This document shows, piece by piece, positions 1 to 64,000 of a stretch of DNA of 64,000 nt. The stretch comes from Actinopolyspora mortivallis DSM 44261 (GTDB lineage: Bacteria > Actinomycetota > Actinomycetes > Mycobacteriales > Pseudonocardiaceae), in the NCBI RefSeq assembly GCF_000384035.1, contig NZ_KB913024.1:1707087-1771086 (forward strand), given 5' to 3'. The translations under genes and the position numbers were made by a program. The notes below the pieces were generated by a model, which was not told the DNA's origin, searched no databases, and saw nothing but the letters and a program-made list of their open reading frames with translations. Numbering within the stretch: position 1 is the stretch's first letter; every line of letters begins with the position of its first letter.

Positions 1-988
<988 letters not shown>

Positions 989-1103
989 AACACCCACACC
1001 CCACCCCCGCGCTCGCCACCACTACACAGCCTCAACCACCCACCCCCCAACAAGGGGCACCACAACTCCATACAACACACGCCCCCGCCCCCCCGTGGCG
1101 GCG

Positions 1104-1223
1104 GGGTCGGTGGCCACAGCGGAGCGGGACACGCCCGGACCCATCCCGAACCCGGCAGCTAAGCCCTCCAGCGCCCGACCTACTGCACCCCCACGAGTGC
1201 GGGAACCACGGACACCGCCGACC
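1104..1223 (+). rRNA. 5S ribosomal RNA
   Basis: It has the usual actinobacterial 5S core (GGCCACAGCGG, CCCATCCCGAACCCGG, AGCTAAGCCCTCCAGCGC). The ends are set by the terminal helix, in which bases around 1103-1113 pair with about 1215-1225. It lies about 115 bases after the 23S gene, as expected for the last gene of an rrn operon. The spacer between them is C-rich and shows no tRNA. No clear intrinsic terminator follows, so the exact transcript end is not visible. Confidence 0.93.
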
Positions 1224-1291
1224 CCCCCACCACACCCACCCCCGACATCCCCTTTCTCTCCCGGCAACCTCCCGAAGCGGACCCGACCGCG

Positions 1292-1321
1292 GTGATGCCT
1301 GTGTGCTCGGGCGGTTAGGCT
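1292..1321 (+). promoter_or_regulatory. Possible sigma70-type promoter for the TPR gene
   Basis: A TAGGCT -10 element (1316-1321) lies 18 bases after a weak GTGATG -35 (1292-1297) and about 35 bases before the GTG start at 1357. The same -10 hexamer occurs before the parA-like gene. The -35 is poor, so this is tentative. Confidence 0.25.
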
Positions 1322-1356
1322 GGTGTTGTTCGTTCTCATGAGTTTCGGGAGGTCCG

Positions 1357-2535
1357 GTGTCTGATTCTGACGACAGGCGTGGTTCTCGGAGTCGAGGAAG
1401 TGGCACCGGTGATTCCGCCGGTCGTGGCAAACCTCCGAGGAACAAGGAATCCCGTCCGAACGGCGGAAATCGGAAACCACAGAATCGGGACAAGCCCGCC
1501 GGAGCCGACCGGAACGGACGTTTTCCCAAGAACGAACGCGATCACCGTGATCGTGCCCGCGGAGGTCCCCAACAGCGGGACCGCCACGACAGCAGACGCA
1601 ACGAGCGTACGGACCGGAACCGACGAGAGCGCGCGGACTCCTTCCGTGACTCCGAGAAGCGGGCCGCGGGCAGGGGCCGTCCCCGGCGCGGAGAGAACTC
1701 CCGTGGGAACAAGGAGTTCTCGGAGCGCGACGAGTCCCGTCCGAGGGCCCCGAAGCTGCCACCCGACGTGGATGTCTCCCAGCTGGATCCGGAAGTACGC
1801 CGGGACTTCCGGTCGTTGCCGAAAATGGTGGCCGAGGACGTGGGTGCTCACGTGGTGGCATCCGGTATGCTGCTCGACTCCGAGCCTGAGAAGGCCCTGG
1901 AGCACGCACGCTACGCGAGGAAGAAGGCCTCACGAACTCCGGCGGCGCGCGAAGCCAACGGTGTCACGGCCTACCACGTGGGCAACTGGAGCGAGGCACT
2001 GTCGGAGTTGCGTGCGGCGCGTCGAATGGGCGGGCAGTCCCACTTGGCGATGATCGCCGACTGTGAACGTGCGATGGGGCGACCCCAGCGTGCTCTGGAA
2101 CTGCTCCGTTCCGAGGAAACCAACCGTCTTCCCAAGGACGAGGAGATCGAGCTACGGATCGTCGCGGCCGGAGCACGCCGTGATCTGGGGCAGCTCGAGG
2201 CCGCCGTGGTCAGTCTGCAGCTCCCCGAGCTCGATCCGAGGCAGCGGAATCCGTGGAGTGCGCGGCTGTTCTACGCCTATGCCGACAACCTGGTCGCGGT
2301 GGGGCGTAACGAGGAAGCTTTCACCTGGTTCGTCCACGCGGCGAATGCCGACGACGAGGAAGCCACCGACGCTCCCGAACGGTTGGACGAACTGGTTCCC
2401 CTGCTCGGAGGTACCGAGGAGGCCGAGAGACTGGTGGAACAGGTGGACGTCGACGCTGCCGAGCGACGTCCCGATGAAGAGGGAACGAGCGGACAACGAC
2501 CCGCGCACGACGTCGATCTGGGTGTCTGGGACTGA
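1357..2535 (+). CDS. Tetratricopeptide-repeat protein with Arg-rich N-terminal tail
   Basis: This 392-residue protein has two parts. Residues 1 to about 125 are very rich in Arg, Gly, Asp, Asn and Ser with no hydrophobic core, so this part is probably disordered and could bind RNA. Residues from about 130 onward form a helical TPR-like domain (EKALEHARYARKK, WSEALSELRAARR, GRPQRALELL). By position it matches M. tuberculosis Rv1691, the TPR protein before the HAD phosphatase and tlyA. The GTG start at 1357 is supported by CGGGAGGT at 1347-1354. The function of this family is unknown. The gene directly follows the rRNA operon here. The assignment as a real gene is firm, but any ribosome-linked role is only a guess. 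Confidence 0.85.
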   Translation: MSDSDDRRGSRSRGSGTGDSAGRGKPPRNKESRPNGGNRKPQNRDKPAGADRNGRFPKNERDHRDRARGGPQQRDRHDSRRNERTDRNRRERADSFRDSEKRAAGRGRPRRGENSRGNKEFSERDESRPRAPKLPPDVDVSQLDPEVRRDFRSLPKMVAEDVGAHVVASGMLLDSEPEKALEHARYARKKASRTPAAREANGVTAYHVGNWSEALSELRAARRMGGQSHLAMIADCERAMGRPQRALELLRSEETNRLPKDEEIELRIVAAGARRDLGQLEAAVVSLQLPELDPRQRNPWSARLFYAYADNLVAVGRNEEAFTWFVHAANADDEEATDAPERLDELVPLLGGTEEAERLVEQVDVDAAERRPDEEGTSGQRPAHDVDLGVWD

Positions 2536-2648
2536 TCCACGTTTTCCGGAATCCGACCGCTGACTGAGGATCCTTGTCAAGGTTCCTCGGTAGCGGACGC
2601 CTCCGGGCAGGATTCCGAGTGGTGGCGGTGGAGGCGAGTGGGGCACGT

Positions 2649-3689
2649 ATGCTGGCCGAAGACTACGACGCGTTGTTACTGGATCTGGACGGCACCGTGT
2701 ATCGGGGAGGAACCCCCGTCGCGGGAGCCGTCCCGACGCTCTCGCGACTGAGAGCCATGCCGGTATCGGTCCGCTATGTGACCAACAACGCGTCGAACCG
2801 TCCCGAACAGGTGGCCGAGAAACTGAACTCCATGTCGATACCGGCTACTTCCTCCGACGTGAGCACCAGCGCTCAGGCGGGCGCGGCGTTGCTGGCCGAG
2901 CGGCTCACCGCCGGGGACTCCGTGCTGGTGCTCGGCACCGAGGCGTTGGCAGAGGAAGTGGTTTCCCGGGGACTACGCCCCGTCCGTAGCGCGGACGAGA
3001 CACCTGTCGGGGTTTTGCAGGGACATTCCGAGGCGACGGCCTGGAGAGACCTCGCCGAGGCCTGCCTGGCGATCCGTGCCGGGGCTGTCTGGGTGGCCTG
3101 TAACAGGGACACCACTCTGCCCACCGAACGTGGTGAGCTCCCGGGCAATGGTGCCTTGGTGGCCGCTCTCGAAGTGGCGACCGGACGTAGCCCGGTGGTG
3201 GCGGGCAAACCCGAGAAGCCGCTCCTGAGCCATGCCGCCGTCGGAACGACGAAACCGTTGTTCGTCGGGGACCGGTTGGAAACGGACACGGCCGGGGCAC
3301 GAGGGGCGGACATGTGCTCGATGTTGGTGCTGACCGGTGTGAGCGGGGCCGCTGACGTGCTGGCCGCCCCTCCCGAAGCCCGTCCCGACTATCTGGCTGC
3401 CGACCTGACGGCGCTGTGCGCTCCCGTCGAGGAGTCGGCGATCACGCCCCAACCGGAGTGGAAGGCCGAGGTGACCGGGGACGGGATGACGTTGAGCGCC
3501 CCGGAAGCGCGGCACCGCCGGGAGCAGGCCTCTCGGCAGGCTTCCCCACGGGAGGACCTGGCCGCCTTGCGGAGCCTGTGCGCCGTGTGGTGGAGCGCCG
3601 CGGGCGGACCGGTGCGGGTGCGTTCCGGGGATCGCCGGGCGCAGCGAGCGCTGTACCGTTTGGGACTGGACAGCGGCACCGACCGCTGA
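2649..3689 (+). CDS. HAD-superfamily (IIA) sugar-phosphate phosphatase
   Basis: This 346-residue cytoplasmic phosphatase belongs to the NagD/glycerol-3-phosphate phosphatase group (compare Rv1692). Motif I (LLLDLDGTVYRGG, about residues 8-20) holds the nucleophile and acid-base aspartates. A threonine-type motif II (YVTNNASNRP) follows, and the motif III/IV region (KPEKPLL, FVGDRLETD) lies near residues 185-215. After the HAD fold there is a C-terminal extension of about 90 residues ending in a small Trp- and Arg-rich helical segment, which related actinobacterial proteins also carry. I chose ATG 2649 because GGAGGCGAG lies about 10 bases upstream and it gives the family N-terminus. An in-frame TTG at 2574 would add 25 residues. 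In this family the substrate is often glycerol-3-phosphate, but that is not proven here. Confidence 0.85.
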   Translation: MLAEDYDALLLDLDGTVYRGGTPVAGAVPTLSRLRAMPVSVRYVTNNASNRPEQVAEKLNSMSIPATSSDVSTSAQAGAALLAERLTAGDSVLVLGTEALAEEVVSRGLRPVRSADETPVGVLQGHSEATAWRDLAEACLAIRAGAVWVACNRDTTLPTERGELPGNGALVAALEVATGRSPVVAGKPEKPLLSHAAVGTTKPLFVGDRLETDTAGARGADMCSMLVLTGVSGAADVLAAPPEARPDYLAADLTALCAPVEESAITPQPEWKAEVTGDGMTLSAPEARHRREQASRQASPREDLAALRSLCAVWWSAAGGPVRVRSGDRRAQRALYRLGLDSGTDR

Positions 3690-3880
3690 TCCACGGGCGC
3701 GCCGGCGGAGTGCTCCGTGGTGTTCGGTGCCGCCTCGTGGTGACGTTTCGCTCGTGCCCGGTTGCCGTCGTCATCCGATAGCGTGGTGGTGTCGTTCACG
3801 ACTCCCGAACTCTTTCCGGGGGTGGCTTTCGGGTGTTGTGATTGGTGTCACTGTTTTGGCGTGGACGAGGCGGGAAACCG

Positions 3881-4123
3881 ATGGATTCTACGGGACACTC
3901 CGAGGGAGAGGCGGACGGGCTCGCCGAGCCCGCTGACGCGACCACGGAGGGGGTTCGTGCGGCTGAGGCGAACGTCCGGCAACGTATGCGGGGATTGGAC
4001 GAGCTGGACGAACTGCCTGTTTCCGAGCATGTCGCCAGGTTCGAAGCGGTGCACGAGGCGCTGACGCACGCCTTGAACCGGGCCGACGAACTGTTGTCCG
4101 GAGCTAGTGGTAGCGGGAGTTGA
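3881..4123 (+). CDS. Small conserved acidic protein of the tlyA-nadK-recN locus
   Basis: This is an 80-residue acidic protein with an N-terminal Glu/Asp/Ala-rich stretch and an amphipathic helical C-terminal half (HVARFEAVHEALTHALNRADELL). It has no cysteines, signal peptide or membrane segment. The position between the HAD phosphatase and tlyA matches the small hypothetical gene Rv1693. ATG 3881 is preceded by GAGGCGGGA. The stop is only 4 bases before the tlyA start, so the two are probably translated together. Function is unknown. Confidence 0.7.
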   Translation: MDSTGHSEGEADGLAEPADATTEGVRAAEANVRQRMRGLDELDELPVSEHVARFEAVHEALTHALNRADELLSGASGSGS

Positions 4124-4127
4124 GGCG

Positions 4128-5012
4128 GTGCCTCGCAAAGCACGGTTGGACGCGGAACTCGTACGGCGCAAGCTCGCGCGTTCCCGGGAGCACGCCGCCG
4201 AACTGATTTCCGAAGGGCGGGTCACGGTTCGTGGCTTCGTGGCCCACAAGGCCGCGACCTCGGTGGAGGAGGATGCCTCGATCGTCGTAGCCCAGGATCT
4301 CGAGGACCCGAAATGGGTCTCGCGAGGTGCCCACAAGCTGTTGGGGGCACTCGAAGTGTTCGGCGCTGACGGGCTCGGAGTGGAAGGGCGTCGGTGTCTG
4401 GACGCGGGATCCTCCACGGGAGGTTTCACCGACGTGCTGCTGCGCGGTGGCGCCCGTGAGGTCATCGCCGTCGACGTCGGTTACGGGCAGTTGGACTGGA
4501 AGCTGCGCACCGACGAGCGGGTCGTGGTTCGTGAGCGGAAGAACGTGCGGCACCTGGAGCGCGCGGACGTGGGCGAACCCGTGGATCTGGTGGTGGCGGA
4601 TCTCTCCTTCATCTCGTTGCGGTTGATCCTTCCCGCGCTCAGTGAGTGTGTGCACCAGGACTCCGACCTGGTGCTCATGGTCAAGCCGCAGTTCGAGGTG
4701 GGCAAGGAGCGTCTCGGCACGGGGGGCGTGGTGCGGGATCCGGCGCTGCGCGCCGAGGCGGTGCTCGGAGTGATCGCCACCGCCGCCGAGCACGAGCTTC
4801 GTCCGCAGGCGGTGACGGCGAGTCCGTTGCCCGGTCCCTCGGGCAACGTGGAGTACTTCGTGTGGCTGAATCAGCGGGTCCGTGCGGACGGCCCCGACGT
4901 GACCACCATGGTGACGGAGGCGGTCACCTCCTCCCCCGGCGAGCAGCGGGCGGGAGGGCAGACGGCCGAGCGGACGTCGGAGCGAGTGGGTGGAAAGGGG
5001 GGCGCTCCGTGA
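4128..5012 (+). CDS. tlyA: TlyA-type 16S/23S rRNA 2'-O-methyltransferase
   Basis: It probably methylates 2'-O of C1409 in 16S rRNA and C1920 in 23S rRNA, modifications needed for capreomycin and viomycin sensitivity. The N-terminus is an S4 RNA-binding domain (PRKARLDAELVRRKLARSR to about residue 60). This is followed by an FtsJ/RrmJ-like SAM domain (LDAGSSTGGFTDVLL, about residues 85-99; VDVGYGQLDW; VVADLSFISLRL; MVKPQFE). At 294 residues it is about 25 longer than M. tuberculosis TlyA because of a Ser/Gly/Glu-rich tail. GTG 4128 is preferred to GTG 4107 because it gives the family N-terminus and has GGGAG upstream. Its stop overlaps the nadK start (GTGA). Confidence 0.95.
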   Translation: MPRKARLDAELVRRKLARSREHAAELISEGRVTVRGFVAHKAATSVEEDASIVVAQDLEDPKWVSRGAHKLLGALEVFGADGLGVEGRRCLDAGSSTGGFTDVLLRGGAREVIAVDVGYGQLDWKLRTDERVVVRERKNVRHLERADVGEPVDLVVADLSFISLRLILPALSECVHQDSDLVLMVKPQFEVGKERLGTGGVVRDPALRAEAVLGVIATAAEHELRPQAVTASPLPGPSGNVEYFVWLNQRVRADGPDVTTMVTEAVTSSPGEQRAGGQTAERTSERVGGKGGAP

Positions 5013-5902
5013 CTCGCGACGTTCTTCTCGTGGTTCACACCGGCAGGCAGTACAACCTAGGCACCGCGGAGAAGGTCGCGGGCAGGCTGATCGGGGCCGG
5101 AATGCGGGTCAGGGTGCTCGCCGAGGAGGCTCCTCAGCTCAGCCCCGCCTGTTACAGCGTGGTGGTGGCTCCCGGGCCGTTGGCGGCCGAGGGCACCGAA
5201 CTGGTTCTGGTGCTGGGTGGGGACGGGACACTGTTGCGCGCCGCCGAGCTGGCCAGAATGGCCGGGGTGCCAGTGTTCGGAGTGAACCTCGGCAGGGTCG
5301 GTTTCCTCGCCGGAGCCGACTTCGACGCCCTGGACGAGGCGGTCGACGCCGTGGTGGAGGGGCGCTACCACGTCGACGAGCGGATGACCATCGACGTCAC
5401 GGCCAGACTCGGGAACCAGGTGCTCGCCACGACCTGGGCACTCAACGAGGCCAGCGTCGAGAAGAGCAGCAGGGAGCGCATTCTGGACGTGGTTGTGGAG
5501 GTGGACGGTCACCCGGTTTCCACCTTCGGATGCGACGGGGTGCTGTGTTCCACCCCCACGGGCTCGACCGCCTATGCGTTCTCCGCCGGAGGCCCGGTGG
5601 TCTGGCCACAGGTGGAGGCGCTGCTGGTCGTACCGAGCAACGCCCACGCCCTGTTCGCCCGCCCCTTGGTGCTGGCCCGTGAGTCGGTGCTGGCGCTGGA
5701 GGTGGACCACAACGGGCACGACGCGGTGCTCTGCTGCGACGGTCAGCGGCATTTCGACCTTCCTGCCGGGGCACGGGTCGAGGTGTTGGCCTCGGAGAAT
5801 CCCTTGCGGTTGGTGCGGTTGCACGACACCTCGTTCACGGATCGTCTGGTACGCAAGTTCGAGCTCCCCGTGCAGGGCTGGCGGGGTCCGGTTTCCGAAT
5901 AG
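5009..5902 (+). CDS. nadK: NAD kinase
   Basis: It phosphorylates NAD+ to NADP+ with ATP or polyphosphate. The 297-residue protein has the NAD-kinase signature GGDGT near residue 70, the conserved NLGRVGFLA segment, LNEASVEKSSRERIL, and the STPTGSTAYAFSAGGP motif that binds the nicotinamide nucleotide. The GTG start overlaps the tlyA stop by 4 bases and is preceded by GGAAAGGGGGG. A longer open frame upstream is antisense-free but runs inside tlyA and was not used. This tlyA-nadK-recN order is the standard actinobacterial arrangement. Confidence 0.96.
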   Translation: MTRDVLLVVHTGRQYNLGTAEKVAGRLIGAGMRVRVLAEEAPQLSPACYSVVVAPGPLAAEGTELVLVLGGDGTLLRAAELARMAGVPVFGVNLGRVGFLAGADFDALDEAVDAVVEGRYHVDERMTIDVTARLGNQVLATTWALNEASVEKSSRERILDVVVEVDGHPVSTFGCDGVLCSTPTGSTAYAFSAGGPVVWPQVEALLVVPSNAHALFARPLVLARESVLALEVDHNGHDAVLCCDGQRHFDLPAGARVEVLASENPLRLVRLHDTSFTDRLVRKFELPVQGWRGPVSE

Positions 5903-6015
5903 TCGTCGTTGTCGTCCGCTGCGCCGAGGGAGTCGCTGCCGTTCTCGCCACGGGGAACGCGGCACGGGTGAGCCGGGGCCCCCGAACCAGGTCGATTCCC
6001 GCTAGGGTGCGTGCT

Positions 6016-7794
6016 GTGTTGGCGGAGATGCACATCCAAGGCTTGGGCGTGATCGACGGGGCCACTCTCGAGCTGCACCCCGGTCTGACCGTGGTCACCG
6101 GTGAAACGGGAGCGGGAAAGACCATGGTGGTCACCGGCCTGCACCTGTTGGGCGGGGGGCGTGCGGACAGTTCTCGCGTGCGTTCCGGGGCCGCACGCGC
6201 CGTGGTGGAGGGGCGCTTCACTCTGGCACCGGACTCCCCGGCGGCCGAGGTCGCCGCAGAGGCGGGAGCGGAACCGGACGAGGACGGAAGCCTGATCGCC
6301 GTGCGCAGTGTCAACGCGCAGGGACGGTCCCGCGCGCATCTCGGGGGGCGTTCGGTTCCGAACGCGGTGCTGTCCGAGCTCGCGGACCAAGTGCTGGCGG
6401 TGCACGGGCAGAACGACCAGCTTCGCCTGTTACGCCCCGGCGAGCAGCGCGGCGCGTTGGACAGGTTCGCCGGCCGCGCCGTGGAGGAGCCGTTGGCCGA
6501 GTACCGACGGGTCCGACGGGAGTGGCTCGATGTGGTGCGGGAGCTTTCCGACCGTAGGGAGCGCTCACGGGAGCTCGAACGGGAGGCGGACCTGCTGCGT
6601 CACGGTCTTTCCGAGATAGAGCACGCCGATCCGCGTCCGGGGGAGGATGTGGAACTGGTGGAGCGGGCACGGAGGCTTTCCGACATCGACCGGCTGCGCG
6701 AGATCGCCTCGGACGCGTTGTCCGCGGTCAGTGGCGCGACCGAGGAGAGTCCCGACGACACCGGGGCGGTGACGCTGGTCGGGCAGGCCAGACGGTCTCT
6801 CGGAGGGGCGGAGGATCCGCGGCTGCGTGAACTCGAAGGACGGCTCTCGGAGGCCGCCGCGGTGCTCAGCGACGTCGGTGCGGAGCTGAGTTCCTACCTG
6901 GACGACTTGCAGGCGGACCCGGCCGAGCTGGAGCGGATTCTGTCCCGCCAGGCGGAACTCAAGCAGTTGACCAGGAAATACGCCGAGGACATCGACGGTG
7001 TTCTCGCCTGGGCCGAACAGGCACGGGGGCGGCTTCAGGGGATGGACACCTCCGAGGAGGCCCTCGCCGAGCTGGCCGCGCACCGGGACCGGTTGGCCGA
7101 ACAGCTCGTCACGCACGCGCGTGCCCTCACGGCTGCCCGTGTGGAGGCGGCGCGGCGGTTGTCCGAGGCGGTCACCGAGGAACTGGCGGGACTGGCCATG
7201 GCCCAGGCCGAGTTCGAGGTGGTGGTGCGCCCACAGCTGGCCGGGGCCGGGGGGCAGGAGTCGATCGTGGTGGACGGACAGGAGCTGCACGCCGGCTCCG
7301 AGGGGGTCGACGAGGTGGAGATGCGACTGCGCGCCCACGGTGGGGCGCCGCCGCTTCCGCTGCACAAGGGAGCCTCGGGGGGAGAGCTTTCTCGCGTGAT
7401 GCTCGGTCTGGAGGTGGTGCTGGCCGACGCCGACACCGTTCCCACTCTCGTCTTCGACGAGGTCGACGCCGGAGTGGGCGGACGAGCGGCGGTGGAGATC
7501 GGACGCAGGCTCGCGCGGCTGGCCCGTAGCCACCAGGTGGTGGTGGTGACCCATCTGCCGCAGGTGGCCGCCTACGCCGACCGGCATCTCGTGGTGGACA
7601 AGGCGCAGGAGACCACCGGTTTCACCCACAGTGACGTGCGCATCGTTTCCGACGAGCAGCGGGTTTCCGAACTCGCACGGATGCTGGCCGGTCTGGATTC
7701 CACCGAGACCGGACGTGCCCACGCCGAGGAACTGTTGTCCGTGGCCGACCGGTACAAGTCCGAGTGCGGAGCGCGGAGCTCGGCGGGAGGGTGA
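6016..7794 (+). CDS. recN: DNA repair protein RecN
   Basis: RecN is an SMC-like ATPase that acts at double-strand breaks. The protein of about 592 residues starts with the ABC-type head and Walker A (TGETGAGKT, about residues 30-38). It then has long charged coiled-coil segments (roughly residues 160-370) and returns to the C-terminal head with the signature KGASGGELSRVMLGLE and Walker B (TLVFDEVDAGVGG). A D-loop/H-loop region VVVTHLPQVAAYAD follows. GTG 6016 is chosen because LAEMHIQGLGVID matches family N-termini. A TAGGGT hexamer ends 7 bases before this start, so leaderless translation is possible. No LexA box of the actinobacterial GAAC-N4-GTTC type was found upstream. Confidence 0.95.
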   Translation: MLAEMHIQGLGVIDGATLELHPGLTVVTGETGAGKTMVVTGLHLLGGGRADSSRVRSGAARAVVEGRFTLAPDSPAAEVAAEAGAEPDEDGSLIAVRSVNAQGRSRAHLGGRSVPNAVLSELADQVLAVHGQNDQLRLLRPGEQRGALDRFAGRAVEEPLAEYRRVRREWLDVVRELSDRRERSRELEREADLLRHGLSEIEHADPRPGEDVELVERARRLSDIDRLREIASDALSAVSGATEESPDDTGAVTLVGQARRSLGGAEDPRLRELEGRLSEAAAVLSDVGAELSSYLDDLQADPAELERILSRQAELKQLTRKYAEDIDGVLAWAEQARGRLQGMDTSEEALAELAAHRDRLAEQLVTHARALTAARVEAARRLSEAVTEELAGLAMAQAEFEVVVRPQLAGAGGQESIVVDGQELHAGSEGVDEVEMRLRAHGGAPPLPLHKGASGGELSRVMLGLEVVLADADTVPTLVFDEVDAGVGGRAAVEIGRRLARLARSHQVVVVTHLPQVAAYADRHLVVDKAQETTGFTHSDVRIVSDEQRVSELARMLAGLDSTETGRAHAEELLSVADRYKSECGARSSAGG

Positions 7795-7874
7795 CGCCCC
7801 CGGAAGGGGGTTGTCGCGGCGGGTGTTCGGCGTGGCGTGGAAACTCCGGGTGTTCGTTTTGTCACCATCGGTGT

Positions 7875-9068
7875 ATGCGACTCACTGACCTGCTCGGAAG
7901 CCAGCAGGAAACCTTGCCGGGCATCGTCGGAACCGCTCGGGTGCAGCGGCGGGACGGTGAACTCCCGCCACGTATCGCGCCGCGGGACATCGTGTTCCTC
8001 GACCGGGTCGATCTGGACCGTCGAACGGCGGAGGTGATCGTCGAGTGCGAGGCGTCCGCGGTGATCAACGCCTCCTCCTCCATCTCGGGGAAGTATCCGA
8101 ATCTCGGTCCCGAGGTCCTGCTGGCCGCCGGGGTCACGTTGATCGACGACGTGGGTCGGGAGGTGCTGCACCGGATTCGGGACGGGGCCACCGTGCGGCT
8201 GCACAGCGGAGGGGTGTTCCTCCGCGACAAGAAGGGGGAGCAGCTGATCGTCCACGGTTCGGAGCAGCGGTCCGACACCGTGGCGGCCCGCATGAGCGAG
8301 GCCAAGTCCGCGATGCGGGCACGGATCGAGGATTTCGCGGTGAACTCGGTCGAGTTCCTGCGCCGGGAACGCATGCTCGTGCTGGACGGGATCGGGGTTC
8401 CCGAGCTCAGGGTCGACATGTCGGGACGGCACGTGCTGGTGCTGGCTCCGGGGGAAGGGCACGACACCGAGCTGCGTCGACTGCGACGTTACATCCGCGA
8501 GTGTTCTCCCCTGCTGGTGGGAGTGGGCAAGGGCGCCGAGACGCTGCACTCCGCCGGCCTGAAACCGGACGTGGTCGTGGGAGATCCCACCTCGGTGGAC
8601 GAGCGGGCCCTCGGTGCCGCGGCGGAGGTGGTCATCCCGGCGGGAACGGACGGGAGCGCTCCGGGAACGGAGCGAATCCGGCAGTTGGGGCTCGGCGCGG
8701 TGACCTTTCCCGCCGGAGGCAATCCGGAGGACCTCGCGTTGTTGCTGGCTGACGTGCACGGTGCCTCCCTCGTGGTGACCGCCGGGTTCAGGGCCACCCT
8801 CGACGAGTTCCTGGACGCGCGGCGGGCGCGGTCCAACCCGTCCACCTTTCTGATCCGGATGCGGCTGGGGGGCAAGGTGGTGGACGGTGCCGCCGTGCCG
8901 GAACTCGAGCGGGCTCGCCGTTCGAACGTGATGGTGCTCCTGCTGGTTCTCGGAACGCTGCTGGCGGGGTTCCTCGCTGTGGCGTTGTACGGGGAGGGGC
9001 CCCGGTTCACGTTCCTGTGGGGGTTCGCGGAGTCCGTGCTCGAGTTCGGTCGGGGGCTGCTTCCGTGA
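7875..9068 (+). CDS. steA: SteA-like membrane-anchored cell-division protein
   Basis: The 397-residue protein corresponds to Rv1697 and to corynebacterial SteA, a cytokinetic-ring protein that works with SteB. The N-terminal half contains DIVFLDRVDLD and a conserved VINASSSISGKYPNLGP stretch. The middle resembles a thiamin-pyrophosphokinase-type nucleotide-binding fold (GVGKGAETL, GDPTSVDERAL). Near the C-terminus there is one clear membrane helix (VMVLLLVLGTLLAGFLAVAL) with a short tail. ATG 7875 follows the last recN codon by 80 bases. In M. tuberculosis the next gene would be mctB (Rv1698), but here it is missing and a terminator-like hairpin and pyrG follow. Confidence 0.85.
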   Translation: MRLTDLLGSQQETLPGIVGTARVQRRDGELPPRIAPRDIVFLDRVDLDRRTAEVIVECEASAVINASSSISGKYPNLGPEVLLAAGVTLIDDVGREVLHRIRDGATVRLHSGGVFLRDKKGEQLIVHGSEQRSDTVAARMSEAKSAMRARIEDFAVNSVEFLRRERMLVLDGIGVPELRVDMSGRHVLVLAPGEGHDTELRRLRRYIRECSPLLVGVGKGAETLHSAGLKPDVVVGDPTSVDERALGAAAEVVIPAGTDGSAPGTERIRQLGLGAVTFPAGGNPEDLALLLADVHGASLVVTAGFRATLDEFLDARRARSNPSTFLIRMRLGGKVVDGAAVPELERARRSNVMVLLLVLGTLLAGFLAVALYGEGPRFTFLWGFAESVLEFGRGLLP

Positions 9069-9099
9069 GGGAGTCGGTCGCGTACCTCGCCCCGAGTGC

Positions 9100-9134
9100 G
9101 CCGGGCGGCGTGTGGTAGGTGACAGCCGCCCGGC
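9100..9134 (+). terminator. Strong hairpin after steA
   Basis: A perfect 10-bp stem (GCCGGGCGGC at 9100-9109 and GCCGCCCGGC at 9125-9134) with a 15-base loop lies 32 bases after the steA stop. It has no T-run, as is common for actinobacterial terminators. Confidence 0.55.
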
Positions 9135-11124
<1,990 letters not shown>

Positions 11125-11132
11125 GGAGCACG

Positions 11133-11801
11133 ATGTCCCCCAACCTCGGGTCCGCGGAAGGTCCGGTCAACCGGACGGACGGACGACACCGGTTCGACAC
11201 ACTGTCCAGTTCCGACGTCTACGTCGGCACCATTCTGGCGCTGCGCAGTGATGAGGTCGCCATGCCGGGGGGAGGACGCTCCCGCAGGGAGGTGGTCGAA
11301 CACCCCGGTGCGGTCGCGGTGGTCGCCTTGGACGAGCACGACAGGGTGGTCCTCGTCCACCAGTACCGCTATCCGCTGGGCAGAAGGCTGTGGGAGTTGC
11401 CGGCGGGGTTGCTCGACGTGGCGGGGGAGGATCCCCTGCACACCGCACGGCGTGAACTGGCCGAGGAGGTCGGCCTGGCGGCGGAGGAGTGGTCGGTGCT
11501 GGTGGACGTGGCGGCCTCTCCCGGGTTCACCGACCAGGCCGAACGGGTCTATCTCGCCCGGGGGCTCTCCGAGGTCGGTCGACCCGAACCGGTTTCCGAC
11601 GAGGAGGCCGACCTCGTGGTGCGCCGGACGGAACTGGATCGAGCCGTCGAAGCCGTTTTCGCCGGTGAGATCGTGAACGCACCGGCCGTTTCCGGGCTGT
11701 TGGCGGCTCAGGCCGTGCGGGACGGACGGATGGTACCCAGGAGCAGCGAGGCGGAGTGGACGGACCGTCCGAGACGGTTCGCGGCGCGGGGGCGGGACTG
11801 A
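11133..11801 (+). CDS. NUDIX hydrolase, ADP-ribose pyrophosphatase type
   Basis: It probably hydrolyses ADP-ribose to AMP and ribose-5-phosphate (compare Rv1700). The 222-residue protein has the NUDIX box as E-x7-RELAEEVG-L around residues 95-115, preceded by the ELPAGLLDV segment typical of ADP-ribose pyrophosphatases. The N-terminal strand region (DVYVGTILALRSDEV) and the VHQYRYPLG segment also fit that group. The ATG start has GAGGAG 6 bases upstream, overlapping the pyrG stop, so it is likely co-translated with pyrG. Confidence 0.88.
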   Translation: MSPNLGSAEGPVNRTDGRHRFDTLSSSDVYVGTILALRSDEVAMPGGGRSRREVVEHPGAVAVVALDEHDRVVLVHQYRYPLGRRLWELPAGLLDVAGEDPLHTARRELAEEVGLAAEEWSVLVDVAASPGFTDQAERVYLARGLSEVGRPEPVSDEEADLVVRRTELDRAVEAVFAGEIVNAPAVSGLLAAQAVRDGRMVPRSSEAEWTDRPRRFAARGRD

Positions 11802-11855
11802 AGACGGCCCTGTTGACGGGGGCGTGTCGGTACGGTCGTTCGACGGAGCGTTTCC

Positions 11856-12806
11856 GTGGCGGAGTTCGAGGAGTTTCCGGAGGGGCTGGGTGGAACGCTC
11901 GGCGCCTATCTGAACCACCTCGCGGTGGAACGCGGTACCGCTTCGGCGACGTTGGAGGCCTATACGCGCGACCTGCGACGTTACGGAACGTACCTGGTGG
12001 GTCGTGGTGTGGGAACACTGCGTGAGGTGAGTTCCGAGGTGGTCGGCGAGTTCCTCGCCACCCTGCGCACCGGGGAGTCCGGAGGCGTGGCACTGGCTCC
12101 CGCCTCGGCGGCTCGCACGATCGTGGCGGTGCGGGGGCTACACCGCTTCGCCTTCGCCGAGGGGCTGGTCGACCACGACCCCGCACGCGAGGTCACTCCT
12201 CCCGCCCTGCCCCGGCGTCTGCCCAAGGCGTTACCGGTGGACGACGTGCTGCGGCTTCTGGAACAGGGAGTCGCCACCGGTGTTCGGGGGCTGCGGGACC
12301 GTGCACTGCTGGAACTGCTGTACTCCAGTGGGGCGCGCATCTCCGAGGCGGTCGGGCTGGACCTGGACGACGTGGACACGCGGGAGCGCACGGTACTGCT
12401 CGACGGCAAGGGAGGTGGGCAACGTCGGGTTCCGGTAGGGCGTCCCGCCCTCGACGCGCTCGAGGCCTACCTGGTACGGGCCCGTCCGGGGCTGGTGGGG
12501 CGGGTGCGTTCGGTTCCGGCGCTGTTCCTGAACGCCAGAGGGGGCAGACTGTCCAGACAGGGGGGATGGCAGATTCTGAAGTCCGCCGCCGAGCGTGCTG
12601 GGGTGGACACGTCGGTGTCTCCGCACGTGCTGCGGCACTCCTTCGCCACGCACCTGTTGGAGGGTGGGGCCGACGTCCGGGTCGTGCAGGAACTGCTCGG
12701 GCACGCCTCGGTCGCGACGACCCAGGTGTACACGCGAATCACGATGCGCACGCTGCGCGAGGTCTACGCCACGAGCCATCCCCGCGCGCAGGGACCGAAA
12801 CGGTGA
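11856..12806 (+). CDS. xerD: Site-specific tyrosine recombinase XerD
   Basis: XerD resolves chromosome dimers at dif with XerC and FtsK. The 316-residue protein has the N-terminal core-binding SAM-like domain (residues about 10-95) and a catalytic domain. All expected residues are in place: Arg161 (GARISE), Lys185 (DGKGGG), His257 and Arg260 ([18 protein letters not shown]), His283 (GHAS) and nucleophile Tyr292 (TTQVYTRI). GTG 11856 follows GGAGCG. Its position after the NUDIX gene and before the parA-like and scp genes matches Rv1701. This is the chromosomal housekeeping enzyme and is not evidence of a mobile element. Confidence 0.95.
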
Positions 12807-12830
12807 TATCCGCGGTGTTCCTCGGATATC
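12805..12830 (+). terminator. Hairpin at the end of xerD
   Basis: An 8-bp perfect stem GATATCCG/CGGATATC with a 10-base loop begins in the xerD stop codon. It lacks a T-run, so its role as terminator is a moderate inference. Confidence 0.4.
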
Positions 12831-12874
12831 CTGGCCGGGTGACGCGGTTTTCGCCGGTTGGACGGCGAGGCGCG

Positions 12875-12904
12875 TTGCCGTGGTGTGTGTGCGCGGCCTA
12901 GGCT
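12875..12904 (+). promoter_or_regulatory. Candidate promoter of the parA-scpAB-rluB operon
   Basis: TTGCCG (12875-12880) and TAGGCT (12899-12904) are separated by 18 bases and lie about 55 bases before the ATG at 12960. This is a reasonable vegetative-sigma promoter in the only gap upstream of a tightly packed operon. Confidence 0.45.
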
Positions 12905-12959
12905 GCGCACCGGAGAGTTTTCCGCAATGCAGTCACCCGATTAAGGAGTCACCACCGCC

Positions 12960-13907
12960 ATGTCGACGCCGCAGCCCTCCGCCGGTGGGCGGTACCGGGG
13001 CGCGGTCGACCTGAGCATCACCCCGGACACTTCGGAATCGGCCAACGGTGAGGTCGTCGACAGCGACCCGTTCGGTGGAGACGTCGGTCCGACGGGGAGA
13101 CCACGTCGGCACATCCCGGAACCCCCTCCGCTGGAGGAACACGGACCCGCCTCGGTGCTGGCGATGTGCAACCAGAAGGGCGGGGTGGGCAAGACCACCT
13201 CGACCATCAATCTGGGGGCCGCCCTCGCCGAGTACGGCCGCAGGGTGTTGCTGGTCGATTTCGATCCGCAAGGCGCGCTGTCGGTAGGTCTCGGTGTGCA
13301 GCCGCACCAACTGGAGCAGACCATCTACAACGTCATCATGGAGCGTTCGGTGGGGCTGCAGGACGTGATCAGATCGACCAGCGTGGCGGGGATGGACCTG
13401 CTGCCGAGCAACATCGACCTCTCCGCGGCGGAGGTACAGCTCGTCGCCGAGGTCGGCAGGGAACAGGCGCTGGAACGTGCGCTGCGGCCGGTGGTCGCCG
13501 AGTACGACTTCGTGCTGATCGACTGTCAGCCCTCGCTCGGGCTGCTCACCGTCAACGCGCTGGCCGCGGCGCACGGGGTGATGATCCCGCTGGAGTGCGA
13601 GTTCTTCAGTCTGCGCGGAGTGGCCCTACTGATCGACACGATCGAGAAGGTGCGGGAGCGGCTGAATCCGGAGCTGGAGATCAGCGGGATTCTCGCGACC
13701 ATGTTCGACCCGCGCACGCTACACTCGCGTGAGGTGATGTCCCGGGTGGTCGAGGCGTTCGGGGACATCGTGTTCGACAGTGTGATCAACCGTACCGTCC
13801 GGTTCCCGGAGACCACGGTCGCCGGGGAGCCGATCACCCGATGGGCTCCCCGCTCCTCGGGATCGAAGGCGTACCGTGCACTGGCGCGGGAGGTCATAGC
13901 ACGGTGA
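12960..13907 (+). CDS. ParA/Soj-family ATPase upstream of scpAB
   Basis: The 315-residue ATPase has an N-terminal tail of about 60 residues (polar and acidic) and then a deviant Walker A motif (KGGVGKTTS from Lys73). It also has the DFDPQGALS Walker A' region and a Walker B segment (FVLIDCQPSLGLLTVNAL). It corresponds to Rv1708, the second ParA copy of actinobacteria. The origin-proximal parA of actinobacteria is paired with parB, but here scpA follows after 20 bases. That suggests a role linked to condensin loading and chromosome organisation, which is inference. ATG 12960 is preceded by AAGGAGT at a slightly long spacing. Confidence 0.9.
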   Translation: MSTPQPSAGGRYRGAVDLSITPDTSESANGEVVDSDPFGGDVGPTGRPRRHIPEPPPLEEHGPASVLAMCNQKGGVGKTTSTINLGAALAEYGRRVLLVDFDPQGALSVGLGVQPHQLEQTIYNVIMERSVGLQDVIRSTSVAGMDLLPSNIDLSAAEVQLVAEVGREQALERALRPVVAEYDFVLIDCQPSLGLLTVNALAAAHGVMIPLECEFFSLRGVALLIDTIEKVRERLNPELEISGILATMFDPRTLHSREVMSRVVEAFGDIVFDSVINRTVRFPETTVAGEPITRWAPRSSGSKAYRALAREVIAR

Positions 13908-13927
13908 CTCGTCAGTGAAAGGCAGAG

Positions 13928-14803
13928 GTGAGCGGGGAACGAACCGCTGAGGAGGACACGTCACGGGAACTCTCCGAGGTCGCCGCGGCCCAGGAGTCCT
14001 CCGGAGGGCGTTTCACGGTACGGCTGGACAATTTCGAGGGACCTTTCGACCTGCTGTTGCAGCTCATCTCCCAGCACCGTCTCGACGTCACCGAGGTAGC
14101 GCTGCACCGGGTCACCGACGACTTCATCGCCTACACCAAGGAACTAGGCCAACACGCGGATCTGGACGAGACCAGTGAGTTCCTGGTGGTCGCGGCCACT
14201 CTGCTGGACCTGAAGGCGTCCCGGCTGGTTCCCGCGGCCGAGGTGGAGGACGAGGAGGACCTCGCCCTGCTGGAGGCGCGGGACCTCCTGTTCGCGCGGC
14301 TGCTGCAGTACCGGGCCTACAAGCGGGTGGCCGAGACGTTCCGGGAGTGGGAGGCCGGGGCGGCACGTCGTTATCCCCGTGCCGTTTCGCTGGAGCAGCG
14401 CTATCTGGACCTGATGCCCGAGGTGGTGCTCGGGGTCGATGCGCACGGTCTGGCCGAGGTGGCCGCGGCCGTGTTCCGTCCGAAACCCCCTCCGTCGGTC
14501 TCGCTGGAGCACCTGCACGCTCCCCAGGTCTCGGTGCGGGAGCACGCGGCGGTGCTGCGTGTGTTGCTCGCCGAAAGGACCAGCGCGGGATTCGCGGAGC
14601 TGGTGCGGGACTGCGGCACCGTGCTCGAGAAGGTGGCGCGGTTCCTGGCGTTGCTGGAGTTGTACCGCGAGACCGTCGTGACGTTCGAACAGGCCGCTCC
14701 GTTGGAGGAGCTGGTGGTGCGCTGGGTGGGGGGCAGCGTGGAAGAGGCACGCGAGATCGCTGCCCGGGAACGCGACAGTGTCGAGGAAGAGGATTACGGG
14801 TGA
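13928..14803 (+). CDS. scpA: Segregation and condensation protein A
   Basis: ScpA is the kleisin subunit of the SMC-ScpAB condensin. The 291-residue protein has the family N-terminus (FTVRLDNFEGPFDLLLQLI, about residues 33-51), the LDVTEVAL segment and a conserved LDLKASRLVPA stretch. A winged-helix C-terminal domain (FLALLELYRETVVTFEQ) binds the SMC head. A polar 30-residue tail precedes the domain. The GTG start lies 20 bases after parA, and the stop overlaps scpB by 4 bases. Confidence 0.94.
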   Translation: MSGERTAEEDTSRELSEVAAAQESSGGRFTVRLDNFEGPFDLLLQLISQHRLDVTEVALHRVTDDFIAYTKELGQHADLDETSEFLVVAATLLDLKASRLVPAAEVEDEEDLALLEARDLLFARLLQYRAYKRVAETFREWEAGAARRYPRAVSLEQRYLDLMPEVVLGVDAHGLAEVAAAVFRPKPPPSVSLEHLHAPQVSVREHAAVLRVLLAERTSAGFAELVRDCGTVLEKVARFLALLELYRETVVTFEQAAPLEELVVRWVGGSVEEAREIAARERDSVEEEDYG

Positions 14804-15459
14804 GCGAGGAGGAAGACGGCGACACGGGCGAGGTCCCTGTCGAGGGGGAGGCCGCCGGGGAGAGGGAACGGCACCCGGGAAACGGCCCTTCGGAACGAGG
14901 AGGGCAGTGGCCCGACCTGGAGTCGGACGCGGCCCTGGAGGCGGCGCTGGAGGCGCTGCTGCTCGTGGTGGACGTGCCCGCGGGGGAGGAGTTGCTGGCC
15001 GGTGTCGTACGGCAACCGGTTGAGCGGGTGACGGCGGCGCTGGAACGGCTCGCCGCGAGCTACACGGAAGCGGGACGCGGTGTCGAGCTGCGTAGGGTGG
15101 GTGAGGGATGGCGCCTCTACACCCGTGACGTCTACGCCCCCGTGGTGGAGCGCTATCTGCTCGACGGCCAGCGCGCGAAACTCACCAGGGCGGCGTTGGA
15201 GACACTCGCGGTCATCGCCTACCGGCAACCGGTGACGCGCTCGAAGGTGGCCGCCGTGCGTGGTGTTAACGTGGACGGGGTAGTACGTACTCTGTTGGCG
15301 CGTGGGCTCATCCACGAGGCCGGTACGGACCCCGATTCCGGCGGTACCGCTTACTGCACGACCGAGCTGTTCCTCGAACGGCTCGGCCTGTCCTCGTTGC
15401 GGGAGCTGCCGCCGCTGGCCCCCCTGTTGCCCGAAGTGGATGCGATCGATGATGTCTGA
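14800..15459 (+). CDS. scpB: Segregation and condensation protein B
   Basis: This is the 219-residue partner of ScpA. It begins with an acidic, Gly-rich tail of about 40 residues and then two winged-helix domains (ALEAALEALLLVVDVPAGEE; LTRAALETLAVIAYRQPVTRSKVAAVRGVNVDGVVRTLLARGLI). The GTG start overlaps the scpA stop (GTGA), which makes translational coupling very likely. The 3' end overlaps the rluB start region. Confidence 0.94.
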   Translation: MSEEEDGDTGEVPVEGEAAGERERHPGNGPSERGGQWPDLESDAALEAALEALLLVVDVPAGEELLAGVVRQPVERVTAALERLAASYTEAGRGVELRRVGEGWRLYTRDVYAPVVERYLLDGQRAKLTRAALETLAVIAYRQPVTRSKVAAVRGVNVDGVVRTLLARGLIHEAGTDPDSGGTAYCTTELFLERLGLSSLRELPPLAPLLPEVDAIDDV

Positions 15460-16237
15460 AAAACGTGACTCGACAGGTGCGAACACCCGCGCTTCCGGTG
15501 GCGGAGCGGAAGGGGTTAGGTTGCAGAAGGTGCTGTCGCAGGCTGGGGTCGCGTCCCGGCGAGCGGCCGAGGAGATGATCGTCGAGGGGCGCGTTGAGGT
15601 TGACGGTCAGCCCGTGACCACGCTCGGTACCCGCGTGAACCCCGACGAATCGGTGATCCACGTGGACGGCACCAGGGTGGTGACCGATCAGAAGGCCACC
15701 TATCTGCTGCTCAACAAACCGCCGGGCATCCTGTGTGCCATGTCCGACGACCAGGACCGCCCCTGCATCGGCGACTACCTGCCCAAGCGGGACTCGGGAC
15801 TGTTCCACGTGGGAAGACTGGACTTCAACAGCGAGGGGCTGTTGTTGATCAGCAACGACGGGGAACTGGCCAACCGGTTGATGCACCCCTCCTACCAGGT
15901 GCCCAAGACCTATCTCGTCGAGTTGCAGGGTCCCATTCCCAAGGACCTGGGACGCAGGGTCCAGGAGGGGGTCGAACTGGAGGACGGGCCGGCCAAGGTC
16001 GACTCCTTCCGCCTCGTCGACCGCAACAGCAGCGGAACACGGACCCTGGTCCAGGTGGTGCTGCACGAGGGGCGCAAGCGCATCGTGCGACGTCTCTTCA
16101 AGGAGACGGGATACCCCGTGCAGCGGCTCGTGCGCACGGCGATCGGCGAGGTGCGGCTGACCAACGAACGCCCCGGGGCGATCCGACCGTTGAACAACAA
16201 GGAACTGGGCTCGCTCTACCGCGCTGTGGGACTGTGA
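15449..16237 (+). CDS. rluB: Pseudouridine synthase of the RluB/RsuA family
   Basis: It isomerises a uridine in 23S rRNA helix 90 (RluB) or a related site. The 262-residue protein has an N-terminal S4 domain (RLQKVLSQAGVASRRAAEEMI, about residues 26-46). The catalytic domain follows with the signature GRLDFNSEGLLLISNDG, whose Asp is catalytic, then KTYLVEL and EGRKRIVRRLF. Start choice is uncertain among ATG 15440, 15449 and 15452, and all overlap the end of scpB. The parA-scpA-scpB-rluB order is the same as Rv1708-Rv1711. Confidence 0.92.
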   Translation: MMSEKRDSTGANTRASGGGAEGVRLQKVLSQAGVASRRAAEEMIVEGRVEVDGQPVTTLGTRVNPDESVIHVDGTRVVTDQKATYLLLNKPPGILCAMSDDQDRPCIGDYLPKRDSGLFHVGRLDFNSEGLLLISNDGELANRLMHPSYQVPKTYLVELQGPIPKDLGRRVQEGVELEDGPAKVDSFRLVDRNSSGTRTLVQVVLHEGRKRIVRRLFKETGYPVQRLVRTAIGEVRLTNERPGAIRPLNNKELGSLYRAVGL

Positions 16238-16276
16238 ACCCCCGGATCCCGCTGGTGTCCTCCCGGCGCCCGGGGA

Positions 16277-17455
16277 CTAGCTCCGGCTCCCGGCCACGGT
16301 GTTGACGACCCGGTGGGCGACGGGTTCCACGACCCGTGCGGCCACCGGGCCGATGACCGCCATCAACAGCACGTAGGTGGTGGAAAGCGCGGCCAGTTGC
16401 CCGGGAACCGCGCCCGAGCCGACCGCCAGCCCCGCGATGACGATGGAGAACTCGCCGCGTGCGATCAGCGCTGCCCCCGCCCGGGCACGTCCCATCCGCC
16501 GGATCCCCTGTCTGGCGGCGGCCACCCAGCCGGTGAGGAACTTCGTCGTCGTGGTCATCACCACCAGCAGCAGCGCGAAGGGCAGCACCGGCGGGATGGC
16601 CGAGGGGTCGGTGTTGAGGCCGAACACCACGAAGAACACCGCGGCGAACAGGTCCCGCAGGGGACTCAGTATCCTGCTGGCGTTGGTCGCCGTCGACCCG
16701 GAGATGGCGATCCCGAGCAGGAAGGCCCCCACGGCCGCCGAGACCTGCAACCGGGCGGCGACGCCGGCCACCAGCAGCGCGGCTCCGAGCAGACGGAGCA
16801 GGAACACCTCGGGGTCGGGACTGTCCACCACCGCCGAGACGTAGCGCCCGTAGCGCAGGGCCAGCACCAGCACCAGGCTGATCACCAGCACGGAGATGCC
16901 GACGGTGCCGAGTCCTCCCATGATCCCCACCCCGGCCAGCAGGGCCGTCAGGATCGGCAGGTACACGGCCATGGCCAGGTCCTCGAACACGAGCACGGAC
17001 AACACCACCGGAGTCTCCCTGTTGCCGAGTCGCCCGAGATCCGCCAGGACCTTGGCGATGATCCCGGAGGAGGAGATGTAGGTGACTCCGGCCAGGACCA
17101 GGGCGGCGGTCGGTCCCCATCCGAGCAGCAGGGCCACGAGCGCGCCGGGAGCCGCGTTGAGCACGGCGTCGATCAGTCCGGCCGTCCACGAGCGGCGCAG
17201 TCCGGTGACCAGTTCACTCGCCGAGTACTCGAGGCCGAGCAGCAACAGCAGCAGCACCACCCCGATCTCCGAGGCGAGCTCGGTGAACGGTTCGATCCCG
17301 GTCAGCGGAACCAGTCCCCCCTGGCCGAAGGCGAGTCCCCCGAGCAGGTAGAGCGGTATGGGGGACAGTCCGATCCTCCAGGCGAGTCGCCCGAGGACTC
17401 CCAGGCCGAAGAAGACGGCTCCCAGTTCGATCAACGCTGTTGCCGTGTGTTGCAC
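16277..17455 (-). CDS. CPA2-family potassium/proton antiporter (KhtU-like)
   Basis: This is an integral membrane cation-proton antiporter of 392 residues with about 12 hydrophobic helices. Family marks are EPFTELASEIGVVLLLLLLGLEY near residues 45-67, the discontinuous-helix segment ISSSGIIAKVLADLG, and VLVFEDLAMAVYLPILTA with the ion-pair aspartate. It lacks a C-terminal RCK domain. That function is supplied by the gene immediately upstream, as in the B. subtilis KhtT-KhtU (YhaT-YhaU) pair. The GTG start at 17455 is preceded by GAGAGG. The pair interrupts the conserved + strand block between rluB and cmk. Confidence 0.85.
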   Translation of the reverse strand: MQHTATALIELGAVFFGLGVLGRLAWRIGLSPIPLYLLGGLAFGQGGLVPLTGIEPFTELASEIGVVLLLLLLGLEYSASELVTGLRRSWTAGLIDAVLNAAPGALVALLLGWGPTAALVLAGVTYISSSGIIAKVLADLGRLGNRETPVVLSVLVFEDLAMAVYLPILTALLAGVGIMGGLGTVGISVLVISLVLVLALRYGRYVSAVVDSPDPEVFLLRLLGAALLVAGVAARLQVSAAVGAFLLGIAISGSTATNASRILSPLRDLFAAVFFVVFGLNTDPSAIPPVLPFALLLVVMTTTTKFLTGWVAAARQGIRRMGRARAGAALIARGEFSIVIAGLAVGSGAVPGQLAALSTTYVLLMAVIGPVAARVVEPVAHRVVNTVAGSRS

Positions 17456-17525
17456 GTGGTTCCTCTCGCCCGCCGGACACGCGCGTCCCGGACGGATCCT
17501 GATCCGTCGATGAGTGGTTTCGCGG

Positions 17526-18008
17526 TCAGCCGTTTTCCAGGATCTCGCTCGCCGCGCGGAGCCCTTCGGCGGTGCCCACCATGACCACGAGGTCCTCTCC
17601 GGCGAACACGAAATCCGGACGGGGGGAGGGATGTACCGAGCCGTCCCTGATGACGGCGACGATCGACACGGAGGTTCTGGTGCGCATCTCGGTCTCACCG
17701 AGGGTGCGGCCGTCGTAGGGGGAGCCGGGTACGAGCGGGAGCTGCCAGGTGGTCACCCCCGTCACCTCACGTTGTTGCTCGGTGAGTTTGCCCACCAGTT
17801 GCGGTGCGCCGAGCAGGTTGGCGAGCGTGCTGGTCTCCTCACCGGTCAGCTCGGTCGCGGCGCAGATCTTGTCCGGATCCTGCGCGTCCGACACGATCAG
17901 CTCGATGCGACCGTCCCGGTGAGTGATCACCCCGATCCTGCGTCCCGAACCGGTGGTGAACTCCTGCTGCGTGCCCAGCCCCGGAAGCGGGGTCACGGTG
18001 ACATCCAC
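17526..18008 (-). CDS. KhtT-like regulatory subunit with RCK_C (TrkA-C) domain
   Basis: This is a 160-residue cytoplasmic protein. Its N-terminal half (VTVTPLPGLGTQQEFTTGSGRRIGVITHRDGR) is the KhtT-type domain. Residues about 75-155 form a TrkA-C/RCK_C domain (TWQLPLVPGSPYDGRTLGE through FVFAGEDLVVMVGTAEGL), which in KhtT binds c-di-AMP and controls the antiporter. GTG 18008 with GAGGGC upstream gives the family start. The downstream antiporter begins 70 bases after the stop. The gene is divergent from cmk across about 180 bases that should hold both promoters. Confidence 0.85.
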   Translation of the reverse strand: MDVTVTPLPGLGTQQEFTTGSGRRIGVITHRDGRIELIVSDAQDPDKICAATELTGEETSTLANLLGAPQLVGKLTEQQREVTGVTTWQLPLVPGSPYDGRTLGETEMRTRTSVSIVAVIRDGSVHPSPRPDFVFAGEDLVVMVGTAEGLRAASEILENG

Positions 18009-18188
18009 GCCCTCGATCTTAGGGCTTTTCCGCTCCACGAGTAACCGGTGGTGGGGTTTTCGCCCCTCCCGCGGTCCAGGTGGGGACGCGATTGGGAGCG
18101 TCCGGTACCGGGCGGGCAGAATGAGTGTCCGGTCGGTTAGTCCGACCGAGCGATGCGTTCCGGCCACGGCACGAGGAGGTCATGCGAG

Positions 18189-18914
18189 GTGTCCCAGCCC
18201 GAGCTCAACGGAATCGTGGCGGTTGACGGGCCGTCCGGGACGGGAAAGTCCACCGCGGCCCGTCGGCTCGCCGACTCCCTCGGTGCTGCGTACCTGGACA
18301 CCGGGGCCATGTACCGTGCCGTGACCTCGGCGGTGCTGCGTGCCGGGAGGGAACCCACCGACCAGGAGGCGGTAGCCGAGGTGGCGCGCCGCTGTCGTGT
18401 GGAGATGCGTACCGACCCGGAGTCTCCGGGGGTGACCCTCGACGGGGTCGACGTCGGCTCCGAGATCAGGGGTGGTGCGGTGACCGAGGCCGTTTCCGCC
18501 GTCTCCGCGGTTGCCGAGGTGCGGGAGATCCTGGTGGCGCAGCAACGTCGACTGATCACGGTGGCCACCACTCCCGTCGGAGGCATCGTCGTCGAGGGGC
18601 GTGACGTGGGCACGGTGGTCTCCCCCGAGGCCGGGCTGAAGGTCTATCTCACCGCTTCCTCCGAGGCCAGGGCCTGTCGCCGTTCGGCCCAGGACGCCGC
18701 GGCGGGCAGGGAGGCCGATCCGCGTCGGGTGCGGGCCGACGTCACGCGCAGGGACTCGCTCGACTCGAACAGGGGGATCGCCCCCCTGAGGATGGCGGAG
18801 GACGCGGTGTTGGTGGACACCACCGACCTGGACCTGGAGCAGGTGCTGCGCCGGCTGCACGACCTCGTCGCGCAACGGGGACTGCTGGCGTGCTCGGAGC
18901 GAAGTCGGCGATGA
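18189..18914 (+). CDS. cmk: Cytidylate kinase
   Basis: It phosphorylates CMP and dCMP. The 241-residue protein has a P-loop (VDGPSGTGKSTAARRLA from about residue 11), the LDTGAMYRAVT motif, EGRDVGTVVSPEA, and the lid region RRDSLDSNRGIAPL. The GTG start follows a GAGGAGG sequence about 11 bases upstream. It overlaps the next gene by 4 bases (ATGA). The cmk-acyltransferase-der order is widespread in actinobacteria (Rv1712-Rv1713 lacks the acyltransferase). Confidence 0.95.
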   Translation: MSQPELNGIVAVDGPSGTGKSTAARRLADSLGAAYLDTGAMYRAVTSAVLRAGREPTDQEAVAEVARRCRVEMRTDPESPGVTLDGVDVGSEIRGGAVTEAVSAVSAVAEVREILVAQQRRLITVATTPVGGIVVEGRDVGTVVSPEAGLKVYLTASSEARACRRSAQDAAAGREADPRRVRADVTRRDSLDSNRGIAPLRMAEDAVLVDTTDLDLEQVLRRLHDLVAQRGLLACSERSRR

Positions 18915-19618
18915 GCTCGGACGGTGACGGTGTGCGACCCGCGAGGCCCACACCGGGTACGCTGCCGGTGGGGAGTTCTCCGGGGCTGCGTGGGTTCGCC
19001 CGTCGGGTGGGGCGGTTCGGACTACGCGCGGGGTGGCGGATCCGCCTGTGGCACGGGGAACGTTTACCGGAGAGCGGTCCGGTGGTGCTGGTGGCCAACC
19101 ACAGTTCGCTGCTCGACGGTCCGGTGCTGTTCGCGGTGTTGCCGCGGGATGCGACGTTTCTGGTGAAACACGAGCTGTTCCGCGGGCCGCTCGGATGGGT
19201 GTTGCGTAAGCTGGGACAGGTTCCGATCCGCAGGGGTGTCGCCGACCGTGGTGCCCTTCTGGCCGCATCCGGGGTGCTGCGGGCCGGAGGAGTGGTCGGG
19301 GTGTTCCCGGAGGGCACTCGGCAGGGGACGATGGCCGCCGCGCAACACGGTGCGGCCTGGCTGGCTCGTTCCGCCGGGGCCAGAATCGTGCCGGTGGCCT
19401 GCCGGGGAACCGCTCGTGGCCCGTCGGGGTGGCGTTTCCGTCCCAGAGTGGACGTTCTCGTCGGGGAACCGATGGAGCGGCCGCGGCCGGGAAGGGCCGG
19501 GTTGACCGCGGCCACCGAGCGGATACGTACCGAGCTGGTGGGGCTGCTCGCCGAGTTGGACGGATCCCGACCCGAGCGCGACGATCCAGACGAAGACCTG
19601 AGAGGTAATGAGGCGTGA
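18911..19618 (+). CDS. 1-acylglycerol-3-phosphate acyltransferase (PlsC family)
   Basis: It probably acylates lysophosphatidic acid at the membrane. The 235-residue protein has the NHSSLLDGP motif (the HX4D catalytic box, about residue 58), the [13 protein letters not shown] segment, QVPIRRG, and the FPEGTRQG substrate motif. A hydrophobic stretch ([21 protein letters not shown]) suggests monotopic membrane association. ATG 18911 overlaps the cmk stop. GTG 18890 would add 7 residues and is less likely. The stop overlaps the der start. Confidence 0.88.
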
Positions 19619-21063
19619 GTGAGGAACCGCTTGCCGATGCCGGCGACGCCGGTCTCGACGGAACCTGGTCCGACGAGTCGGACTGGGCTGACTACGACCG
19701 GTTCGGCGAGCAGCAGTGGGAGGACGAGCGGGACACGCCGCTCGCACAGCCGGTGGTCGCCGTGGTGGGCAGGCCCAACGTCGGCAAGTCGACCCTGGTC
19801 AACAGGCTGTTGGGCCGCCGTCAGGCGGTGGTCAAGGACACGCCCGGGGTCACGAGGGACCGGGTCAGCTACGACGCGGTGTGGAGCGGACGTGGTTTCA
19901 CCGTCGTCGACACCGGGGGCTGGGATCCGGACGCCGAGGGGGTTTACGCGAGTGTGACCGCCCAGGCGGAGATGGCCATGTCCACGGCGGACGCGATCCT
20001 GCTCGTGGTCGACGCCAACGTGGGGGTGAGCGTCACCGACGAGGCCGTGGCCAAGGTGCTGCGCCGTTCCGACCGTCCGGTGCTGGTCGTGGCCAACAAG
20101 GTCGACAACCAGGCGGCGGAGGCGCAGGTCGCCGAGCTGTGGTCCCTCGGGCTCGGGGAACCCTACCCCGTGAGTGCCCTGCACGGACGTGGCTCCGGTG
20201 ACCTGCTCGACGAGATGCTGCGGCGACTGCCGGAGACACCGCGGGAGCAGCTCTCCCCGAGCGGGGGGCCACGGCGGGTCGCGCTGGTGGGCAAGCCCAA
20301 CGTGGGCAAGTCCAGCATGCTCAACCGGCTGGTGGGGCAGCAGCGCGCCGTCGTCGACGAGACGGCGGGAACCACCGTGGATCCGGTGGACTCGCTGGTG
20401 GAGCTGGACAACGAGGTCTGGCGGTTCGTGGACACGGCGGGTCTGCGCAAGCGGGTGAAGACGGCCGACGGGACCGAGTACTACGCGTCCCTGCGCACCC
20501 GCTCCGCCATCGAGGCCGCCGAGGTGGCCGTGGTGCTCATCGACGGTTCCGTTCCACTGACCGAGCAGGACCTGCGGATCATCGGCACCGTCATCGAGAC
20601 CGGACGCGCTCTGGTGATCGCCTACAACAAGTGGGACCTCGTCGACGACGAGCGCCGCAGGAAGCTGGAGAAGGAGATCGACCGCGACCTCGTCCAGGTG
20701 CGGTGGGCGGAACGGGTCAACGTCTCCGCCGAGACAGGACGCGCGCTCGGCAAGCTGGCCCCCGCGCTGCGCCGGGCGTTGGAGTCGTGGGACCAGCGCA
20801 TCTCCACGGGCAGGATCAACTCCTGGATCTCGGAGGTCGTGGCCGCCCAGCCACCTCCGGTCCGTGGGGGTAAACAGCCGAAGATCATGTTCGCCACGCA
20901 GGCGCAGACCCGACCGCCGACACTCGTGCTGTTCAGCACCGGTTTCCTGGAGGCCGGATACCGCAGGTTCCTGGAGCGCAGGTTCCGGGAGGCCTTCGGT
21001 TTCGCCGGTACGCCCGTTCGGGTCGTGGTTCGGGTCAGGGAGAACCGGAACGCGCGTAGCTAG
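19615..21063 (+). CDS. der: Ribosome biogenesis GTPase Der (EngA)
   Basis: Der is a tandem-GTPase assembly factor for the 50S subunit. The 482-residue protein carries an acidic N-terminal extension of about 45 residues. It is followed by G domain 1 ([28 protein letters not shown]), G domain 2 ([30 protein letters not shown]) and the KH-like C-terminal domain (PPKIMFATQ-type region, here [17 protein letters not shown]). The GTG start overlaps the previous stop by 4 bases. Confidence 0.96.
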
Positions 21064-21252
21064 TCACCGTGTCCCCGCTCTCCGAAGAGGGTTCGGAATG
21101 CCCTGTCGGGCGGTCGTTCCGCGTACCGGAGTGGTTCGGTCCTCGTGGCTGTCGCTCCGGCGCTCCACGGGAACCCTTCCACGGGGTTCCTCGGTGACGT
21201 CGGTAGGGTGGTCACGCCCGGCACCGCCCGTTCGAGTGACAACGGAAGGTGC

Positions 21253-22092
21253 ATGACTGTGCGTGGTCTACGACTGCCCGACGGAGGAGAACTGCCCGTC
21301 CTCGGCCAGGGAACCTGGGGGATGGGGGAGCGCACCTCCGACCACGACGCGGAAGTGAGAGCTCTGCGACACGGACTGGATCTCGGGATCGGTCTGGTGG
21401 ACACCGCGGAGATGTACGGCTCCGGTGGGGCGGAGAAGGTGGTCGGCACGGCCCTGTCCGGCCGCCGTGACGAGGCGTTCGTGGTGTCCAAGGTCCTTCC
21501 GCACCACGCGGACCGTGCCGGTACGGTCGCCGCCTGCGAACGCAGTCTGCGGCGGCTCGGAACCGACCGACTGGACCTGTATCTGCTGCACTGGCGGGGA
21601 TCCGTTCCCCTGGAGGAGACGATGGAGGCCTTCGAGGACCTCCAGCGCAGCGGGAAGATCCGTTGTTTCGGGGTGAGCAACTTCGATCCCGCCGACATGA
21701 CCGAGCTGTTCGGGACCTCCGCGGGAGCACGGGTGCAGACCGACCAGGTGCTCTACAACCTGACCCGACGCGGTCCCGAGTTCGACCTGCTGCCGTGGTG
21801 TCGGCGGCGGGACCTGCCGGTGATGGCCTACTCTCCGATCGAGCAGGGCCGTCTGCGGGGGGAGCCGGTGCTGCGGAGCCTGGCCGAACGGCGTGGGGTG
21901 ACGCCCGCCCAGATCGCCCTGGCGTGGGTGCTGAACACCGAGGGGGTGTGTGCGATCCCCAAAGCGGCCACCGTGGAGCATGTCGAGCGAAACCGTGCGG
22001 CATTGGGGATCACGCTGGAGGCCGAGGAGCTGCGTGAGTTGGACGAGCACTTTCCCCCGCCACGGCGGCCCCGGCCGTTGGAGATCCTCTGA
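21253..22092 (+). CDS. Aldo/keto reductase
   Basis: This is a 279-residue NADPH-dependent oxidoreductase with the (beta/alpha)8 fold. The catalytic tetrad is visible: Asp and Tyr in LVDTAEMYGSGGAE (about residues 48-61), Lys in VVSKVLPHH, and His in LYLLHWRGSVPLEE. GVSNFDPADM and a C-terminal cofactor segment (CAIPKAATVEHVERNRAAL) follow. It resembles the YdhF/2,5-diketo-D-gluconate-reductase-like group, and its substrate cannot be predicted. ATG 21253 has GGAAGGTG upstream. It stands alone between der and the convergent peptidase gene. Confidence 0.88.
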   Translation: MTVRGLRLPDGGELPVLGQGTWGMGERTSDHDAEVRALRHGLDLGIGLVDTAEMYGSGGAEKVVGTALSGRRDEAFVVSKVLPHHADRAGTVAACERSLRRLGTDRLDLYLLHWRGSVPLEETMEAFEDLQRSGKIRCFGVSNFDPADMTELFGTSAGARVQTDQVLYNLTRRGPEFDLLPWCRRRDLPVMAYSPIEQGRLRGEPVLRSLAERRGVTPAQIALAWVLNTEGVCAIPKAATVEHVERNRAALGITLEAEELRELDEHFPPPRRPRPLEIL

Positions 22093-22136
22093 GCTGTCGC
22101 TCCGTGAGCACCGTGGAGGAGGCTTCCCGGTCGACG

Positions 22137-22179
22137 GCCCCGTGGCACCCTCCCGGTGGACGGGTGGGCACCACGGGGC
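22137..22179. terminator. Bidirectional terminator-like hairpin
   Basis: A 9-bp perfect stem, GCCCCGTGG (22137-22145) with CCACGGGGC (22171-22179), has further imperfect pairing inside. It lies between the convergent aldo/keto reductase and peptidase genes. Confidence 0.5.
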
Positions 22180-22187
22180 GGGCCCGC

Positions 22188-24281
22188 TCAGGCGTCGGGG
22201 GAGGGCAGTGTTCTGCGCAGGAAGTCCAGCTGCAACAGCAGCAGGTTCTCGGTCTTGCTCTCCGAGGTGGGCATGTGGCTGACCCCGGGCAGCGGGAGCA
22301 GGGTGTGGGCCTTGCCCGCGTTGGTCAGGGCCTCGGAAAGCAGCAGGGAGTGCGCGAACACCACGTTGTCGTCCACCGTCCCGTGGATCAGCAGCAGCTC
22401 TCCTCCCAGCTCTCCGGCCAGGTGGGGCAACGAGTTCGCGGTGTAGACCTCGGGGTGTTCGTTCGGATCACCCAGGTAGCGTTCGGTGTAGTGCGTGTCG
22501 TACAGCAGCCAGTCGCTGACCGGGGCCCCCGCGATCGCGGTGTGGAACACGTCGGGACGACGCAGCACCGCCAGGGCCGCCAGGTAGCCCCCGAACGACC
22601 ACCCGCGGATGGCCACCCGCTTCAGGTCCAGTTCCTCGTGCTCGGCGGCGCAGGCGTGCAGGGCGTCCACCTGGTCCTGAAGCGGCGGTCCGGCCGTGTC
22701 CCCCGCGATGGCGCGGTCCCACGCCGGGCCGCGCCCGCCGGTCCCGCGCCCGTCGACGACCAGCACGGCGAATCCCTGTTCGGCGAACCACTGTGAGGTC
22801 AGGTACCCGTGTCTGCGGTGCAGCACCCGCTGTGCCTGCGGTCCGCCGTAGGGATCGAGGAGTACGGGGAGGCTGCCGTGCTCGGGTGTGTGCCAGCTGG
22901 GCAGCAGCAGCGCTCCGGCGAGCTCCCGCGCGCCGAGTCGGAGGAGTTCGACTCGGGGGACGATCGTGCTCTCCTCCGCGTGGGAGGGGATCTCGGCAAC
23001 GGTCTCCCCTCCGCGCAGCACCCGTACACGGGTGCGCAGTTCCCGCAGACCCGCCGAAGCCAGGACCGTGACGGGGCCGCCGCGTGCGGCACCGTGCACC
23101 CCCGGAGTGTCGCTGAGCCTGTGCACCCCCGAAGCGTCGACCAGACAGACGTGTATCTGCGTCGGGTCCCCGTCGGAGGCGGCGATCATGATGTCGTCCT
23201 CACCGATGTCCAGCACCGCACGGACCTGCAGTTCGTCACCGGTGCGGTCCTCGCCGTCGACCAGCAGGCGGTACGCCCCGTCCACGGGTGAGATCCGCAC
23301 GAGTGAGCCCTCGGGAGTCCAGGCGGGCCAGCCGGTCTTGATCTCCACCCAGTGCTCGTCGGTTTCCCGGTGCACTTCGCGGGTCTCGCCGGTCTCCGTG
23401 TCGAGGGCGAGCACCGGTTGACTGCGCTGGTTGCGGGTCTGCACGGCCAGCAGCGGCGGTCCGTACGCGGACCAGTGCACGGTGACCAGGTACGGATGGT
23501 TCTCGTGGTCCCAGCGCACCGGAAGACGCCGGGACCCGTCGAGGTCGATCAGTTCCAGTCGGACCTCGGCGTTGGCCTTGCCCGCGGCGGGATAGGCGGT
23601 GGTGCGCGGGGGAAGGGTGGGGTCGGTGGGATCGGTGAGGTTCCAGCGGGCCACGGCGGACTCGTCGACCCGGGTGGCCAGCACCGCCGATCCGTCCGGC
23701 GACCACCAGTAACCGCGTCGGCGGTTCATCTCCTCGGCGGCGATGAACTCCGCGGTGCCCCAGCTCTGTTGGTCGTGTTCGGGCTCGGCCAACGCCCGGT
23801 CCCCGCTGCCGTCGGAGCCGATCACCCGTAGGGCGCCCCCGGAGGTGTAGGCGATTCGTGTCCCGTCCGGGCTGGGTCGGGGATCGGCCACCGGATGCTG
23901 AGCGGGCAGCCGGGTGACGTCCCCGGTGTCGAGGTCGACGACGAACAGCGCCCCGGAAAGCGCGAAAGCGACCGTGGACACCGGGGAGTCGGTCGCATAG
24001 CTCGTGATTCCCGAAGCACGTTCACGGACGCGCTCCCTCCGGGCCCTCTCCGCGGGGGAGGCGTCGTCGGTGTCGTCCAGTTCGGCCGGGTCGGCCACAC
24101 GGCGTTCCCGTCCGTCCTCCGGGGTGAACATCCACAGGGCGTTGTTGCGGTCCGTGCCGCTCGAGGACCGCAGGAACAGCACCCGCCGCCCGTCCGGTGA
24201 CACAGTGAAATCGCGTGGCGCCCCCAGGGTGAATCCCTGGGTTCGGGCGCTGTGACGAGGAAACGTATCGGCTGCGGTCAT
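22188..24281 (-). CDS. S9 family (dipeptidyl-peptidase IV type) serine peptidase
   Basis: This is a 697-residue cytoplasmic peptidase with no signal peptide. Residues 1 to about 430 form a beta-propeller (DFTVSPDGRRVLFLRS, DPRPSPDGTRIAYTS, WWSPDGSAVLATRVDE). Residues about 450-697 form an alpha/beta hydrolase. The catalytic triad is visible: Ser562 in GWSFGGYLA, Asp637 or Asp638 in IHGTVDDNVVF, and His669 in GVSHMP. A double-Glu segment (IAAEEMNRRRGYWWSPDG) matches the DPP-IV exopeptidase motif that binds the substrate N-terminus, so dipeptidyl-peptidase activity is likely. The gene heads a minus-strand run with the nucleoside transporter 91 bases upstream. Confidence 0.9.
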   Translation of the reverse strand: MTAADTFPRHSARTQGFTLGAPRDFTVSPDGRRVLFLRSSSGTDRNNALWMFTPEDGRERRVADPAELDDTDDASPAERARRERVRERASGITSYATDSPVSTVAFALSGALFVVDLDTGDVTRLPAQHPVADPRPSPDGTRIAYTSGGALRVIGSDGSGDRALAEPEHDQQSWGTAEFIAAEEMNRRRGYWWSPDGSAVLATRVDESAVARWNLTDPTDPTLPPRTTAYPAAGKANAEVRLELIDLDGSRRLPVRWDHENHPYLVTVHWSAYGPPLLAVQTRNQRSQPVLALDTETGETREVHRETDEHWVEIKTGWPAWTPEGSLVRISPVDGAYRLLVDGEDRTGDELQVRAVLDIGEDDIMIAASDGDPTQIHVCLVDASGVHRLSDTPGVHGAARGGPVTVLASAGLRELRTRVRVLRGGETVAEIPSHAEESTIVPRVELLRLGARELAGALLLPSWHTPEHGSLPVLLDPYGGPQAQRVLHRRHGYLTSQWFAEQGFAVLVVDGRGTGGRGPAWDRAIAGDTAGPPLQDQVDALHACAAEHEELDLKRVAIRGWSFGGYLAALAVLRRPDVFHTAIAGAPVSDWLLYDTHYTERYLGDPNEHPEVYTANSLPHLAGELGGELLLIHGTVDDNVVFAHSLLLSEALTNAGKAHTLLPLPGVSHMPTSESKTENLLLLQLDFLRRTLPSPDA

Positions 24282-24372
24282 GGCAGTAGCCTGTCAAACC
24301 CTCGTCCGGCCGTGTGGAGGGTGGGCCGGTGCGTCCCCCGCCCCTGGCCGTCGGGACGGGGGACACGACTCC

Positions 24373-25689
24373 TCAGGGCACGAGGATGCCGGCGATCGCC
24401 GCACTCATCAGGTTCGCCAGCGTGCCGGCCAGCACGGCCCGGATGGCGAACTGGGCGATCAGGGGTCTCCGGGAGGGGACCATTCCTCCGAGTCCTCCGA
24501 GGAGGATGCCCAGCGAGCCGAAGTTGGCGAATCCGGTCAGTGCGAAGGTGACGATGACGGTGGTGCGGTCGGAGAGCCCCTCGGCGGCGGGGCCGAAGTC
24601 GGCGAAGGCGACGAACTCGTTGAGGGCCAGTTTCTGCCCCAGGAAACTCCCCGCCTCCACGGCCTCGTTGAGCGGTACGCCGATGGCGACCATCACCGGT
24701 GAGAAGACGTAGCCGAGCACGCGTTGGAAGGTGAGGTCCTCCAGTCCGAACAGGCCGCCGACTCCACCGAGGATCAGGTTGAGCAGCGCGATCAGCGAGA
24801 TGAAGGCGAACAGCATCGCCCCCACGTTGAGCGCGAGTCGCATCCCGTCGGAGGCACCGACGGCGGCGGCGTCGATCACGTTGCGTGGTTTCTCGGAGCT
24901 CTCCGGCGTGGCCGGGGCCTCCTCCTCGTCGGGGGCGTCGGTGTCGGCGGACCCCTCCTCGGGGGTTTCCGCGGAGCTCGTGGCCGAGCCGCCCGTGCTG
25001 GCGAGCACGGCCCGGTCACTGGTGGACTTCTCCGTTTCGGGAACGATGATCTTGGCCATCAGCAGCCCGGCCGGGGCGGCCATGAAGCTCGCGGCGATCA
25101 GGTACTCCAGGTTGGCTCCCAGCAGGGAGTACCCCACGAGTACCGTTCCCGCCACCGTGGACAGTCCTCCGGCCATGACGGCGAAGAACTCGGATCGGGT
25201 CATCCGCGCCAGATAGGGCCGTACGACCAGGGGGGCCTCCGTCTGTCCCACGAAGATGTTCGCGGTGGCGTTCAGGGACTCGGCCCTGGTGGTGCCGAGT
25301 ACTTTCTGCAGACCTCCTCCGATGAGGCGCACCACCCACTGCAGGATGTTCCAGTGGTAGAGCACCGCGGTCAGCGAGGCGATGAACACGATGATGGGCA
25401 GTACCTGGAAGGCGAACACGGTGGCGTTGCCCTCGAGCTGCCCGAGCAGCGGGCCGACCATGAACTCGATGCCCTCGTTGGCCGAGTCGATCACTCTGCC
25501 GACGCCGTCGGCCACCACACCCAGAACCCGTGTTCCCGGCTCCCACCGCAGCACCAAAAAAGCGAAAATAACTTGGATCGCCAGGGCTCCGAGCACCGTG
25601 CGCGGTCGGATGGAACGGGGACTCGTGGACAGGGCGACCGCGATCAGCAGCAGCACGATCATGCCGCCGATGCCCCACAGTATGTGCAC
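24373..25689 (-). CDS. Concentrative nucleoside transporter (NupC/CNT family)
   Basis: This inner-membrane nucleoside symporter of 438 residues carries the CNT marks FAFQVLPIIVFIASLTAVLYH, NIFVGQTEAPLVVRPYL, VAGTVLVGYSLLGA and LNVGAMLFAFISLIALLN. The GTG at 25689 is preferred, since AGAAAGGA lies upstream and the N-terminal VHILWGIGGMIVLLLI forms the first membrane helix. ATG 25731 would add 14 polar residues. Between the two halves there is an acidic Glu/Asp/Ser/Thr/Ala-rich insert of about 55 residues (roughly residues 225-280) that enterobacterial and Bacillus NupC proteins lack. Confidence 0.9.
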   Translation of the reverse strand: MHILWGIGGMIVLLLIAVALSTSPRSIRPRTVLGALAIQVIFAFLVLRWEPGTRVLGVVADGVGRVIDSANEGIEFMVGPLLGQLEGNATVFAFQVLPIIVFIASLTAVLYHWNILQWVVRLIGGGLQKVLGTTRAESLNATANIFVGQTEAPLVVRPYLARMTRSEFFAVMAGGLSTVAGTVLVGYSLLGANLEYLIAASFMAAPAGLLMAKIIVPETEKSTSDRAVLASTGGSATSSAETPEEGSADTDAPDEEEAPATPESSEKPRNVIDAAAVGASDGMRLALNVGAMLFAFISLIALLNLILGGVGGLFGLEDLTFQRVLGYVFSPVMVAIGVPLNEAVEAGSFLGQKLALNEFVAFADFGPAAEGLSDRTTVIVTFALTGFANFGSLGILLGGLGGMVPSRRPLIAQFAIRAVLAGTLANLMSAAIAGILVP

Positions 25690-25935
25690 GAAACAGTCCT
25701 TTCTGCTTTCGCCCGGTGGGCGGTTCATCACGTTTCGCGAACGCTGACCGCCTACGTCACCATTGTCGGATCGCCGAATGTTGACACGTGGCCGAGCGGA
25801 CGGACAGAGCGGGACACGTTTCGTCGCGGCGTGGAACCGGAGTCTTTCGGTGAGCGGAAGAGGATCAGCATCCGGGTTTCGTGCCGGAGGCGGGTGGGCA
25901 CACTCGGTGGTCAGGATCCCCGGGGTTGTGAACGG

Positions 25936-26253
25936 TCAACGACGCCGTTCCACGGCGGCCGCGAGTCTGTGGATGAACACGAACACGAGCGGGAAGGCCC
26001 CCAGCACCGCCCACCTGCCGTCGTCCAGCCACAGCCACAGCAACAGCCCCGCCAGCAGGGCCAGCACACCCGCGCGGTTCCCCCAGTCCGCGGCGGCGCG
26101 GTGCAGGCGGATCAGCACCAGTCCCGCCAGCGCGACGAACACGCCGGCCGGGATCCACTCCCAGTGCAGGGTGAGCGTCGCCAGGAGTGTTCCCAGTGCC
26201 GGCCCGACGGTCGCGGTGTAGATGTCGGTGCGGGTGATGGTCGGCTGTTTCAT
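25936..26253 (-). CDS. Small hypothetical membrane protein
   Basis: This 105-residue protein has about four short hydrophobic segments (ATVGPALGTLLATLTL, AGVFVALAGLVLI, GVLALLAGLLLWLWL, AVLGAFPLVFVFIH) and basic ends. The ATG is preceded by AAGGA. Nothing marks a function. It sits between cutA and the nucleoside transporter on the same strand but is separated from both by over 100 bases, so it may be its own unit. Confidence 0.55.
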   Translation of the reverse strand: MKQPTITRTDIYTATVGPALGTLLATLTLHWEWIPAGVFVALAGLVLIRLHRAAADWGNRAGVLALLAGLLLWLWLDDGRWAVLGAFPLVFVFIHRLAAAVERRR

Positions 26254-26355
26254 CCGGCTGGATCCTTGGGTGTCGCGCTCGCGACGTCCGTGTTCGGGCT
26301 GGTGGTCGTCTCCGTCGCCGCGGCGTCCGACGGGGGCGAACGCCGCGGCGAGCTC

Positions 26356-26673
26356 CTACTGGCTGGTTTCCTCGTCGATCCAGGACAGGTACTCCGGATC
26401 GCCGGAGACGATCGGTGTGGCGATGATTTCCGGGACCTCGTAGTTGTGGTGCTTGCGGAGATGCTCGATGAGTCCGTCGAGGCGACTCCGCGAAGTCTTG
26501 ATCTGCAGTTGCCACTCCCGCTCGTCCTGGACCCCCCCTTCCCAACGGAAGAAACTGCGCACCTCCGCGACCTGCACACACGCTCCGTGGTGGCCGTGGA
26601 CCACCCCGCGCGCCAGCTCCGCGGCGGTGTCTGCCGAGTCGGTGGTCGTGACGACCTGTAGGTGTTCCGCCAT
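26356..26673 (-). CDS. cutA: CutA1 divalent-ion tolerance protein homologue
   Basis: This 105-residue protein has the compact ferredoxin-like CutA1 fold that forms trimers. Family marks are VVTTTDSADTAAELARGVV near the start, CVQVAEVRSFFRWEG, EWQLQIKTSRSRLDGL, and NYEVPEIIATPIVSGDPEYLSWI at the end. The conserved Trp and metal-binding Cys (here in GACVQV) are present. The ATG is preceded by GAGG. Its cellular role in actinobacteria is unsettled. Confidence 0.9.
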   Translation of the reverse strand: MAEHLQVVTTTDSADTAAELARGVVHGHHGACVQVAEVRSFFRWEGGVQDEREWQLQIKTSRSRLDGLIEHLRKHHNYEVPEIIATPIVSGDPEYLSWIDEETSQ

Positions 26674-26829
26674 GGCCTCAGGCTAGCTGCGGCGGGCGGG
26701 CGAAGATCCACCAGGCGAGGTTTACCCGCCTCGGACGGACGGTATTCCCCGGGGAGAGGGTGAGTCGATGATCGCCCGGTGGTCTCCGAGCACCGAAGGA
26801 ACGCGTACCGTGCCCGTGAGGAGAGGATC

Positions 26830-27042
26830 ATGACCGACGCGGACGAACGACGGGTGAGCAAGGCCCTACAGGGACTGGAGTTTCCGGCGGACCGGGAACA
26901 GCTGCTCCGTTACGCGGAGCAGCGACAGGCGGATCCGCGGACGCTGCGCGCACTGCGGGCGCTTCCCGCCGGGGTCTACCAGGACGGTGCGGAGGTCGAG
27001 AACTCTCTTCCCCAACGCCCCGAACGGGAGGGCTCCGAGTGA
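26830..27042 (+). CDS. DUF2795 family protein
   Basis: This 70-residue cytoplasmic protein has the DUF2795 pattern, a helical LQGLEFPADREQLLRYAE followed by a second short helix and DPRTLRALRALPAGVYQD. ATG 26830 has GAGGAGAGG upstream. Such proteins are common in actinobacteria and have no assigned function. The next gene starts about 60 bases after the stop and may be co-transcribed. Confidence 0.75.
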   Translation: MTDADERRVSKALQGLEFPADREQLLRYAEQRQADPRTLRALRALPAGVYQDGAEVENSLPQRPEREGSE

Positions 27043-27101
27043 GACGACCCGTCACGGGGTGGTGGCACGCGGTACGTGTACGTGAAGGCGAGGTGGACGC
27101 A

Positions 27102-27389
27102 GTGCCCGAGTTGTTGGATCGCGAGACCATCGTGAGCAGGCTGGCGTCGGGTTGGGAGTACCGTGACGGGGCGGTGCACAGGACCTGGCAGCTCAAGGGT
27201 TTCCTCACGGCGATGAGCATGGCCAACGCGATCGCGCACCTGGCCAACGAGGCCAACCATCATCCCGATCTGTCCGTGCACGACTACAACCGGCTGACCG
27301 TACGCGTCACCACACACTCCGCCGGTGGGGTGACCGAGAACGACCTGGGGTTGGCCGAGCGGATCGAGCGGCTGCACAACGCGGAATGA
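27102..27389 (+). CDS. 4a-hydroxytetrahydrobiopterin dehydratase (PCD/DCoH family)
   Basis: This 95-residue protein dehydrates 4a-hydroxytetrahydropterin. The family motif is present as EANHHPDLSVHDYNRLTVRVTTHSAGGVTENDLGLA, in which the His-His-Pro and following His/Tyr positions are catalytic. GTG 27102 gives a family-length protein and is preceded by GAGGTGG. An in-frame GTG at 27039, overlapping the DUF2795 stop, would add 21 residues. No aromatic amino-acid hydroxylase lies in the window, so its physiological partner is not visible. Confidence 0.88.
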   Translation: MPELLDRETIVSRLASGWEYRDGAVHRTWQLKGFLTAMSMANAIAHLANEANHHPDLSVHDYNRLTVRVTTHSAGGVTENDLGLAERIERLHNAE

Positions 27390-27555
27390 GACTCTCTCGT
27401 CCGTGACCCCGGCGTCCGGTTTCGCCGGGGCGTAGGGGAACGCCCTCGTGCCGTCTCCGGTGTGGTGGCAGGGGGCGTGTTCCGGGCCAACCCGTGGAAT
27501 CCCGGTGAGCGGCTGGGACTTTTAGAGGAATTCTTTCCGTTTGGCGAATTCGCCG

Positions 27556-27580
27556 GAAGAATGTTTTCGTTCTTCTTTTT
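27556..27580 (+). terminator. Rho-independent terminator with T-run
   Basis: GAAGAA (27556-27561) pairs with TTCTTC (27570-27575) around an 8-base loop, and TTTTT follows. The stem is short and AT-rich, but the T-run is unusual in this genome. It lies about 165 bases after the pterin dehydratase gene. A perfect 12-bp palindrome GGCGAATTCGCC (27543-27554) directly precedes it. Confidence 0.45.
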
Positions 27581-28017
27581 GGTGAGGGAGCCGCTTCTCT
27601 CTCGTTCTTCGGGCTTCGTGGTGTGATGGGGAGCGGAACAACGTGTCTATAGTCACTGTTGTTTCAGTATTGAATGAAATCTTTGTTCCCCAGGAGGATC
27701 GCTGCTACCTTCCGAAGGGAAAACAACCTCCTCGCCGAACACGCACTCGACGAACGAGCTCTCGGACCGGTGGCGTCCGACCGGTCGGGCCCGGACTGCC
27801 GTACACCGCCACGAGTTCCCACTTCGTGGGAAAACGACGCGCGAGTGTAACGCGTGTTACTTACACGTAGTCGAGCGCGGCGGCGATCTGTATAGTTTCG
27901 CGAACTGACCAAGAGTGCAACGGCGCATCCTTCTTGTCAGCTCCGGAGAGGTTTCTACGGTCTCACTCTGTCGTGTCCACGCGGTTGGGATCGTTGCCTG
28001 AGGACGGGAGGATCCGA
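27581..28017 (+). promoter_or_regulatory. Long AT-rich leader of gltBD with promoter elements
   Basis: This is a leader of about 440 bases with clearly lower GC than its surroundings and no convincing gene. It holds an inverted repeat GTAAC-GCGT-GTTAC (27847-27860) and a good -10 hexamer TATAGT (27891-27896) without a matching -35, the layout of an activator-dependent promoter. GTnAC half-sites are the signature of the nitrogen regulator GlnR, so GlnR control is a reasonable guess, but the GAAAC half is not present. The gltB ribosome binding site GGGAGGA lies just before 28018. Confidence 0.4.
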
Positions 28018-31000
28018 ATGCCGGTTTCCCAGAATGCGAGAGGTCGTGCGCAACGGGGCGCCGACGGTGCGGGGCTCTACGACCCTGCCAACGATCACGA
28101 TGCGTGCGGTGTGGCGCTCGTCGCCGACATGAGCGGCCGCAAGGACCACGCCATCGTACGTAACGCGCTGCAGGCCCTGCGTAACCTGGAACACCGGGGC
28201 GCCAAAGGCGCGGATCCGGACACCGGTGACGGTGTGGGAATCCTGACGCAGGTTCCGGACGCCTTCCTGCGTGAGGTGGTCCCCTTCGAGCTGCCCGCCG
28301 CCGGTTCCTACGCGGTCGGCAACGCTTTTCTTCCCGACGACGAGGTCGAGTGCGAACGCGCCGTGGCCGAGATCGAGCGTCTCGCCACGGAGGAGGGGCT
28401 GCGTGTTCTCGGGTGGAGGGAACTGCCGGTCGAGCCGAGCTGCGCGGGCTCGCTGGCGCGGAGTGTGATGCCGCGCTTTCGCCAACTGTTCGTCGCCGAG
28501 CGGTCGAGCGCCGGCACCGACGGGCAGGACCCCGTGATGCGGCTGGAACGCCGCGCCTTCTGCCTGCGCAAGCGGGCCGAGCACAGTGTCGACGTCTATT
28601 TCCCCAGCCTGTCGGCGCGCACTCTCGTCTACAAGGGGATGCTGACCGAGGCGCAGCTCGACGCCTTCTTCATGGATCTGACCGACGAGCGGTTCACCAG
28701 CGCGATCGGACTGGTGCACTCGCGGTTCTCCACCAACACCTTCCCCTCGTGGCCGCTGGCACATCCGTACCGGTACATCGCGCACAACGGTGAGATCAAC
28801 ACCATGCGCGGGAACCGGAACTGGATGCGGACCCGCGAGAGCATGCTCGACACCGACCTGATCCCGGGGGATCTGTCCAGGCTCTATCCGATAGCCACCC
28901 CGGACGCCAGTGATTCGGCCACCTTCGACGAGGTGCTCGAACTGCTGCACCTCGGTGGACGCTCCCTGCCGCACGCGGTGCTCATGATGATCCCGGAGGC
29001 GTGGGAGAACCACGCGGAGATGGATCCGCAACGCCGTGCCTTCTACGAGTTCCACAACAACCTCATGGAGCCGTGGGACGGGCCGGCGCTGGTCACCTTC
29101 ACCGACGGCGCACGGGTCGGTGCGGTACTCGACCGCAACGGGCTGCGTCCGGGACGCTACTGGATCACGCACGACAACATGGTCGTGCTGGCCAGTGAAA
29201 CCGGTGTACTGGACATCGCACCGGAACGGATCGCCCGCAAGGGAAGGTTGCAGCCGGGCAGGATGTTCCTCGTCGACACCGAGCAGGCACGGGTGGTTCC
29301 CGACGACGAGGTGAAGAGCGAGCTGGCCTCCCAGTACCCCTACCGCCAGTGGCTCGACGAAGGAATGGTGTACCTCGAGGACCTGCCGCGGCGTTCCCGG
29401 GAGGTGCCCACGCACTCCTCGCTGGTGCAGCGCCAGCAGCTGTTCGGCTACACCCAGGAGGAAGTCGACAAGCTGCTCAAGCCGATGGCCGTCGGCGGTG
29501 CCGAGCCGGTCGGCTCCATGGGTAACGACGTTCCGCTCGCGCCGTTGTCCGAGCGTCCGCGCCAGTTGTTCGACTACTTCACGCAGCTGTTCGCCCAGGT
29601 GACGAATCCGGCGCTGGACGCCATCCGCGAGGAGCTGGTGACCTCGCTGAGCACCCACGTCGGTCCCGAGCACAACCTGCTGGAGACCGACCCCGCCGCC
29701 TGTCACCAGCTCGTGCTGCCCTTCCCGGTACTGGACAACGACGAACTGGCCAAGCTCGTCCACATCAACGACGACGGGGACCGTCCCGACCTGCAGTCGG
29801 TGACCGTGCACATGGTCTACCGCGCCGCGGGGGGCGGCCAGGCGCTGCGGGAACGGCTCGACGAGATCTGCCGCGAGGTCTCCGAGGCCGTGGCCTCGGG
29901 GGCGCGGATCATCGTGCTCTCCGACCGCGGGGCCGACGCCGAGTACGCGGCGATTCCCTCATTGCTGTTGACGGGGGCGGTGCATCACCACCTCATCCGG
30001 GAGAAGACCCGGACCCAGGTGGGGCTCGTCGTCGAGGCGGGTGACGTGCGCGAGGTGCACCACGTGGCCCTGCTGATCGGGTACGGAGCAGCGGCGGTCA
30101 ACCCGTACCTGGCCATGGCCAGCGTGGAGGATCTGGCCGGACGCGGCGAACTGTCCGAGGTGGATGGAAAGAAGGCCACCGAGAACCTGATCAAGGCGCT
30201 CGGCAAGGGGCTGCGCAAGACCATGTCGAAGATCGGTGTCTCCACCGTGTCCTCCTACACCGGGGCACAGATCTTCGAGGCGATCGGCCTCGGCGAGGAG
30301 ATCGTCGAGCGGTGCTTCGCGGGCACCACCTCCCGGTTGGGTGGGCTCGACTTCGACACCCTCGCCGACGAGATCGCCCAGCGGCACCGCAGGACCTTCC
30401 CCGAACACGGGCTCAAGGCCCACCACAGGGAACTGGACGTGGGCGGGGAGTACCAGTGGCGACGCGAGGGCGATCCCCACCTGTTCAACCCGCACACGGT
30501 GTTCAAGCTGCAGCACTCCACGCGCAGCGGGCAGTACGACGTCTTCAAGGAGTACACCAACCACGTCGACGAGCAGTCCGAGCGGCTGATGACGCTGCGT
30601 GGGCTGCTGCGGTTCAAAGAGGGCGTACGCGAACCGGTGGACATCGACGAGGTCGAGCCCGTCTCGGAGATCGTGAAACGGTTCGCCACCGGCGGCATCT
30701 CCTACGGTTCCATCTCCAAGGAGATGCACGAGGTGCTCGCGATCGCGATGAACCGTCTCGGAGGCAAGTCGAACACCGGTGAGGGCGGAGAGGACGCCGA
30801 CAGGTTCACGGTGGACCCCAACGGCGACTGGCGCCGTTCGGCCATCAAGCAGGCCGCCAGTGGGCGTTTCGGTGTGACCAGCGAGTACCTGGTCAACGCC
30901 GACGACATCCAGATCAAGATCGCCCAGGGAGCCAAGCCGGGTGAGGGCGGTCAGCTGCCCGGCCACAAGGTCTACCCGTGGATCGCCGACACGCGCCACT

Positions 31001-32589
31001 CCACCCCCGGAGTCGGGCTGATCTCGCCCCCGCCGCACCACGACATCTACTCCATCGAGGACATCGCCCAGCTGATCTACGACCTCAAGAACGCCAACCC
31101 GCGGGCCCGGGTGCACGTCAAGCTGGTCTCCGAGGTCGGGGTGGGCACGGTCGCGGCCGGAGTGAGCAAGGCGCACGCCGACGTGGTGCTCGTTTCCGGG
31201 CACGACGGTGGTACCGGAGCCTCGCCGCTGTCCTCGATCAAACACGCCGGGGCCCCCTGGGAGCTCGGCTTGGCCGAGACCCAGCAGACACTGCTGGCCA
31301 ACGGACTCAGGGACCGGATCGTGGTGCAGACCGACGGTCAGCTCAAGACCGGGCGTGACGTGGTCATCGCCGCCCTGTTGGGAGCCGAGGAGTTCGGGTT
31401 CGCGACCGCTCCGCTGGTGGTCTCCGGATGCGTCATGATGCGGGTGTGCCACCTGGACACCTGCCCGGTGGGGGTCGCCACGCAGAACCCCGAGCTGCGG
31501 GCGAAGTTCGACGGGCGTGCCGAGTACATCGTCCGGTTCTTCGAGTTCGTCGCCCAGGAGGTCCGGGAGCACCTGGCCGCGCTGGGCTTCCGCTCCGTCG
31601 AGGAGGCGGTCGGCCACACCGAGGTACTGGACACCGACCCCGCCTGTCGACACTGGAAGACCGAGGGCATCGATCTGTCCCCGATCCTGCACGTGCCCGA
31701 GGTCGCCGCGGGAGAGGCCAGGCACTGTACCTCCAGCCAGGAGCACGGGCTGGAGAAGGCGCTGGACAACACCCTGATCCAGCTCAGCGAGGGGGCGCTG
31801 ACGGAAGGAACACCGCTGACCCTGGAGTTGCCGGTACGCAACGTCAACCGGTCGGTCGGCACCATGCTCGGGTACGAACTCACCCGCAGGTGGGGTGGTG
31901 CCGGGCTGGCCGACGACACCATCGACGTCACCTTCACCGGCTCGGCGGGGCAGTCGTTCGGTGCCTTCGTGCCGCGCGGGATCACCCTGCGGTTGACCGG
32001 TGACGCCAACGACTACGTCGGCAAGGGGCTGTCCGGCGGGCGGATCGTGCTGCGTCCCCCGGAGGAGGCGGCCTTCTCCGCCGAGGAGAACGTGATCGCG
32101 GGGAACGTACTGCTCTACGGGGCGACCCAGGGCGAGATGTTCGTCCGTGGTGTCGTCGGCGAGCGTTTCGCCGTGCGCAACTCCGGTGCCTCGGCGGTCG
32201 TGGAAGGAGTGGGTGACCACGGCTGCGAGTACATGACCGGAGGTCGGGTGGTCGTGCTCGGGACCACGGGACGCAACTTCGCCGCCGGGATGTCCGGAGG
32301 AATCGCCTACGTGCTCGACCTGAGGTCCGAACGGGTCAATCCGGACATGGTGGATCTGGATCCGCTCGGTGAACAGGACCGTCGGGAACTCGCCGAGTTG
32401 CTCGAGAGGCATCACCACGAGACCGGTTCCACCGTGGCACGCCGGTTGCTGGATGACTGGGAGAGCGCCGTGCGGCGTTTCGTCAAAGTCATGCCGAAGG
32501 ATTTCAAGCGCGTGCTCAGTGCCAAGGCCGACGCCGAGCGCGAGGGCCGCGACGTCAACGAGGCGATCATGGAGGCCGCTCATGGCTGA
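28018..32589 (+). CDS. gltB: Glutamate synthase, large (alpha) subunit
   Basis: It makes two glutamates from glutamine and 2-oxoglutarate with the GltD flavoprotein. The 1523-residue protein starts with a short propeptide. The class II glutaminase nucleophile is Cys30 in [11 protein letters not shown] and should become the N-terminus after processing. The glutaminase domain runs to about residue 440 ([30 protein letters not shown]). The FMN/synthase domain spans about residues 810-1200 ([37 protein letters not shown]). The 3Fe-4S cysteines are Cys1138, Cys1144 and Cys1149 ([12 protein letters not shown]). The C-terminal beta-helix domain closes the protein. ATG 28018 is chosen over an upstream in-frame codon at 27934 because of GGGAGGA. 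Confidence 0.97.
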
Positions 32590-34033
32590 CCCGAAGGGCT
32601 TTCTGACCACGCCGCGCGAGACGCCGCGGCGCCGGCCGGTGGACATTCGGCTCAAGGACTGGCGGGAGGTCTACGAGGAGTTCTCCCACCAGCACCTCCA
32701 GCAGCAGGCCGGGCGGTGCATGGACTGCGGGATTCCCTTCTGCCACCAGGGGTGTCCGCTGGGCAACCTCATTCCGGAGTGGAACGACCTGGTCTGGAGG
32801 GAGGACTGGCACGCCGCTCTGGAGCGGTTGCACGCCACCAACAACTTTCCGGAGTTCACCGGCACGCTGTGCCCCGCTCCCTGCGAGGCTGCCTGTGTGC
32901 TGGGGATCAACTCGGACGCGGTGAGCATCAAGCAGGTGGAGATCGAGATCATCGATCGTGCCTGGGAGGAGGGGTGGGTACCTCCGCAGCCCCCCACCTC
33001 CTCGACCGGCCGTACCGTGGCCGTGGTCGGCTCGGGACCGGCGGGGCTCGCCGCCGCCCAGCAGCTCACACGCGCCGGGCACCGTGTGGTGGTCTACGAG
33101 CGGGCCGACCGGATCGGTGGCCTGCTGCGCTACGGTATTCCCGAGTTCAAGATGGAGAAGTTCCGGCTGAACCGCAGGCTGGAACAGATGCGTGCCGAGG
33201 GGACCGAGTTCCGCACCGGTGTGAACGTGGGTGTGGACCTCACCGTCGAGCAGTTGCGCGACGAGCACGACGCCGTGGTGCTGGCGGGCGGCTCGACGGT
33301 CTCCAGAGACCTGCCCGTTCCGGGCAGGGAGCTCGACGGGGTGCACCAGGCGATGGAGTACCTTCCGCAGGCCAACCGGGTGCGGGAGGGTGATCTGGAG
33401 AGCGCCCCCATCGACGCGGCCGGTAAGCACGTGGTCATCATCGGCGGTGGGGACACCGGTGCGGACTGCCTCGGTACGGCCCACCGCCAGGGAGCCGCCT
33501 CGGTGACCCAGCTGGAGATCATGCCGACCCCGCCGAGCAGCAGGCCGGACAACCAGCCCTGGCCCACCTACCCGATGCTCTACCGGGTCTCCTCCGCCCA
33601 CGAGGAGGGTGGTCAGCGGTTGTTCTCGGTGAACACGCAGGAGTTCCTCGGCGACGAGCGGGGACGGGTACGCGCGCTGCGTCTGGTCGAGGTCCGCCGG
33701 GAGAACGGCGGGTTCGTCCCGGTGGAGGGCACCGAGCGTGAACTGCCGTGCCAGTTGGCGCTGCTGGCCATGGGGTTCGTGGGACCCGAGCGGACCGGAA
33801 TGGTCGAGGAGCTGGGGGTCGAACTCGACGCCCGGGGCAACGTCGCACGGGACTCCTCCTTCATGACCAGCGTGGACGGTGTGTTCAGCGCCGGTGACAT
33901 GGGACGTGGCCAGTCCCTGATCGTCTGGGCCATTTCCGAGGGAAGGTCGGCGGCCGCGGGAGTGGATCGTTATCTGATGGGACGGGACACCCTTCCGGCC
34001 CCGATCGCTCCGACGGATCGTCCGCTTTCCTGA
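32582..34033 (+). CDS. gltD: Glutamate synthase, small (beta) subunit
   Basis: This NADPH-oxidising flavoprotein of 483 residues feeds electrons to GltB. The N-terminal iron-sulfur region has [17 protein letters not shown] (from Cys46) and [12 protein letters not shown], which bind two 4Fe-4S clusters. An FAD dinucleotide fold ([12 protein letters not shown], about residue 148) and an NADPH fold ([11 protein letters not shown], about residue 287) follow, and the FAD C-terminal motif is [13 protein letters not shown]. The ATG overlaps the end of gltB by 8 bases, so translation is coupled. A T-tailed terminator follows. Confidence 0.97.
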
Positions 34034-34054
34034 CTCCTCGTTCACGGAACGTCA

Positions 34055-34081
34055 GTGGGGCCCTACGGGGCCCCACTTTTC
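34055..34081 (+). terminator. Rho-independent terminator of gltBD
   Basis: A perfect 9-bp stem GTGGGGCCC/GGGCCCCAC (34055-34063, 34068-34076) with a TACG tetraloop is followed by TTTT. This is the best intrinsic terminator in the window. Confidence 0.9.
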
Positions 34082-34519
34082 GTGGTTCGAAAAGATCGAA
34101 TTGCTTCGTCGGCGTTAAAGATCGAAGAAGATTTTCTGGTAGTGGACAACCCGTAAGAGCGCTGTTCCGTCCGGACAAGTGGAAGGGAAAAGGGGGAGGC
34201 GGAAGCGATGGTTCCCGGTTGGAACATACTTTTTCGTTCCCGTTTTTCGCGTTTCGCTTTCCATGTGTCCCGTTTCGCTCTTCGCTGTGAACACTCTGCG
34301 TCATCGCCGGGTCGAGGTCGGTCCGGATGGGGGAGGGAGGGAACGTAACCTCCTCTCACCTGGCATTTTCCTTCTCTCTTCCAAGAGAAAGCAAAAAACT
34401 CTATCAGTCGTGGTGATCCTGTCAACGCAAAGCGGTCGACTGCTTCCTCTGTTCCGATCCGGATCATCGCTTCTCGTCCGTGCTTCTGCACGGACGGTGA
34501 TCGCTCGGTGCTACTCCTT
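34082..34519. other. Long AT-rich intergenic region before the secreted protease gene
   Basis: No gene was recognised in these 440 bases. Visible structures are a direct repeat of AAAGATCGAA (34091-34100 and 34117-34126, 26 bases apart) and a perfect 9-bp hairpin CGTCCGTGC-TTCT-GCACGGACG (34475-34496). Several T-rich stretches are also present. The composition is much lower in GC than the flanking genes. The region may carry regulatory sites for the protease. Confidence 0.45.
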
Positions 34520-34549
34520 TTGCGAACGTTGCTGCAAAAGCAGTATTGT
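34520..34549 (+). promoter_or_regulatory. Candidate promoter of the secreted protease gene
   Basis: TTGCGA (34520-34525) and TATTGT (34544-34549) are 18 bases apart and lie about 70 bases before the ATG. The region also contains an inverted repeat CTTTTGC/GCAAAAG that overlaps the -35 and spacer, a possible operator. Confidence 0.4.
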
Positions 34550-34620
34550 CGTCGTTCTCTTTTCTCCGGAAACTCTTCGGCCACCGAATCAGATCCGTTT
34601 CGTGGCTAAGGAGAACACGG

Positions 34621-35760
34621 ATGCGACGAAAATTAGCCGGTCGGATGGCCGCGACCGCGTTACTGGCGGTCGGAACCCTGACCGCCATGACGGCACCGGC
34701 CACGGCGAACTCCGTGGCCGATTCCCGGGGTGAAGGCCCGGAACGGGCGACCACCATGATGCAGGCCATGCAGCGTGACCTGGGACTCACCCGGGACGAA
34801 GCACGCCAACGACTCGCCGACGAGGCCGCGGCCCGGCAGGCCGCCGACCGTCTCAAGGACGTGTTGGGCTCCGGGTTCGGCGGTTTCCGCTACGACGCCG
34901 CGAGCGGGGCTCTCGTCGTCTCGGTGACAGATCCCGACCGTTTCGACGAGGTCCGCGCCCACGGAGCGGTACCGGAACTGGTCGACGACAGCCGTGCCGA
35001 GCTGCGCCGGGCCGGCAAGGTGCTGGACGGGCACGCGCAGCGTGCCCCGCGCTCGGTGACGGGGTGGTACGTGGACTCCGCGAGCAACTCCGTGGTGGTG
35101 ACCACGGAGCACGGCACGGCCGAGCGGGCCGAACGGTTCGTACGTTCGACGGGAGTCTCACCGGACAGGGTGCGGGTGGTCGAGTCCGGTGAACGGCCCC
35201 GTACCTACGCGGACGTGATCGGCGGGCAGCGTTACACCATCAACGGTTCCACCGTCTGCTCGGTCGGTTTCGCGGTTTCCGGTGGTTTCGTCACCGCCGG
35301 GCACTGCGGTGATCCGGGAGACCGAACCAGCAGTCCGAGCGGAACCTTCGCCGGTTCCTCGTTCCCCGGCAACGACTACGCCTACGTGCGGACGGGCTCG
35401 GACGACACGTTGCGGCCGTGGGTGGACACCTACGACGGCTCCGTGCGCACGGTGCGCGGTTCCCGCTCCGCTCCCGTCGGCTCCTCGGTGTGCCGTTCCG
35501 GGCAGACCACCGGTTGGCACTGCGGCACCATCGAGGCCAAGAACCAGACCGTGCGCTACCCCAGCGGCACCGTCCGGGGTCTGACCCGCACTGACGTGTG
35601 TGCCGAGCCGGGGGACTCCGGTGGTTCGTTCATCTCCGGGAACCAGGCCCAGGGAATGACCTCCGGTGGGTCCGGAAACTGCACCTACGGTGGAACCACC
35701 TACTTCCAGCCGGTGAACGAGGCGCTGAACGCCTACGGGGTGAACCTGGTGACCGGCTGA
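34621..35760 (+). CDS. Secreted S1 serine protease with alpha-lytic-type prodomain (streptogrisin-like)
   Basis: This is a preproprotease of 379 residues. Residues 1 to about 30 form a Sec signal peptide (RRKLAGRMAATALLAVGTLTAMTAPATA). Residues about 31-195 form the alpha-lytic protease prodomain needed for folding. Mature enzyme begins near residue 196 (VIGGQRYTINGSTVCSVGF). The triad is His228 (TAGHC), Asp252 (GNDYAYV) and Ser333 (GDSGGSF). Six cysteines fit the three disulfides of streptogrisins. ATG 34621 has AAGGAG upstream, and an in-frame TTG at 34546 is rejected. The S1-pocket residues suggest broad or chymotrypsin-like specificity, which is not proven. Confidence 0.93.
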   Translation: MRRKLAGRMAATALLAVGTLTAMTAPATANSVADSRGEGPERATTMMQAMQRDLGLTRDEARQRLADEAAARQAADRLKDVLGSGFGGFRYDAASGALVVSVTDPDRFDEVRAHGAVPELVDDSRAELRRAGKVLDGHAQRAPRSVTGWYVDSASNSVVVTTEHGTAERAERFVRSTGVSPDRVRVVESGERPRTYADVIGGQRYTINGSTVCSVGFAVSGGFVTAGHCGDPGDRTSSPSGTFAGSSFPGNDYAYVRTGSDDTLRPWVDTYDGSVRTVRGSRSAPVGSSVCRSGQTTGWHCGTIEAKNQTVRYPSGTVRGLTRTDVCAEPGDSGGSFISGNQAQGMTSGGSGNCTYGGTTYFQPVNEALNAYGVNLVTG

Positions 35761-35806
35761 TCCGCATCTCCCGCCGGAAAGGGGCCATCCCCGCCGGGGA
35801 GGACAC

Positions 35807-35843
35807 CTCGGGGCCACCCGTCCACTGGGCGGGTGGCCCCGAG
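35807..35843 (+). terminator. Strong terminator hairpin after the protease gene
   Basis: A perfect 14-bp stem, CTCGGGGCCACCCG (35807-35820) with CGGGTGGCCCCGAG (35830-35843), has a 9-base loop and lies about 46 bases after the stop. There is no T-run. Confidence 0.75.
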
Positions 35844-35892
35844 TCGTTCCCGCGGGGTGCTCACGGGCTGGCGGCGCGAGGGCTCGGCGGTG

Positions 35893-36363
35893 ATGAACAA
35901 TCGGGTCATGCGAATTTCGGCCAAGGTGGACTACGCGTTGCGCGCGCTGATCCAGATAGCCCGCGCGCAGACCGGGCCGGTCAGCGCCGAGGACGTGGCG
36001 CTCGCCCAGGGAATCCCCCGTAACTTTCTGCAGGCGGTGCTCAGCGATCTGCGCCGGGCCGGATTCGTGGCGAGTCGACGGGGCCAGGCCGGTGGATGGG
36101 TCCTGGACCGGGACCCCGCGAGCATCTCCATCGCCGACGTGATCAGGGCCACCGACGGACCTCTCGTCAGTGTGCACGGCACACGCGCCGAGGACGTGTG
36201 CTACGAGCCCTCGGTGGCCATCCTGCAGTGGGTGTGGATCGCCGTGCGCAGCAGTCTGCGCGAAGTGCTCGAGAATGTCACCATAGCCCAGCTCGTCTCC
36301 GGACAGCTTCCCCCGGACGTGGCGGCCCGGACCAGTGAGAGCGGGGTCTGGGAGTCGCGGTGA
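35893..36363 (+). CDS. Rrf2-family transcriptional regulator
   Basis: This 156-residue winged-helix regulator has the Rrf2 start (MRISAKVDYALRALIQIA), a helix-turn-helix (VSAEDVALAQGIPRNFLQAVLSDLRRAGFV) and the wing SRRGQAGGWVLDRD. The conserved middle DVIRATDGPLVSV follows. It has one cysteine (VCYEPS) instead of the three that bind an Fe-S cluster in IscR or NsrR. It is therefore probably a CymR-like sensor controlling sulfur genes, in keeping with the exporter next to it. The start may be ATG 35893 or ATG 35908. Confidence 0.85.
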   Translation: MNNRVMRISAKVDYALRALIQIARAQTGPVSAEDVALAQGIPRNFLQAVLSDLRRAGFVASRRGQAGGWVLDRDPASISIADVIRATDGPLVSVHGTRAEDVCYEPSVAILQWVWIAVRSSLREVLENVTIAQLVSGQLPPDVAARTSESGVWESR

Positions 36364-36424
36364 ACAACCGCGGTCGAGGCTCTCCCGAGTGGTGGGAGCG
36401 CCTTGACCGGTTCGGCAGAAAGTG

Positions 36425-36455
36425 TACCGTTTTTATCAACTTAGTTGTAAAAGCC
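36425..36455 (+). promoter_or_regulatory. Possible Rrf2-type operator before the exporter gene
   Basis: An AT-rich island stands out in GC-rich DNA. It contains the inverted repeat CAAC-TTA-GTTG (36437-36447) flanked by T-rich and A-rich arms. Rrf2 regulators bind AT-rich dyads of this kind. It lies 45 bases before the TauE/SafE start. Confidence 0.3.
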
Positions 36456-36499
36456 GCTCGGGCTCGCGGAGTGCGAGCGGGAACGGTCTGGAGGCATTG

Positions 36500-37423
36500 G
36501 TGCCCACTCTGTTACTCGTGGCAGTGGCCGGATTTCTCGCCCAACTGGTCGACGGATCGCTGGGCATGGGATTCGGCGTTACGGCCACCACAGGCCTGTT
36601 GGCCGTGGGAACCGTGCCCGTGATGGCTTCGGCCTCGGTACACCTGGCCAAGATCGGTACCGCCGTCGCCTCCGGGGCCTCCCACTGGAGGATGCGGAAC
36701 GTGGACTGGCGGATGGTCGGTTGGCTGGCCATCCCCGGAGGTCTCGGCGGGTTCCTGGGGGCCACGGCGCTCTCCTCAGTGGCCACCGGCTCCGCACGGG
36801 TCTGGATGGCCGTGCTGCTGCTCGTGCTGGGCAGCTACGTGGTGGTGCGGTTCTCGGCGTGGTCGCGTCCGGTCCACGGGGGCGGGCTCACCCCCGCCGG
36901 GCGACGTTGGCTGGTGCCGCTCGGGGGAGTGGGGGGTTTCGTGGACGCCGTGGGGGGCGGCGGCTGGGGGCCGGTGACCACCTCCACGTTGTTGAGCACG
37001 GGCCGGGTTCTGCCGCGCCGCACGGTGGGCACGGTCAACACGAGCGAACTGATCGTCTCGCTCGGTGCCACCTCGGGTTTCCTGGCGCACAACGGTGGGC
37101 AGGCGTGGAAGTGGCCCGTCATTCTCGGCTTGCTGGTCGGTGGTGTGCTGGCCGCTCCGCTGGCGGCGTGGCTGGTGCGGGTACTGCCGGTCCGCGTCCT
37201 GGGGGTGGGAGCCGGTGGTCTGATCGTGTTCACCAACGCCCGTGTGCTGCTCGGTGTGGTCGGGGTTCCCACGGGGGCGACGGCCTTCGTCAGCGTGGTG
37301 GTCGGCTTGGTCTGGATGGCCGGTCTGGTCTGGGCCGTGCGCACGGAGGTGTACCAGCGACGGCTGGCCAGGTTAGAGGCGGCCTCCGCGGATCCGGAAT
37401 CGCTGTGTGAGAGGGCCCGGTAG
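36500..37423 (+). CDS. TauE/SafE family sulfite/sulfonate exporter
   Basis: This integral membrane protein has 307 residues and about eight hydrophobic helices. The family repeats are visible: GFLAQLVDGSLGMGFGVTATTG (about residues 12-33) and GGVGGFVDAVGGGGWGPVTTSTLL (about residues 145-168), each with the G-x-D/G-rich turn. It probably exports sulfite or a sulfonate. GTG 36500 has GGAGG upstream and begins directly before the first helix. The gene upstream encodes an Rrf2 regulator, which supports a sulfur-stress role. Confidence 0.85.
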   Translation: MPTLLLVAVAGFLAQLVDGSLGMGFGVTATTGLLAVGTVPVMASASVHLAKIGTAVASGASHWRMRNVDWRMVGWLAIPGGLGGFLGATALSSVATGSARVWMAVLLLVLGSYVVVRFSAWSRPVHGGGLTPAGRRWLVPLGGVGGFVDAVGGGGWGPVTTSTLLSTGRVLPRRTVGTVNTSELIVSLGATSGFLAHNGGQAWKWPVILGLLVGGVLAAPLAAWLVRVLPVRVLGVGAGGLIVFTNARVLLGVVGVPTGATAFVSVVVGLVWMAGLVWAVRTEVYQRRLARLEAASADPESLCERAR

Positions 37424-37434
37424 GAAGTTCCCAC

Positions 37435-37475
37435 AGCCCCGACGGGAGGGTGCCCCGCGTTCCCCGTCCGGGGCT
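37435..37475. terminator. Hairpin between convergent exporter and MarR genes
   Basis: AGCCCCGACGGGA pairs with TCCCCGTCCGGGGCT with two single-base bulges, making about 13 bp. It lies in the 145-base gap between two convergent genes. Confidence 0.5.
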
Positions 37476-37568
37476 CTTCCGGTGCCACCCGGCCCGGCGA
37501 CGCGATGTTCCGCCTCGTCGGGCCGGTCTCGTGTGTGGCCGCCCGGTCGCCTCTGACCGAAAGGGGCG

Positions 37569-38060
37569 TTATTCGGCGTTCGCCGTCCGCAGGGTGCGCA
37601 TCGCCTCCGCGAGTCGTTCCGAGTTCTCCGGCCCCAGGGGGGCCAGCACGGTGCGACGCAGGATCTCGGCACAGGCGTGTTTGGCCTCCTCTGCGGTTCT
37701 GCGGCCGTGGTCGGTCAGCACGACGTAGGTGACCCGTCGGTCGGTCTCACACGGTTCCCGCCGGATGAGTTCGGCCGCGACGAGTCGGTCGGCGACCTTG
37801 GTGAACCCCCCGCTGCTCAGTGCCGCCTCCTTGGCCAGCTTGGTCATGGGCATGCGGTAGTCCGGCGAACGCACCAGTCTCACGAGGATGTCGAAGGCTC
37901 CCGGTGTGAGGTCGAACCGCTCGGTGATCTCAGCCATGAGCCTTTCCTGGGTGGTGTGATAGCCCTCGATCACAAGCCCCCACCAGGTGACGATCTCGTC
38001 GTCGTCGGCCTCCTCGTCGGTCTGTTGGGGGGGTGTGGTGGCGATGTCCTCGGTTCCCAC
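37569..38060 (-). CDS. MarR-family regulator of the quinone-detoxification genes
   Basis: This 163-residue winged-helix regulator has an acidic N-terminal tail (EEADDDEIV) and then the MarR fold. The DNA-binding part is MPMTKLAKEAALSSGGFTKVADRLVAAELIRRE, and the wing is CETDRRVTYVVLTDHGRR. One Cys lies in EPCETDRR and one in KHACAE, either of which might sense electrophiles. The GTG start has AGGCGG upstream. It is divergent from wrbA and the MhqO-like gene, the classic placement of an MhqR-type repressor. Confidence 0.85.
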   Translation of the reverse strand: MGTEDIATTPPQQTDEEADDDEIVTWWGLVIEGYHTTQERLMAEITERFDLTPGAFDILVRLVRSPDYRMPMTKLAKEAALSSGGFTKVADRLVAAELIRREPCETDRRVTYVVLTDHGRRTAEEAKHACAEILRRTVLAPLGPENSERLAEAMRTLRTANAE

Positions 38061-38106
38061 CTGACCGCCTTTCTGCCTCGTGTCTGCTTCCCTGCTCGGA
38101 GTCTAA

Positions 38107-38167
38107 CTACCAGCGCATTAACTCTTCCTAAGAAACTTCTTGCTAGCTAGATATTTTCTGGTAGTCT
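38107..38167. promoter_or_regulatory. Operator-promoter region between marR and wrbA
   Basis: The 149-base divergent gap is AT-rich. It contains AAGAA-AC-TTCTT (38130-38141) and the palindrome GCTAGC (38142-38147), framed by an outer inverted repeat CTACCAG (38107-38113) / CTGGTAG (38158-38164). A possible wrbA promoter is TTGCTA (38140-38145) with TAGTCT (38162-38167). Such nested dyads over a promoter are what a MarR dimer binds. Confidence 0.45.
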
Positions 38168-38209
38168 CGTCCCGGAAGCAGCAGGAACCCGAATCCAGGA
38201 GTGAACAGG

Positions 38210-38824
38210 ATGAGTGCACCGGTCAGGCTCGCGGTCGTCTACTACTCGGCGACGGGGGTCGTCGCCGAGATCGCCAACACGTTGACCTCCGAGGCGGAGG
38301 CGGCCGGCGCCGAGGTCCGGCTGCGCCGGGTCGCCGAACTCGCTCCCGACGCCGCGATCGACGCGAACCCGGCCTGGAGGGCCAACCTCGAAGCCACCCG
38401 ACAGATCGCCGAGGCGACCCCGGAGGACCTGGTGTGGGCGGACGCGGTCGTCTTCGGCACCCCGACCAGGTACGGAAACGTCGCGGCGCAGCTCAAGCAG
38501 TTCATCGACTCGTTGGGGCCGCAGTGGCAGCAGGGACTACTCGCGGACAAGGTCTACAGCGGGTTCACCTCGACCTCCACCAAGCACGGTGGGCAGGAGT
38601 CCACCCTGCTGGCTCTCTACAACAGCGTGCACCACTTCGGGGGGATCCTGGTCACCCCCGGCTACACGGACGCGTCGAAGTTCGCCGACGGCAATCCCTA
38701 CGGCACCGCCCACGTGGACGGCCAGGGACAGTTCAAGGTCGACACCGAAACGAGGCAGGCCGCCTCCGTGCAGGCGCGTCGGGTCGTCACCGTCGCTCGT
38801 GCGCTGCGTGAGGGTCGCACCTGA
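38210..38824 (+). CDS. wrbA: NAD(P)H:quinone oxidoreductase WrbA
   Basis: This 204-residue tetrameric FMN flavodoxin-like enzyme reduces quinones by two electrons, avoiding semiquinone radicals. FMN-binding motifs are visible: VVYYSATGVVAEIANTL (phosphate loop), FGTPTRYGNVAAQLKQFID, and FTSTSTKHGGQESTLLALYN with HHFGGILVTPGYTD. ATG 38210 is chosen because AGGAGTG lies 8 bases upstream. A GTG at 38201 is the alternative. It is followed by the dioxygenase gene after 28 bases. Confidence 0.93.
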   Translation: MSAPVRLAVVYYSATGVVAEIANTLTSEAEAAGAEVRLRRVAELAPDAAIDANPAWRANLEATRQIAEATPEDLVWADAVVFGTPTRYGNVAAQLKQFIDSLGPQWQQGLLADKVYSGFTSTSTKHGGQESTLLALYNSVHHFGGILVTPGYTDASKFADGNPYGTAHVDGQGQFKVDTETRQAASVQARRVVTVARALREGRT

Positions 38825-38852
38825 CCCGCATTCGCCGCGGGAGGAGGAACAC

Positions 38853-39821
38853 ATGACCATTGCCACCAGCGGACTCCACCACGTCACGGCGATCGCGGGG
38901 GATCCGCAGCGCAACGCGGACTTCTACCTGCGCACGCTGGGACTGCGGATGGTCAAGACCACCGTCAACTTCGACGACCCCGGTACCTATCACCTCTACT
39001 ACGGTGACGAGGCGGGACGTCCCGGTACGCTGATGACCTTCTTCCCGTTCCACGGGGCCCCACCGGGCAAACACGGCAACGGCCAGGCCACGGCGACGGC
39101 CTTCTCCGTTCCGGAGCACTCCCTCGGATGGTGGCAACGTCACCTGCACGAAGCCGAGGTGCGGACGGAACGGGCGCGGACCCGGGAGAACGAGGAGGTG
39201 CTGACGTTCCGTGATCCCGACGGTCTGGTGCTCTCGCTCGTGGCCCACACCCAACCCGACCCCAGGCGGCCGTGGGACAACGGGGTGGTCCCCGCCGAAC
39301 ACGCGGTACGTGGTCTGCACTCTGTCACGCTCTCGGTCGACAGCGCGGAGGCCACCGTGGAGATGCTGGCTGGTATGGGGCTGAGTCTCCTCTCCGAGGA
39401 GGGGAACCGGCTGCGCTTCGCCGCGGCGCGGGGAGAGCCCGGAAGCCTCGTGGACGTGCTCGTGCGTCCGGGGGCGGAACGCGGTCTGGTGGCTTCCGGG
39501 ACCGTGCATCACGTCGCCTGGCGTGCCCCGGACGAGTCCACCCAGGCCGCCTGGCGGAGCGAACTGGCGGAGAACGGGGTTTCGGTGACCTCGATCCTCG
39601 ACCGCCAGTACTTCCGGTCCGTCTACTTCCGCGAGCCGGGGGGAACGCTCCTCGAGATCGCCACCGACGAGCCGGGCTTCACCGCCGACGAACCCCTGCT
39701 CGAACTGGGCCGGGCGCTCAAGCTGCCCCCCTGGCTGGAGCCGAACCGGGAACAGATCGAGGCGATGCTGCCCCACCTGGAGCTTCCCAGCGAGAACAAC
39801 CCGCGCGGGGCGGTCTCGTGA
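38853..39821 (+). CDS. Ring-cleaving dioxygenase of the MhqO type (VOC superfamily)
   Basis: This 322-residue protein is built from two vicinal-oxygen-chelate modules (residues about 1-150 and 155-310). The metal-ligand positions are visible as GLHHVTAIAGDPQRNADFY near the start, RGLHSVTLSVDSAE in the second module, VHHVAWRAPDE, and the C-terminal EPGGTLLEIATDEPGF. MhqO-type enzymes are induced by hydroquinones and are thought to open their rings. GGAGGAGG precedes the ATG. The stop overlaps the start of the decayed esterase gene (GTGA). Confidence 0.9.
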   Translation: MTIATSGLHHVTAIAGDPQRNADFYLRTLGLRMVKTTVNFDDPGTYHLYYGDEAGRPGTLMTFFPFHGAPPGKHGNGQATATAFSVPEHSLGWWQRHLHEAEVRTERARTRENEEVLTFRDPDGLVLSLVAHTQPDPRRPWDNGVVPAEHAVRGLHSVTLSVDSAEATVEMLAGMGLSLLSEEGNRLRFAAARGEPGSLVDVLVRPGAERGLVASGTVHHVAWRAPDESTQAAWRSELAENGVSVTSILDRQYFRSVYFREPGGTLLEIATDEPGFTADEPLLELGRALKLPPWLEPNREQIEAMLPHLELPSENNPRGAVS

Positions 39822-40056
39822 CGCCGGTGGAACCACCACCGCGCCGCCGCTACGCCGAGGGAGATCCGCGGGCTCCGGTGCTGCTGTTGCCGCACGGCAC
39901 CGGGGGAACCCCGGAGGACATCGCGGTGTTGGGACGTGAACCGGACCCGACGGCGACGCTGCTGGCTCCGGCGAGCAGGGGTTCGGGAACGGAGTGGCCC
40001 GGTGGTTCCGCAGACACGCGGCCTTCCGTACGAACGGAGCCGAGGTGACCTCGTAA
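39818..40056 (+). pseudogene. Decayed MhqD-like carboxylesterase, frameshifted and truncated
   Basis: From GTG 39818, overlapping the dioxygenase stop, the frame reads the first strand and oxyanion region of an MhqD/YodD-type alpha/beta hydrolase (APVLLLPHGTGGTPEDIAVL, then ATLLAPASRGSG). Homology is then lost and the frame ends at 40048. Adding one G to the GGG run at about 39985-39987 restores the family sequence SGNGVARWFRRHAAFRTNGAE, which stops at a TAA at 40054-40056. The remaining two-thirds of the enzyme, including the Ser nucleophile, Asp and His, are absent. MhqD normally follows MhqO, so this is a remnant of a once complete module. A sequencing error could explain the shift but not the missing C-terminus. 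Confidence 0.75.
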
Positions 40057-40148
40057 ACGGCATCCCGGAGGCCACGGGATCCCCCGGAGTCGCCGCGCGA
40101 GGCCGCCCGGTGCCTACGGAGGACAACGGGCCGATCCGGAGACGGTCG

Positions 40149-41348
40149 TCACCGTCCCCGGGCCCGCAGCAGTGATCTCTTGGCGCGACGGTACAGCGTC
40201 AGGGCAGCCCGCGACAGCGGATGCTGCTCGCACAGGTGGACCAGGCTCCGCCGGACGCCGACCGGGGCGGGTTGCTGCGGCTGAGGCGGCGGAGGAGCCG
40301 GTTCGCTCCGCGGCGGGTCGTACACCAGCTCGGCGAGTATTTCGACCGCCACCTCGGTGGTCTCCTCCGGATCGGCGTGGTCGGGATGGGACCCGGATGC
40401 GGCCGTTTCCGTGGCTGGACGAAGTTCGGCCAGGTCACCGACGACGTGGTAGTCGCTCCCACCGAGTTCGGCGATGATCCGTTCGGCCTGCTCGTCCAGC
40501 CACTGGCGGTGTTGCTCCGGAACCTCGATGGGGGTGCGTGGTTTCCTGCTGCCGAGCAGGTCGGCGGCGATGCGGGACTTGACCAGTTCGTCGTGGCGTC
40601 CCCAGCTGACGCGTCCCTCCAGTCGCTGGTTCAGTCGGCGGAGTACCTCGGTCTCGGCGACCCCGAGTGAACGGTTCGGTCTGCTGACCCGGGTGTCGAA
40701 CGCCTGCGGGTCGACACCGATCAGTTCGGCGAACCGGTACCAGACCGTGTCCGGGTCGTTCCCCTTCGGGGGGACGGTCACGACGTGGACTCGCTCGGGA
40801 GGAAGGCGCGCGGCCCACCGGGACAGGATCGCCGGGGTGTCCTGCCGGGGCCAGAAAAGCTCACTGAGCGGGTTCGTCTCGGAAGCCGTCCCCCGGATCC
40901 CGGAGACGAAATCCTCGAATGTGAGTGTGTGTCGATTTTTGACGTCCTCCTGCCACACGGCGGGCAGCTGCCGTAACAGATCCCGTGCCGTGCACACCAG
41001 ATGAACCTCGGCGAAGGAGAGATCCCGCATGGCACGTTCGACCTGTTCCGGGGTGGCCGTGCAGAACAGCTCGTGGGAAATGACCACGGTTCCGGGCCAG
41101 GCCGCGGCCTCCTCGACGAGAGCGTTCCATGCCCGCGGAACGTTCTCGTCGAACCAGTCGTGCTGGAACTGCTTTTCCTGCAGGTCCATGGCGGCGTGGA
41201 AGTGCGAGTCGGGACGTTTCCCCGGGTAGAGCACCCCCGAGTGCCGCAGGTCGGTCCGGTTGTTCCAGAGAATCTCCTGCAGATACGTCGTTCCGGTCTT
41301 GGGGGAACCGACGTGGAGGTAGACCCGTGTGGGGGCGCCGGTGCTCAT
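40149..41348 (-). CDS. Sulfotransferase family protein
   Basis: This 399-residue protein probably transfers sulfate from PAPS. The 5'-phosphosulfate-binding loop is HVGSPKTGTTYLQEIL near residues 13-28. The 3'-phosphate region is plausible around VVISHELFCTATPEQ and VHLVCTARDLLRQLP, where the conserved Arg follows a strand. It lacks a signal peptide. The C-terminal 60 residues include a Pro-rich linker (APPPPQPQQPAP) and a basic tail. ATG 41348 has GGAGAAG upstream, and an ORF extension to 41411 was rejected. The substrate is unknown. The APS kinase gene is divergent from it, which supports a PAPS-dependent role. Confidence 0.8.
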   Translation of the reverse strand: MSTGAPTRVYLHVGSPKTGTTYLQEILWNNRTDLRHSGVLYPGKRPDSHFHAAMDLQEKQFQHDWFDENVPRAWNALVEEAAAWPGTVVISHELFCTATPEQVERAMRDLSFAEVHLVCTARDLLRQLPAVWQEDVKNRHTLTFEDFVSGIRGTASETNPLSELFWPRQDTPAILSRWAARLPPERVHVVTVPPKGNDPDTVWYRFAELIGVDPQAFDTRVSRPNRSLGVAETEVLRRLNQRLEGRVSWGRHDELVKSRIAADLLGSRKPRTPIEVPEQHRQWLDEQAERIIAELGGSDYHVVGDLAELRPATETAASGSHPDHADPEETTEVAVEILAELVYDPPRSEPAPPPPQPQQPAPVGVRRSLVHLCEQHPLSRAALTLYRRAKRSLLRARGR

Positions 41349-41603
41349 CGCTTCTCCAGTCGCTGACGATATCGGGAAGGGAACTCGAAATCGAGCAAGA
41401 CACCCTAGCAAGATGCCGGGGAAACACCGGTGACGGAGGGGAGTTCCCCTTCGTGCCTCGGGTATGGCCTAATTCCCGCGAAAGGATGAACAGAAGTGTC
41501 GCTGCTCTGTAGGGTGGTGGACACCGCACGTGCTGGCCGGGGCTTTCGAGGCGATCACATCATGGCTTCCGGCTCAGTGCCGTTCGACGGGAAGGGACAG
41601 GCG
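41349..41603. other. Divergent intergenic region between sulfotransferase and cysC
   Basis: These 255 bases should contain both promoters. No tRNA, repeat or strong dyad was seen. An in-frame ATG at 41562 with GAGG upstream is an alternative start for cysC and would place part of this region inside the gene. Confidence 0.4.
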
Positions 41604-42176
41604 ATGGAGCTCGCGGGGGCCACGCTCTGGCTGACCGGTCTGCCGGGGTCGGGCAAGTCCACGATCGCTGAGGTGACGGCGGAGGAGCTGTTCCGTCGGG
41701 GCGCGCGCGTGGAGGTGCTCGACGGGGATCGCCTGCGGACTAACCTCTCCGCGGATCTCGGGTTCAGCATGGCCGACCGCAACGAGCACGTCCGACGCAC
41801 CGGTTTCGTCGCCCAGTTGCTGGCCGCGCACGGTGTCACGGTGCTCGTGCCCGTGATCGCCCCGTACTCGGCCGCGCGTTCGGCGGTGCGTCGCCAGCAC
41901 GAGGCCGCGGGGTGTCCGTACTTCGAGATCCACGTGGCGACTCCGCTCACCGAGTGCATGCGTCGTGACCCGAAGGGGCTCTACGGACGCGCGGCCGCCG
42001 GAGAGCTCTCCGGACTCACCGGCTACGACGCCGAGTACCAGGAGCCGGTGGAGCCCGAGCTGCGGGTGGACACCACCAGCACCGACATCCTGACGGCACG
42101 GGACGAGGTGCTGGCTCTGCTGTCCGGTGACCGGGGCCCACACGAACGGGGGAACAGAGCGGTCGAGTACGACTGA
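41604..42176 (+). CDS. cysC: Adenylylsulfate (APS) kinase
   Basis: It phosphorylates APS to PAPS, the sulfate donor. The 190-residue protein has the P-loop TGLPGSGKSTIAE (about residues 11-23), the EVLDGDRLRTNLSADLGFSMADRNEHVRR stretch characteristic of APS kinases, VPVIAPYSAARSAVR, and [26 protein letters not shown] 41604 has GGAAGGGA upstream and gives the usual N-terminus. ATG 41562 would add 14 residues. No cysD or cysN is nearby, so APS must come from elsewhere. A strong terminator follows. Confidence 0.93.
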   Translation: MELAGATLWLTGLPGSGKSTIAEVTAEELFRRGARVEVLDGDRLRTNLSADLGFSMADRNEHVRRTGFVAQLLAAHGVTVLVPVIAPYSAARSAVRRQHEAAGCPYFEIHVATPLTECMRRDPKGLYGRAAAGELSGLTGYDAEYQEPVEPELRVDTTSTDILTARDEVLALLSGDRGPHERGNRAVEYD

Positions 42177-42234
42177 GTGTTCCTCGCGAAACGGACTTCG
42201 GAGCGCCGACTCACGACGCGTCCGCGTTCTCGAT

Positions 42235-42265
42235 GGCCCGGCGACGGTGTTCGCCGGGCCTTTTT
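42235..42265 (+). terminator. Rho-independent terminator of cysC
   Basis: A perfect 10-bp stem GGCCCGGCGA/TCGCCGGGCC with a 6-base loop is followed by TTTTT. Confidence 0.9.
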
Positions 42266-42292
42266 CGTGTCCGGGGGCGGCGGAGCTCGGTG

Positions 42293-42352
42293 TTGACCGG
42301 AGCGGAGTAGCGGTTTACGTTCGCATAAAGCACGTACGTTCTCTCAGCGAAC
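42293..42352 (+). promoter_or_regulatory. Promoter and PcaR operator of the pca operon
   Basis: TTGACC (42293-42298) and TACGTT (42316-42321) are spaced by 17 bases, which is the best vegetative promoter in the window. Overlapping and following the -10 is GTTCGCATAAAGCAC (42319-42333), close to the PcaR box GTTCGATAATCGCAC known from Pseudomonas and matching 10 of 15 positions. A second half GCGAAC at 42347-42352 makes an inverted repeat with GTTCGC. The IclR-type PcaR encoded at the end of the operon is the natural ligand. Confidence 0.65.
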
Positions 42353-42403
42353 AAACCAGGGTACGTGTCGACACCGTGCGAAGACCGCGGAACGGAGTGG
42401 CCA

Positions 42404-43225
42404 GTGGCACGCATTCTGCAGCTCGACACGGCCGTGGCCGAGCTCGTCAACGATGGGGACACCGTCGCCTTGGAAGGGTTCACCCATCTCATTCCGGTCG
42501 CGGCGGGACACCAGATCATCCGCGCGCGGCGCAGGAACCTGACCCTCGTCCGGATGACCCCCGACGTGATCTACGACCAGATGATCGGCGCCGGATGCGC
42601 GGACAAACTGGTGTTCTCCTGGGGCGGCAACCCCGGAGTGGGGTCGTTGCACCGGTTCCGGGACGCCATCCAGCACTCCTGGCCCGTTCCGCTGGAGATC
42701 GAGGAACACAGCCACGCGGGGATGGCCAACCGCTATGTGGCGGGCGCCTCCGGGCTGCCGTTCGCCGTGCTGCGGGGCTACGCCGGAACCGATCTTCCGG
42801 AGCACACCGAGACCATCAGTACGGTGCGCTGTCCCTTCACCGGGCAGGAACTGGCCGCCGTGGCCGCGCTCAACCCCGACGTGGGCGTCATTCACGCCCA
42901 GCGGGCGGACCGGGCGGGAAACGTGCAGCTGTGGGGGATATCCGGAGTACAGAAGGAGGCGGTGCTCGCCTCCAGGAGATCGTTGGTGACCGTGGAGGAG
43001 GTCGTCGAACGGCTGCCGGAACAGCCCGGCGCCGTGGTGATCCCCGGCTGGGCGGTCACCGCCGTGTCCGAGGTCCCGGGCGGGGCCCGTCCTTCCTACG
43101 CCCAGGGGTATTACGAGAGGGACAACGGCTACTACCAGGACTGGGACGCGATCAGCAGGGACCGGGACCGGTTCCTGGAGTGGCTGGAGACCGAGATCCA
43201 CGGTGCGGAGAGGAGCCCACGATGA
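42404..43225 (+). CDS. pcaI: 3-oxoadipate CoA-transferase subunit A
   Basis: It moves CoA from succinyl-CoA to 3-oxoadipate together with PcaJ, the penultimate step of the beta-ketoadipate pathway. The 273-residue protein has the class I CoA-transferase alpha fold (VNDGDTVALEGFTHLIPVAAGHQIIRARRRNLTLVRMTPD; GANPGVGS-type glycine loop here GGNPGVGSLHRF). GTG 42404 follows GGAG. An in-frame upstream GTG would add 13 residues that overlap the operator region. The stop overlaps pcaJ by 4 bases. This is the first gene of an eight-gene operon. Confidence 0.9.
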   Translation: MARILQLDTAVAELVNDGDTVALEGFTHLIPVAAGHQIIRARRRNLTLVRMTPDVIYDQMIGAGCADKLVFSWGGNPGVGSLHRFRDAIQHSWPVPLEIEEHSHAGMANRYVAGASGLPFAVLRGYAGTDLPEHTETISTVRCPFTGQELAAVAALNPDVGVIHAQRADRAGNVQLWGISGVQKEAVLASRRSLVTVEEVVERLPEQPGAVVIPGWAVTAVSEVPGGARPSYAQGYYERDNGYYQDWDAISRDRDRFLEWLETEIHGAERSPR

Positions 43226-44022
43226 GCGGTCCGCGACCCGAGTCCGCGACGGGGGCGGAGTTCAGTTCGGACGAGATGATGACGGTGGCCGCGGCCCGCT
43301 CGTTGTCCGACGAGGCGGTGTGCTTCGTCGGGATCGGGCTGCCCAGCACGGCGGCCAACCTCGCGCGCCGGACACACGCCCCGGGACTGGTGCTGCTCTA
43401 CGAGTCCGGCACGTTGGGAACCCGCCCGGAACGACTTCCCCTGTCCATCGGGGACGGTGTGCTGGCCGAGACGGCCGACGCGGTGGTCGGTGTGCCCGAA
43501 GTGTTCAACTACTGGTTGCAGCCGGGGCGCGTGGACGTCGGCTTCCTCGGCGGGGCCCAGGTGGACCGCTACGGGAACATCAACACCACGGTCATCGGGG
43601 ACGACTACCGTTCCCCCAAGGTCCGGCTGCCCGGTGCCGGGGGCGCGCCGGAGATCGCCGCCTCCTGCAAGGAGGTGCTCATCGTGATGCGCCACAGTCC
43701 CAGGGCGTTCGTCCCCGCCGTGGACTTCGTCACCTCGGTGGGGTACGGCAGGGACGGTCGGGCACGCGACCGACTGGGTCTCTTCGGCAGCGGTCCCGTC
43801 AGGGTGATCACGGACCTCGGTGTGCTCGAACCCGATCCCGAGACCAGGGAGTTGGTGCTGACCCGGCTGGCCCCGAAGGTCGAGGTGGAGCAGGTGCGCG
43901 CGGCCACGGGATGGCCGCTGCGCGTCGCCGAGCGGGTGGAGGTGCAACAGCCCCCCACCGAGAACGAGTTGGGGATCCTGCGGGATCTGAAGGCAACCCT
44001 CGGGAACGGAGAGTCGTCGTGA
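43222..44022 (+). CDS. pcaJ: 3-oxoadipate CoA-transferase subunit B
   Basis: This is the 266-residue beta subunit. The catalytic glutamate lies in LLYESGTLGTRP (about residues 57-68), which forms the CoA thioester intermediate. Family segments FVGIGLPSTAANLAR and GGAQVDRYGNINTTVIGD are present. ATG 43222 has AGGAG upstream and overlaps the pcaI stop. The stop overlaps the pcaF start. Confidence 0.9.
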   Translation: MSGPRPESATGAEFSSDEMMTVAAARSLSDEAVCFVGIGLPSTAANLARRTHAPGLVLLYESGTLGTRPERLPLSIGDGVLAETADAVVGVPEVFNYWLQPGRVDVGFLGGAQVDRYGNINTTVIGDDYRSPKVRLPGAGGAPEIAASCKEVLIVMRHSPRAFVPAVDFVTSVGYGRDGRARDRLGLFGSGPVRVITDLGVLEPDPETRELVLTRLAPKVEVEQVRAATGWPLRVAERVEVQQPPTENELGILRDLKATLGNGESS

Positions 44023-45200
44023 GCAACGAAGTGTACGTACTCGACGCGGTGCGCACCCCGGTGGGGCGTTACGGAAAGGGACTCGCCGAGGTCCGCCCCG
44101 ACGACCTCGCCGCGCACACGGTCAGGGAGCTCGTACGACGCCACCCCGAGCTGGACCCGGAACAGCTGTGTGACGTGCTGTTCGGTGACGCCAACGGCGC
44201 CGGTGAGGACAACCGCAACGTGGCGCGGATGGCCGTACTGCTGGCCGGGTTGCCCACCAGCGTGCCGGGAGCGACGGTGAACCGGCTCTGCGGTTCGGGT
44301 CTCGAGGCGGTCATCGAGGGAAGCCGTCTGGTGCAGACCGGTGACGGGGAGCTGGTGCTCGCGGGCGGGGTCGAGTCGATGAGTCGTGCCCCCTGGGTGC
44401 TGCCCAAACCCGGTCACGCCTATCCCCGCGGACACGAGACCCTGCACTCCACGACGCTGGGCTGGCGGATGGTCAACCCCCGGATGCCGGAGAGATGGAC
44501 CGTGTCGCTGGGGGAGAGCGCGGACCTGCTCGCCGAGAGTTACGGGATCGACCGCTCCGCGCAGGACACCTTCGCGGTACGCAGCCACGAGAAGGCGGAC
44601 GCCGCCTGGCGGAACGGGCTGTTCGCCGACGAGGTGGTTCCGGTCCCCGGTACGGACCTCACCCGGGACGAGGGGATCCGCGCGGACACGTCACTGGAGA
44701 AACTCGGCGGGCTGTCCCCGGTGTTCCGTTCCGGAGGCACGGTGACCGCGGGCAACGCCTCGCCGATGAACGACGGGGCCGCCGCCGTGCTGCTCGGCAG
44801 CGCGCGCGGAGCGGAGCTGGCCGGTGCCGAACCGTTGGCGAGGATCGTGAGCAGGGCCTCCTGCGCCGTCGACCCCGACGTGTTCGGGATCGGCCCGGTG
44901 GAGGCCGCCCGTACCGCCCTACGGCGTGCCGGGATCGGATGGGGCGAGCTGGATGCGGTCGAACTGAACGAGGCCTTCGCGGCCCAGTCGTTGGCCTGCC
45001 TGGCCGAGTGGCCCGACCTCGACCCGGAGATCGTCAACCAGCAGGGCGGGGCGATCGCACTCGGCCATCCGCTCGGCGCGTCGGGCGCGCGGATCCTGAC
45101 GACCCTGGCCCACCAACTGCACCGCCGCGGAGGCGGATGGGGGCTCGCCGCGATCTGTATCGGTGTGGGGCAGGGCCTGGCCGTGGTGCTGCACGCCTGA
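44019..45200 (+). CDS. pcaF: 3-oxoadipyl-CoA thiolase
   Basis: It cleaves 3-oxoadipyl-CoA to succinyl-CoA and acetyl-CoA, the last pathway step. This 393-residue thiolase has the acyl-enzyme cysteine Cys91 (NRLCGSGLEAV), the GGVESMSRAPW motif, NEAFAAQSLAC, the catalytic GHPLGASGARIL and the second cysteine in AICIGVGQG. The GTG start overlaps the pcaJ stop by 4 bases. Confidence 0.93.
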   Translation: MSNEVYVLDAVRTPVGRYGKGLAEVRPDDLAAHTVRELVRRHPELDPEQLCDVLFGDANGAGEDNRNVARMAVLLAGLPTSVPGATVNRLCGSGLEAVIEGSRLVQTGDGELVLAGGVESMSRAPWVLPKPGHAYPRGHETLHSTTLGWRMVNPRMPERWTVSLGESADLLAESYGIDRSAQDTFAVRSHEKADAAWRNGLFADEVVPVPGTDLTRDEGIRADTSLEKLGGLSPVFRSGGTVTAGNASPMNDGAAAVLLGSARGAELAGAEPLARIVSRASCAVDPDVFGIGPVEAARTALRRAGIGWGELDAVELNEAFAAQSLACLAEWPDLDPEIVNQQGGAIALGHPLGASGARILTTLAHQLHRRGGGWGLAAICIGVGQGLAVVLHA

Positions 45201-45294
45201 CCGGGACACACCGACGGGTCCCGTGGAGCCCGGCCTCCGGCGGTCGGCCCGCGATAGGGACCGACCGAGGCAACCTCAGACATCGGAAGTGAAC

Positions 45295-46050
45295 ATGGCC
45301 ACTGACACCAACGGGAAACACACGGACGATCTCGTGCTCCCCACCTACGCGCGGGACGACACCAGTCACCCGGCGCTGCACACCCCCGAGTACCGGTCCA
45401 CGGCACTGCGCAACCCCCAGCGGCCCCTGCACCTGTTGCCGCAGAACCTCACCGAGGTCACCGGTCCGTTGCTGGGGCACGAACGGGTCGGTGAGCACGA
45501 CCACGACCTGACCGTCCAGCACGAGGGCGAACCCCTGGGCGAGCGGATCGTGGTCAGCGGACGGGTGCTCGACTCGGACGGGCGGCCCGTTCCGGACACG
45601 CTGGTCGAGGTGTGGCAGGCCAACGCCGCCGGGCGCTACCGTCACTCCGGCGACCGGCACCCCGCCCCGCTGGACCCGAACTTCTCCGGGGTCGGCCGCT
45701 GTATGACCGACGAGCAGGGCAGGTACCGGTTCGTCACGATCAAACCGGGGGCCTATCCGTGGCGCAACCACGACAACGCCTGGCGACCGGCCCACATCCA
45801 CTTCTCCCTGTTCGGGCGTGCCTTCACACAACGGTTGATCACCCAGATGTACTTTCCGGGGGATCCGCTGTTCTTCCAGGACCCGATCTTCCAGTCGGTG
45901 CGTGACCCGAAGGCGCGCGAGAGGATGATCTGCCGGTTCGATCTGGACAGCACGATTCCGGAGTGGGCGCTGGCCTACCACTTCGACATCGTGCTGCGCG
46001 GCAGCCGGGCGACCCCGTTCGAGAACGAGGACGACGACGATGACGACTGA
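45295..46050 (+). CDS. pcaH: Protocatechuate 3,4-dioxygenase beta subunit
   Basis: This is the iron-bearing subunit of the ring-cleavage enzyme that turns protocatechuate into 3-carboxy-cis,cis-muconate. All four Fe(III) ligands can be placed: Tyr115 (GRYRH), Tyr154 (GAYPW), His167 and His169 (RPAHIHFS). The spacing is identical to Pseudomonas putida Tyr408, Tyr447, His460 and His462. The 251-residue length is normal. The C-terminus is a run of aspartates. A 94-base gap separates it from pcaF. It is followed by pcaG. Confidence 0.95.
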   Translation: MATDTNGKHTDDLVLPTYARDDTSHPALHTPEYRSTALRNPQRPLHLLPQNLTEVTGPLLGHERVGEHDHDLTVQHEGEPLGERIVVSGRVLDSDGRPVPDTLVEVWQANAAGRYRHSGDRHPAPLDPNFSGVGRCMTDEQGRYRFVTIKPGAYPWRNHDNAWRPAHIHFSLFGRAFTQRLITQMYFPGDPLFFQDPIFQSVRDPKARERMICRFDLDSTIPEWALAYHFDIVLRGSRATPFENEDDDDDD

Positions 46051-46152
46051 ACCCGACCGGGCCGAGGCGGCTCCGACGGTGCCCGGTGGCGTGCCGAACC
46101 GCGGGGCACCGCGACCGGCAGACGTCGAGAACGCGAATCCGTGGAGGCGGTC

Positions 46153-46743
46153 ATGACGAACTCCCCGCGTGCCCGGTCCCAGCCGACGCTGGGGACCACC
46201 CCGTCCCAGACGGTGGGGCCCTTCTTCGCCCTCCCGGAGGGGTTGCCGTGGCCGGACGGTCCCGAACTCGTCACGGAGGACACCCCGCACGCCTTCGTGC
46301 TGCGTGGACAGCTGGTCGACGGCGCCGGTGACCCGGTTCCGGACGGACTGATCGAGATCTGGCAGGCCGACGAGCGAGGTCGTTTCGCCCACCCGGACGA
46401 CCCTCGGGGCACGACCACCTCCTTCCGGGGGTTCGGGCGGTGCGCCACCGACCAACAAGGACGGTTCTGGTTCCGCACGGTCCGCCCCGGCGGGCTTCCC
46501 ACACCCCGTGGTGAGTGGGAGGCGCCGCACATCGACGTGACCGTGCTGGCCAGAGGGATGCTCAACCGTCTGGTCACCAGGATCTACTTCCCTGACGAGA
46601 CACGGGCCAACGCCGCGGATCCGGTGCTCGAGGCGGTGGAGGAACGGCGGCGGAAGACGCTGCTCGCCGAACACGACGACACGGGATTCCGGTTCGACAT
46701 CAGATTGCAGGGCGATGACGAGACGGTCTTCTTCGTACTCTGA
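46153..46743 (+). CDS. pcaG: Protocatechuate 3,4-dioxygenase alpha subunit
   Basis: This is the 196-residue partner of PcaH with the same intradiol dioxygenase beta-sandwich but without the iron ligands. Marks are TPSQTVGPFFALP at the N-terminus, VPDGLIEIWQADERGRF, GFGRCATDQQGRFWFRTVRPG and APHIDVTVLARG. GGAGG lies upstream of the ATG. A 102-base gap after pcaH contains no recognisable gene. The 3' end overlaps pcaB by 29 bases if the pcaB start is right. Confidence 0.93.
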   Translation: MTNSPRARSQPTLGTTPSQTVGPFFALPEGLPWPDGPELVTEDTPHAFVLRGQLVDGAGDPVPDGLIEIWQADERGRFAHPDDPRGTTTSFRGFGRCATDQQGRFWFRTVRPGGLPTPRGEWEAPHIDVTVLARGMLNRLVTRIYFPDETRANAADPVLEAVEERRRKTLLAEHDDTGFRFDIRLQGDDETVFFVL

Positions 46744-48103
46744 ACGGGCGGACGGGCTGTTCGGCCCCACCTTCGTCACGGACCGGTTCGCCGAGCGCAC
46801 CGGCCTGCGGGCGTGGCTGGCGGCCATGCTCGACTTCGAGGCGGCGCTGGCGCGGGCGCAGGCCGACACCGGTGTCCTGGACCGGCAGACCGCGGAGCGG
46901 ATCGCCCGGGAGTGCGTGCCGGAGGGCTTCGCCCCGGACTCGATCGCCGCACGCGCGGCCGAGTCCGCCACCCCCGTGATCCCGTTGGTCCGGGACCTGG
47001 CCGAACGGTTGCCTCCGGAGGTGGCTTCCCGGGTGCACTGGGGGGCCACGAGCCAGGACGTCGTGGACACCGCCGCGATGCTGGTGGCGCGGAGGAGTCT
47101 GGACCTGGTGCTGGAGGAGCTGCACGGGGTGGCCGACGAGTGCGCCCGGTTGGGCCGGGAGTACCGCGACACCCTGATGACGGGACGGACCCTGCTGCAA
47201 CAGGCGTTGCCGACCACCTTCGGCAGGAAAGCCGCCGGTTGGCTGACCGGAGTGGTCGAGTCCGCCGAAGCGCTCGCGCGGGTGCGGCGACACCGCCTGG
47301 CCGTGCAGCTGGGAGGTCCGGTCGGTACGTTGGCCACTCTGGGAAACGAGGGGGACCGGGTGGTCTCCGCCCTGGCCGACCGTCTCGGGCTCGCCGAACC
47401 CGTGTTGCCGTGGCACACCGACCGCACGAGAGTCGGGGAACTGGCCTCCGCGCTGGGTACCGTGGCCGGAACACTCGGCAAGATCGCCGTCGACGTCGAA
47501 CTGGGGGCCCAGACCGAACTGGGAGAACTCGCCGAGGGGAATCCCGGGGGATCCTCCGCGATGCCGCACAAGCGCAACCCGGTCCGCGCCGTGCGCGTGA
47601 CCGCCGCCACGCGACGGGTGCCCGGTCTGGTCGCCACCCTGCTCGGCGCCATGCCGCAGGAACACGAGCGGGGGGTGGGAAGCTGGCAGTCCGAGTGGGA
47701 ACCCTTCACCGACCTGCTGCGACTGACCGGCTCGGCGGCCACCCTCACCCGCGAGCTCCTGGCCGAGCTGCGGGTGGACACCACCGCGATGCGCACCAAC
47801 CTGGATCTCACCGGGGGCGCCCTGCTGTCCGAGCGAGTCTCGACGGAGCTCGCTCCACATCTGGGGGCACGGCGTTCCGAGCGCCTGGTGAGCGAACTCG
47901 CGGGCAGGGCGCGGGGCAACGCGGGCGGTCTGCGTGCCGAACTGCTCGACGATCCCACGGTGCGTTCGGTGCTGTCCCAGGAGCGGGTGACCGAGCTGAC
48001 CGACCCGGGGGGCTACCTGGGCTCCTCCGAGCGGTTCCTGGGACGCGCTCTGGAGGCCTACACACGTTGGAAGGAGACGACCACCGGTGATCCCGGACTA
48101 TGA
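46715..48103 (+). CDS. pcaB: 3-carboxy-cis,cis-muconate cycloisomerase
   Basis: It lactonises 3-carboxymuconate to 4-carboxymuconolactone. The 462-residue protein belongs to the fumarase/aspartase superfamily and shows the signature GGSSAMPHKRNPVRA near residue 280, the HWGATSQDVVDTA motif and TLLQQALPTTFG. ATG 46715 lies inside the 3' end of pcaG, and no better start is present downstream before the conserved GLFGPTFVTDRF. The stop overlaps pcaL by 17 bases. Confidence 0.92.
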   Translation: MTRRSSSYSERADGLFGPTFVTDRFAERTGLRAWLAAMLDFEAALARAQADTGVLDRQTAERIARECVPEGFAPDSIAARAAESATPVIPLVRDLAERLPPEVASRVHWGATSQDVVDTAAMLVARRSLDLVLEELHGVADECARLGREYRDTLMTGRTLLQQALPTTFGRKAAGWLTGVVESAEALARVRRHRLAVQLGGPVGTLATLGNEGDRVVSALADRLGLAEPVLPWHTDRTRVGELASALGTVAGTLGKIAVDVELGAQTELGELAEGNPGGSSAMPHKRNPVRAVRVTAATRRVPGLVATLLGAMPQEHERGVGSWQSEWEPFTDLLRLTGSAATLTRELLAELRVDTTAMRTNLDLTGGALLSERVSTELAPHLGARRSERLVSELAGRARGNAGGLRAELLDDPTVRSVLSQERVTELTDPGGYLGSSERFLGRALEAYTRWKETTTGDPGL

Positions 48104-49292
48104 GCTGACCGGCCCACCCCACGCTCCGGTGCTGGTGCTGTCCAACTCCCTGGGCACGGACCGGACGATGTGGGACGCACAAGTGCCGCTGCTGAGCCGA
48201 CGGTTCCGCGTGCTGCGTTACGACCAGCGTGGCCACGGCCGCACACCGGCCACCGTCGGCCCCTACGACCTGGACCTGCTCGGTGGGGACGTGGTGGACC
48301 TGCTGGACCACCTCGACATCGACAGGGCGCATTTCGCCGGGCTCTCGCTCGGCGGTATGACCGGGATGTGGCTGGCGGTCAACGTGCCGGACCGAATCGA
48401 CCGGCTGGCCCTGCTGTGTACCTCCGCCGCGTTGGGACCGGCTTCCGCGTGGCGGGAACGGGCCGGGTTCGTGCGGGCCAACGGCACGGCCGCGATGGTG
48501 GAGTCCACCCTGAAGCGCTGGTTCACCGCCGAGCTGGCCGCGGACGAGGACGTCCGGGCCAAGTACGGCGCGATGATCGCCTCCTGCGACGACGAGGGTT
48601 ATGCCGCCTGCTGTGAGGCCATCGCCACCATGGATCTCCAGCGGTGGCTGGGACGGATCACCGCGCCCACGCTCGTGGTGGCCGGATATGATGACCCGGC
48701 GACGCCACCCTGGCACGCCGAGGCCATCGCAGGCGCTGTGGGGGGTGCTCGGCTGGAGGTGTTGGAACACGCCGCGCACCTGGCCAGTGTCGAACGTCAC
48801 GAACAGGTCGGTCGGCTGCTGTACGAGCACTTCACGGGGGACGACGAGCCTGTGTCCGCGGCGGGGACGCGTACCGACGGGGCACTGTCCGGATCCGGCG
48901 GTACGGGCAGCGGCACGGCCGTGCGCAGACAGGTGCTCGGCGACGCCCATGTGGACCGGGCTCGTGCACGCACCACGGAGTTCACCGCCCCCTTCCAGGA
49001 CTTCATCACCCGTTACGCCTGGGGGGAGCTCTGGGCCTCGGAGGAGATGGACCGGCCGAGTCGCAGTTGTGTCACGCTGGCCATCCTGGCGGCCACCGGC
49101 AACCACGACGAGTTCGCCATGCACGTCCGGGCGGCACGGCGCAACGGTGTGGAGGTGACGACCATCCGTCAGGTGCTCATGCACGTGGCGGTCTACGCCG
49201 GGGTGCCCAGAGCCAACAGCGCCTTCGCGGTGGCGGACCGGATCCTGTCCGAGGAGTCCGGGCGAGGCGCTGCCCGAGAGAACGATTCATGA
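48087..49292 (+). CDS. pcaL: Fused 3-oxoadipate enol-lactonase / 4-carboxymuconolactone decarboxylase
   Basis: This single 401-residue protein carries two consecutive pathway enzymes. Residues 1 to about 250 form the alpha/beta-hydrolase PcaD, with the nucleophile Ser87 in GLSLGG, the acid in AGYDDPATPP and the His in EHAAHLASVE. A Gly/Ser-rich linker (about residues 255-280) follows. Residues about 280-395 form PcaC (RRQVLGDAHVDRA; LTLAILAATGNHDEF-type core here VTLAILAATGNHDEF). The same fusion, PcaL, is known from Rhodococcus and Streptomyces. The GTG start overlaps pcaB. Confidence 0.93.
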   Translation: MIPDYELTGPPHAPVLVLSNSLGTDRTMWDAQVPLLSRRFRVLRYDQRGHGRTPATVGPYDLDLLGGDVVDLLDHLDIDRAHFAGLSLGGMTGMWLAVNVPDRIDRLALLCTSAALGPASAWRERAGFVRANGTAAMVESTLKRWFTAELAADEDVRAKYGAMIASCDDEGYAACCEAIATMDLQRWLGRITAPTLVVAGYDDPATPPWHAEAIAGAVGGARLEVLEHAAHLASVERHEQVGRLLYEHFTGDDEPVSAAGTRTDGALSGSGGTGSGTAVRRQVLGDAHVDRARARTTEFTAPFQDFITRYAWGELWASEEMDRPSRSCVTLAILAATGNHDEFAMHVRAARRNGVEVTTIRQVLMHVAVYAGVPRANSAFAVADRILSEESGRGAARENDS

Positions 49293-49304
49293 AGGAGTGC
49301 GGTG

Positions 49305-50105
49305 ATGGAGCCCGAGGTCGATTCCGAGGTCGGTCCGGTGCAGTCCTTGGCGCGCGGACTGCGGGTGATCCGTGCCTTCGACGAGACACGGCCGGAGATG
49401 ACCCTCAGCGAGGTCGCCCGGACCACGGGGCTCTCCCGCGCCTCCACGCGCAGGTTCCTGCACACGCTCGTCCAGCTCGGCTACGTGTGGACGGACGGTC
49501 GCCTGTTCGCGTTGACCCCCAGGGTCCTGGAGCTGGGGTTCTCCTACCTGTCGAGCCTCTCCCTGCCGGAGATAGCCCAGCCGCACCTGGAGCGGCTCGC
49601 CGCACGGGTGCACGAGTCCGTGTCCGTCTCGGTACTGGACGGTGACGAGATCGTCTACGTGGGGCGCGTCCCGACCTCGCGGATCATGACCGTGGCCATC
49701 AACATCGGCACCCGGTTTCCGGCCTATGCGACCTCGATGGGACGCGTGCTGCTGGCGGGACTCCAGGACCGGGAGCTGGAGGACTATCTGAGCAGGCTGC
49801 GCCCCGAGCCGCTGGCGCCGCACACCGTGACCAGTGTCGACGAACTGCGGCGGGAGCTGGAGCGGATCCGTTCCCAGGGGTGGGCCGTGGTCGACCAGGA
49901 GCTGGAGGCGGGGCTGCGTTCGTTGGCCGCCCCGGTCCGGGACCGCACCGAACGCGTGGTGGCGGCCGTGAACGTGTCCTCCCACGCCAGCCGGGCCACC
50001 ACCGAGCAGGCGCGGGAGGAGCTGCTGCCGCCACTGCTGGAGACGGCGGCCAGGATCGAGGCCGATCTGCGGGTGGCTCCCCAGGCGGTGCGGACCGCGC
50101 GGTGA
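49305..50105 (+). CDS. pcaR: IclR-family regulator, PcaR
   Basis: This 266-residue regulator has an N-terminal winged helix (SLARGLRVIRAFDETRPEMTLSEVARTTGLSRASTRRFLHTL, residues about 12-55) and a C-terminal effector domain (TRFPAYATSMGRVLLAGL). It is the PcaR/PobR-type subgroup that senses beta-ketoadipate or protocatechuate. ATG 49305 follows AAGGAG with ideal spacing, and the GTG at 49302 is the alternative. It is the last gene of the operon it should control, an autoregulatory arrangement. Confidence 0.9.
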   Translation: MEPEVDSEVGPVQSLARGLRVIRAFDETRPEMTLSEVARTTGLSRASTRRFLHTLVQLGYVWTDGRLFALTPRVLELGFSYLSSLSLPEIAQPHLERLAARVHESVSVSVLDGDEIVYVGRVPTSRIMTVAINIGTRFPAYATSMGRVLLAGLQDRELEDYLSRLRPEPLAPHTVTSVDELRRELERIRSQGWAVVDQELEAGLRSLAAPVRDRTERVVAAVNVSSHASRATTEQAREELLPPLLETAARIEADLRVAPQAVRTAR

Positions 50106-50171
50106 GTGGGACCGGTTCGGTGTCTCTCCGAGATGGTGCCGATCCGGGGAGCCGGTTTCAGCACGTTCGAC

Positions 50172-50654
50172 TCATCCGGCGCTCACTGTGGTGCTGGGAC
50201 CGAAATCGTGCCAGGTTCCGGTTCCCGCGTCGTAAACGGCCGTACGGAATACGACAGTGCTGTCCTCGTAGTGGTTTTTGTTGCACACTCCCCAGTTGCC
50301 TTTTCCGAGGCTGTTCACGCAGCCTCCTTGGCGGTACCAGTTTCCGTTTCGATAGTTGTCCCAGTCCGCCGCTGCCGAATGTCCGTCCGCGACGGTGTCC
50401 TTGACCCAGTACTTGTCCCCGTACGGTTCGAAACACGCTATCGCCCCCGGAATCGGCTCCGAACAGGGTATTCCGGAGGGAGGGGTGCCGGGGGAGGCCT
50501 TGTTCCACTCGTAGTCGGGGGCTGCCTGGGTGGCTCCACCTCCCTGTGGTTGTCGGAAGTCCGGACTTTCGGAGGCGGCAGCCGGCGCGGCTCCGAGCAG
50601 AGCGATCGCCATTGCCGTTCCGGAGAAGAGGCCGACCAGTTTCGGTGTGCGCAC
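50172..50654 (-). CDS. Small secreted protein, function unknown
   Basis: This 160-residue protein has a clear Sec signal peptide (RTPKLVGLFSGTAMAIALLGAAPAAA, cleavage after about residue 27). The mature part is polar and rich in Gly, Asn, Asp, Trp and Tyr, with four cysteines (GIPCSEP, IACFEP, GGCVNS, GVCNKN) that could form two disulfides. The GTG start has TTGGAG upstream. No catalytic motif was recognised. It is convergent with pcaR and stands apart from the ABC gene. Confidence 0.75.
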   Translation of the reverse strand: MRTPKLVGLFSGTAMAIALLGAAPAAASESPDFRQPQGGGATQAAPDYEWNKASPGTPPSGIPCSEPIPGAIACFEPYGDKYWVKDTVADGHSAAADWDNYRNGNWYRQGGCVNSLGKGNWGVCNKNHYEDSTVVFRTAVYDAGTGTWHDFGPSTTVSAG

Positions 50655-50810
50655 GATTACTCCAAAAAGTGGACGGATTTCGTTCCGCCGAGAGGTCTCG
50701 TTTCAGGCTTTTCCGATTTTTCCTGTTCGGTTCCGAACGAAGCAACGACGTGAGTCGATGTCACCCGAAATTCGGAGGTTTCCCGTTCTCGTGGTTTCAC
50801 CCAGCTCGGA

Positions 50811-52730
50811 TCACTCCGCCGAACCGGTCCGGCTCCCCGACGGAAGGACCCGTCCCGGGGAGTCCTGCTCCTCCTCGGCGAACTGGGTGCGGTACAGCTC
50901 GGCGTACTGTCCGCCGTGTTCCAGCAGTTCCTCGTGGGTGCCCTGTTCGAGAACACGTCCCTCCGAGATCACCAGGATCCGGTCCGCCCGGCGGATCGTG
51001 GCCAGGCGGTGGGCGATCACCAACGAGGTGCGTCCGGTCAACGCCCGGTTCAGGGCCCGCTGTACAGCGGCCTCGGACTCCGAGTCGAGGTGGGCTGTTG
51101 CCTCGTCCAGCACCACCACGGGCGGCTGTTTGAGCAACAGTCGTGCCAGGGCGATGCGCTGCTTCTCGCCTCCGGACAGCCGATAGCCCCTGTCCCCGAC
51201 GACGGTGTCCAGGCCGTCGGGAAGCTCGGAGACCAGTTCCTCCAGTTGCGCGGTGCGCAGGGCGTGCAGCAGTTCCTCGTCAGTGGCCTCGGGGCGGGCG
51301 TAGGTGAGGTTCGCCCGGATCGTGTCGTGGAACAGGTGCGCTTCCTGGGTGACCACACCGACGGTGGAGTACAGCGAGGACAGCGTGACGTTCCGGACGT
51401 CGTGTCCGCCCACGCGGACGCTTCCCGAATCCACGTCGTACAGCCGTCCCGCGAGCTGGGCGATGGTGGTCTTGCCGGCTCCGGAGTGTCCGACCAGTGC
51501 GATCATCTCTCCGGGAGCGGCGCGGAAGGAGACGTCGTGCAGTACCTGGTGGGCCGGGGTGTTCTCCTGCCGGGCCACCGACTCCAGGGAGGCCAGGGAG
51601 ACCTCGTCCGAGCCCGGGTAGTGGAAGGAGACGGAGTCGAATTCGAGACTGCGCGCATCCGGTGGCAGGTCGACGGCGTCCTCCCTCTCCCGGATCATCG
51701 GAGGCAGGTCCAACACCTCGAACACCCGGTGGAAGCTGACCAGGGCCGTCATCACGTCCACGTGCACGTTGGACAGCGAGGTCAGTGGACCGTAGAGCCG
51801 GGTGAGCAGTGAGGTCAGTGCCACCAGCGTGCCCAGCTGCAGGGAACCGCCGATCACCAGCACCCCACCGAGGCCGTAGGCCACGGCGGTCGCCAGGGCG
51901 GCCAGCAGGGTCAGCCCCACGAAGAAGACCCGGCTGTACATGGCCGAGAGCACACCGAGATCGCGGACGCGTGCCGCCTTGCCCGCGAAGTGCTCGGTCT
52001 CCTCGTCGGCCCTGCCGTAGAGCTTGGTCAACATGGCCCCGCCGACCCCGAAGCGTTCGGTCATCAGCGAGCTCATCTCGGCGTCCACGGCCATCTGCTC
52101 CCGGGTCACGCGCTGCAGCCTCCGACCGATCCAGCGCACCGGCAGCAGGAACAACGGCAGCAGGGCCAGTGCGATCAGCGTGATCTGCCAGGACAGGGCG
52201 AACATCGCCGCCAGCACCAGCACCAGGCTGAGCACGTTGGACACCACCGAGGACAGCGTGCTGGTCAGGGCACGCTGGGCTCCGATGACGTCGTTGTTGA
52301 GTCTGCTGGTCAGCGCGCCCGTCTGGGCGCGGACGAAGAACGCCAACGGCATCCGCCGTACGTGGTCGAACACCTCGCGGCGCAGGTCGTAGATCAGCCC
52401 CTCGCCGAGGCGGGAGGAGTACCAGCGTTGCAGCAGGGTGAGCACGGCCTCCAGCAGGGCGACCCCGGCCACGCCCACGGACAGCCAGACGACCACTCCG
52501 GTACGTCCCGGCACGACACCACGGTCGATGATCGCCTTGAACAGCAGCGGGGTGGCGACACCGAGTACCGCCGTGGCCGCGACCGTGATCAGGAAGGGAA
52601 CGATCACGCCCAGATAGGGGCGGGCGTAACCGAGGATCCGTGTGGCGAGCCCGGGAGGCAGCCGTTGTTTGGTCACCGAGCTGTCCCGGGTCAGTGAGCG
52701 CAGTGTCGCCCAGCTCACCCCACCGTCCAT
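50811..52730 (-). CDS. ABC multidrug-type exporter (half-transporter)
   Basis: This 639-residue fused membrane/ATPase protein acts as a dimer. Residues about 30-320 hold six membrane helices (YLGVIVPFLITVAATAVLGVA; VVVWLSVGVAGVALLEAVLTL; VVSNVLSLVLVLAAMFALSW). The ATPase domain has Walker A (GHSGAGKTTIAQLAG, about residue 425), the Q-loop GVVTQEAHLF, the signature LSGGEKQRIALARLLL, Walker B (VVVLDEATAHLD) and the switch His in VIAHRLATI. ATG 52730 has GGAGG upstream. It is probably co-transcribed with the MarR gene 118 bases upstream, so it may export a phenolic compound. Confidence 0.93.
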   Translation of the reverse strand: MDGGVSWATLRSLTRDSSVTKQRLPPGLATRILGYARPYLGVIVPFLITVAATAVLGVATPLLFKAIIDRGVVPGRTGVVVWLSVGVAGVALLEAVLTLLQRWYSSRLGEGLIYDLRREVFDHVRRMPLAFFVRAQTGALTSRLNNDVIGAQRALTSTLSSVVSNVLSLVLVLAAMFALSWQITLIALALLPLFLLPVRWIGRRLQRVTREQMAVDAEMSSLMTERFGVGGAMLTKLYGRADEETEHFAGKAARVRDLGVLSAMYSRVFFVGLTLLAALATAVAYGLGGVLVIGGSLQLGTLVALTSLLTRLYGPLTSLSNVHVDVMTALVSFHRVFEVLDLPPMIREREDAVDLPPDARSLEFDSVSFHYPGSDEVSLASLESVARQENTPAHQVLHDVSFRAAPGEMIALVGHSGAGKTTIAQLAGRLYDVDSGSVRVGGHDVRNVTLSSLYSTVGVVTQEAHLFHDTIRANLTYARPEATDEELLHALRTAQLEELVSELPDGLDTVVGDRGYRLSGGEKQRIALARLLLKQPPVVVLDEATAHLDSESEAAVQRALNRALTGRTSLVIAHRLATIRRADRILVISEGRVLEQGTHEELLEHGGQYAELYRTQFAEEEQDSPGRVLPSGSRTGSAE

Positions 52731-52848
52731 GAGGCCACCTCCGGTTCGGGAGCAGGAGTCCGCTCGATCGTGTGAGTTGGAGTTCTCTGGAAGTCAACAG
52801 TGTGGACGAGGAGGCCCGGTGTCCTCTCCGAAAGGGGAGGGAAACCGG

Positions 52849-53256
52849 TCACCCTTCCGTGAGTTTTCGCAGCAGTCGACGCAGCTGCTCCCGTTCGTCC
52901 TCGTCCAGGCGGGCCAGCATGGACCCGTTCACCGACTCGGCCACGGAGTTGGCGTGGCGCAGTGTCTCCCGTCCCAGCTCGGTCAGGTGGAGCTGTCTCC
53001 GCCTGCGGTCTCCGGAGTCGACCGTGCGGGACAGCAGTCCCCGCTGTTCCAGACGGAGCAGCAGGGAGGCCAGGGTGGCCTTGTCGATGGCGGCGTGTTG
53101 GCCCACCGCGGTCTGTTCGATGCCGGGCTGCTGGTCCACCGCGCGCAGCACCGCGTACTGCGGTTTGGTCAGCTCCGGCAGGTGGGCCTGCCAGGCGGCG
53201 GTGTGTTCCTGCAGTGCACGGCGCAGCAGGTGGAATACGGCCGCGTCCAGTTCCAC
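52849..53256 (-). CDS. MarR-family regulator divergent from the decarboxylase operon
   Basis: This 135-residue winged-helix regulator shows the MarR helix-turn-helix and wing (TAVGQHAAIDKATLASLLLRLEQRGLLSRTVDSGDRRRRQLHLTELG). Its N- and C-terminal helices form the dimer. The GTG start has GAGAGC upstream. It is divergent from the vdcB-like gene across 190 bases containing palindromes and lies upstream of the ABC exporter on the same strand. It may therefore control both in response to a phenolic acid, which is inference from position. Confidence 0.85.
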   Translation of the reverse strand: MELDAAVFHLLRRALQEHTAAWQAHLPELTKPQYAVLRAVDQQPGIEQTAVGQHAAIDKATLASLLLRLEQRGLLSRTVDSGDRRRRQLHLTELGRETLRHANSVAESVNGSMLARLDEDEREQLRRLLRKLTEG

Positions 53257-53401
53257 GGTGCTCTCTCACTGGGAGTCGGGCTTGCTCGGGGTGCCCGTGC
53301 ATCTTAGAGGCCGTCGGTGCGCTCGCACGGGTACCGGTCTCCCGTCCGAGAGGGTGGGGCGTCGGGGAGGGCGGTGTGCTTCCCGGCAGCCCGAACGGTG
53401 T

Positions 53402-53430
53402 TAGTATGTACACGAACATTCGTATGCGAA
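53402..53430. promoter_or_regulatory. Nested palindromes, likely MarR operator of the vdc operon
   Basis: CGAA-CA-TTCG (53413-53422) and TTCG-TATG-CGAA (53419-53430) overlap by four bases, just before the vdcB start at 53447. A possible -10 (TAGTAT, 53402-53407) abuts them. Binding of the divergent MarR protein here would block transcription of vdcB. Confidence 0.5.
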
Positions 53431-53446
53431 CTTTTTGGGAGCGGGA

Positions 53447-54025
53447 ATGCGGTTGGTGGTGGGGGTCACCGGAGCCACCGGGGCACCGGTGGCCGCCGGA
53501 CTGCTCGAGGAGCTGCACGGCAGGCCGGAGGTGTACACACACCTCGTGCTCAGCCGCTGGGCCAGGGCCACGGTCGAACTGGAGACGGGATACGACGTAC
53601 GGGAGTTCACCGCGCTGGCCGACGAGGTGCACGCCCCCGGGAACCAGGCGGCCACGATCTCCTCGGGATCGGTGCACACCGACGGGATGGTGATCGTGCC
53701 CTGCAGCATGAAGACCCTCGCCGGTATCCGCGTCGGATACGCCGAGGGACTGATCGGGAGGGCGGCCGACGTCACGCTCAAGGAACGCCGCAGGCTCGTG
53801 CTCGTACCCCGGGAAACCCCACTCGGCGAGATCCACCTGGAGAACATGCTCGCTCTCACCCGCATGGGAGCCGTGGTCGTTCCCCCGATGCCCGCCTTCT
53901 ACAACCATCCCGAGTCCGTCGAGGAGATCGTCGCCCACGTGGTCACCCGCGTACTCGACCAGTTCGGGATCCCCGCGTCCGGGGCCGGACGGTGGCGCGG
54001 TCTCGACACCAGGCCCCGCGCGTGA
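53447..54025 (+). CDS. vdcB: UbiX-like flavin prenyltransferase / decarboxylase subunit B
   Basis: This 192-residue flavoprotein should make the prenylated FMN cofactor needed by the UbiD-type subunit. Family motifs are VVGVTGATGAPVAAGLLEEL at the start, ISSGSVHTDGMVIVPCSMKTLAGIRVGYAEGLIGRAADVTLKE (FMN site and dimer contacts) and LVPRETPLGEIHLENML. The strong ATG has GGGAGCGGG upstream. In Streptomyces vdcBCD and Bacillus bsdBCD this gene comes first, as here. Substrate range cannot be read from sequence. Confidence 0.92.
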   Translation: MRLVVGVTGATGAPVAAGLLEELHGRPEVYTHLVLSRWARATVELETGYDVREFTALADEVHAPGNQAATISSGSVHTDGMVIVPCSMKTLAGIRVGYAEGLIGRAADVTLKERRRLVLVPRETPLGEIHLENMLALTRMGAVVVPPMPAFYNHPESVEEIVAHVVTRVLDQFGIPASGAGRWRGLDTRPRA

Positions 54026-54062
54026 ACCCGCTCCGTTCCTCCGTGACCAGGAGAGTGCCGCC

Positions 54063-55499
54063 ATGTCCTATGACGACCTGCGTTCGTACCTCGCTGCCCT
54101 CGACCGCCAGGGGCAGCTGCTGCACGTCACCGAGCGGGTGGACCCGGAACCCGACCTCGGCGCGGCCGCCAACGCGGCCAACCGGCTCGGTGAGCGGGCT
54201 CCCGCCCTGTACTTCGACAACGTCACCGGTTTCGAGTCCGCTCGGATCGCGGTGAACGCCCACGGTTCGTGGGCCAACCACGCGATCGCCTTCGACCTGC
54301 CTCCCGAGACCCCCACCAGGGACCAGGTGCGGGAGTTCATCCGGCGTTGGGAGAACTTCCCGGTGGCCGTCGAACGCCGGCAGGACCCACCGTGGGCGGA
54401 GAACACCCTCGACGGGGCCGAGGTCAACCTCTTCGACGTACTCCCGCTGTTCCGCCTCAACGACGGTGACGGAGGCTTCTACCTCGACAAGGCGGCCGTC
54501 GTCTCACGGGATCCGGAGGATCCCGACAACCTCGACAGACAGAACGTGGGCACTTACCGCATGGAGGTGAAGGGCACCAACCGGCTCGGATTGCAACCGG
54601 TGCCGATGCACGACATCGCACTGCACCTCGACGCCGCCGAACGCCGCGGCGAGGACCTCCCCGTGGCGGTCGCGCTGGGCAACGACCCGGTGATCTCGGT
54701 GGTGGCCGGAACCCCGCTCGGCTACGAGCAGCCCGAGTACGAGATGGCCGGGGCGCTGCGCGGAGCACCGGCGCCGGTCTCCCGGGCACCGCGGACCGGG
54801 CTCGACGTCCCCTGGGGCAGCGAGGTTGTGCTCGAAGGCGTGATCGAGTCCCGCGAACGCGAACTCGAAGGACCGTTCGGAGAGTTCACCGGGCACTACT
54901 CGGGTGGGCGGAACATGCCCGTCCTGCGTGTGGACCGGATCTCCCACCGCACCGATCCGATCTTCGAGTCCCTGTATCTCGGTATGCCCTGGACCGAGGT
55001 CGACTACCTGATCGGGCCGGCCACCTGCGTGCCGCTGTACCAGCAGTTGCGTGCCGACTTCCCCGAGGTACGGGCCGTCAACGCCATGTACACCCACGGG
55101 CTGCTCGCCATCGTCTCCACCGGGAGACGCTACGGCGGGTTCGCGCGGGCGGTCGGGCTGCGCGCCATGACCACGCCGCACGGCCTCGGTTACTGCAAGA
55201 CGGTCATCGTCGTCGACGAGGACGTGGACCCCTTCGACCTTCCCCAGGTCATGTGGGCGCTGTCCACCAAGGTCAATCCGGCCCGCGACCTGGTCAACCT
55301 GCCGAACATGTCCGTCCTAGAACTGGATCCCGGTTCGCAGCCGCCGGGGATCACCAACAAGCTCGTCATCGACGCCACCACTCCGGTGGCCCCGGACGAG
55401 CGGGGACACTACGGCCAACCGGTGACAGACCTGCCCGAGTCCGCCGCCTGGATCGACAGACTCACGACACTGCTCGCCGAACGAGGAGGAGACCGGTGA
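54063..55499 (+). CDS. vdcC: UbiD-family hydroxyarylic-acid decarboxylase, subunit C
   Basis: This 478-residue prFMN-dependent decarboxylase is of the 4-hydroxybenzoate/vanillate group. It has the conserved Asn/Arg region (NVGTYRMEVKG), the catalytic E-x-x-x-E segment EGPFGEFTGHYSGGR (about residues 274-288), the TDPIFESLYLGMPWTE stretch and a metal-binding tail. GGAGA precedes the start. The stop overlaps the vdcD start by 4 bases. Vanillate, 4-hydroxybenzoate and protocatechuate are likely substrates, and protocatechuate is the entry compound of the nearby pca operon. Confidence 0.93.
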   Translation: MSYDDLRSYLAALDRQGQLLHVTERVDPEPDLGAAANAANRLGERAPALYFDNVTGFESARIAVNAHGSWANHAIAFDLPPETPTRDQVREFIRRWENFPVAVERRQDPPWAENTLDGAEVNLFDVLPLFRLNDGDGGFYLDKAAVVSRDPEDPDNLDRQNVGTYRMEVKGTNRLGLQPVPMHDIALHLDAAERRGEDLPVAVALGNDPVISVVAGTPLGYEQPEYEMAGALRGAPAPVSRAPRTGLDVPWGSEVVLEGVIESRERELEGPFGEFTGHYSGGRNMPVLRVDRISHRTDPIFESLYLGMPWTEVDYLIGPATCVPLYQQLRADFPEVRAVNAMYTHGLLAIVSTGRRYGGFARAVGLRAMTTPHGLGYCKTVIVVDEDVDPFDLPQVMWALSTKVNPARDLVNLPNMSVLELDPGSQPPGITNKLVIDATTPVAPDERGHYGQPVTDLPESAAWIDRLTTLLAERGGDR

Positions 55500-55783
55500 A
55501 CACCACCCACGGAGGGACCGGACAGCCCGCACCGACGACGGTGTGCCCCCGGTGCGCCGCGGCGGAGTTCGACGAACTCGCCGTCTCCCCGGTGCCGGGA
55601 GTGTGGCGGGTGCTGCGCTGTGACCGGTGCCTGTACAGCTGGCGCACCACCGAACCCGCCCGTCGGAGCAGCCGCGCTGCCTACCCGGAGCGGTTCCGGA
55701 TGAGCCGCAGGGACATCGACGAGGCACCCCACCTGCCCCCGGTCCCCGACATACGGGAGGACACGCCGGGAGGAGACCGATGA
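55496..55783 (+). CDS. vdcD: Hydroxyarylic-acid decarboxylase small subunit D
   Basis: This 95-residue protein has a zinc-ribbon-like pair CPRCAAAEFDEL and LRCDRCLYSWRTTEP (Cys-X2-Cys twice), followed by the conserved PERFRMSRRDIDEAPHLPPVP tail typical of VdcD/BsdD. It is essential for full decarboxylase activity in the known operons, although its exact role is unclear. The GTG start overlaps vdcC by 4 bases, and its stop overlaps the next gene. Confidence 0.9.
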   Translation: MNTTHGGTGQPAPTTVCPRCAAAEFDELAVSPVPGVWRVLRCDRCLYSWRTTEPARRSSRAAYPERFRMSRRDIDEAPHLPPVPDIREDTPGGDR

Positions 55784-56046
55784 GCGAGACCCTCATGTGG
55801 GAGGCCAGGGCCGCGGTGGGCAGGCAGGAGGAGCTGCTCGACTGGGTCGGAGGAGTTCTGGAGGGGATGCGGGACAACGCCGCATGTCGCTGTGCGGGAC
55901 TGTACCGCGGCGGCGACCACCGCGTGGTGGTGCTCGTGGAGGCCGACGGTCTCCCGCCGGAACTGCCCCCTCCTCCCGAGGAACTGCTGTCCCGTCCGGC
56001 CCGACAGTGGACGTTCCGACGAGTCCGCCGCCACGTCTTCCGGTGA
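55780..56046 (+). CDS. Small protein coupled to vdcBCD, ABM-like fold suspected
   Basis: This 88-residue protein starts at ATG 55780, overlapping the vdcD stop (ATGA) with GGAGGAGA upstream, so it is clearly translated with the operon. The sequence LMWEARAAVGRQEELLDWVGGVLEGMRD followed by YRGGDHRVVVLVEADG reads like the beta-alpha-alpha-beta start of antibiotic-biosynthesis-monooxygenase-type ferredoxin-like proteins. It has two cysteines close together (ACRCAG) and a basic C-terminus. No function can be assigned. It is not one of the three standard vdc genes. Confidence 0.75.
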   Translation: MSETLMWEARAAVGRQEELLDWVGGVLEGMRDNAACRCAGLYRGGDHRVVVLVEADGLPPELPPPPEELLSRPARQWTFRRVRRHVFR

Positions 56047-56073
56047 CACGGCCACGTGGCCGCGACGGGCACG

Positions 56074-56112
56074 GGTGTCGCCGCGGAGACCGGAGGGCTT
56101 CGCGGCGACACC
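56074..56112. terminator. Terminator hairpin between the convergent vdc and tex genes
   Basis: A perfect 12-bp stem, GGTGTCGCCGCG (56074-56085) with CGCGGCGACACC (56101-56112), has a 15-base loop in an 82-base gap between convergent genes. Confidence 0.75.
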
Positions 56113-56128
56113 GCTGCCGGGAGAGGGG

Positions 56129-58495
56129 TCAGTCGGTCCCGTACCCCGCCTGCCGCAGAGCCGCGGCCAGACTTCCCTCCGCGTTGTCGCCGCGGTTCCC
56201 GCCGCGCCGTGGGCGACCGGATCCCTTCGATCCCCCTCCGCCGGAGGAGCCCCCGCGCTTGGAGCGGGCCCCGCCGCTGGCCTCCTCCGCCCTCGTGCCC
56301 GGGGACTGCTCACCCGAGGGGGAGACCTCGTCCTCCAGCCGCAGGGTCAACGAGATGCGCTTGCGTTCCACCTCCACGTCCCGGACCTTGACGCGGACCA
56401 CCTCGCCGGGTTTGACGACCTCACGGGGGTCCTTGACGAAGGACTTCGACATCGCCGAGACGTGCACCAGCCCGTCCTGGTGCACCCCCACGTCCACGAA
56501 GGCCCCGAAAGCGGCCACGTTGGTGACCACACCCTCCACCACCATTCCCGGCCGCAGGTCCTCCAGCGAGTGCACGTCCTCGGCGAAACGCGCGGTGCGG
56601 AACTCCGGACGCGGGTCACGGCCCGGTTTCTCCAGTTCGGAGAGAATGTCGGTGACCGTCGGTACACCGAAGGACTCGTCGGCGAAGTCCTCGGGGCGCA
56701 GTCCGCGCAACAGTTCGGTGTTGCCGATGAGCTCCGTCACCGAGCCGCCCGCCGACTCGGCGATGCGGTGCACCACGGGGTAGCTCTCCGGGTGGACACT
56801 GGAGGCGTCCAGCGGATTCTCCCCCTGGGTGACCCGCAGGAATCCCGCGCACTGTTCGAACGCCTTCGGCCCCAGGCGGGACACCTCCCTGAGGGTCTGC
56901 CTGGACCGGAAGGGGCCGTGTGTGTCCCGGTGGTCGACGATGTTCTCCGCGAGCCCGGTGCTGATGCCGGAAACCCTGCTGAGCAGGGGGGCCGACGCTG
57001 TGTTCACGTCCACCCCCACCGCGTTGACGCAGTCCTCGACCACCGCGTCCAGGGAGTGTGAGAGCTTCGACTCGGACACGTCGTGCTGGTACTGGCCGAC
57101 CCCGATCGACTTCGGGTCGATCTTCACCAGTTCGGCGAGCGGATCCTGTAGTCGGCGGGCGATGGAGACGGCTCCGCGCAACGACACGTCCACATCGGGC
57201 AGTTCCCTGGAGGCGTAGGCCGAGGCGGAGTAGACCGAGGCCCCGGACTCGGAGACCGAAACCCGGGTCAGGTTCCGGTGGGAACGGGTCACCTGGGCCG
57301 CGAGGTCGTCGGTTTCCCGGGAGGCCGTGCCGTTGCCGACCGCGATGAGCCGGACGTCGTGCCGCTCGACCAGCCGTTCCAACGTGGCCACCGCCTCGTC
57401 CCACCGCCGTCGGGGCTCGTGCGGATGGATCGTGGCGGTCTCCACGAGCTTGCCGGTGCCGTCCACCACGGCCACCTTCACTCCCGCGCGGTAACCGGGA
57501 TCCAGCCCGATCGTGGGGAGGGGGCCGGCGGGGGCGGCCAACAGCAGGTCGCGCAGATTGCTCGCGAAGACCCGCACGGCCTCGTCCTCGGCGTGTTGGC
57601 GCAGTCTGCCGCGCAGGTCGATGTCGATGTGCACCATGATCCGGGTGCGCCAAGCCCAGCGCACCGTCTCACGCAGCCACGCGTCCGCGGGACGGCCCTC
57701 GTCACGGATGCCGAAGCGCGCCGCGATGGTGTTCTCGTACTCGCCCGGTCCCCGGTCCGGATCGTGCTCGGGCTCCGGGTCGAGGGACAGGTCGAGGACC
57801 CCCTCCTTCTCTCCGCGGAACAGGGCGAGCACACGGTGGGAGGGAAGTGTGTCCAGCGTTTCGGTGAAGTCGAAGTAGTCCGCGAACTTGGAACTGCCGG
57901 TCTCGGCTCCCTCCCGTGCCGTCGAGGTGATCCGTCCGCGACGCCATGCGGTCTCGCGCAGCTGCCCGATCAGGTCCCCGTCCTCGGAGAACCGCTCCAC
58001 GAGGATCGAACGGGCCCCGGTCAGCGCCGCCGCGGCGTCGGCGATCCCGTTGTCGGCGTCCACATACTTCTCGGCCAGCACGTGCGGATCCTGGTGTGGG
58101 TCCGTCAGCAGCGTCTCGGCCAGCGGTTCCAGCCCGGCTTCCCGGGCTGTCTGTGCCTTGGTGCGCCGTTTGGGCCGGTAGGGCAGGTACAGGTCCTCCA
58201 GCCGCGCCTTGGTGTCCGCGGCCGAGATCCTGGCGTGCAGTTCGTCGTCCAGTTTGCCCTGTTTGCGGATCTCTTCGAGGATCGTGGTGCGCCGCTGTTC
58301 CAGCTCCCGCAGATAACGCAGTCGTTGTTCGAGAGTACGCAGTTGTGTGTCGTCCAGTGCCCCGGTCGCTTCCTTGCGGTACCGGGCGACGAACGGGACG
58401 GTCGCACCGTCGTCCAGCAACCGAACAGCGGCTGTCACCTGTTCCGCGCCCACACCGAGTTCCTCGGCGATCCTGTGGTCAATCGACGTCGTCAC
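56129..58495 (-). CDS. tex: RNA-binding transcriptional accessory protein Tex
   Basis: This is a 788-residue Tex homologue. Residues about 1-200 form the helical N-terminal region (ATVPFVARYRKEATGALDDTQL). Residues about 320-450 form the YqgF/RuvC-like domain (TIGLDPGYRAGVKVAVVDGTG). A helix-hairpin-helix pair follows (LDAVVEDCVNAVGVDVNTASAPLLSRVSGI), and an S1 RNA-binding domain lies near residues 640-715 (GMVVEGVVTNVAAFGAFVDVGVHQDGLVH). The last 60 residues are Gly/Ser/Arg-rich with RPRRGG repeats, a likely extra RNA contact. The start is GTG 58495. It is probably monocistronic. Confidence 0.95.
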   Translation of the reverse strand: MTTSIDHRIAEELGVGAEQVTAAVRLLDDGATVPFVARYRKEATGALDDTQLRTLEQRLRYLRELEQRRTTILEEIRKQGKLDDELHARISAADTKARLEDLYLPYRPKRRTKAQTAREAGLEPLAETLLTDPHQDPHVLAEKYVDADNGIADAAAALTGARSILVERFSEDGDLIGQLRETAWRRGRITSTAREGAETGSSKFADYFDFTETLDTLPSHRVLALFRGEKEGVLDLSLDPEPEHDPDRGPGEYENTIAARFGIRDEGRPADAWLRETVRWAWRTRIMVHIDIDLRGRLRQHAEDEAVRVFASNLRDLLLAAPAGPLPTIGLDPGYRAGVKVAVVDGTGKLVETATIHPHEPRRRWDEAVATLERLVERHDVRLIAVGNGTASRETDDLAAQVTRSHRNLTRVSVSESGASVYSASAYASRELPDVDVSLRGAVSIARRLQDPLAELVKIDPKSIGVGQYQHDVSESKLSHSLDAVVEDCVNAVGVDVNTASAPLLSRVSGISTGLAENIVDHRDTHGPFRSRQTLREVSRLGPKAFEQCAGFLRVTQGENPLDASSVHPESYPVVHRIAESAGGSVTELIGNTELLRGLRPEDFADESFGVPTVTDILSELEKPGRDPRPEFRTARFAEDVHSLEDLRPGMVVEGVVTNVAAFGAFVDVGVHQDGLVHVSAMSKSFVKDPREVVKPGEVVRVKVRDVEVERKRISLTLRLEDEVSPSGEQSPGTRAEEASGGARSKRGGSSGGGGSKGSGRPRRGGNRGDNAEGSLAAALRQAGYGTD

Positions 58496-58619
58496 GATCC
58501 TGTTCAGCCTTTCGACCGGCCTGGTTTACCCTCCGAAAGTGAGGGCGTTCTCCGCACCATTGTCGCCGGTTCTCCGGGCTGAGGCGATCTCGGAGTGGCA
58601 CGGACGGGGGAAACTGTTT

Positions 58620-58685
58620 CACCTGGGCGGAGGATCCCCGCGGAAGCCGCACGCAACCGGGATCCGACCTCCGCCCGGGCAGGTG
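58620..58685 (-). terminator. Long hairpin downstream of the transketolase gene
   Basis: CACCTGGGCGGAGGATCCC (from 58620) pairs with GGGATCC..CCTCCGCCCGGGCAGGTG (to 58685), with a 4-base bulge and a central loop. It lies 16 bases after the transketolase stop and before tex on the same strand. Confidence 0.55.
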
Positions 58686-58700
58686 TACCCGTCGAGGCCC

Positions 58701-60527
58701 TCATCCCAGGAGGGAACGAGCCGCCGTCACGATCGCGCCGGCGTCGATGCCGGCCTGTTCGAGCAGTTCCTCCGGTTTCCCCGAGCCGGGCATGCGGGAG
58801 ACGGCGAGTTTGCGCACCGCCGTGCTCGCCCCGGTCTCGGCCAGCGCGGCGAGGACGGCGTCGCCGAGTCCACCCTCGGGCCAGTGGTCCTCGACGGTGA
58901 CCAGACCGACTGTTTCCCGGGCCGCCGTGTGCAGCGTCGCGGAGTCGACGGGTTTGACCGAGTAGAGGTCGATGACCCGTGCCCGGATGCCCTCCGCGGC
59001 CAGGCGGTCCGCGGCCTCCAGCGACTCGTGCAGGGTCACTCCGGCACCGACGAGCGTCACGTGGTCCCCGTCGCGGACCGTTTTGGAGCCGCCCACGGGG
59101 AACTGTTCCTCGGGCCCGTAGATCACCGGGGAGGCTCCCCGACTGGCGCGCAGGTAGCTGATGCCGCTCAGGTCGGCCATCGGCTCCAACAGCCGCGCGG
59201 TCTGGTTGGCGTCGCACGGGTACAGCACCGTGCTGCCGTGCACCGCGCGCAGGGCGGCCAGGTCCTCCAACGCCATCTGGGAGGGGCCGTCCTCGCCGAT
59301 GGCGACTCCGGCGTGGGACCCCATCAGACACAGGTCGGCCCTGCTGACGGCAGCCATCCGGATGAAGTCGTAGGCCCGGGTGAGGAAGGCGGCGAAGGTG
59401 GAGGCGAACGGTCGCCACCCGCGCACCTGCATCCCCACCGCCGTCGCCAGCATCTGCTGCTCGGCGATGTACATCTCGAAGTACCGTTCCGGATGCCCCT
59501 CGCGGAACTGTTCCGAGTGGGTGGAGTTGGAGACCTCGCCGTCCAACGCGACGATGTCCCCCCGACGGGATCCGAGGGCGCGCAGTGCCTGCCCGTAAGC
59601 TTTCCGGGTGGCCACCGAACTCCCCGTTTCGAAGACGGGAAGCTGCCCGCCGGGGACCTCGAACGTACGGGCGCGGACGGCGCTGTCCGGAGCGGAGACC
59701 GTGACACCGAGATCGCGGTTGCCGCCGAGTTCGGAGATGGCGGCCTGCTCGTCGGCGACCGGTTTGCCGTGTTTGCCGGTGAGGTTCTCGACCTCGCTCA
59801 CTCCCTTGCCCTTGACGGTCCGTGCGACGACGGCCGTGGGTCTGCCCAGGGTGTTCTCCGCCTCGGTGAGGGCCTCCTCGACGCGGTCGGGATCGTGGCC
59901 GTCCACTTCCACGGTGTGCCAGCCGATGGCGCGTGCCCGGTCGGAGTAGGCGCTCAGGTTCCACCCGTGCATGGTTTCGCCGGTCTGGCCGAGACGGTTG
60001 ACGTCGATGAGCGCGACCACGTTGTCCAGACCGTAGTACGCCGCGTGTTCGAAGGCCTCCCAGATCGAGCCCTCGGCCATCTCGCTGTCGCCGCAGAGCA
60101 CCCAGACCCTGCCGGGCAACTCGTCCAGTCGGCTGAGTGTCAGTCCCAGCCCGACCCCGATGGGAAGCCCCTGGCCGAGTGAGCCGGTGGCGACGTCCAC
60201 CCAGGGGAGCACCGGGGTGGGGTGGCCTTCCATTCTGCTGCCGAACTCACGGAAGGTCATCAGTTCCGCGTCGTCGATCGCACCCGCGGCCTTGAGGCAG
60301 GAGTACAGCAGTGGGGAGGCGTGTCCCTTGGAAAAGATCAGGTGGTCATTGCCCGGATGGTCCGGACGGGTGACATCCATCCGCAGGTGCCCGTCCAGCA
60401 GTACCGCCATCAACTCGGCGGCCGACATCGACGAGGTGGGGTGTCCGGAGCCCGCCGCGGAGGAGCTCCTGATCGAGTCCACTCGCAGTTGTTGGGCCAG
60501 TTCTCGTCTGAATTCCGCTCGTTCCAC
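58701..60527 (-). CDS. tkt: Transketolase, animal-type short form
   Basis: This thiamin-diphosphate enzyme of 608 residues transfers two-carbon units in the pentose phosphate pathway. ThDP motifs are visible: GHPTSSMSAAELMAVL, GHASPLLYS, the GDSEMAEGSIWEAFEHAAYYGLDN magnesium site, and the pyrimidine domain GSHAGVAIGEDGPSQMALEDLAALR. The length and many segments (VATRKAYGQALRAL, IALDGEVSNSTHSEQF, SRMPGSGKPEELLEQAGID) match vertebrate-type transketolase better than the 680-700 residue bacterial enzyme. GTG 60527 gives the family N-terminus. The open frame continues upstream to 60776 without a good ribosome binding site. No talB, zwf or opcA is adjacent. Confidence 0.88.
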   Translation of the reverse strand: MERAEFRRELAQQLRVDSIRSSSAAGSGHPTSSMSAAELMAVLLDGHLRMDVTRPDHPGNDHLIFSKGHASPLLYSCLKAAGAIDDAELMTFREFGSRMEGHPTPVLPWVDVATGSLGQGLPIGVGLGLTLSRLDELPGRVWVLCGDSEMAEGSIWEAFEHAAYYGLDNVVALIDVNRLGQTGETMHGWNLSAYSDRARAIGWHTVEVDGHDPDRVEEALTEAENTLGRPTAVVARTVKGKGVSEVENLTGKHGKPVADEQAAISELGGNRDLGVTVSAPDSAVRARTFEVPGGQLPVFETGSSVATRKAYGQALRALGSRRGDIVALDGEVSNSTHSEQFREGHPERYFEMYIAEQQMLATAVGMQVRGWRPFASTFAAFLTRAYDFIRMAAVSRADLCLMGSHAGVAIGEDGPSQMALEDLAALRAVHGSTVLYPCDANQTARLLEPMADLSGISYLRASRGASPVIYGPEEQFPVGGSKTVRDGDHVTLVGAGVTLHESLEAADRLAAEGIRARVIDLYSVKPVDSATLHTAARETVGLVTVEDHWPEGGLGDAVLAALAETGASTAVRKLAVSRMPGSGKPEELLEQAGIDAGAIVTAARSLLG

Positions 60528-60711
60528 GCCGTCGGGGTTCCCACGCGCGGCGGAGGACAAACCCGTGCCGCTCCACGCCCGCAAGTGGTTCCGGACGCTG
60601 GGCGGTTCCACCCGGAAGGACTCGCCCGAAAGTGTGAAGTACTTGCGTTTGCACGCCCGGTGACCGGGAGTTCCAATCGGGCCACACGACGCCGGCAGTA
60701 GGAGGCGCACC

Positions 60712-61575
60712 ATGGACATGGTCCTCGCGCAAGGTACCGGGTTCAACGTGTTGAACAGCCTGCAGAGCGGATTCACACAACTGGTCAGCTACCTGCCGCA
60801 GTTGATCGGTGCGCTACTGGTGCTGGTGATCGGTTATCTGGTCGCCAGGATACTGCGGGCTGTGATCACCCGGGGCCTGCGCCGACTGCATCTGGACGAC
60901 CGGATGGCCCGTTCGGGGCAGGGAGCTCGCTATGTGGAGCGACTCAGCCCGCGGGGAAGCCCGTCGAGACTGGTCGGCACGGTGGCTTTCGCTGTGATCA
61001 TGCTGTTCGTGCTGTCCTCGGCGATCGGCACGCTCGGCATTCCCGCGTTGACCGGTTTCATGAACGTGGTCCTGGGATACCTGCCTCGCGTGCTGGCCGC
61101 GCTGGCCATCTTCCTGCTCGCCGCCGCCGTGGCAGGGGCGGTGGGAACGTTGGTCGAACGCACCATGGGGGACAGTCCGGCCGGACGCATGGCGCGGACG
61201 GCGGCTCCCACCATGGTCATGGCCATCGGCGTGTTCATGATTCTCACGCAGCTGCGGATCGCCCCCGTGATCGTCACCGTGACCTACATAGCCCTGGTGG
61301 GAGCGATCGCTCTCGGCTCCGCCATCGCTTTCGGACTCGGTGGGCGGGAAGCGGCCGCCGACATGATCAATTCCAGCTACCGCCGCACCGTTCCCGAAGG
61401 AGCGCGTTCCGGAAGTGCCGGTGACAGCACCGAGACGGGAGAGCGGGAACAGAGCTGGACCATGCGCGGTGCGGGCGGTACTCCCGAACCGCAGGGAGCG
61501 CCCGAGTCCGAACAGCGGGGATCGACGGCGGGCGGAGGCTCCGGCGAGGGCGGCAGTTCCTACCGGGCGACGTAG
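60712..61575 (+). CDS. Membrane protein with conserved TM-helix repeats (MscS-TM-like)
   Basis: This 287-residue protein has about five hydrophobic helices (LPQLIGALLVLVIGYLVARILRA; VGTVAFAVIMLFVLSSAIG; VLAALAIFLLAAAVAGAVG; TYIALVGAIALGSAIAFGLGG). The pattern is that of the conserved TM-helix family related to mechanosensitive channels, but it lacks the MscS beta domain. The C-terminal 60 residues are Ser/Gly/Glu-rich and disordered. ATG 60712 has TAGGAGG upstream. It could be involved in osmotic adaptation, which is inference. A PRC-barrel membrane gene follows 42 bases later. Confidence 0.8.
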   Translation: MDMVLAQGTGFNVLNSLQSGFTQLVSYLPQLIGALLVLVIGYLVARILRAVITRGLRRLHLDDRMARSGQGARYVERLSPRGSPSRLVGTVAFAVIMLFVLSSAIGTLGIPALTGFMNVVLGYLPRVLAALAIFLLAAAVAGAVGTLVERTMGDSPAGRMARTAAPTMVMAIGVFMILTQLRIAPVIVTVTYIALVGAIALGSAIAFGLGGREAAADMINSSYRRTVPEGARSGSAGDSTETGEREQSWTMRGAGGTPEPQGAPESEQRGSTAGGGSGEGGSSYRAT

Positions 61576-61617
61576 AAGTTTCCTCAGCAATGCCCCTCAG
61601 TCGTGGAGGTGGTGGGT

Positions 61618-62424
61618 GTGTCCACGCTTCCCCAGGGCCCCGAGGAATCCCGGGGGCCGGAGCACAGTGACCTTTCCGGGAAACCCGTGGTCGACAGGAA
61701 CGGTTCGAAACTGGGCACGCTGGAGCACGTCTACCTGGCCCCGGATTCGGGCTCGCCGACCTGGGGCGTGGTGCGGGCGGGCAGGAAGCACCGCTTCGTT
61801 CCCCTGTACGACGCCCGTTCCGGTACACGCACGGTGCGGGTGGACGCGAGCAAACAACAGGTCAGAACGGCTCCCAACGCTTCGGCGGACCAGGAGCTGA
61901 ACCCGGAGTTCGAGGGTCGGTTGGTCGAACACTACACGGGAGAGGCCAACACGGCACGCGCCTCGGTGGTCTCGATGCGTCGTAGCCGGGGTGTGATGAG
62001 CGGGCTGGTTCTGGTGCTGTTGGGCGTCTGGACCGGACTCGTCCCCTTCGTGGGGCCCTACTTCGGTTACGGCTTCGGCGGCGGCCAGCCGTGGGTGTTC
62101 ACGGTCGACCGGTTGTGGTTGTGCGTGCTGCCCGCAGCGGCGATCCTGGTGGGCGGTCTGGTCATGATTCCCGCGAGCAACCGTTTCCTGGCCGGAACGG
62201 GAGGAGTGCTGGCCCTGGCCGGAGGCGTGTGGTTGCTGGTCGGCCCGAGTCTGAGTCGCCTGTGGGGCACCGAGGGGGTGGCGACCCCGATCGGTTCGCC
62301 GCTGGGATCACCCGACATGTGGGTGTGGGCCCAACTCGGTTTCTTCTTCGCCAGCGGTGCCCTGGCCACCATCCTGGCCTCCGTGGCACTGGGGCGGATG
62401 AGCGTGCGTTCGGTCCGGGACTGA
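61618..62424 (+). CDS. PRC-barrel domain membrane protein
   Basis: This 268-residue protein has an N-terminal PRC-barrel (about residues 20-90: LSGKPVVDRNGSKLGTLEHVYLAPDSGSPTWGVVR). It then has four membrane helices (GLVLVLLGVWTGLVPFVG; LWLCVLPAAAILVGGLVMI; GGVLALAGGVWLLVG; LGFFFASGALATILASVAL). GTG 61618 is preferred because GTGGAGGT lies 7 bases upstream. The PRC domain often senses or scaffolds at the membrane, and no specific partner is visible. It lies between the MscS-TM-like gene and the hpn fusion. Confidence 0.75.
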   Translation: MSTLPQGPEESRGPEHSDLSGKPVVDRNGSKLGTLEHVYLAPDSGSPTWGVVRAGRKHRFVPLYDARSGTRTVRVDASKQQVRTAPNASADQELNPEFEGRLVEHYTGEANTARASVVSMRRSRGVMSGLVLVLLGVWTGLVPFVGPYFGYGFGGGQPWVFTVDRLWLCVLPAAAILVGGLVMIPASNRFLAGTGGVLALAGGVWLLVGPSLSRLWGTEGVATPIGSPLGSPDMWVWAQLGFFFASGALATILASVALGRMSVRSVRD

Positions 62425-62575
62425 GTCCGTCCTCCGTCGTGAAGGGGAGTTCGGGTCCGGCACGCACCGCAACTCACCCGATCGGAGGAGGTCAACAGCC
62501 CTGCGCCGTGTCCATCAGCGATCTACGCTGTCGCCAATGGACTCCCTCAACAACTGTGCGGGGTAGGAGGTGGAC

Positions 62576-64000
62576 ATGGCTGCGATACCGGACCGTGCCC
62601 GCCCCGCTCGGCAACCTGCACGATCGTTCGAGGTGGTGCTGCCCGGTCAGCTCCCCGAGACGGGTGACGTGTTGGCACTGGCCCAGTCAGAGAACTTCAC
62701 GGTCGCCGCTCGGGTGTTGCCGTACCGGATCAGACAGCATCTGATGGCCGTCTACGGATTCGCCCGCCTCGTCGACTACGCGGGAGACGAAGCCTGCGGC
62801 CCCAGGGAGAGGCTGCTCGATCTGCTGGAATCCGATCTGGCCCGCGTCTACGACGGAACCCCGCGTATTCCGTTGATGAGGGCTTTCGCGCCCACCGTGC
62901 ACGAGTGCGGGATTCCACGCGAGGTTCCGGCGCGGTTGATCATCGCCAACCGGCGGGACCAGCACGTCCGTCGCTACGAGACGTTCGGGGACCTGCTGGA
63001 CTACTGCGCCTACGCGGCCAATCCGGTGGGAGAGCTCGTGCTCCACGTCTTCGGCCGGGCCGATCCCGAGCTGACCGTGCTCTCCGACCGGATCTGTTCG
63101 GCGCTGCAGATACTCGAACACTCCCAGGACGTGGCTGAGGACTATCGCAGGGGCCGGATCTACCTCCCCTCCGAGGACCTGCGGGACTTCGGGTGCGACG
63201 AATCCGAGTTCGCCGGCAGCACCGCCTCCAACGAATTACGCGCCCTCGTCTGGTTCGAGGTGGACCGGGCCGTGTCGATGCTGCGTGCCGGGCAGCCGCT
63301 GGTGGCCCGGCTGTCCGGCCTGTCGCGGCTGGCGGTGGCGGGATACGTCGCGGGTGGGCTGGCCACGGCCCGCGCCTTCCGACCGGCCGGTTACGACCCG
63401 CTGGCGGTCGGTGTCCGACCGCGCCGCGCACGGATACTCGGCGAGTGGGTCCGGCTCTCCCTGGCCCCGGCACGGGGGAGGGACGACCGGACGCGACGGG
63501 CCTACGAGTACTGCGAACGGATCACCCGGCAGCAGGCCCGCAACTTCTCCTACGGGATCAGGCTGCTTCCCCCGACCAAGCGCCGAGCCCTGTCCGCCGT
63601 GTACGCCTTCGCGCGTCTGGTGGACGACATCGGGGACGGAACAGCCTCCACCGAGGACAAACTGGTGAGACTGCAACGGGCCAGGGACTCGTTGCGCAAC
63701 GTCCACCAGGACGCCAAGGACCCGGTGCTGGTGGCGTTGGCCGACGCTCGGCGGAGACTGCCCGTTCCCCTGGAGGCCTTCCACGAACTCATCGACGGCT
63801 GTGAGGCCGACGTCCGGGGGAACAGTTACGAGACCTTCGAGGAACTCGTGCACTACTGCCGATGCGTGGCCGGCTCCATCGGGCGACTGTCCCTGGGGGT
63901 GTTCGGCCAGCGGGTCACCGGAGTGGCCGCGGAACGCGCCGACGCCCTCGGAGTGGCGTTGCAACTGACGAACATCCTGCGTGACCTGTTGGAGGACCGC
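62576..64000 (+). CDS. Fused HpnC-HpnD squalene/hydroxysqualene synthase, partial at window end
   Basis: One frame stays open from ATG 62576 (AGGAGG upstream) to the last base, 475 codons. Residues about 30-295 read as HpnC (hydroxysqualene synthase), with aspartate motifs Asp67/Asp71 (VDYAGDEA) and Asp185/Asp189 (QDVAEDYRRGRIYLP). Residues from about 303 read as HpnD (presqualene diphosphate synthase): YEYCERITRQQARNFSYGI, Asp350/Asp351/Asp354 (VDDIGDG) and Asp470/Asp474 (RDLLEDR). No ATG, GTG or TTG codon occurs in frame between 63338 and 63598, so HpnD cannot start separately in this frame. In other organisms the two are separate genes. Together they would convert two farnesyl diphosphates to hydroxysqualene. 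The C-terminus lies outside the window. Confidence 0.88.
   Translation, partial: MAAIPDRARPARQPARSFEVVLPGQLPETGDVLALAQSENFTVAARVLPYRIRQHLMAVYGFARLVDYAGDEACGPRERLLDLLESDLARVYDGTPRIPLMRAFAPTVHECGIPREVPARLIIANRRDQHVRRYETFGDLLDYCAYAANPVGELVLHVFGRADPELTVLSDRICSALQILEHSQDVAEDYRRGRIYLPSEDLRDFGCDESEFAGSTASNELRALVWFEVDRAVSMLRAGQPLVARLSGLSRLAVAGYVAGGLATARAFRPAGYDPLAVGVRPRRARILGEWVRLSLAPARGRDDRTRRAYEYCERITRQQARNFSYGIRLLPPTKRRALSAVYAFARLVDDIGDGTASTEDKLVRLQRARDSLRNVHQDAKDPVLVALADARRRLPVPLEAFHELIDGCEADVRGNSYETFEELVHYCRCVAGSIGRLSLGVFGQRVTGVAAERADALGVALQLTNILRDLLEDR

Follow-up and report, generated by a model that had tools for sequence, protein, structure and literature searches.

The hpnCD gene lies at the right-hand edge of the window, by which we mean the whole 64,000-nucleotide stretch of the Actinopolyspora mortivallis DSM 44261 genome (G000) that was analysed, contained within a single contig of 4,233,350 bases. 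A preliminary description of this DNA had read the frame as free of stops from ATG 62576 to position 64000, and it is indeed open to the window end, where the 3' part of the gene is cut off (Table 1). It had also proposed extending the sequence past 64000, which places the end of the gene 342 bases on, with hpnE and shc downstream. In the contig sequence beyond the window, the full gene (L003:4663-6429) encodes 588 amino acids and ends with a TGA at L003:6427-6429, the last base of which would be window position 64342.

Table 1. Features of the fused hpnCD gene in window coordinates.
Feature	Position	Strand	Basis
Fused hpnCD gene, truncated at its 3' end by the window edge	62576..64000	+	Open frame; NCBIfam HpnC and HpnD above cut-off
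AGGAGG, ribosome-binding-site-like, 5 bases upstream of ATG 62576	62565..62570	+	Sequence
HpnC domain, residues 36-288	62681..63439	+	TIGR03464 best stretch; 4hd1 sequence match
HpnC first aspartate motif VDYAGDE	62771..62791	+	Translation
HpnC second aspartate motif QDVAED	63125..63142	+	Translation
Junction between HpnC and HpnD model matches	63440..63523	+	Model boundaries; start-codon scan
HpnD domain, residue 317 onward, truncated by the window edge	63524..64000	+	TIGR03465 best stretch, to residue 583 in full gene
HpnD first aspartate motif VDDIGD	63620..63637	+	Translation
HpnD second aspartate motif RDLLED	63980..63997	+	Translation

Both domains, C then D, are encoded in one uninterrupted frame. 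The 588-residue protein passes the suggested profile search with 431.7 bits against the NCBIfam HpnC model TIGR03464 (curated equivalog cut-off 250.45) and 415.6 bits against the HpnD model TIGR03465 (cut-off 278.6), and even the 475-residue piece that fits in the window is over both cut-offs, with 380.8 and 310.1 bits. The earlier reading of HpnC and HpnD as one fused protein is borne out by these scores, and its four motifs (VDYAGDEA, QDVAED, VDDIGDG, and RDLLEDR) are located in the translation. TIGR03464 and TIGR03465 each list two stretches on the protein because the HpnC and HpnD halves are homologous, and the Pfam family SQS_PSY (PF00494) likewise matches it in two stretches. The suggestion that both halves might belong to a single known family is correct only at the superfamily level (SQS_PSY), and fails at the level of curated equivalogs, where one half is HpnC and the other HpnD.

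On the same strand after hpnCD, the gene order is hpnE, a polyprenyl synthase, shc, an hpnG-like gene, and hpnH. NCBIfam assigns HpnE (TIGR03467, 379.1 bits), squalene-hopene cyclase (TIGR01507, 746.2 bits), and HpnH (520.8 bits) above their cut-offs, while the HpnG-like gene, at 92.7 bits, is under its cut-off of 187.1. The hpnCD stop and the hpnE start overlap as ATGA, and with hpnE and the cyclase gene adjoining it hpnCD belongs to a hopanoid/squalene gene run. The prenyl synthase (L003:7782-8792, beyond the window) has as its best NCBIfam match NF041169, "family 2 encapsulin cargo polyprenyl transferase", with 427.1 bits, slightly under the cut-off of 450. Upstream of hpnCD, the window carries frames with mechanosensitive-channel helices (PF05552, 60712-61575) and a PRC-barrel (PF05239, 61603-62424), neither of them hopanoid genes. 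Further along the contig, an 868-residue frame on the minus strand (L003:14996-17602, beyond the window) matches both MGDG-synthase-type glycosyltransferases (PF06925, PF04101) and wax ester synthase/diacylglycerol acyltransferases (PF03007, PF06974); judged by these domain matches, it may be another fusion of two lipid enzymes in the neighbourhood of the hopanoid genes. A second squalene/phytoene-synthase-type gene is found about 20 kb downstream, again beyond the window (L092; G000:C1:1791785-1792597, minus strand), and is perhaps a carotenoid phytoene synthase.

The region between the two model matches was scanned for start codons from which a separate HpnD could be translated. In the window's genome there is no in-frame ATG, GTG, or TTG between GTG 63335 and GTG 63599 (offsets of -150 and +114 from 63485), in agreement with the earlier statement that such codons are absent from 63338 to 63598, so a separate HpnD is unlikely there. 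A fused gene from another family of the order (G398, discussed below) also lacks an in-frame start close to its HpnD half. The remaining 11 of the 13 fused rows examined (9 from Actinopolyspora, one from G014, a member of another genus of the same family, and one from Halopolyspora algeriensis) have in-frame starts within a stretch that reaches from 90 bases upstream to 30 bases downstream of the codon with which the HpnD match begins. Most of these rows have no ribosome-binding-like word at their junction starts, by a loose test for which any 4 bases out of a single 10-base word suffice. Four rows (L008, L011, L012, and L041) have one start with such a word of 4 to 5 bases, and some separate HpnD may be made there.

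The fused frame is well conserved in the genus. A single stop-free match over query residues 1-475 was found in 11 of 61 genomes, namely all 10 Actinopolyspora genomes (the window's own included) and G014, and the frame is open to the HpnD stop at all 11 of these loci as well as in Halopolyspora algeriensis (L041). Wider searches used an E cut-off of 1e-70 and scored three candidates per genome, with matching genomes that had no locus judged by their match rows. At the order level, 67 of 397 genomes matched and 9 had a stop-free spanning match, 8 of them from the window's genus (its own included) and the ninth G398; at the phylum level, 18 of 396 genomes matched, and the only stop-free spanning match was in the window's own genome. 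Across the 10 Actinopolyspora rows the junction stays in frame, with a single whole-codon gap. Substitutions in both domains fall mostly at third codon positions in these rows (0.114, 0.069, and 0.371 at positions 1, 2, and 3 in HpnC; 0.156, 0.100, and 0.354 in HpnD), and residues 286-306 change faster than either domain at positions 1 and 2 (0.282 and 0.152). Comparison of these sequences confirms that the HpnC-HpnD fusion is real and common to relatives in the genus Actinopolyspora.

Fused genes make up 13 of 79 distinct loci with both halves, the other 66 being unfused. The 79 rows derive from 113 loci, from which 25 were dropped as repeat copies of the same place, 6 were skipped for want of a usable adjacent pair (L002, L004, L032, L086, L092, and L110), 2 more were lost because a match to one half was missing, and L103 was taken out as a duplicate record of L040; G088 is counted nowhere in these rows, having been dropped as L087 and skipped as L110. 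Three loci with near-full matches were considered as fusions and rejected: in G126 (L050) one in-frame TGA makes two genes, in L039 an in-frame stop separates the genes, and in L040 the halves are in different frames. We also rejected VDYAGDE, which stands in place of VDD..GDE in the first HpnC motif, as a mark of fusion. The same letters are present in 8 of 9 unfused rows of the sister group described below, so they are not a result of fusion, and they are absent from 2 of the 13 fused rows, which have VDYVGDE (L041) and VDDVGDE (L113).

The unfused loci point to how the fusion could have arisen. The start of hpnD was taken as the first usable one, meaning the first in-frame ATG, GTG, or TTG when scanning begins 8 bases short of the end of the hpnC stop codon; some rows also have earlier starts. 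In 61 of the 66 unfused pairs it falls 3 or 6 nucleotides before the end of that stop with a frame offset of 2. Two separate, often overlapping genes had been described as the usual arrangement, and that description fits these pairs. A ribosome-binding-like word of at least 4 bases precedes the hpnD start in 58 of the 66 by the same loose test, and overlapping hpnC and hpnD in these relatives are probably translationally coupled. On a quick joint tree, 9 unfused rows from the same family are sister to a clade of 12 fused rows, with SH-aLRT values of 100 for the joined group and 95 for the fused clade. Since the overlaps are in another frame, the fusion appears to have replaced a coupled overlap, and since the frames of hpnC and hpnD differ, simple loss of the stop would not fuse them and an indel in the junction would be needed. 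The ancestor would then have been a gene pair with the hpnD start overlapping the hpnC stop in another frame, and a frame-changing indel in the junction would have joined the two.

A second fusion, probably independent, occurs outside this family. G398 (L113), from another family of the same order, has a 598-residue fused frame that exceeds both the HpnC and HpnD cut-offs, and downstream of it are frames with hpnE, prenyl synthase, shc, and hpnH. On the quick joint tree it stands apart from the Actinopolyspora clade, so that the fused state needs two changes, and a single origin of all 13 fused rows is disfavoured by an AU test on this tree (p = 0.0155). Taken by half, the same test of one fused clade gives p = 0.129 for HpnC alone and 0.0933 for HpnD alone; L113 sits on a long branch (0.6), and support for the grouping of the 12 other fused rows reaches 94 on HpnC but only 21 on HpnD. 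A genus-mate of G398 (G051) gave only a weak match (2.6e-19) in the 61-genome search, with no spanning match. Tree placement makes two fusion origins within the order likely. The broader proposition, that the HpnC-HpnD fusion arose at least twice in one actinobacterial order besides the reports of it in Acidobacteria and an alphaproteobacterium, is one that we put forward tentatively and think somewhat more apt to be wrong than right. If it is true, the recurrence of the fusion would suggest that tethering these two steps brings a genuine selective benefit, for example by shielding presqualene diphosphate during its transfer.

HpnC is said, from work by Pan et al. in 2015, to consume presqualene diphosphate and yield hydroxysqualene. 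HpnD, HpnC, and HpnE form a three-enzyme route to squalene in which HpnD makes presqualene diphosphate, and squalene synthase (SQS) and CrtM also go through this intermediate (PMC7839719). The NCBIfam name of HpnE is hydroxysqualene dehydroxylase, while HpnC is still labelled "squalene synthase". The searched aspartate motifs are present in both halves of all 13 fused rows, so the protein is most likely bifunctional, and we are highly confident in predicting a bifunctional HpnC-HpnD enzyme whose gene opens an operon-like series of hopanoid genes, hpnCD-hpnE-prenyl synthase-shc-hpnG-like-hpnH. In this enzyme the C-terminal HpnD half would join two farnesyl diphosphates into presqualene diphosphate, which the N-terminal HpnC half would convert to hydroxysqualene; a separate HpnE would then reduce hydroxysqualene to squalene for the cyclase Shc. 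What the fusion mainly brings is probably that the two enzymes are kept near each other and at a constant 1:1 ratio.

Three other accounts of the locus were weighed against this prediction. The overlap of 61 of the 66 unfused pairs in different frames means that one lost or gained base, if the stop also disappeared, could make a single genome look fused, and the preliminary description had named a missed base at 63430-63500 as what would undo its reading. Such a base is very unlikely given how the frame is equally open in 10 of 10 genomes of the genus, in G014, and in Halopolyspora; the window's genome moreover has no start codon at the junction, and we give next to no chance to an explanation by which the assembly or the sequencing wrongly merged two overlapping genes. 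Fused paralogues can lose one active site, which speaks in general terms for a single long chain with one working half and the other a structural or regulatory relic. The retention of the searched motifs in both halves of every fused row speaks against such a relic, as do the equivalog-level scores of both halves and the lack of any separate HpnD above the cut-off in the genome, the only other match to the HpnD model being L092 with 191.6 bits against a cut-off of 278.6. A relic half is therefore very improbable.

Channelling had been raised as a possibility in the preliminary description. A true substrate channel, through which presqualene diphosphate would pass from HpnD to HpnC without release, is compatible with the bifunctional enzyme that we prefer, and the production of this intermediate by HpnD (PMC7839719) on the same chain as HpnC, kept across the genus, is in its favour. 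The linker is variable, however, and the two enzymes are separate proteins in 66 of the 79 rows examined. An AlphaFold2 model of the A. biskrensis fused protein has good local confidence (mean pLDDT of 85.1) but a pTM of 0.52, the sole measure by which domain placement was judged in this single model; the prediction does not define the relative placement of the halves and provides no support for a rigid channel from one active site to the other. We consider channelling in this strict sense unlikely.

Whether such fusions had been reported, a question raised with the initial reading, is answered by a 2017 paper (PMC5462960) that describes hpnCD fusions in subdivision-2 Acidobacteria and, from BLAST searches, also in Actinopolyspora (named in its section 13), Blastococcus saxobsidens, and Rhodospirillum centenum. 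The fusion has thus been known in the genus since 2017, and as a discovery the present gene goes little beyond that report. The sections of PMC5462960 on this gene do not say how, or by what mechanism, the actinobacterial fusion originated, and excerpts from PMC13274349 and PMC8886135, in the PMC open-licence literature, report no HpnC-HpnD fusion. What is added here is the count of conservation, the overlap in unfused relatives, and the finding that the junction in the window's genome has no internal start. A second actinobacterial origin is a likely further addition; it may or may not be the same as the Blastococcus fusion of PMC5462960, and, as a guess, G398 may belong to the family of Blastococcus. 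The locus is a natural case of two successive isoprenoid enzymes on one chain, derived from genes that overlap in relatives, and the fused and unfused sister lineages are ready pairs for studying the effect of tethering on flux or on leakage of presqualene diphosphate.

The fused HpnCD of PMC5462960 likewise combines hpnC and hpnD in a gene of roughly twice the size, with Actinopolyspora a named carrier, and a comparison by description, made without the acidobacterial or alphaproteobacterial sequences, found nothing that sets the window's gene apart. Separate HpnC and HpnD (TIGR03464, TIGR03465) share with it the order C then D and a score over the cut-off for each half, but they are encoded by two genes, usually overlapping, whereas here one stop-free frame runs through both without a restart codon. 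The best solved sequence match, on the HpnC half (query residues 34-277), is the HpnC of Alicyclobacillus acidocaldarius (PDB 4hd1), which also ranks first when the whole A. biskrensis model is searched with Foldseek, ahead of CrtM-like structures; that HpnC is a stand-alone protein, unlike the fused form here. Solved sequence matches of the HpnD half comprise CrtM, a phytoene synthase entry, and dehydrosqualene synthases, and both SQS and CrtM are sequence matches of this half and fold matches of the whole model. In SQS and CrtM a single domain carries out both steps, whereas the fused HpnCD contains two homologous domains, each with its own set of motifs.
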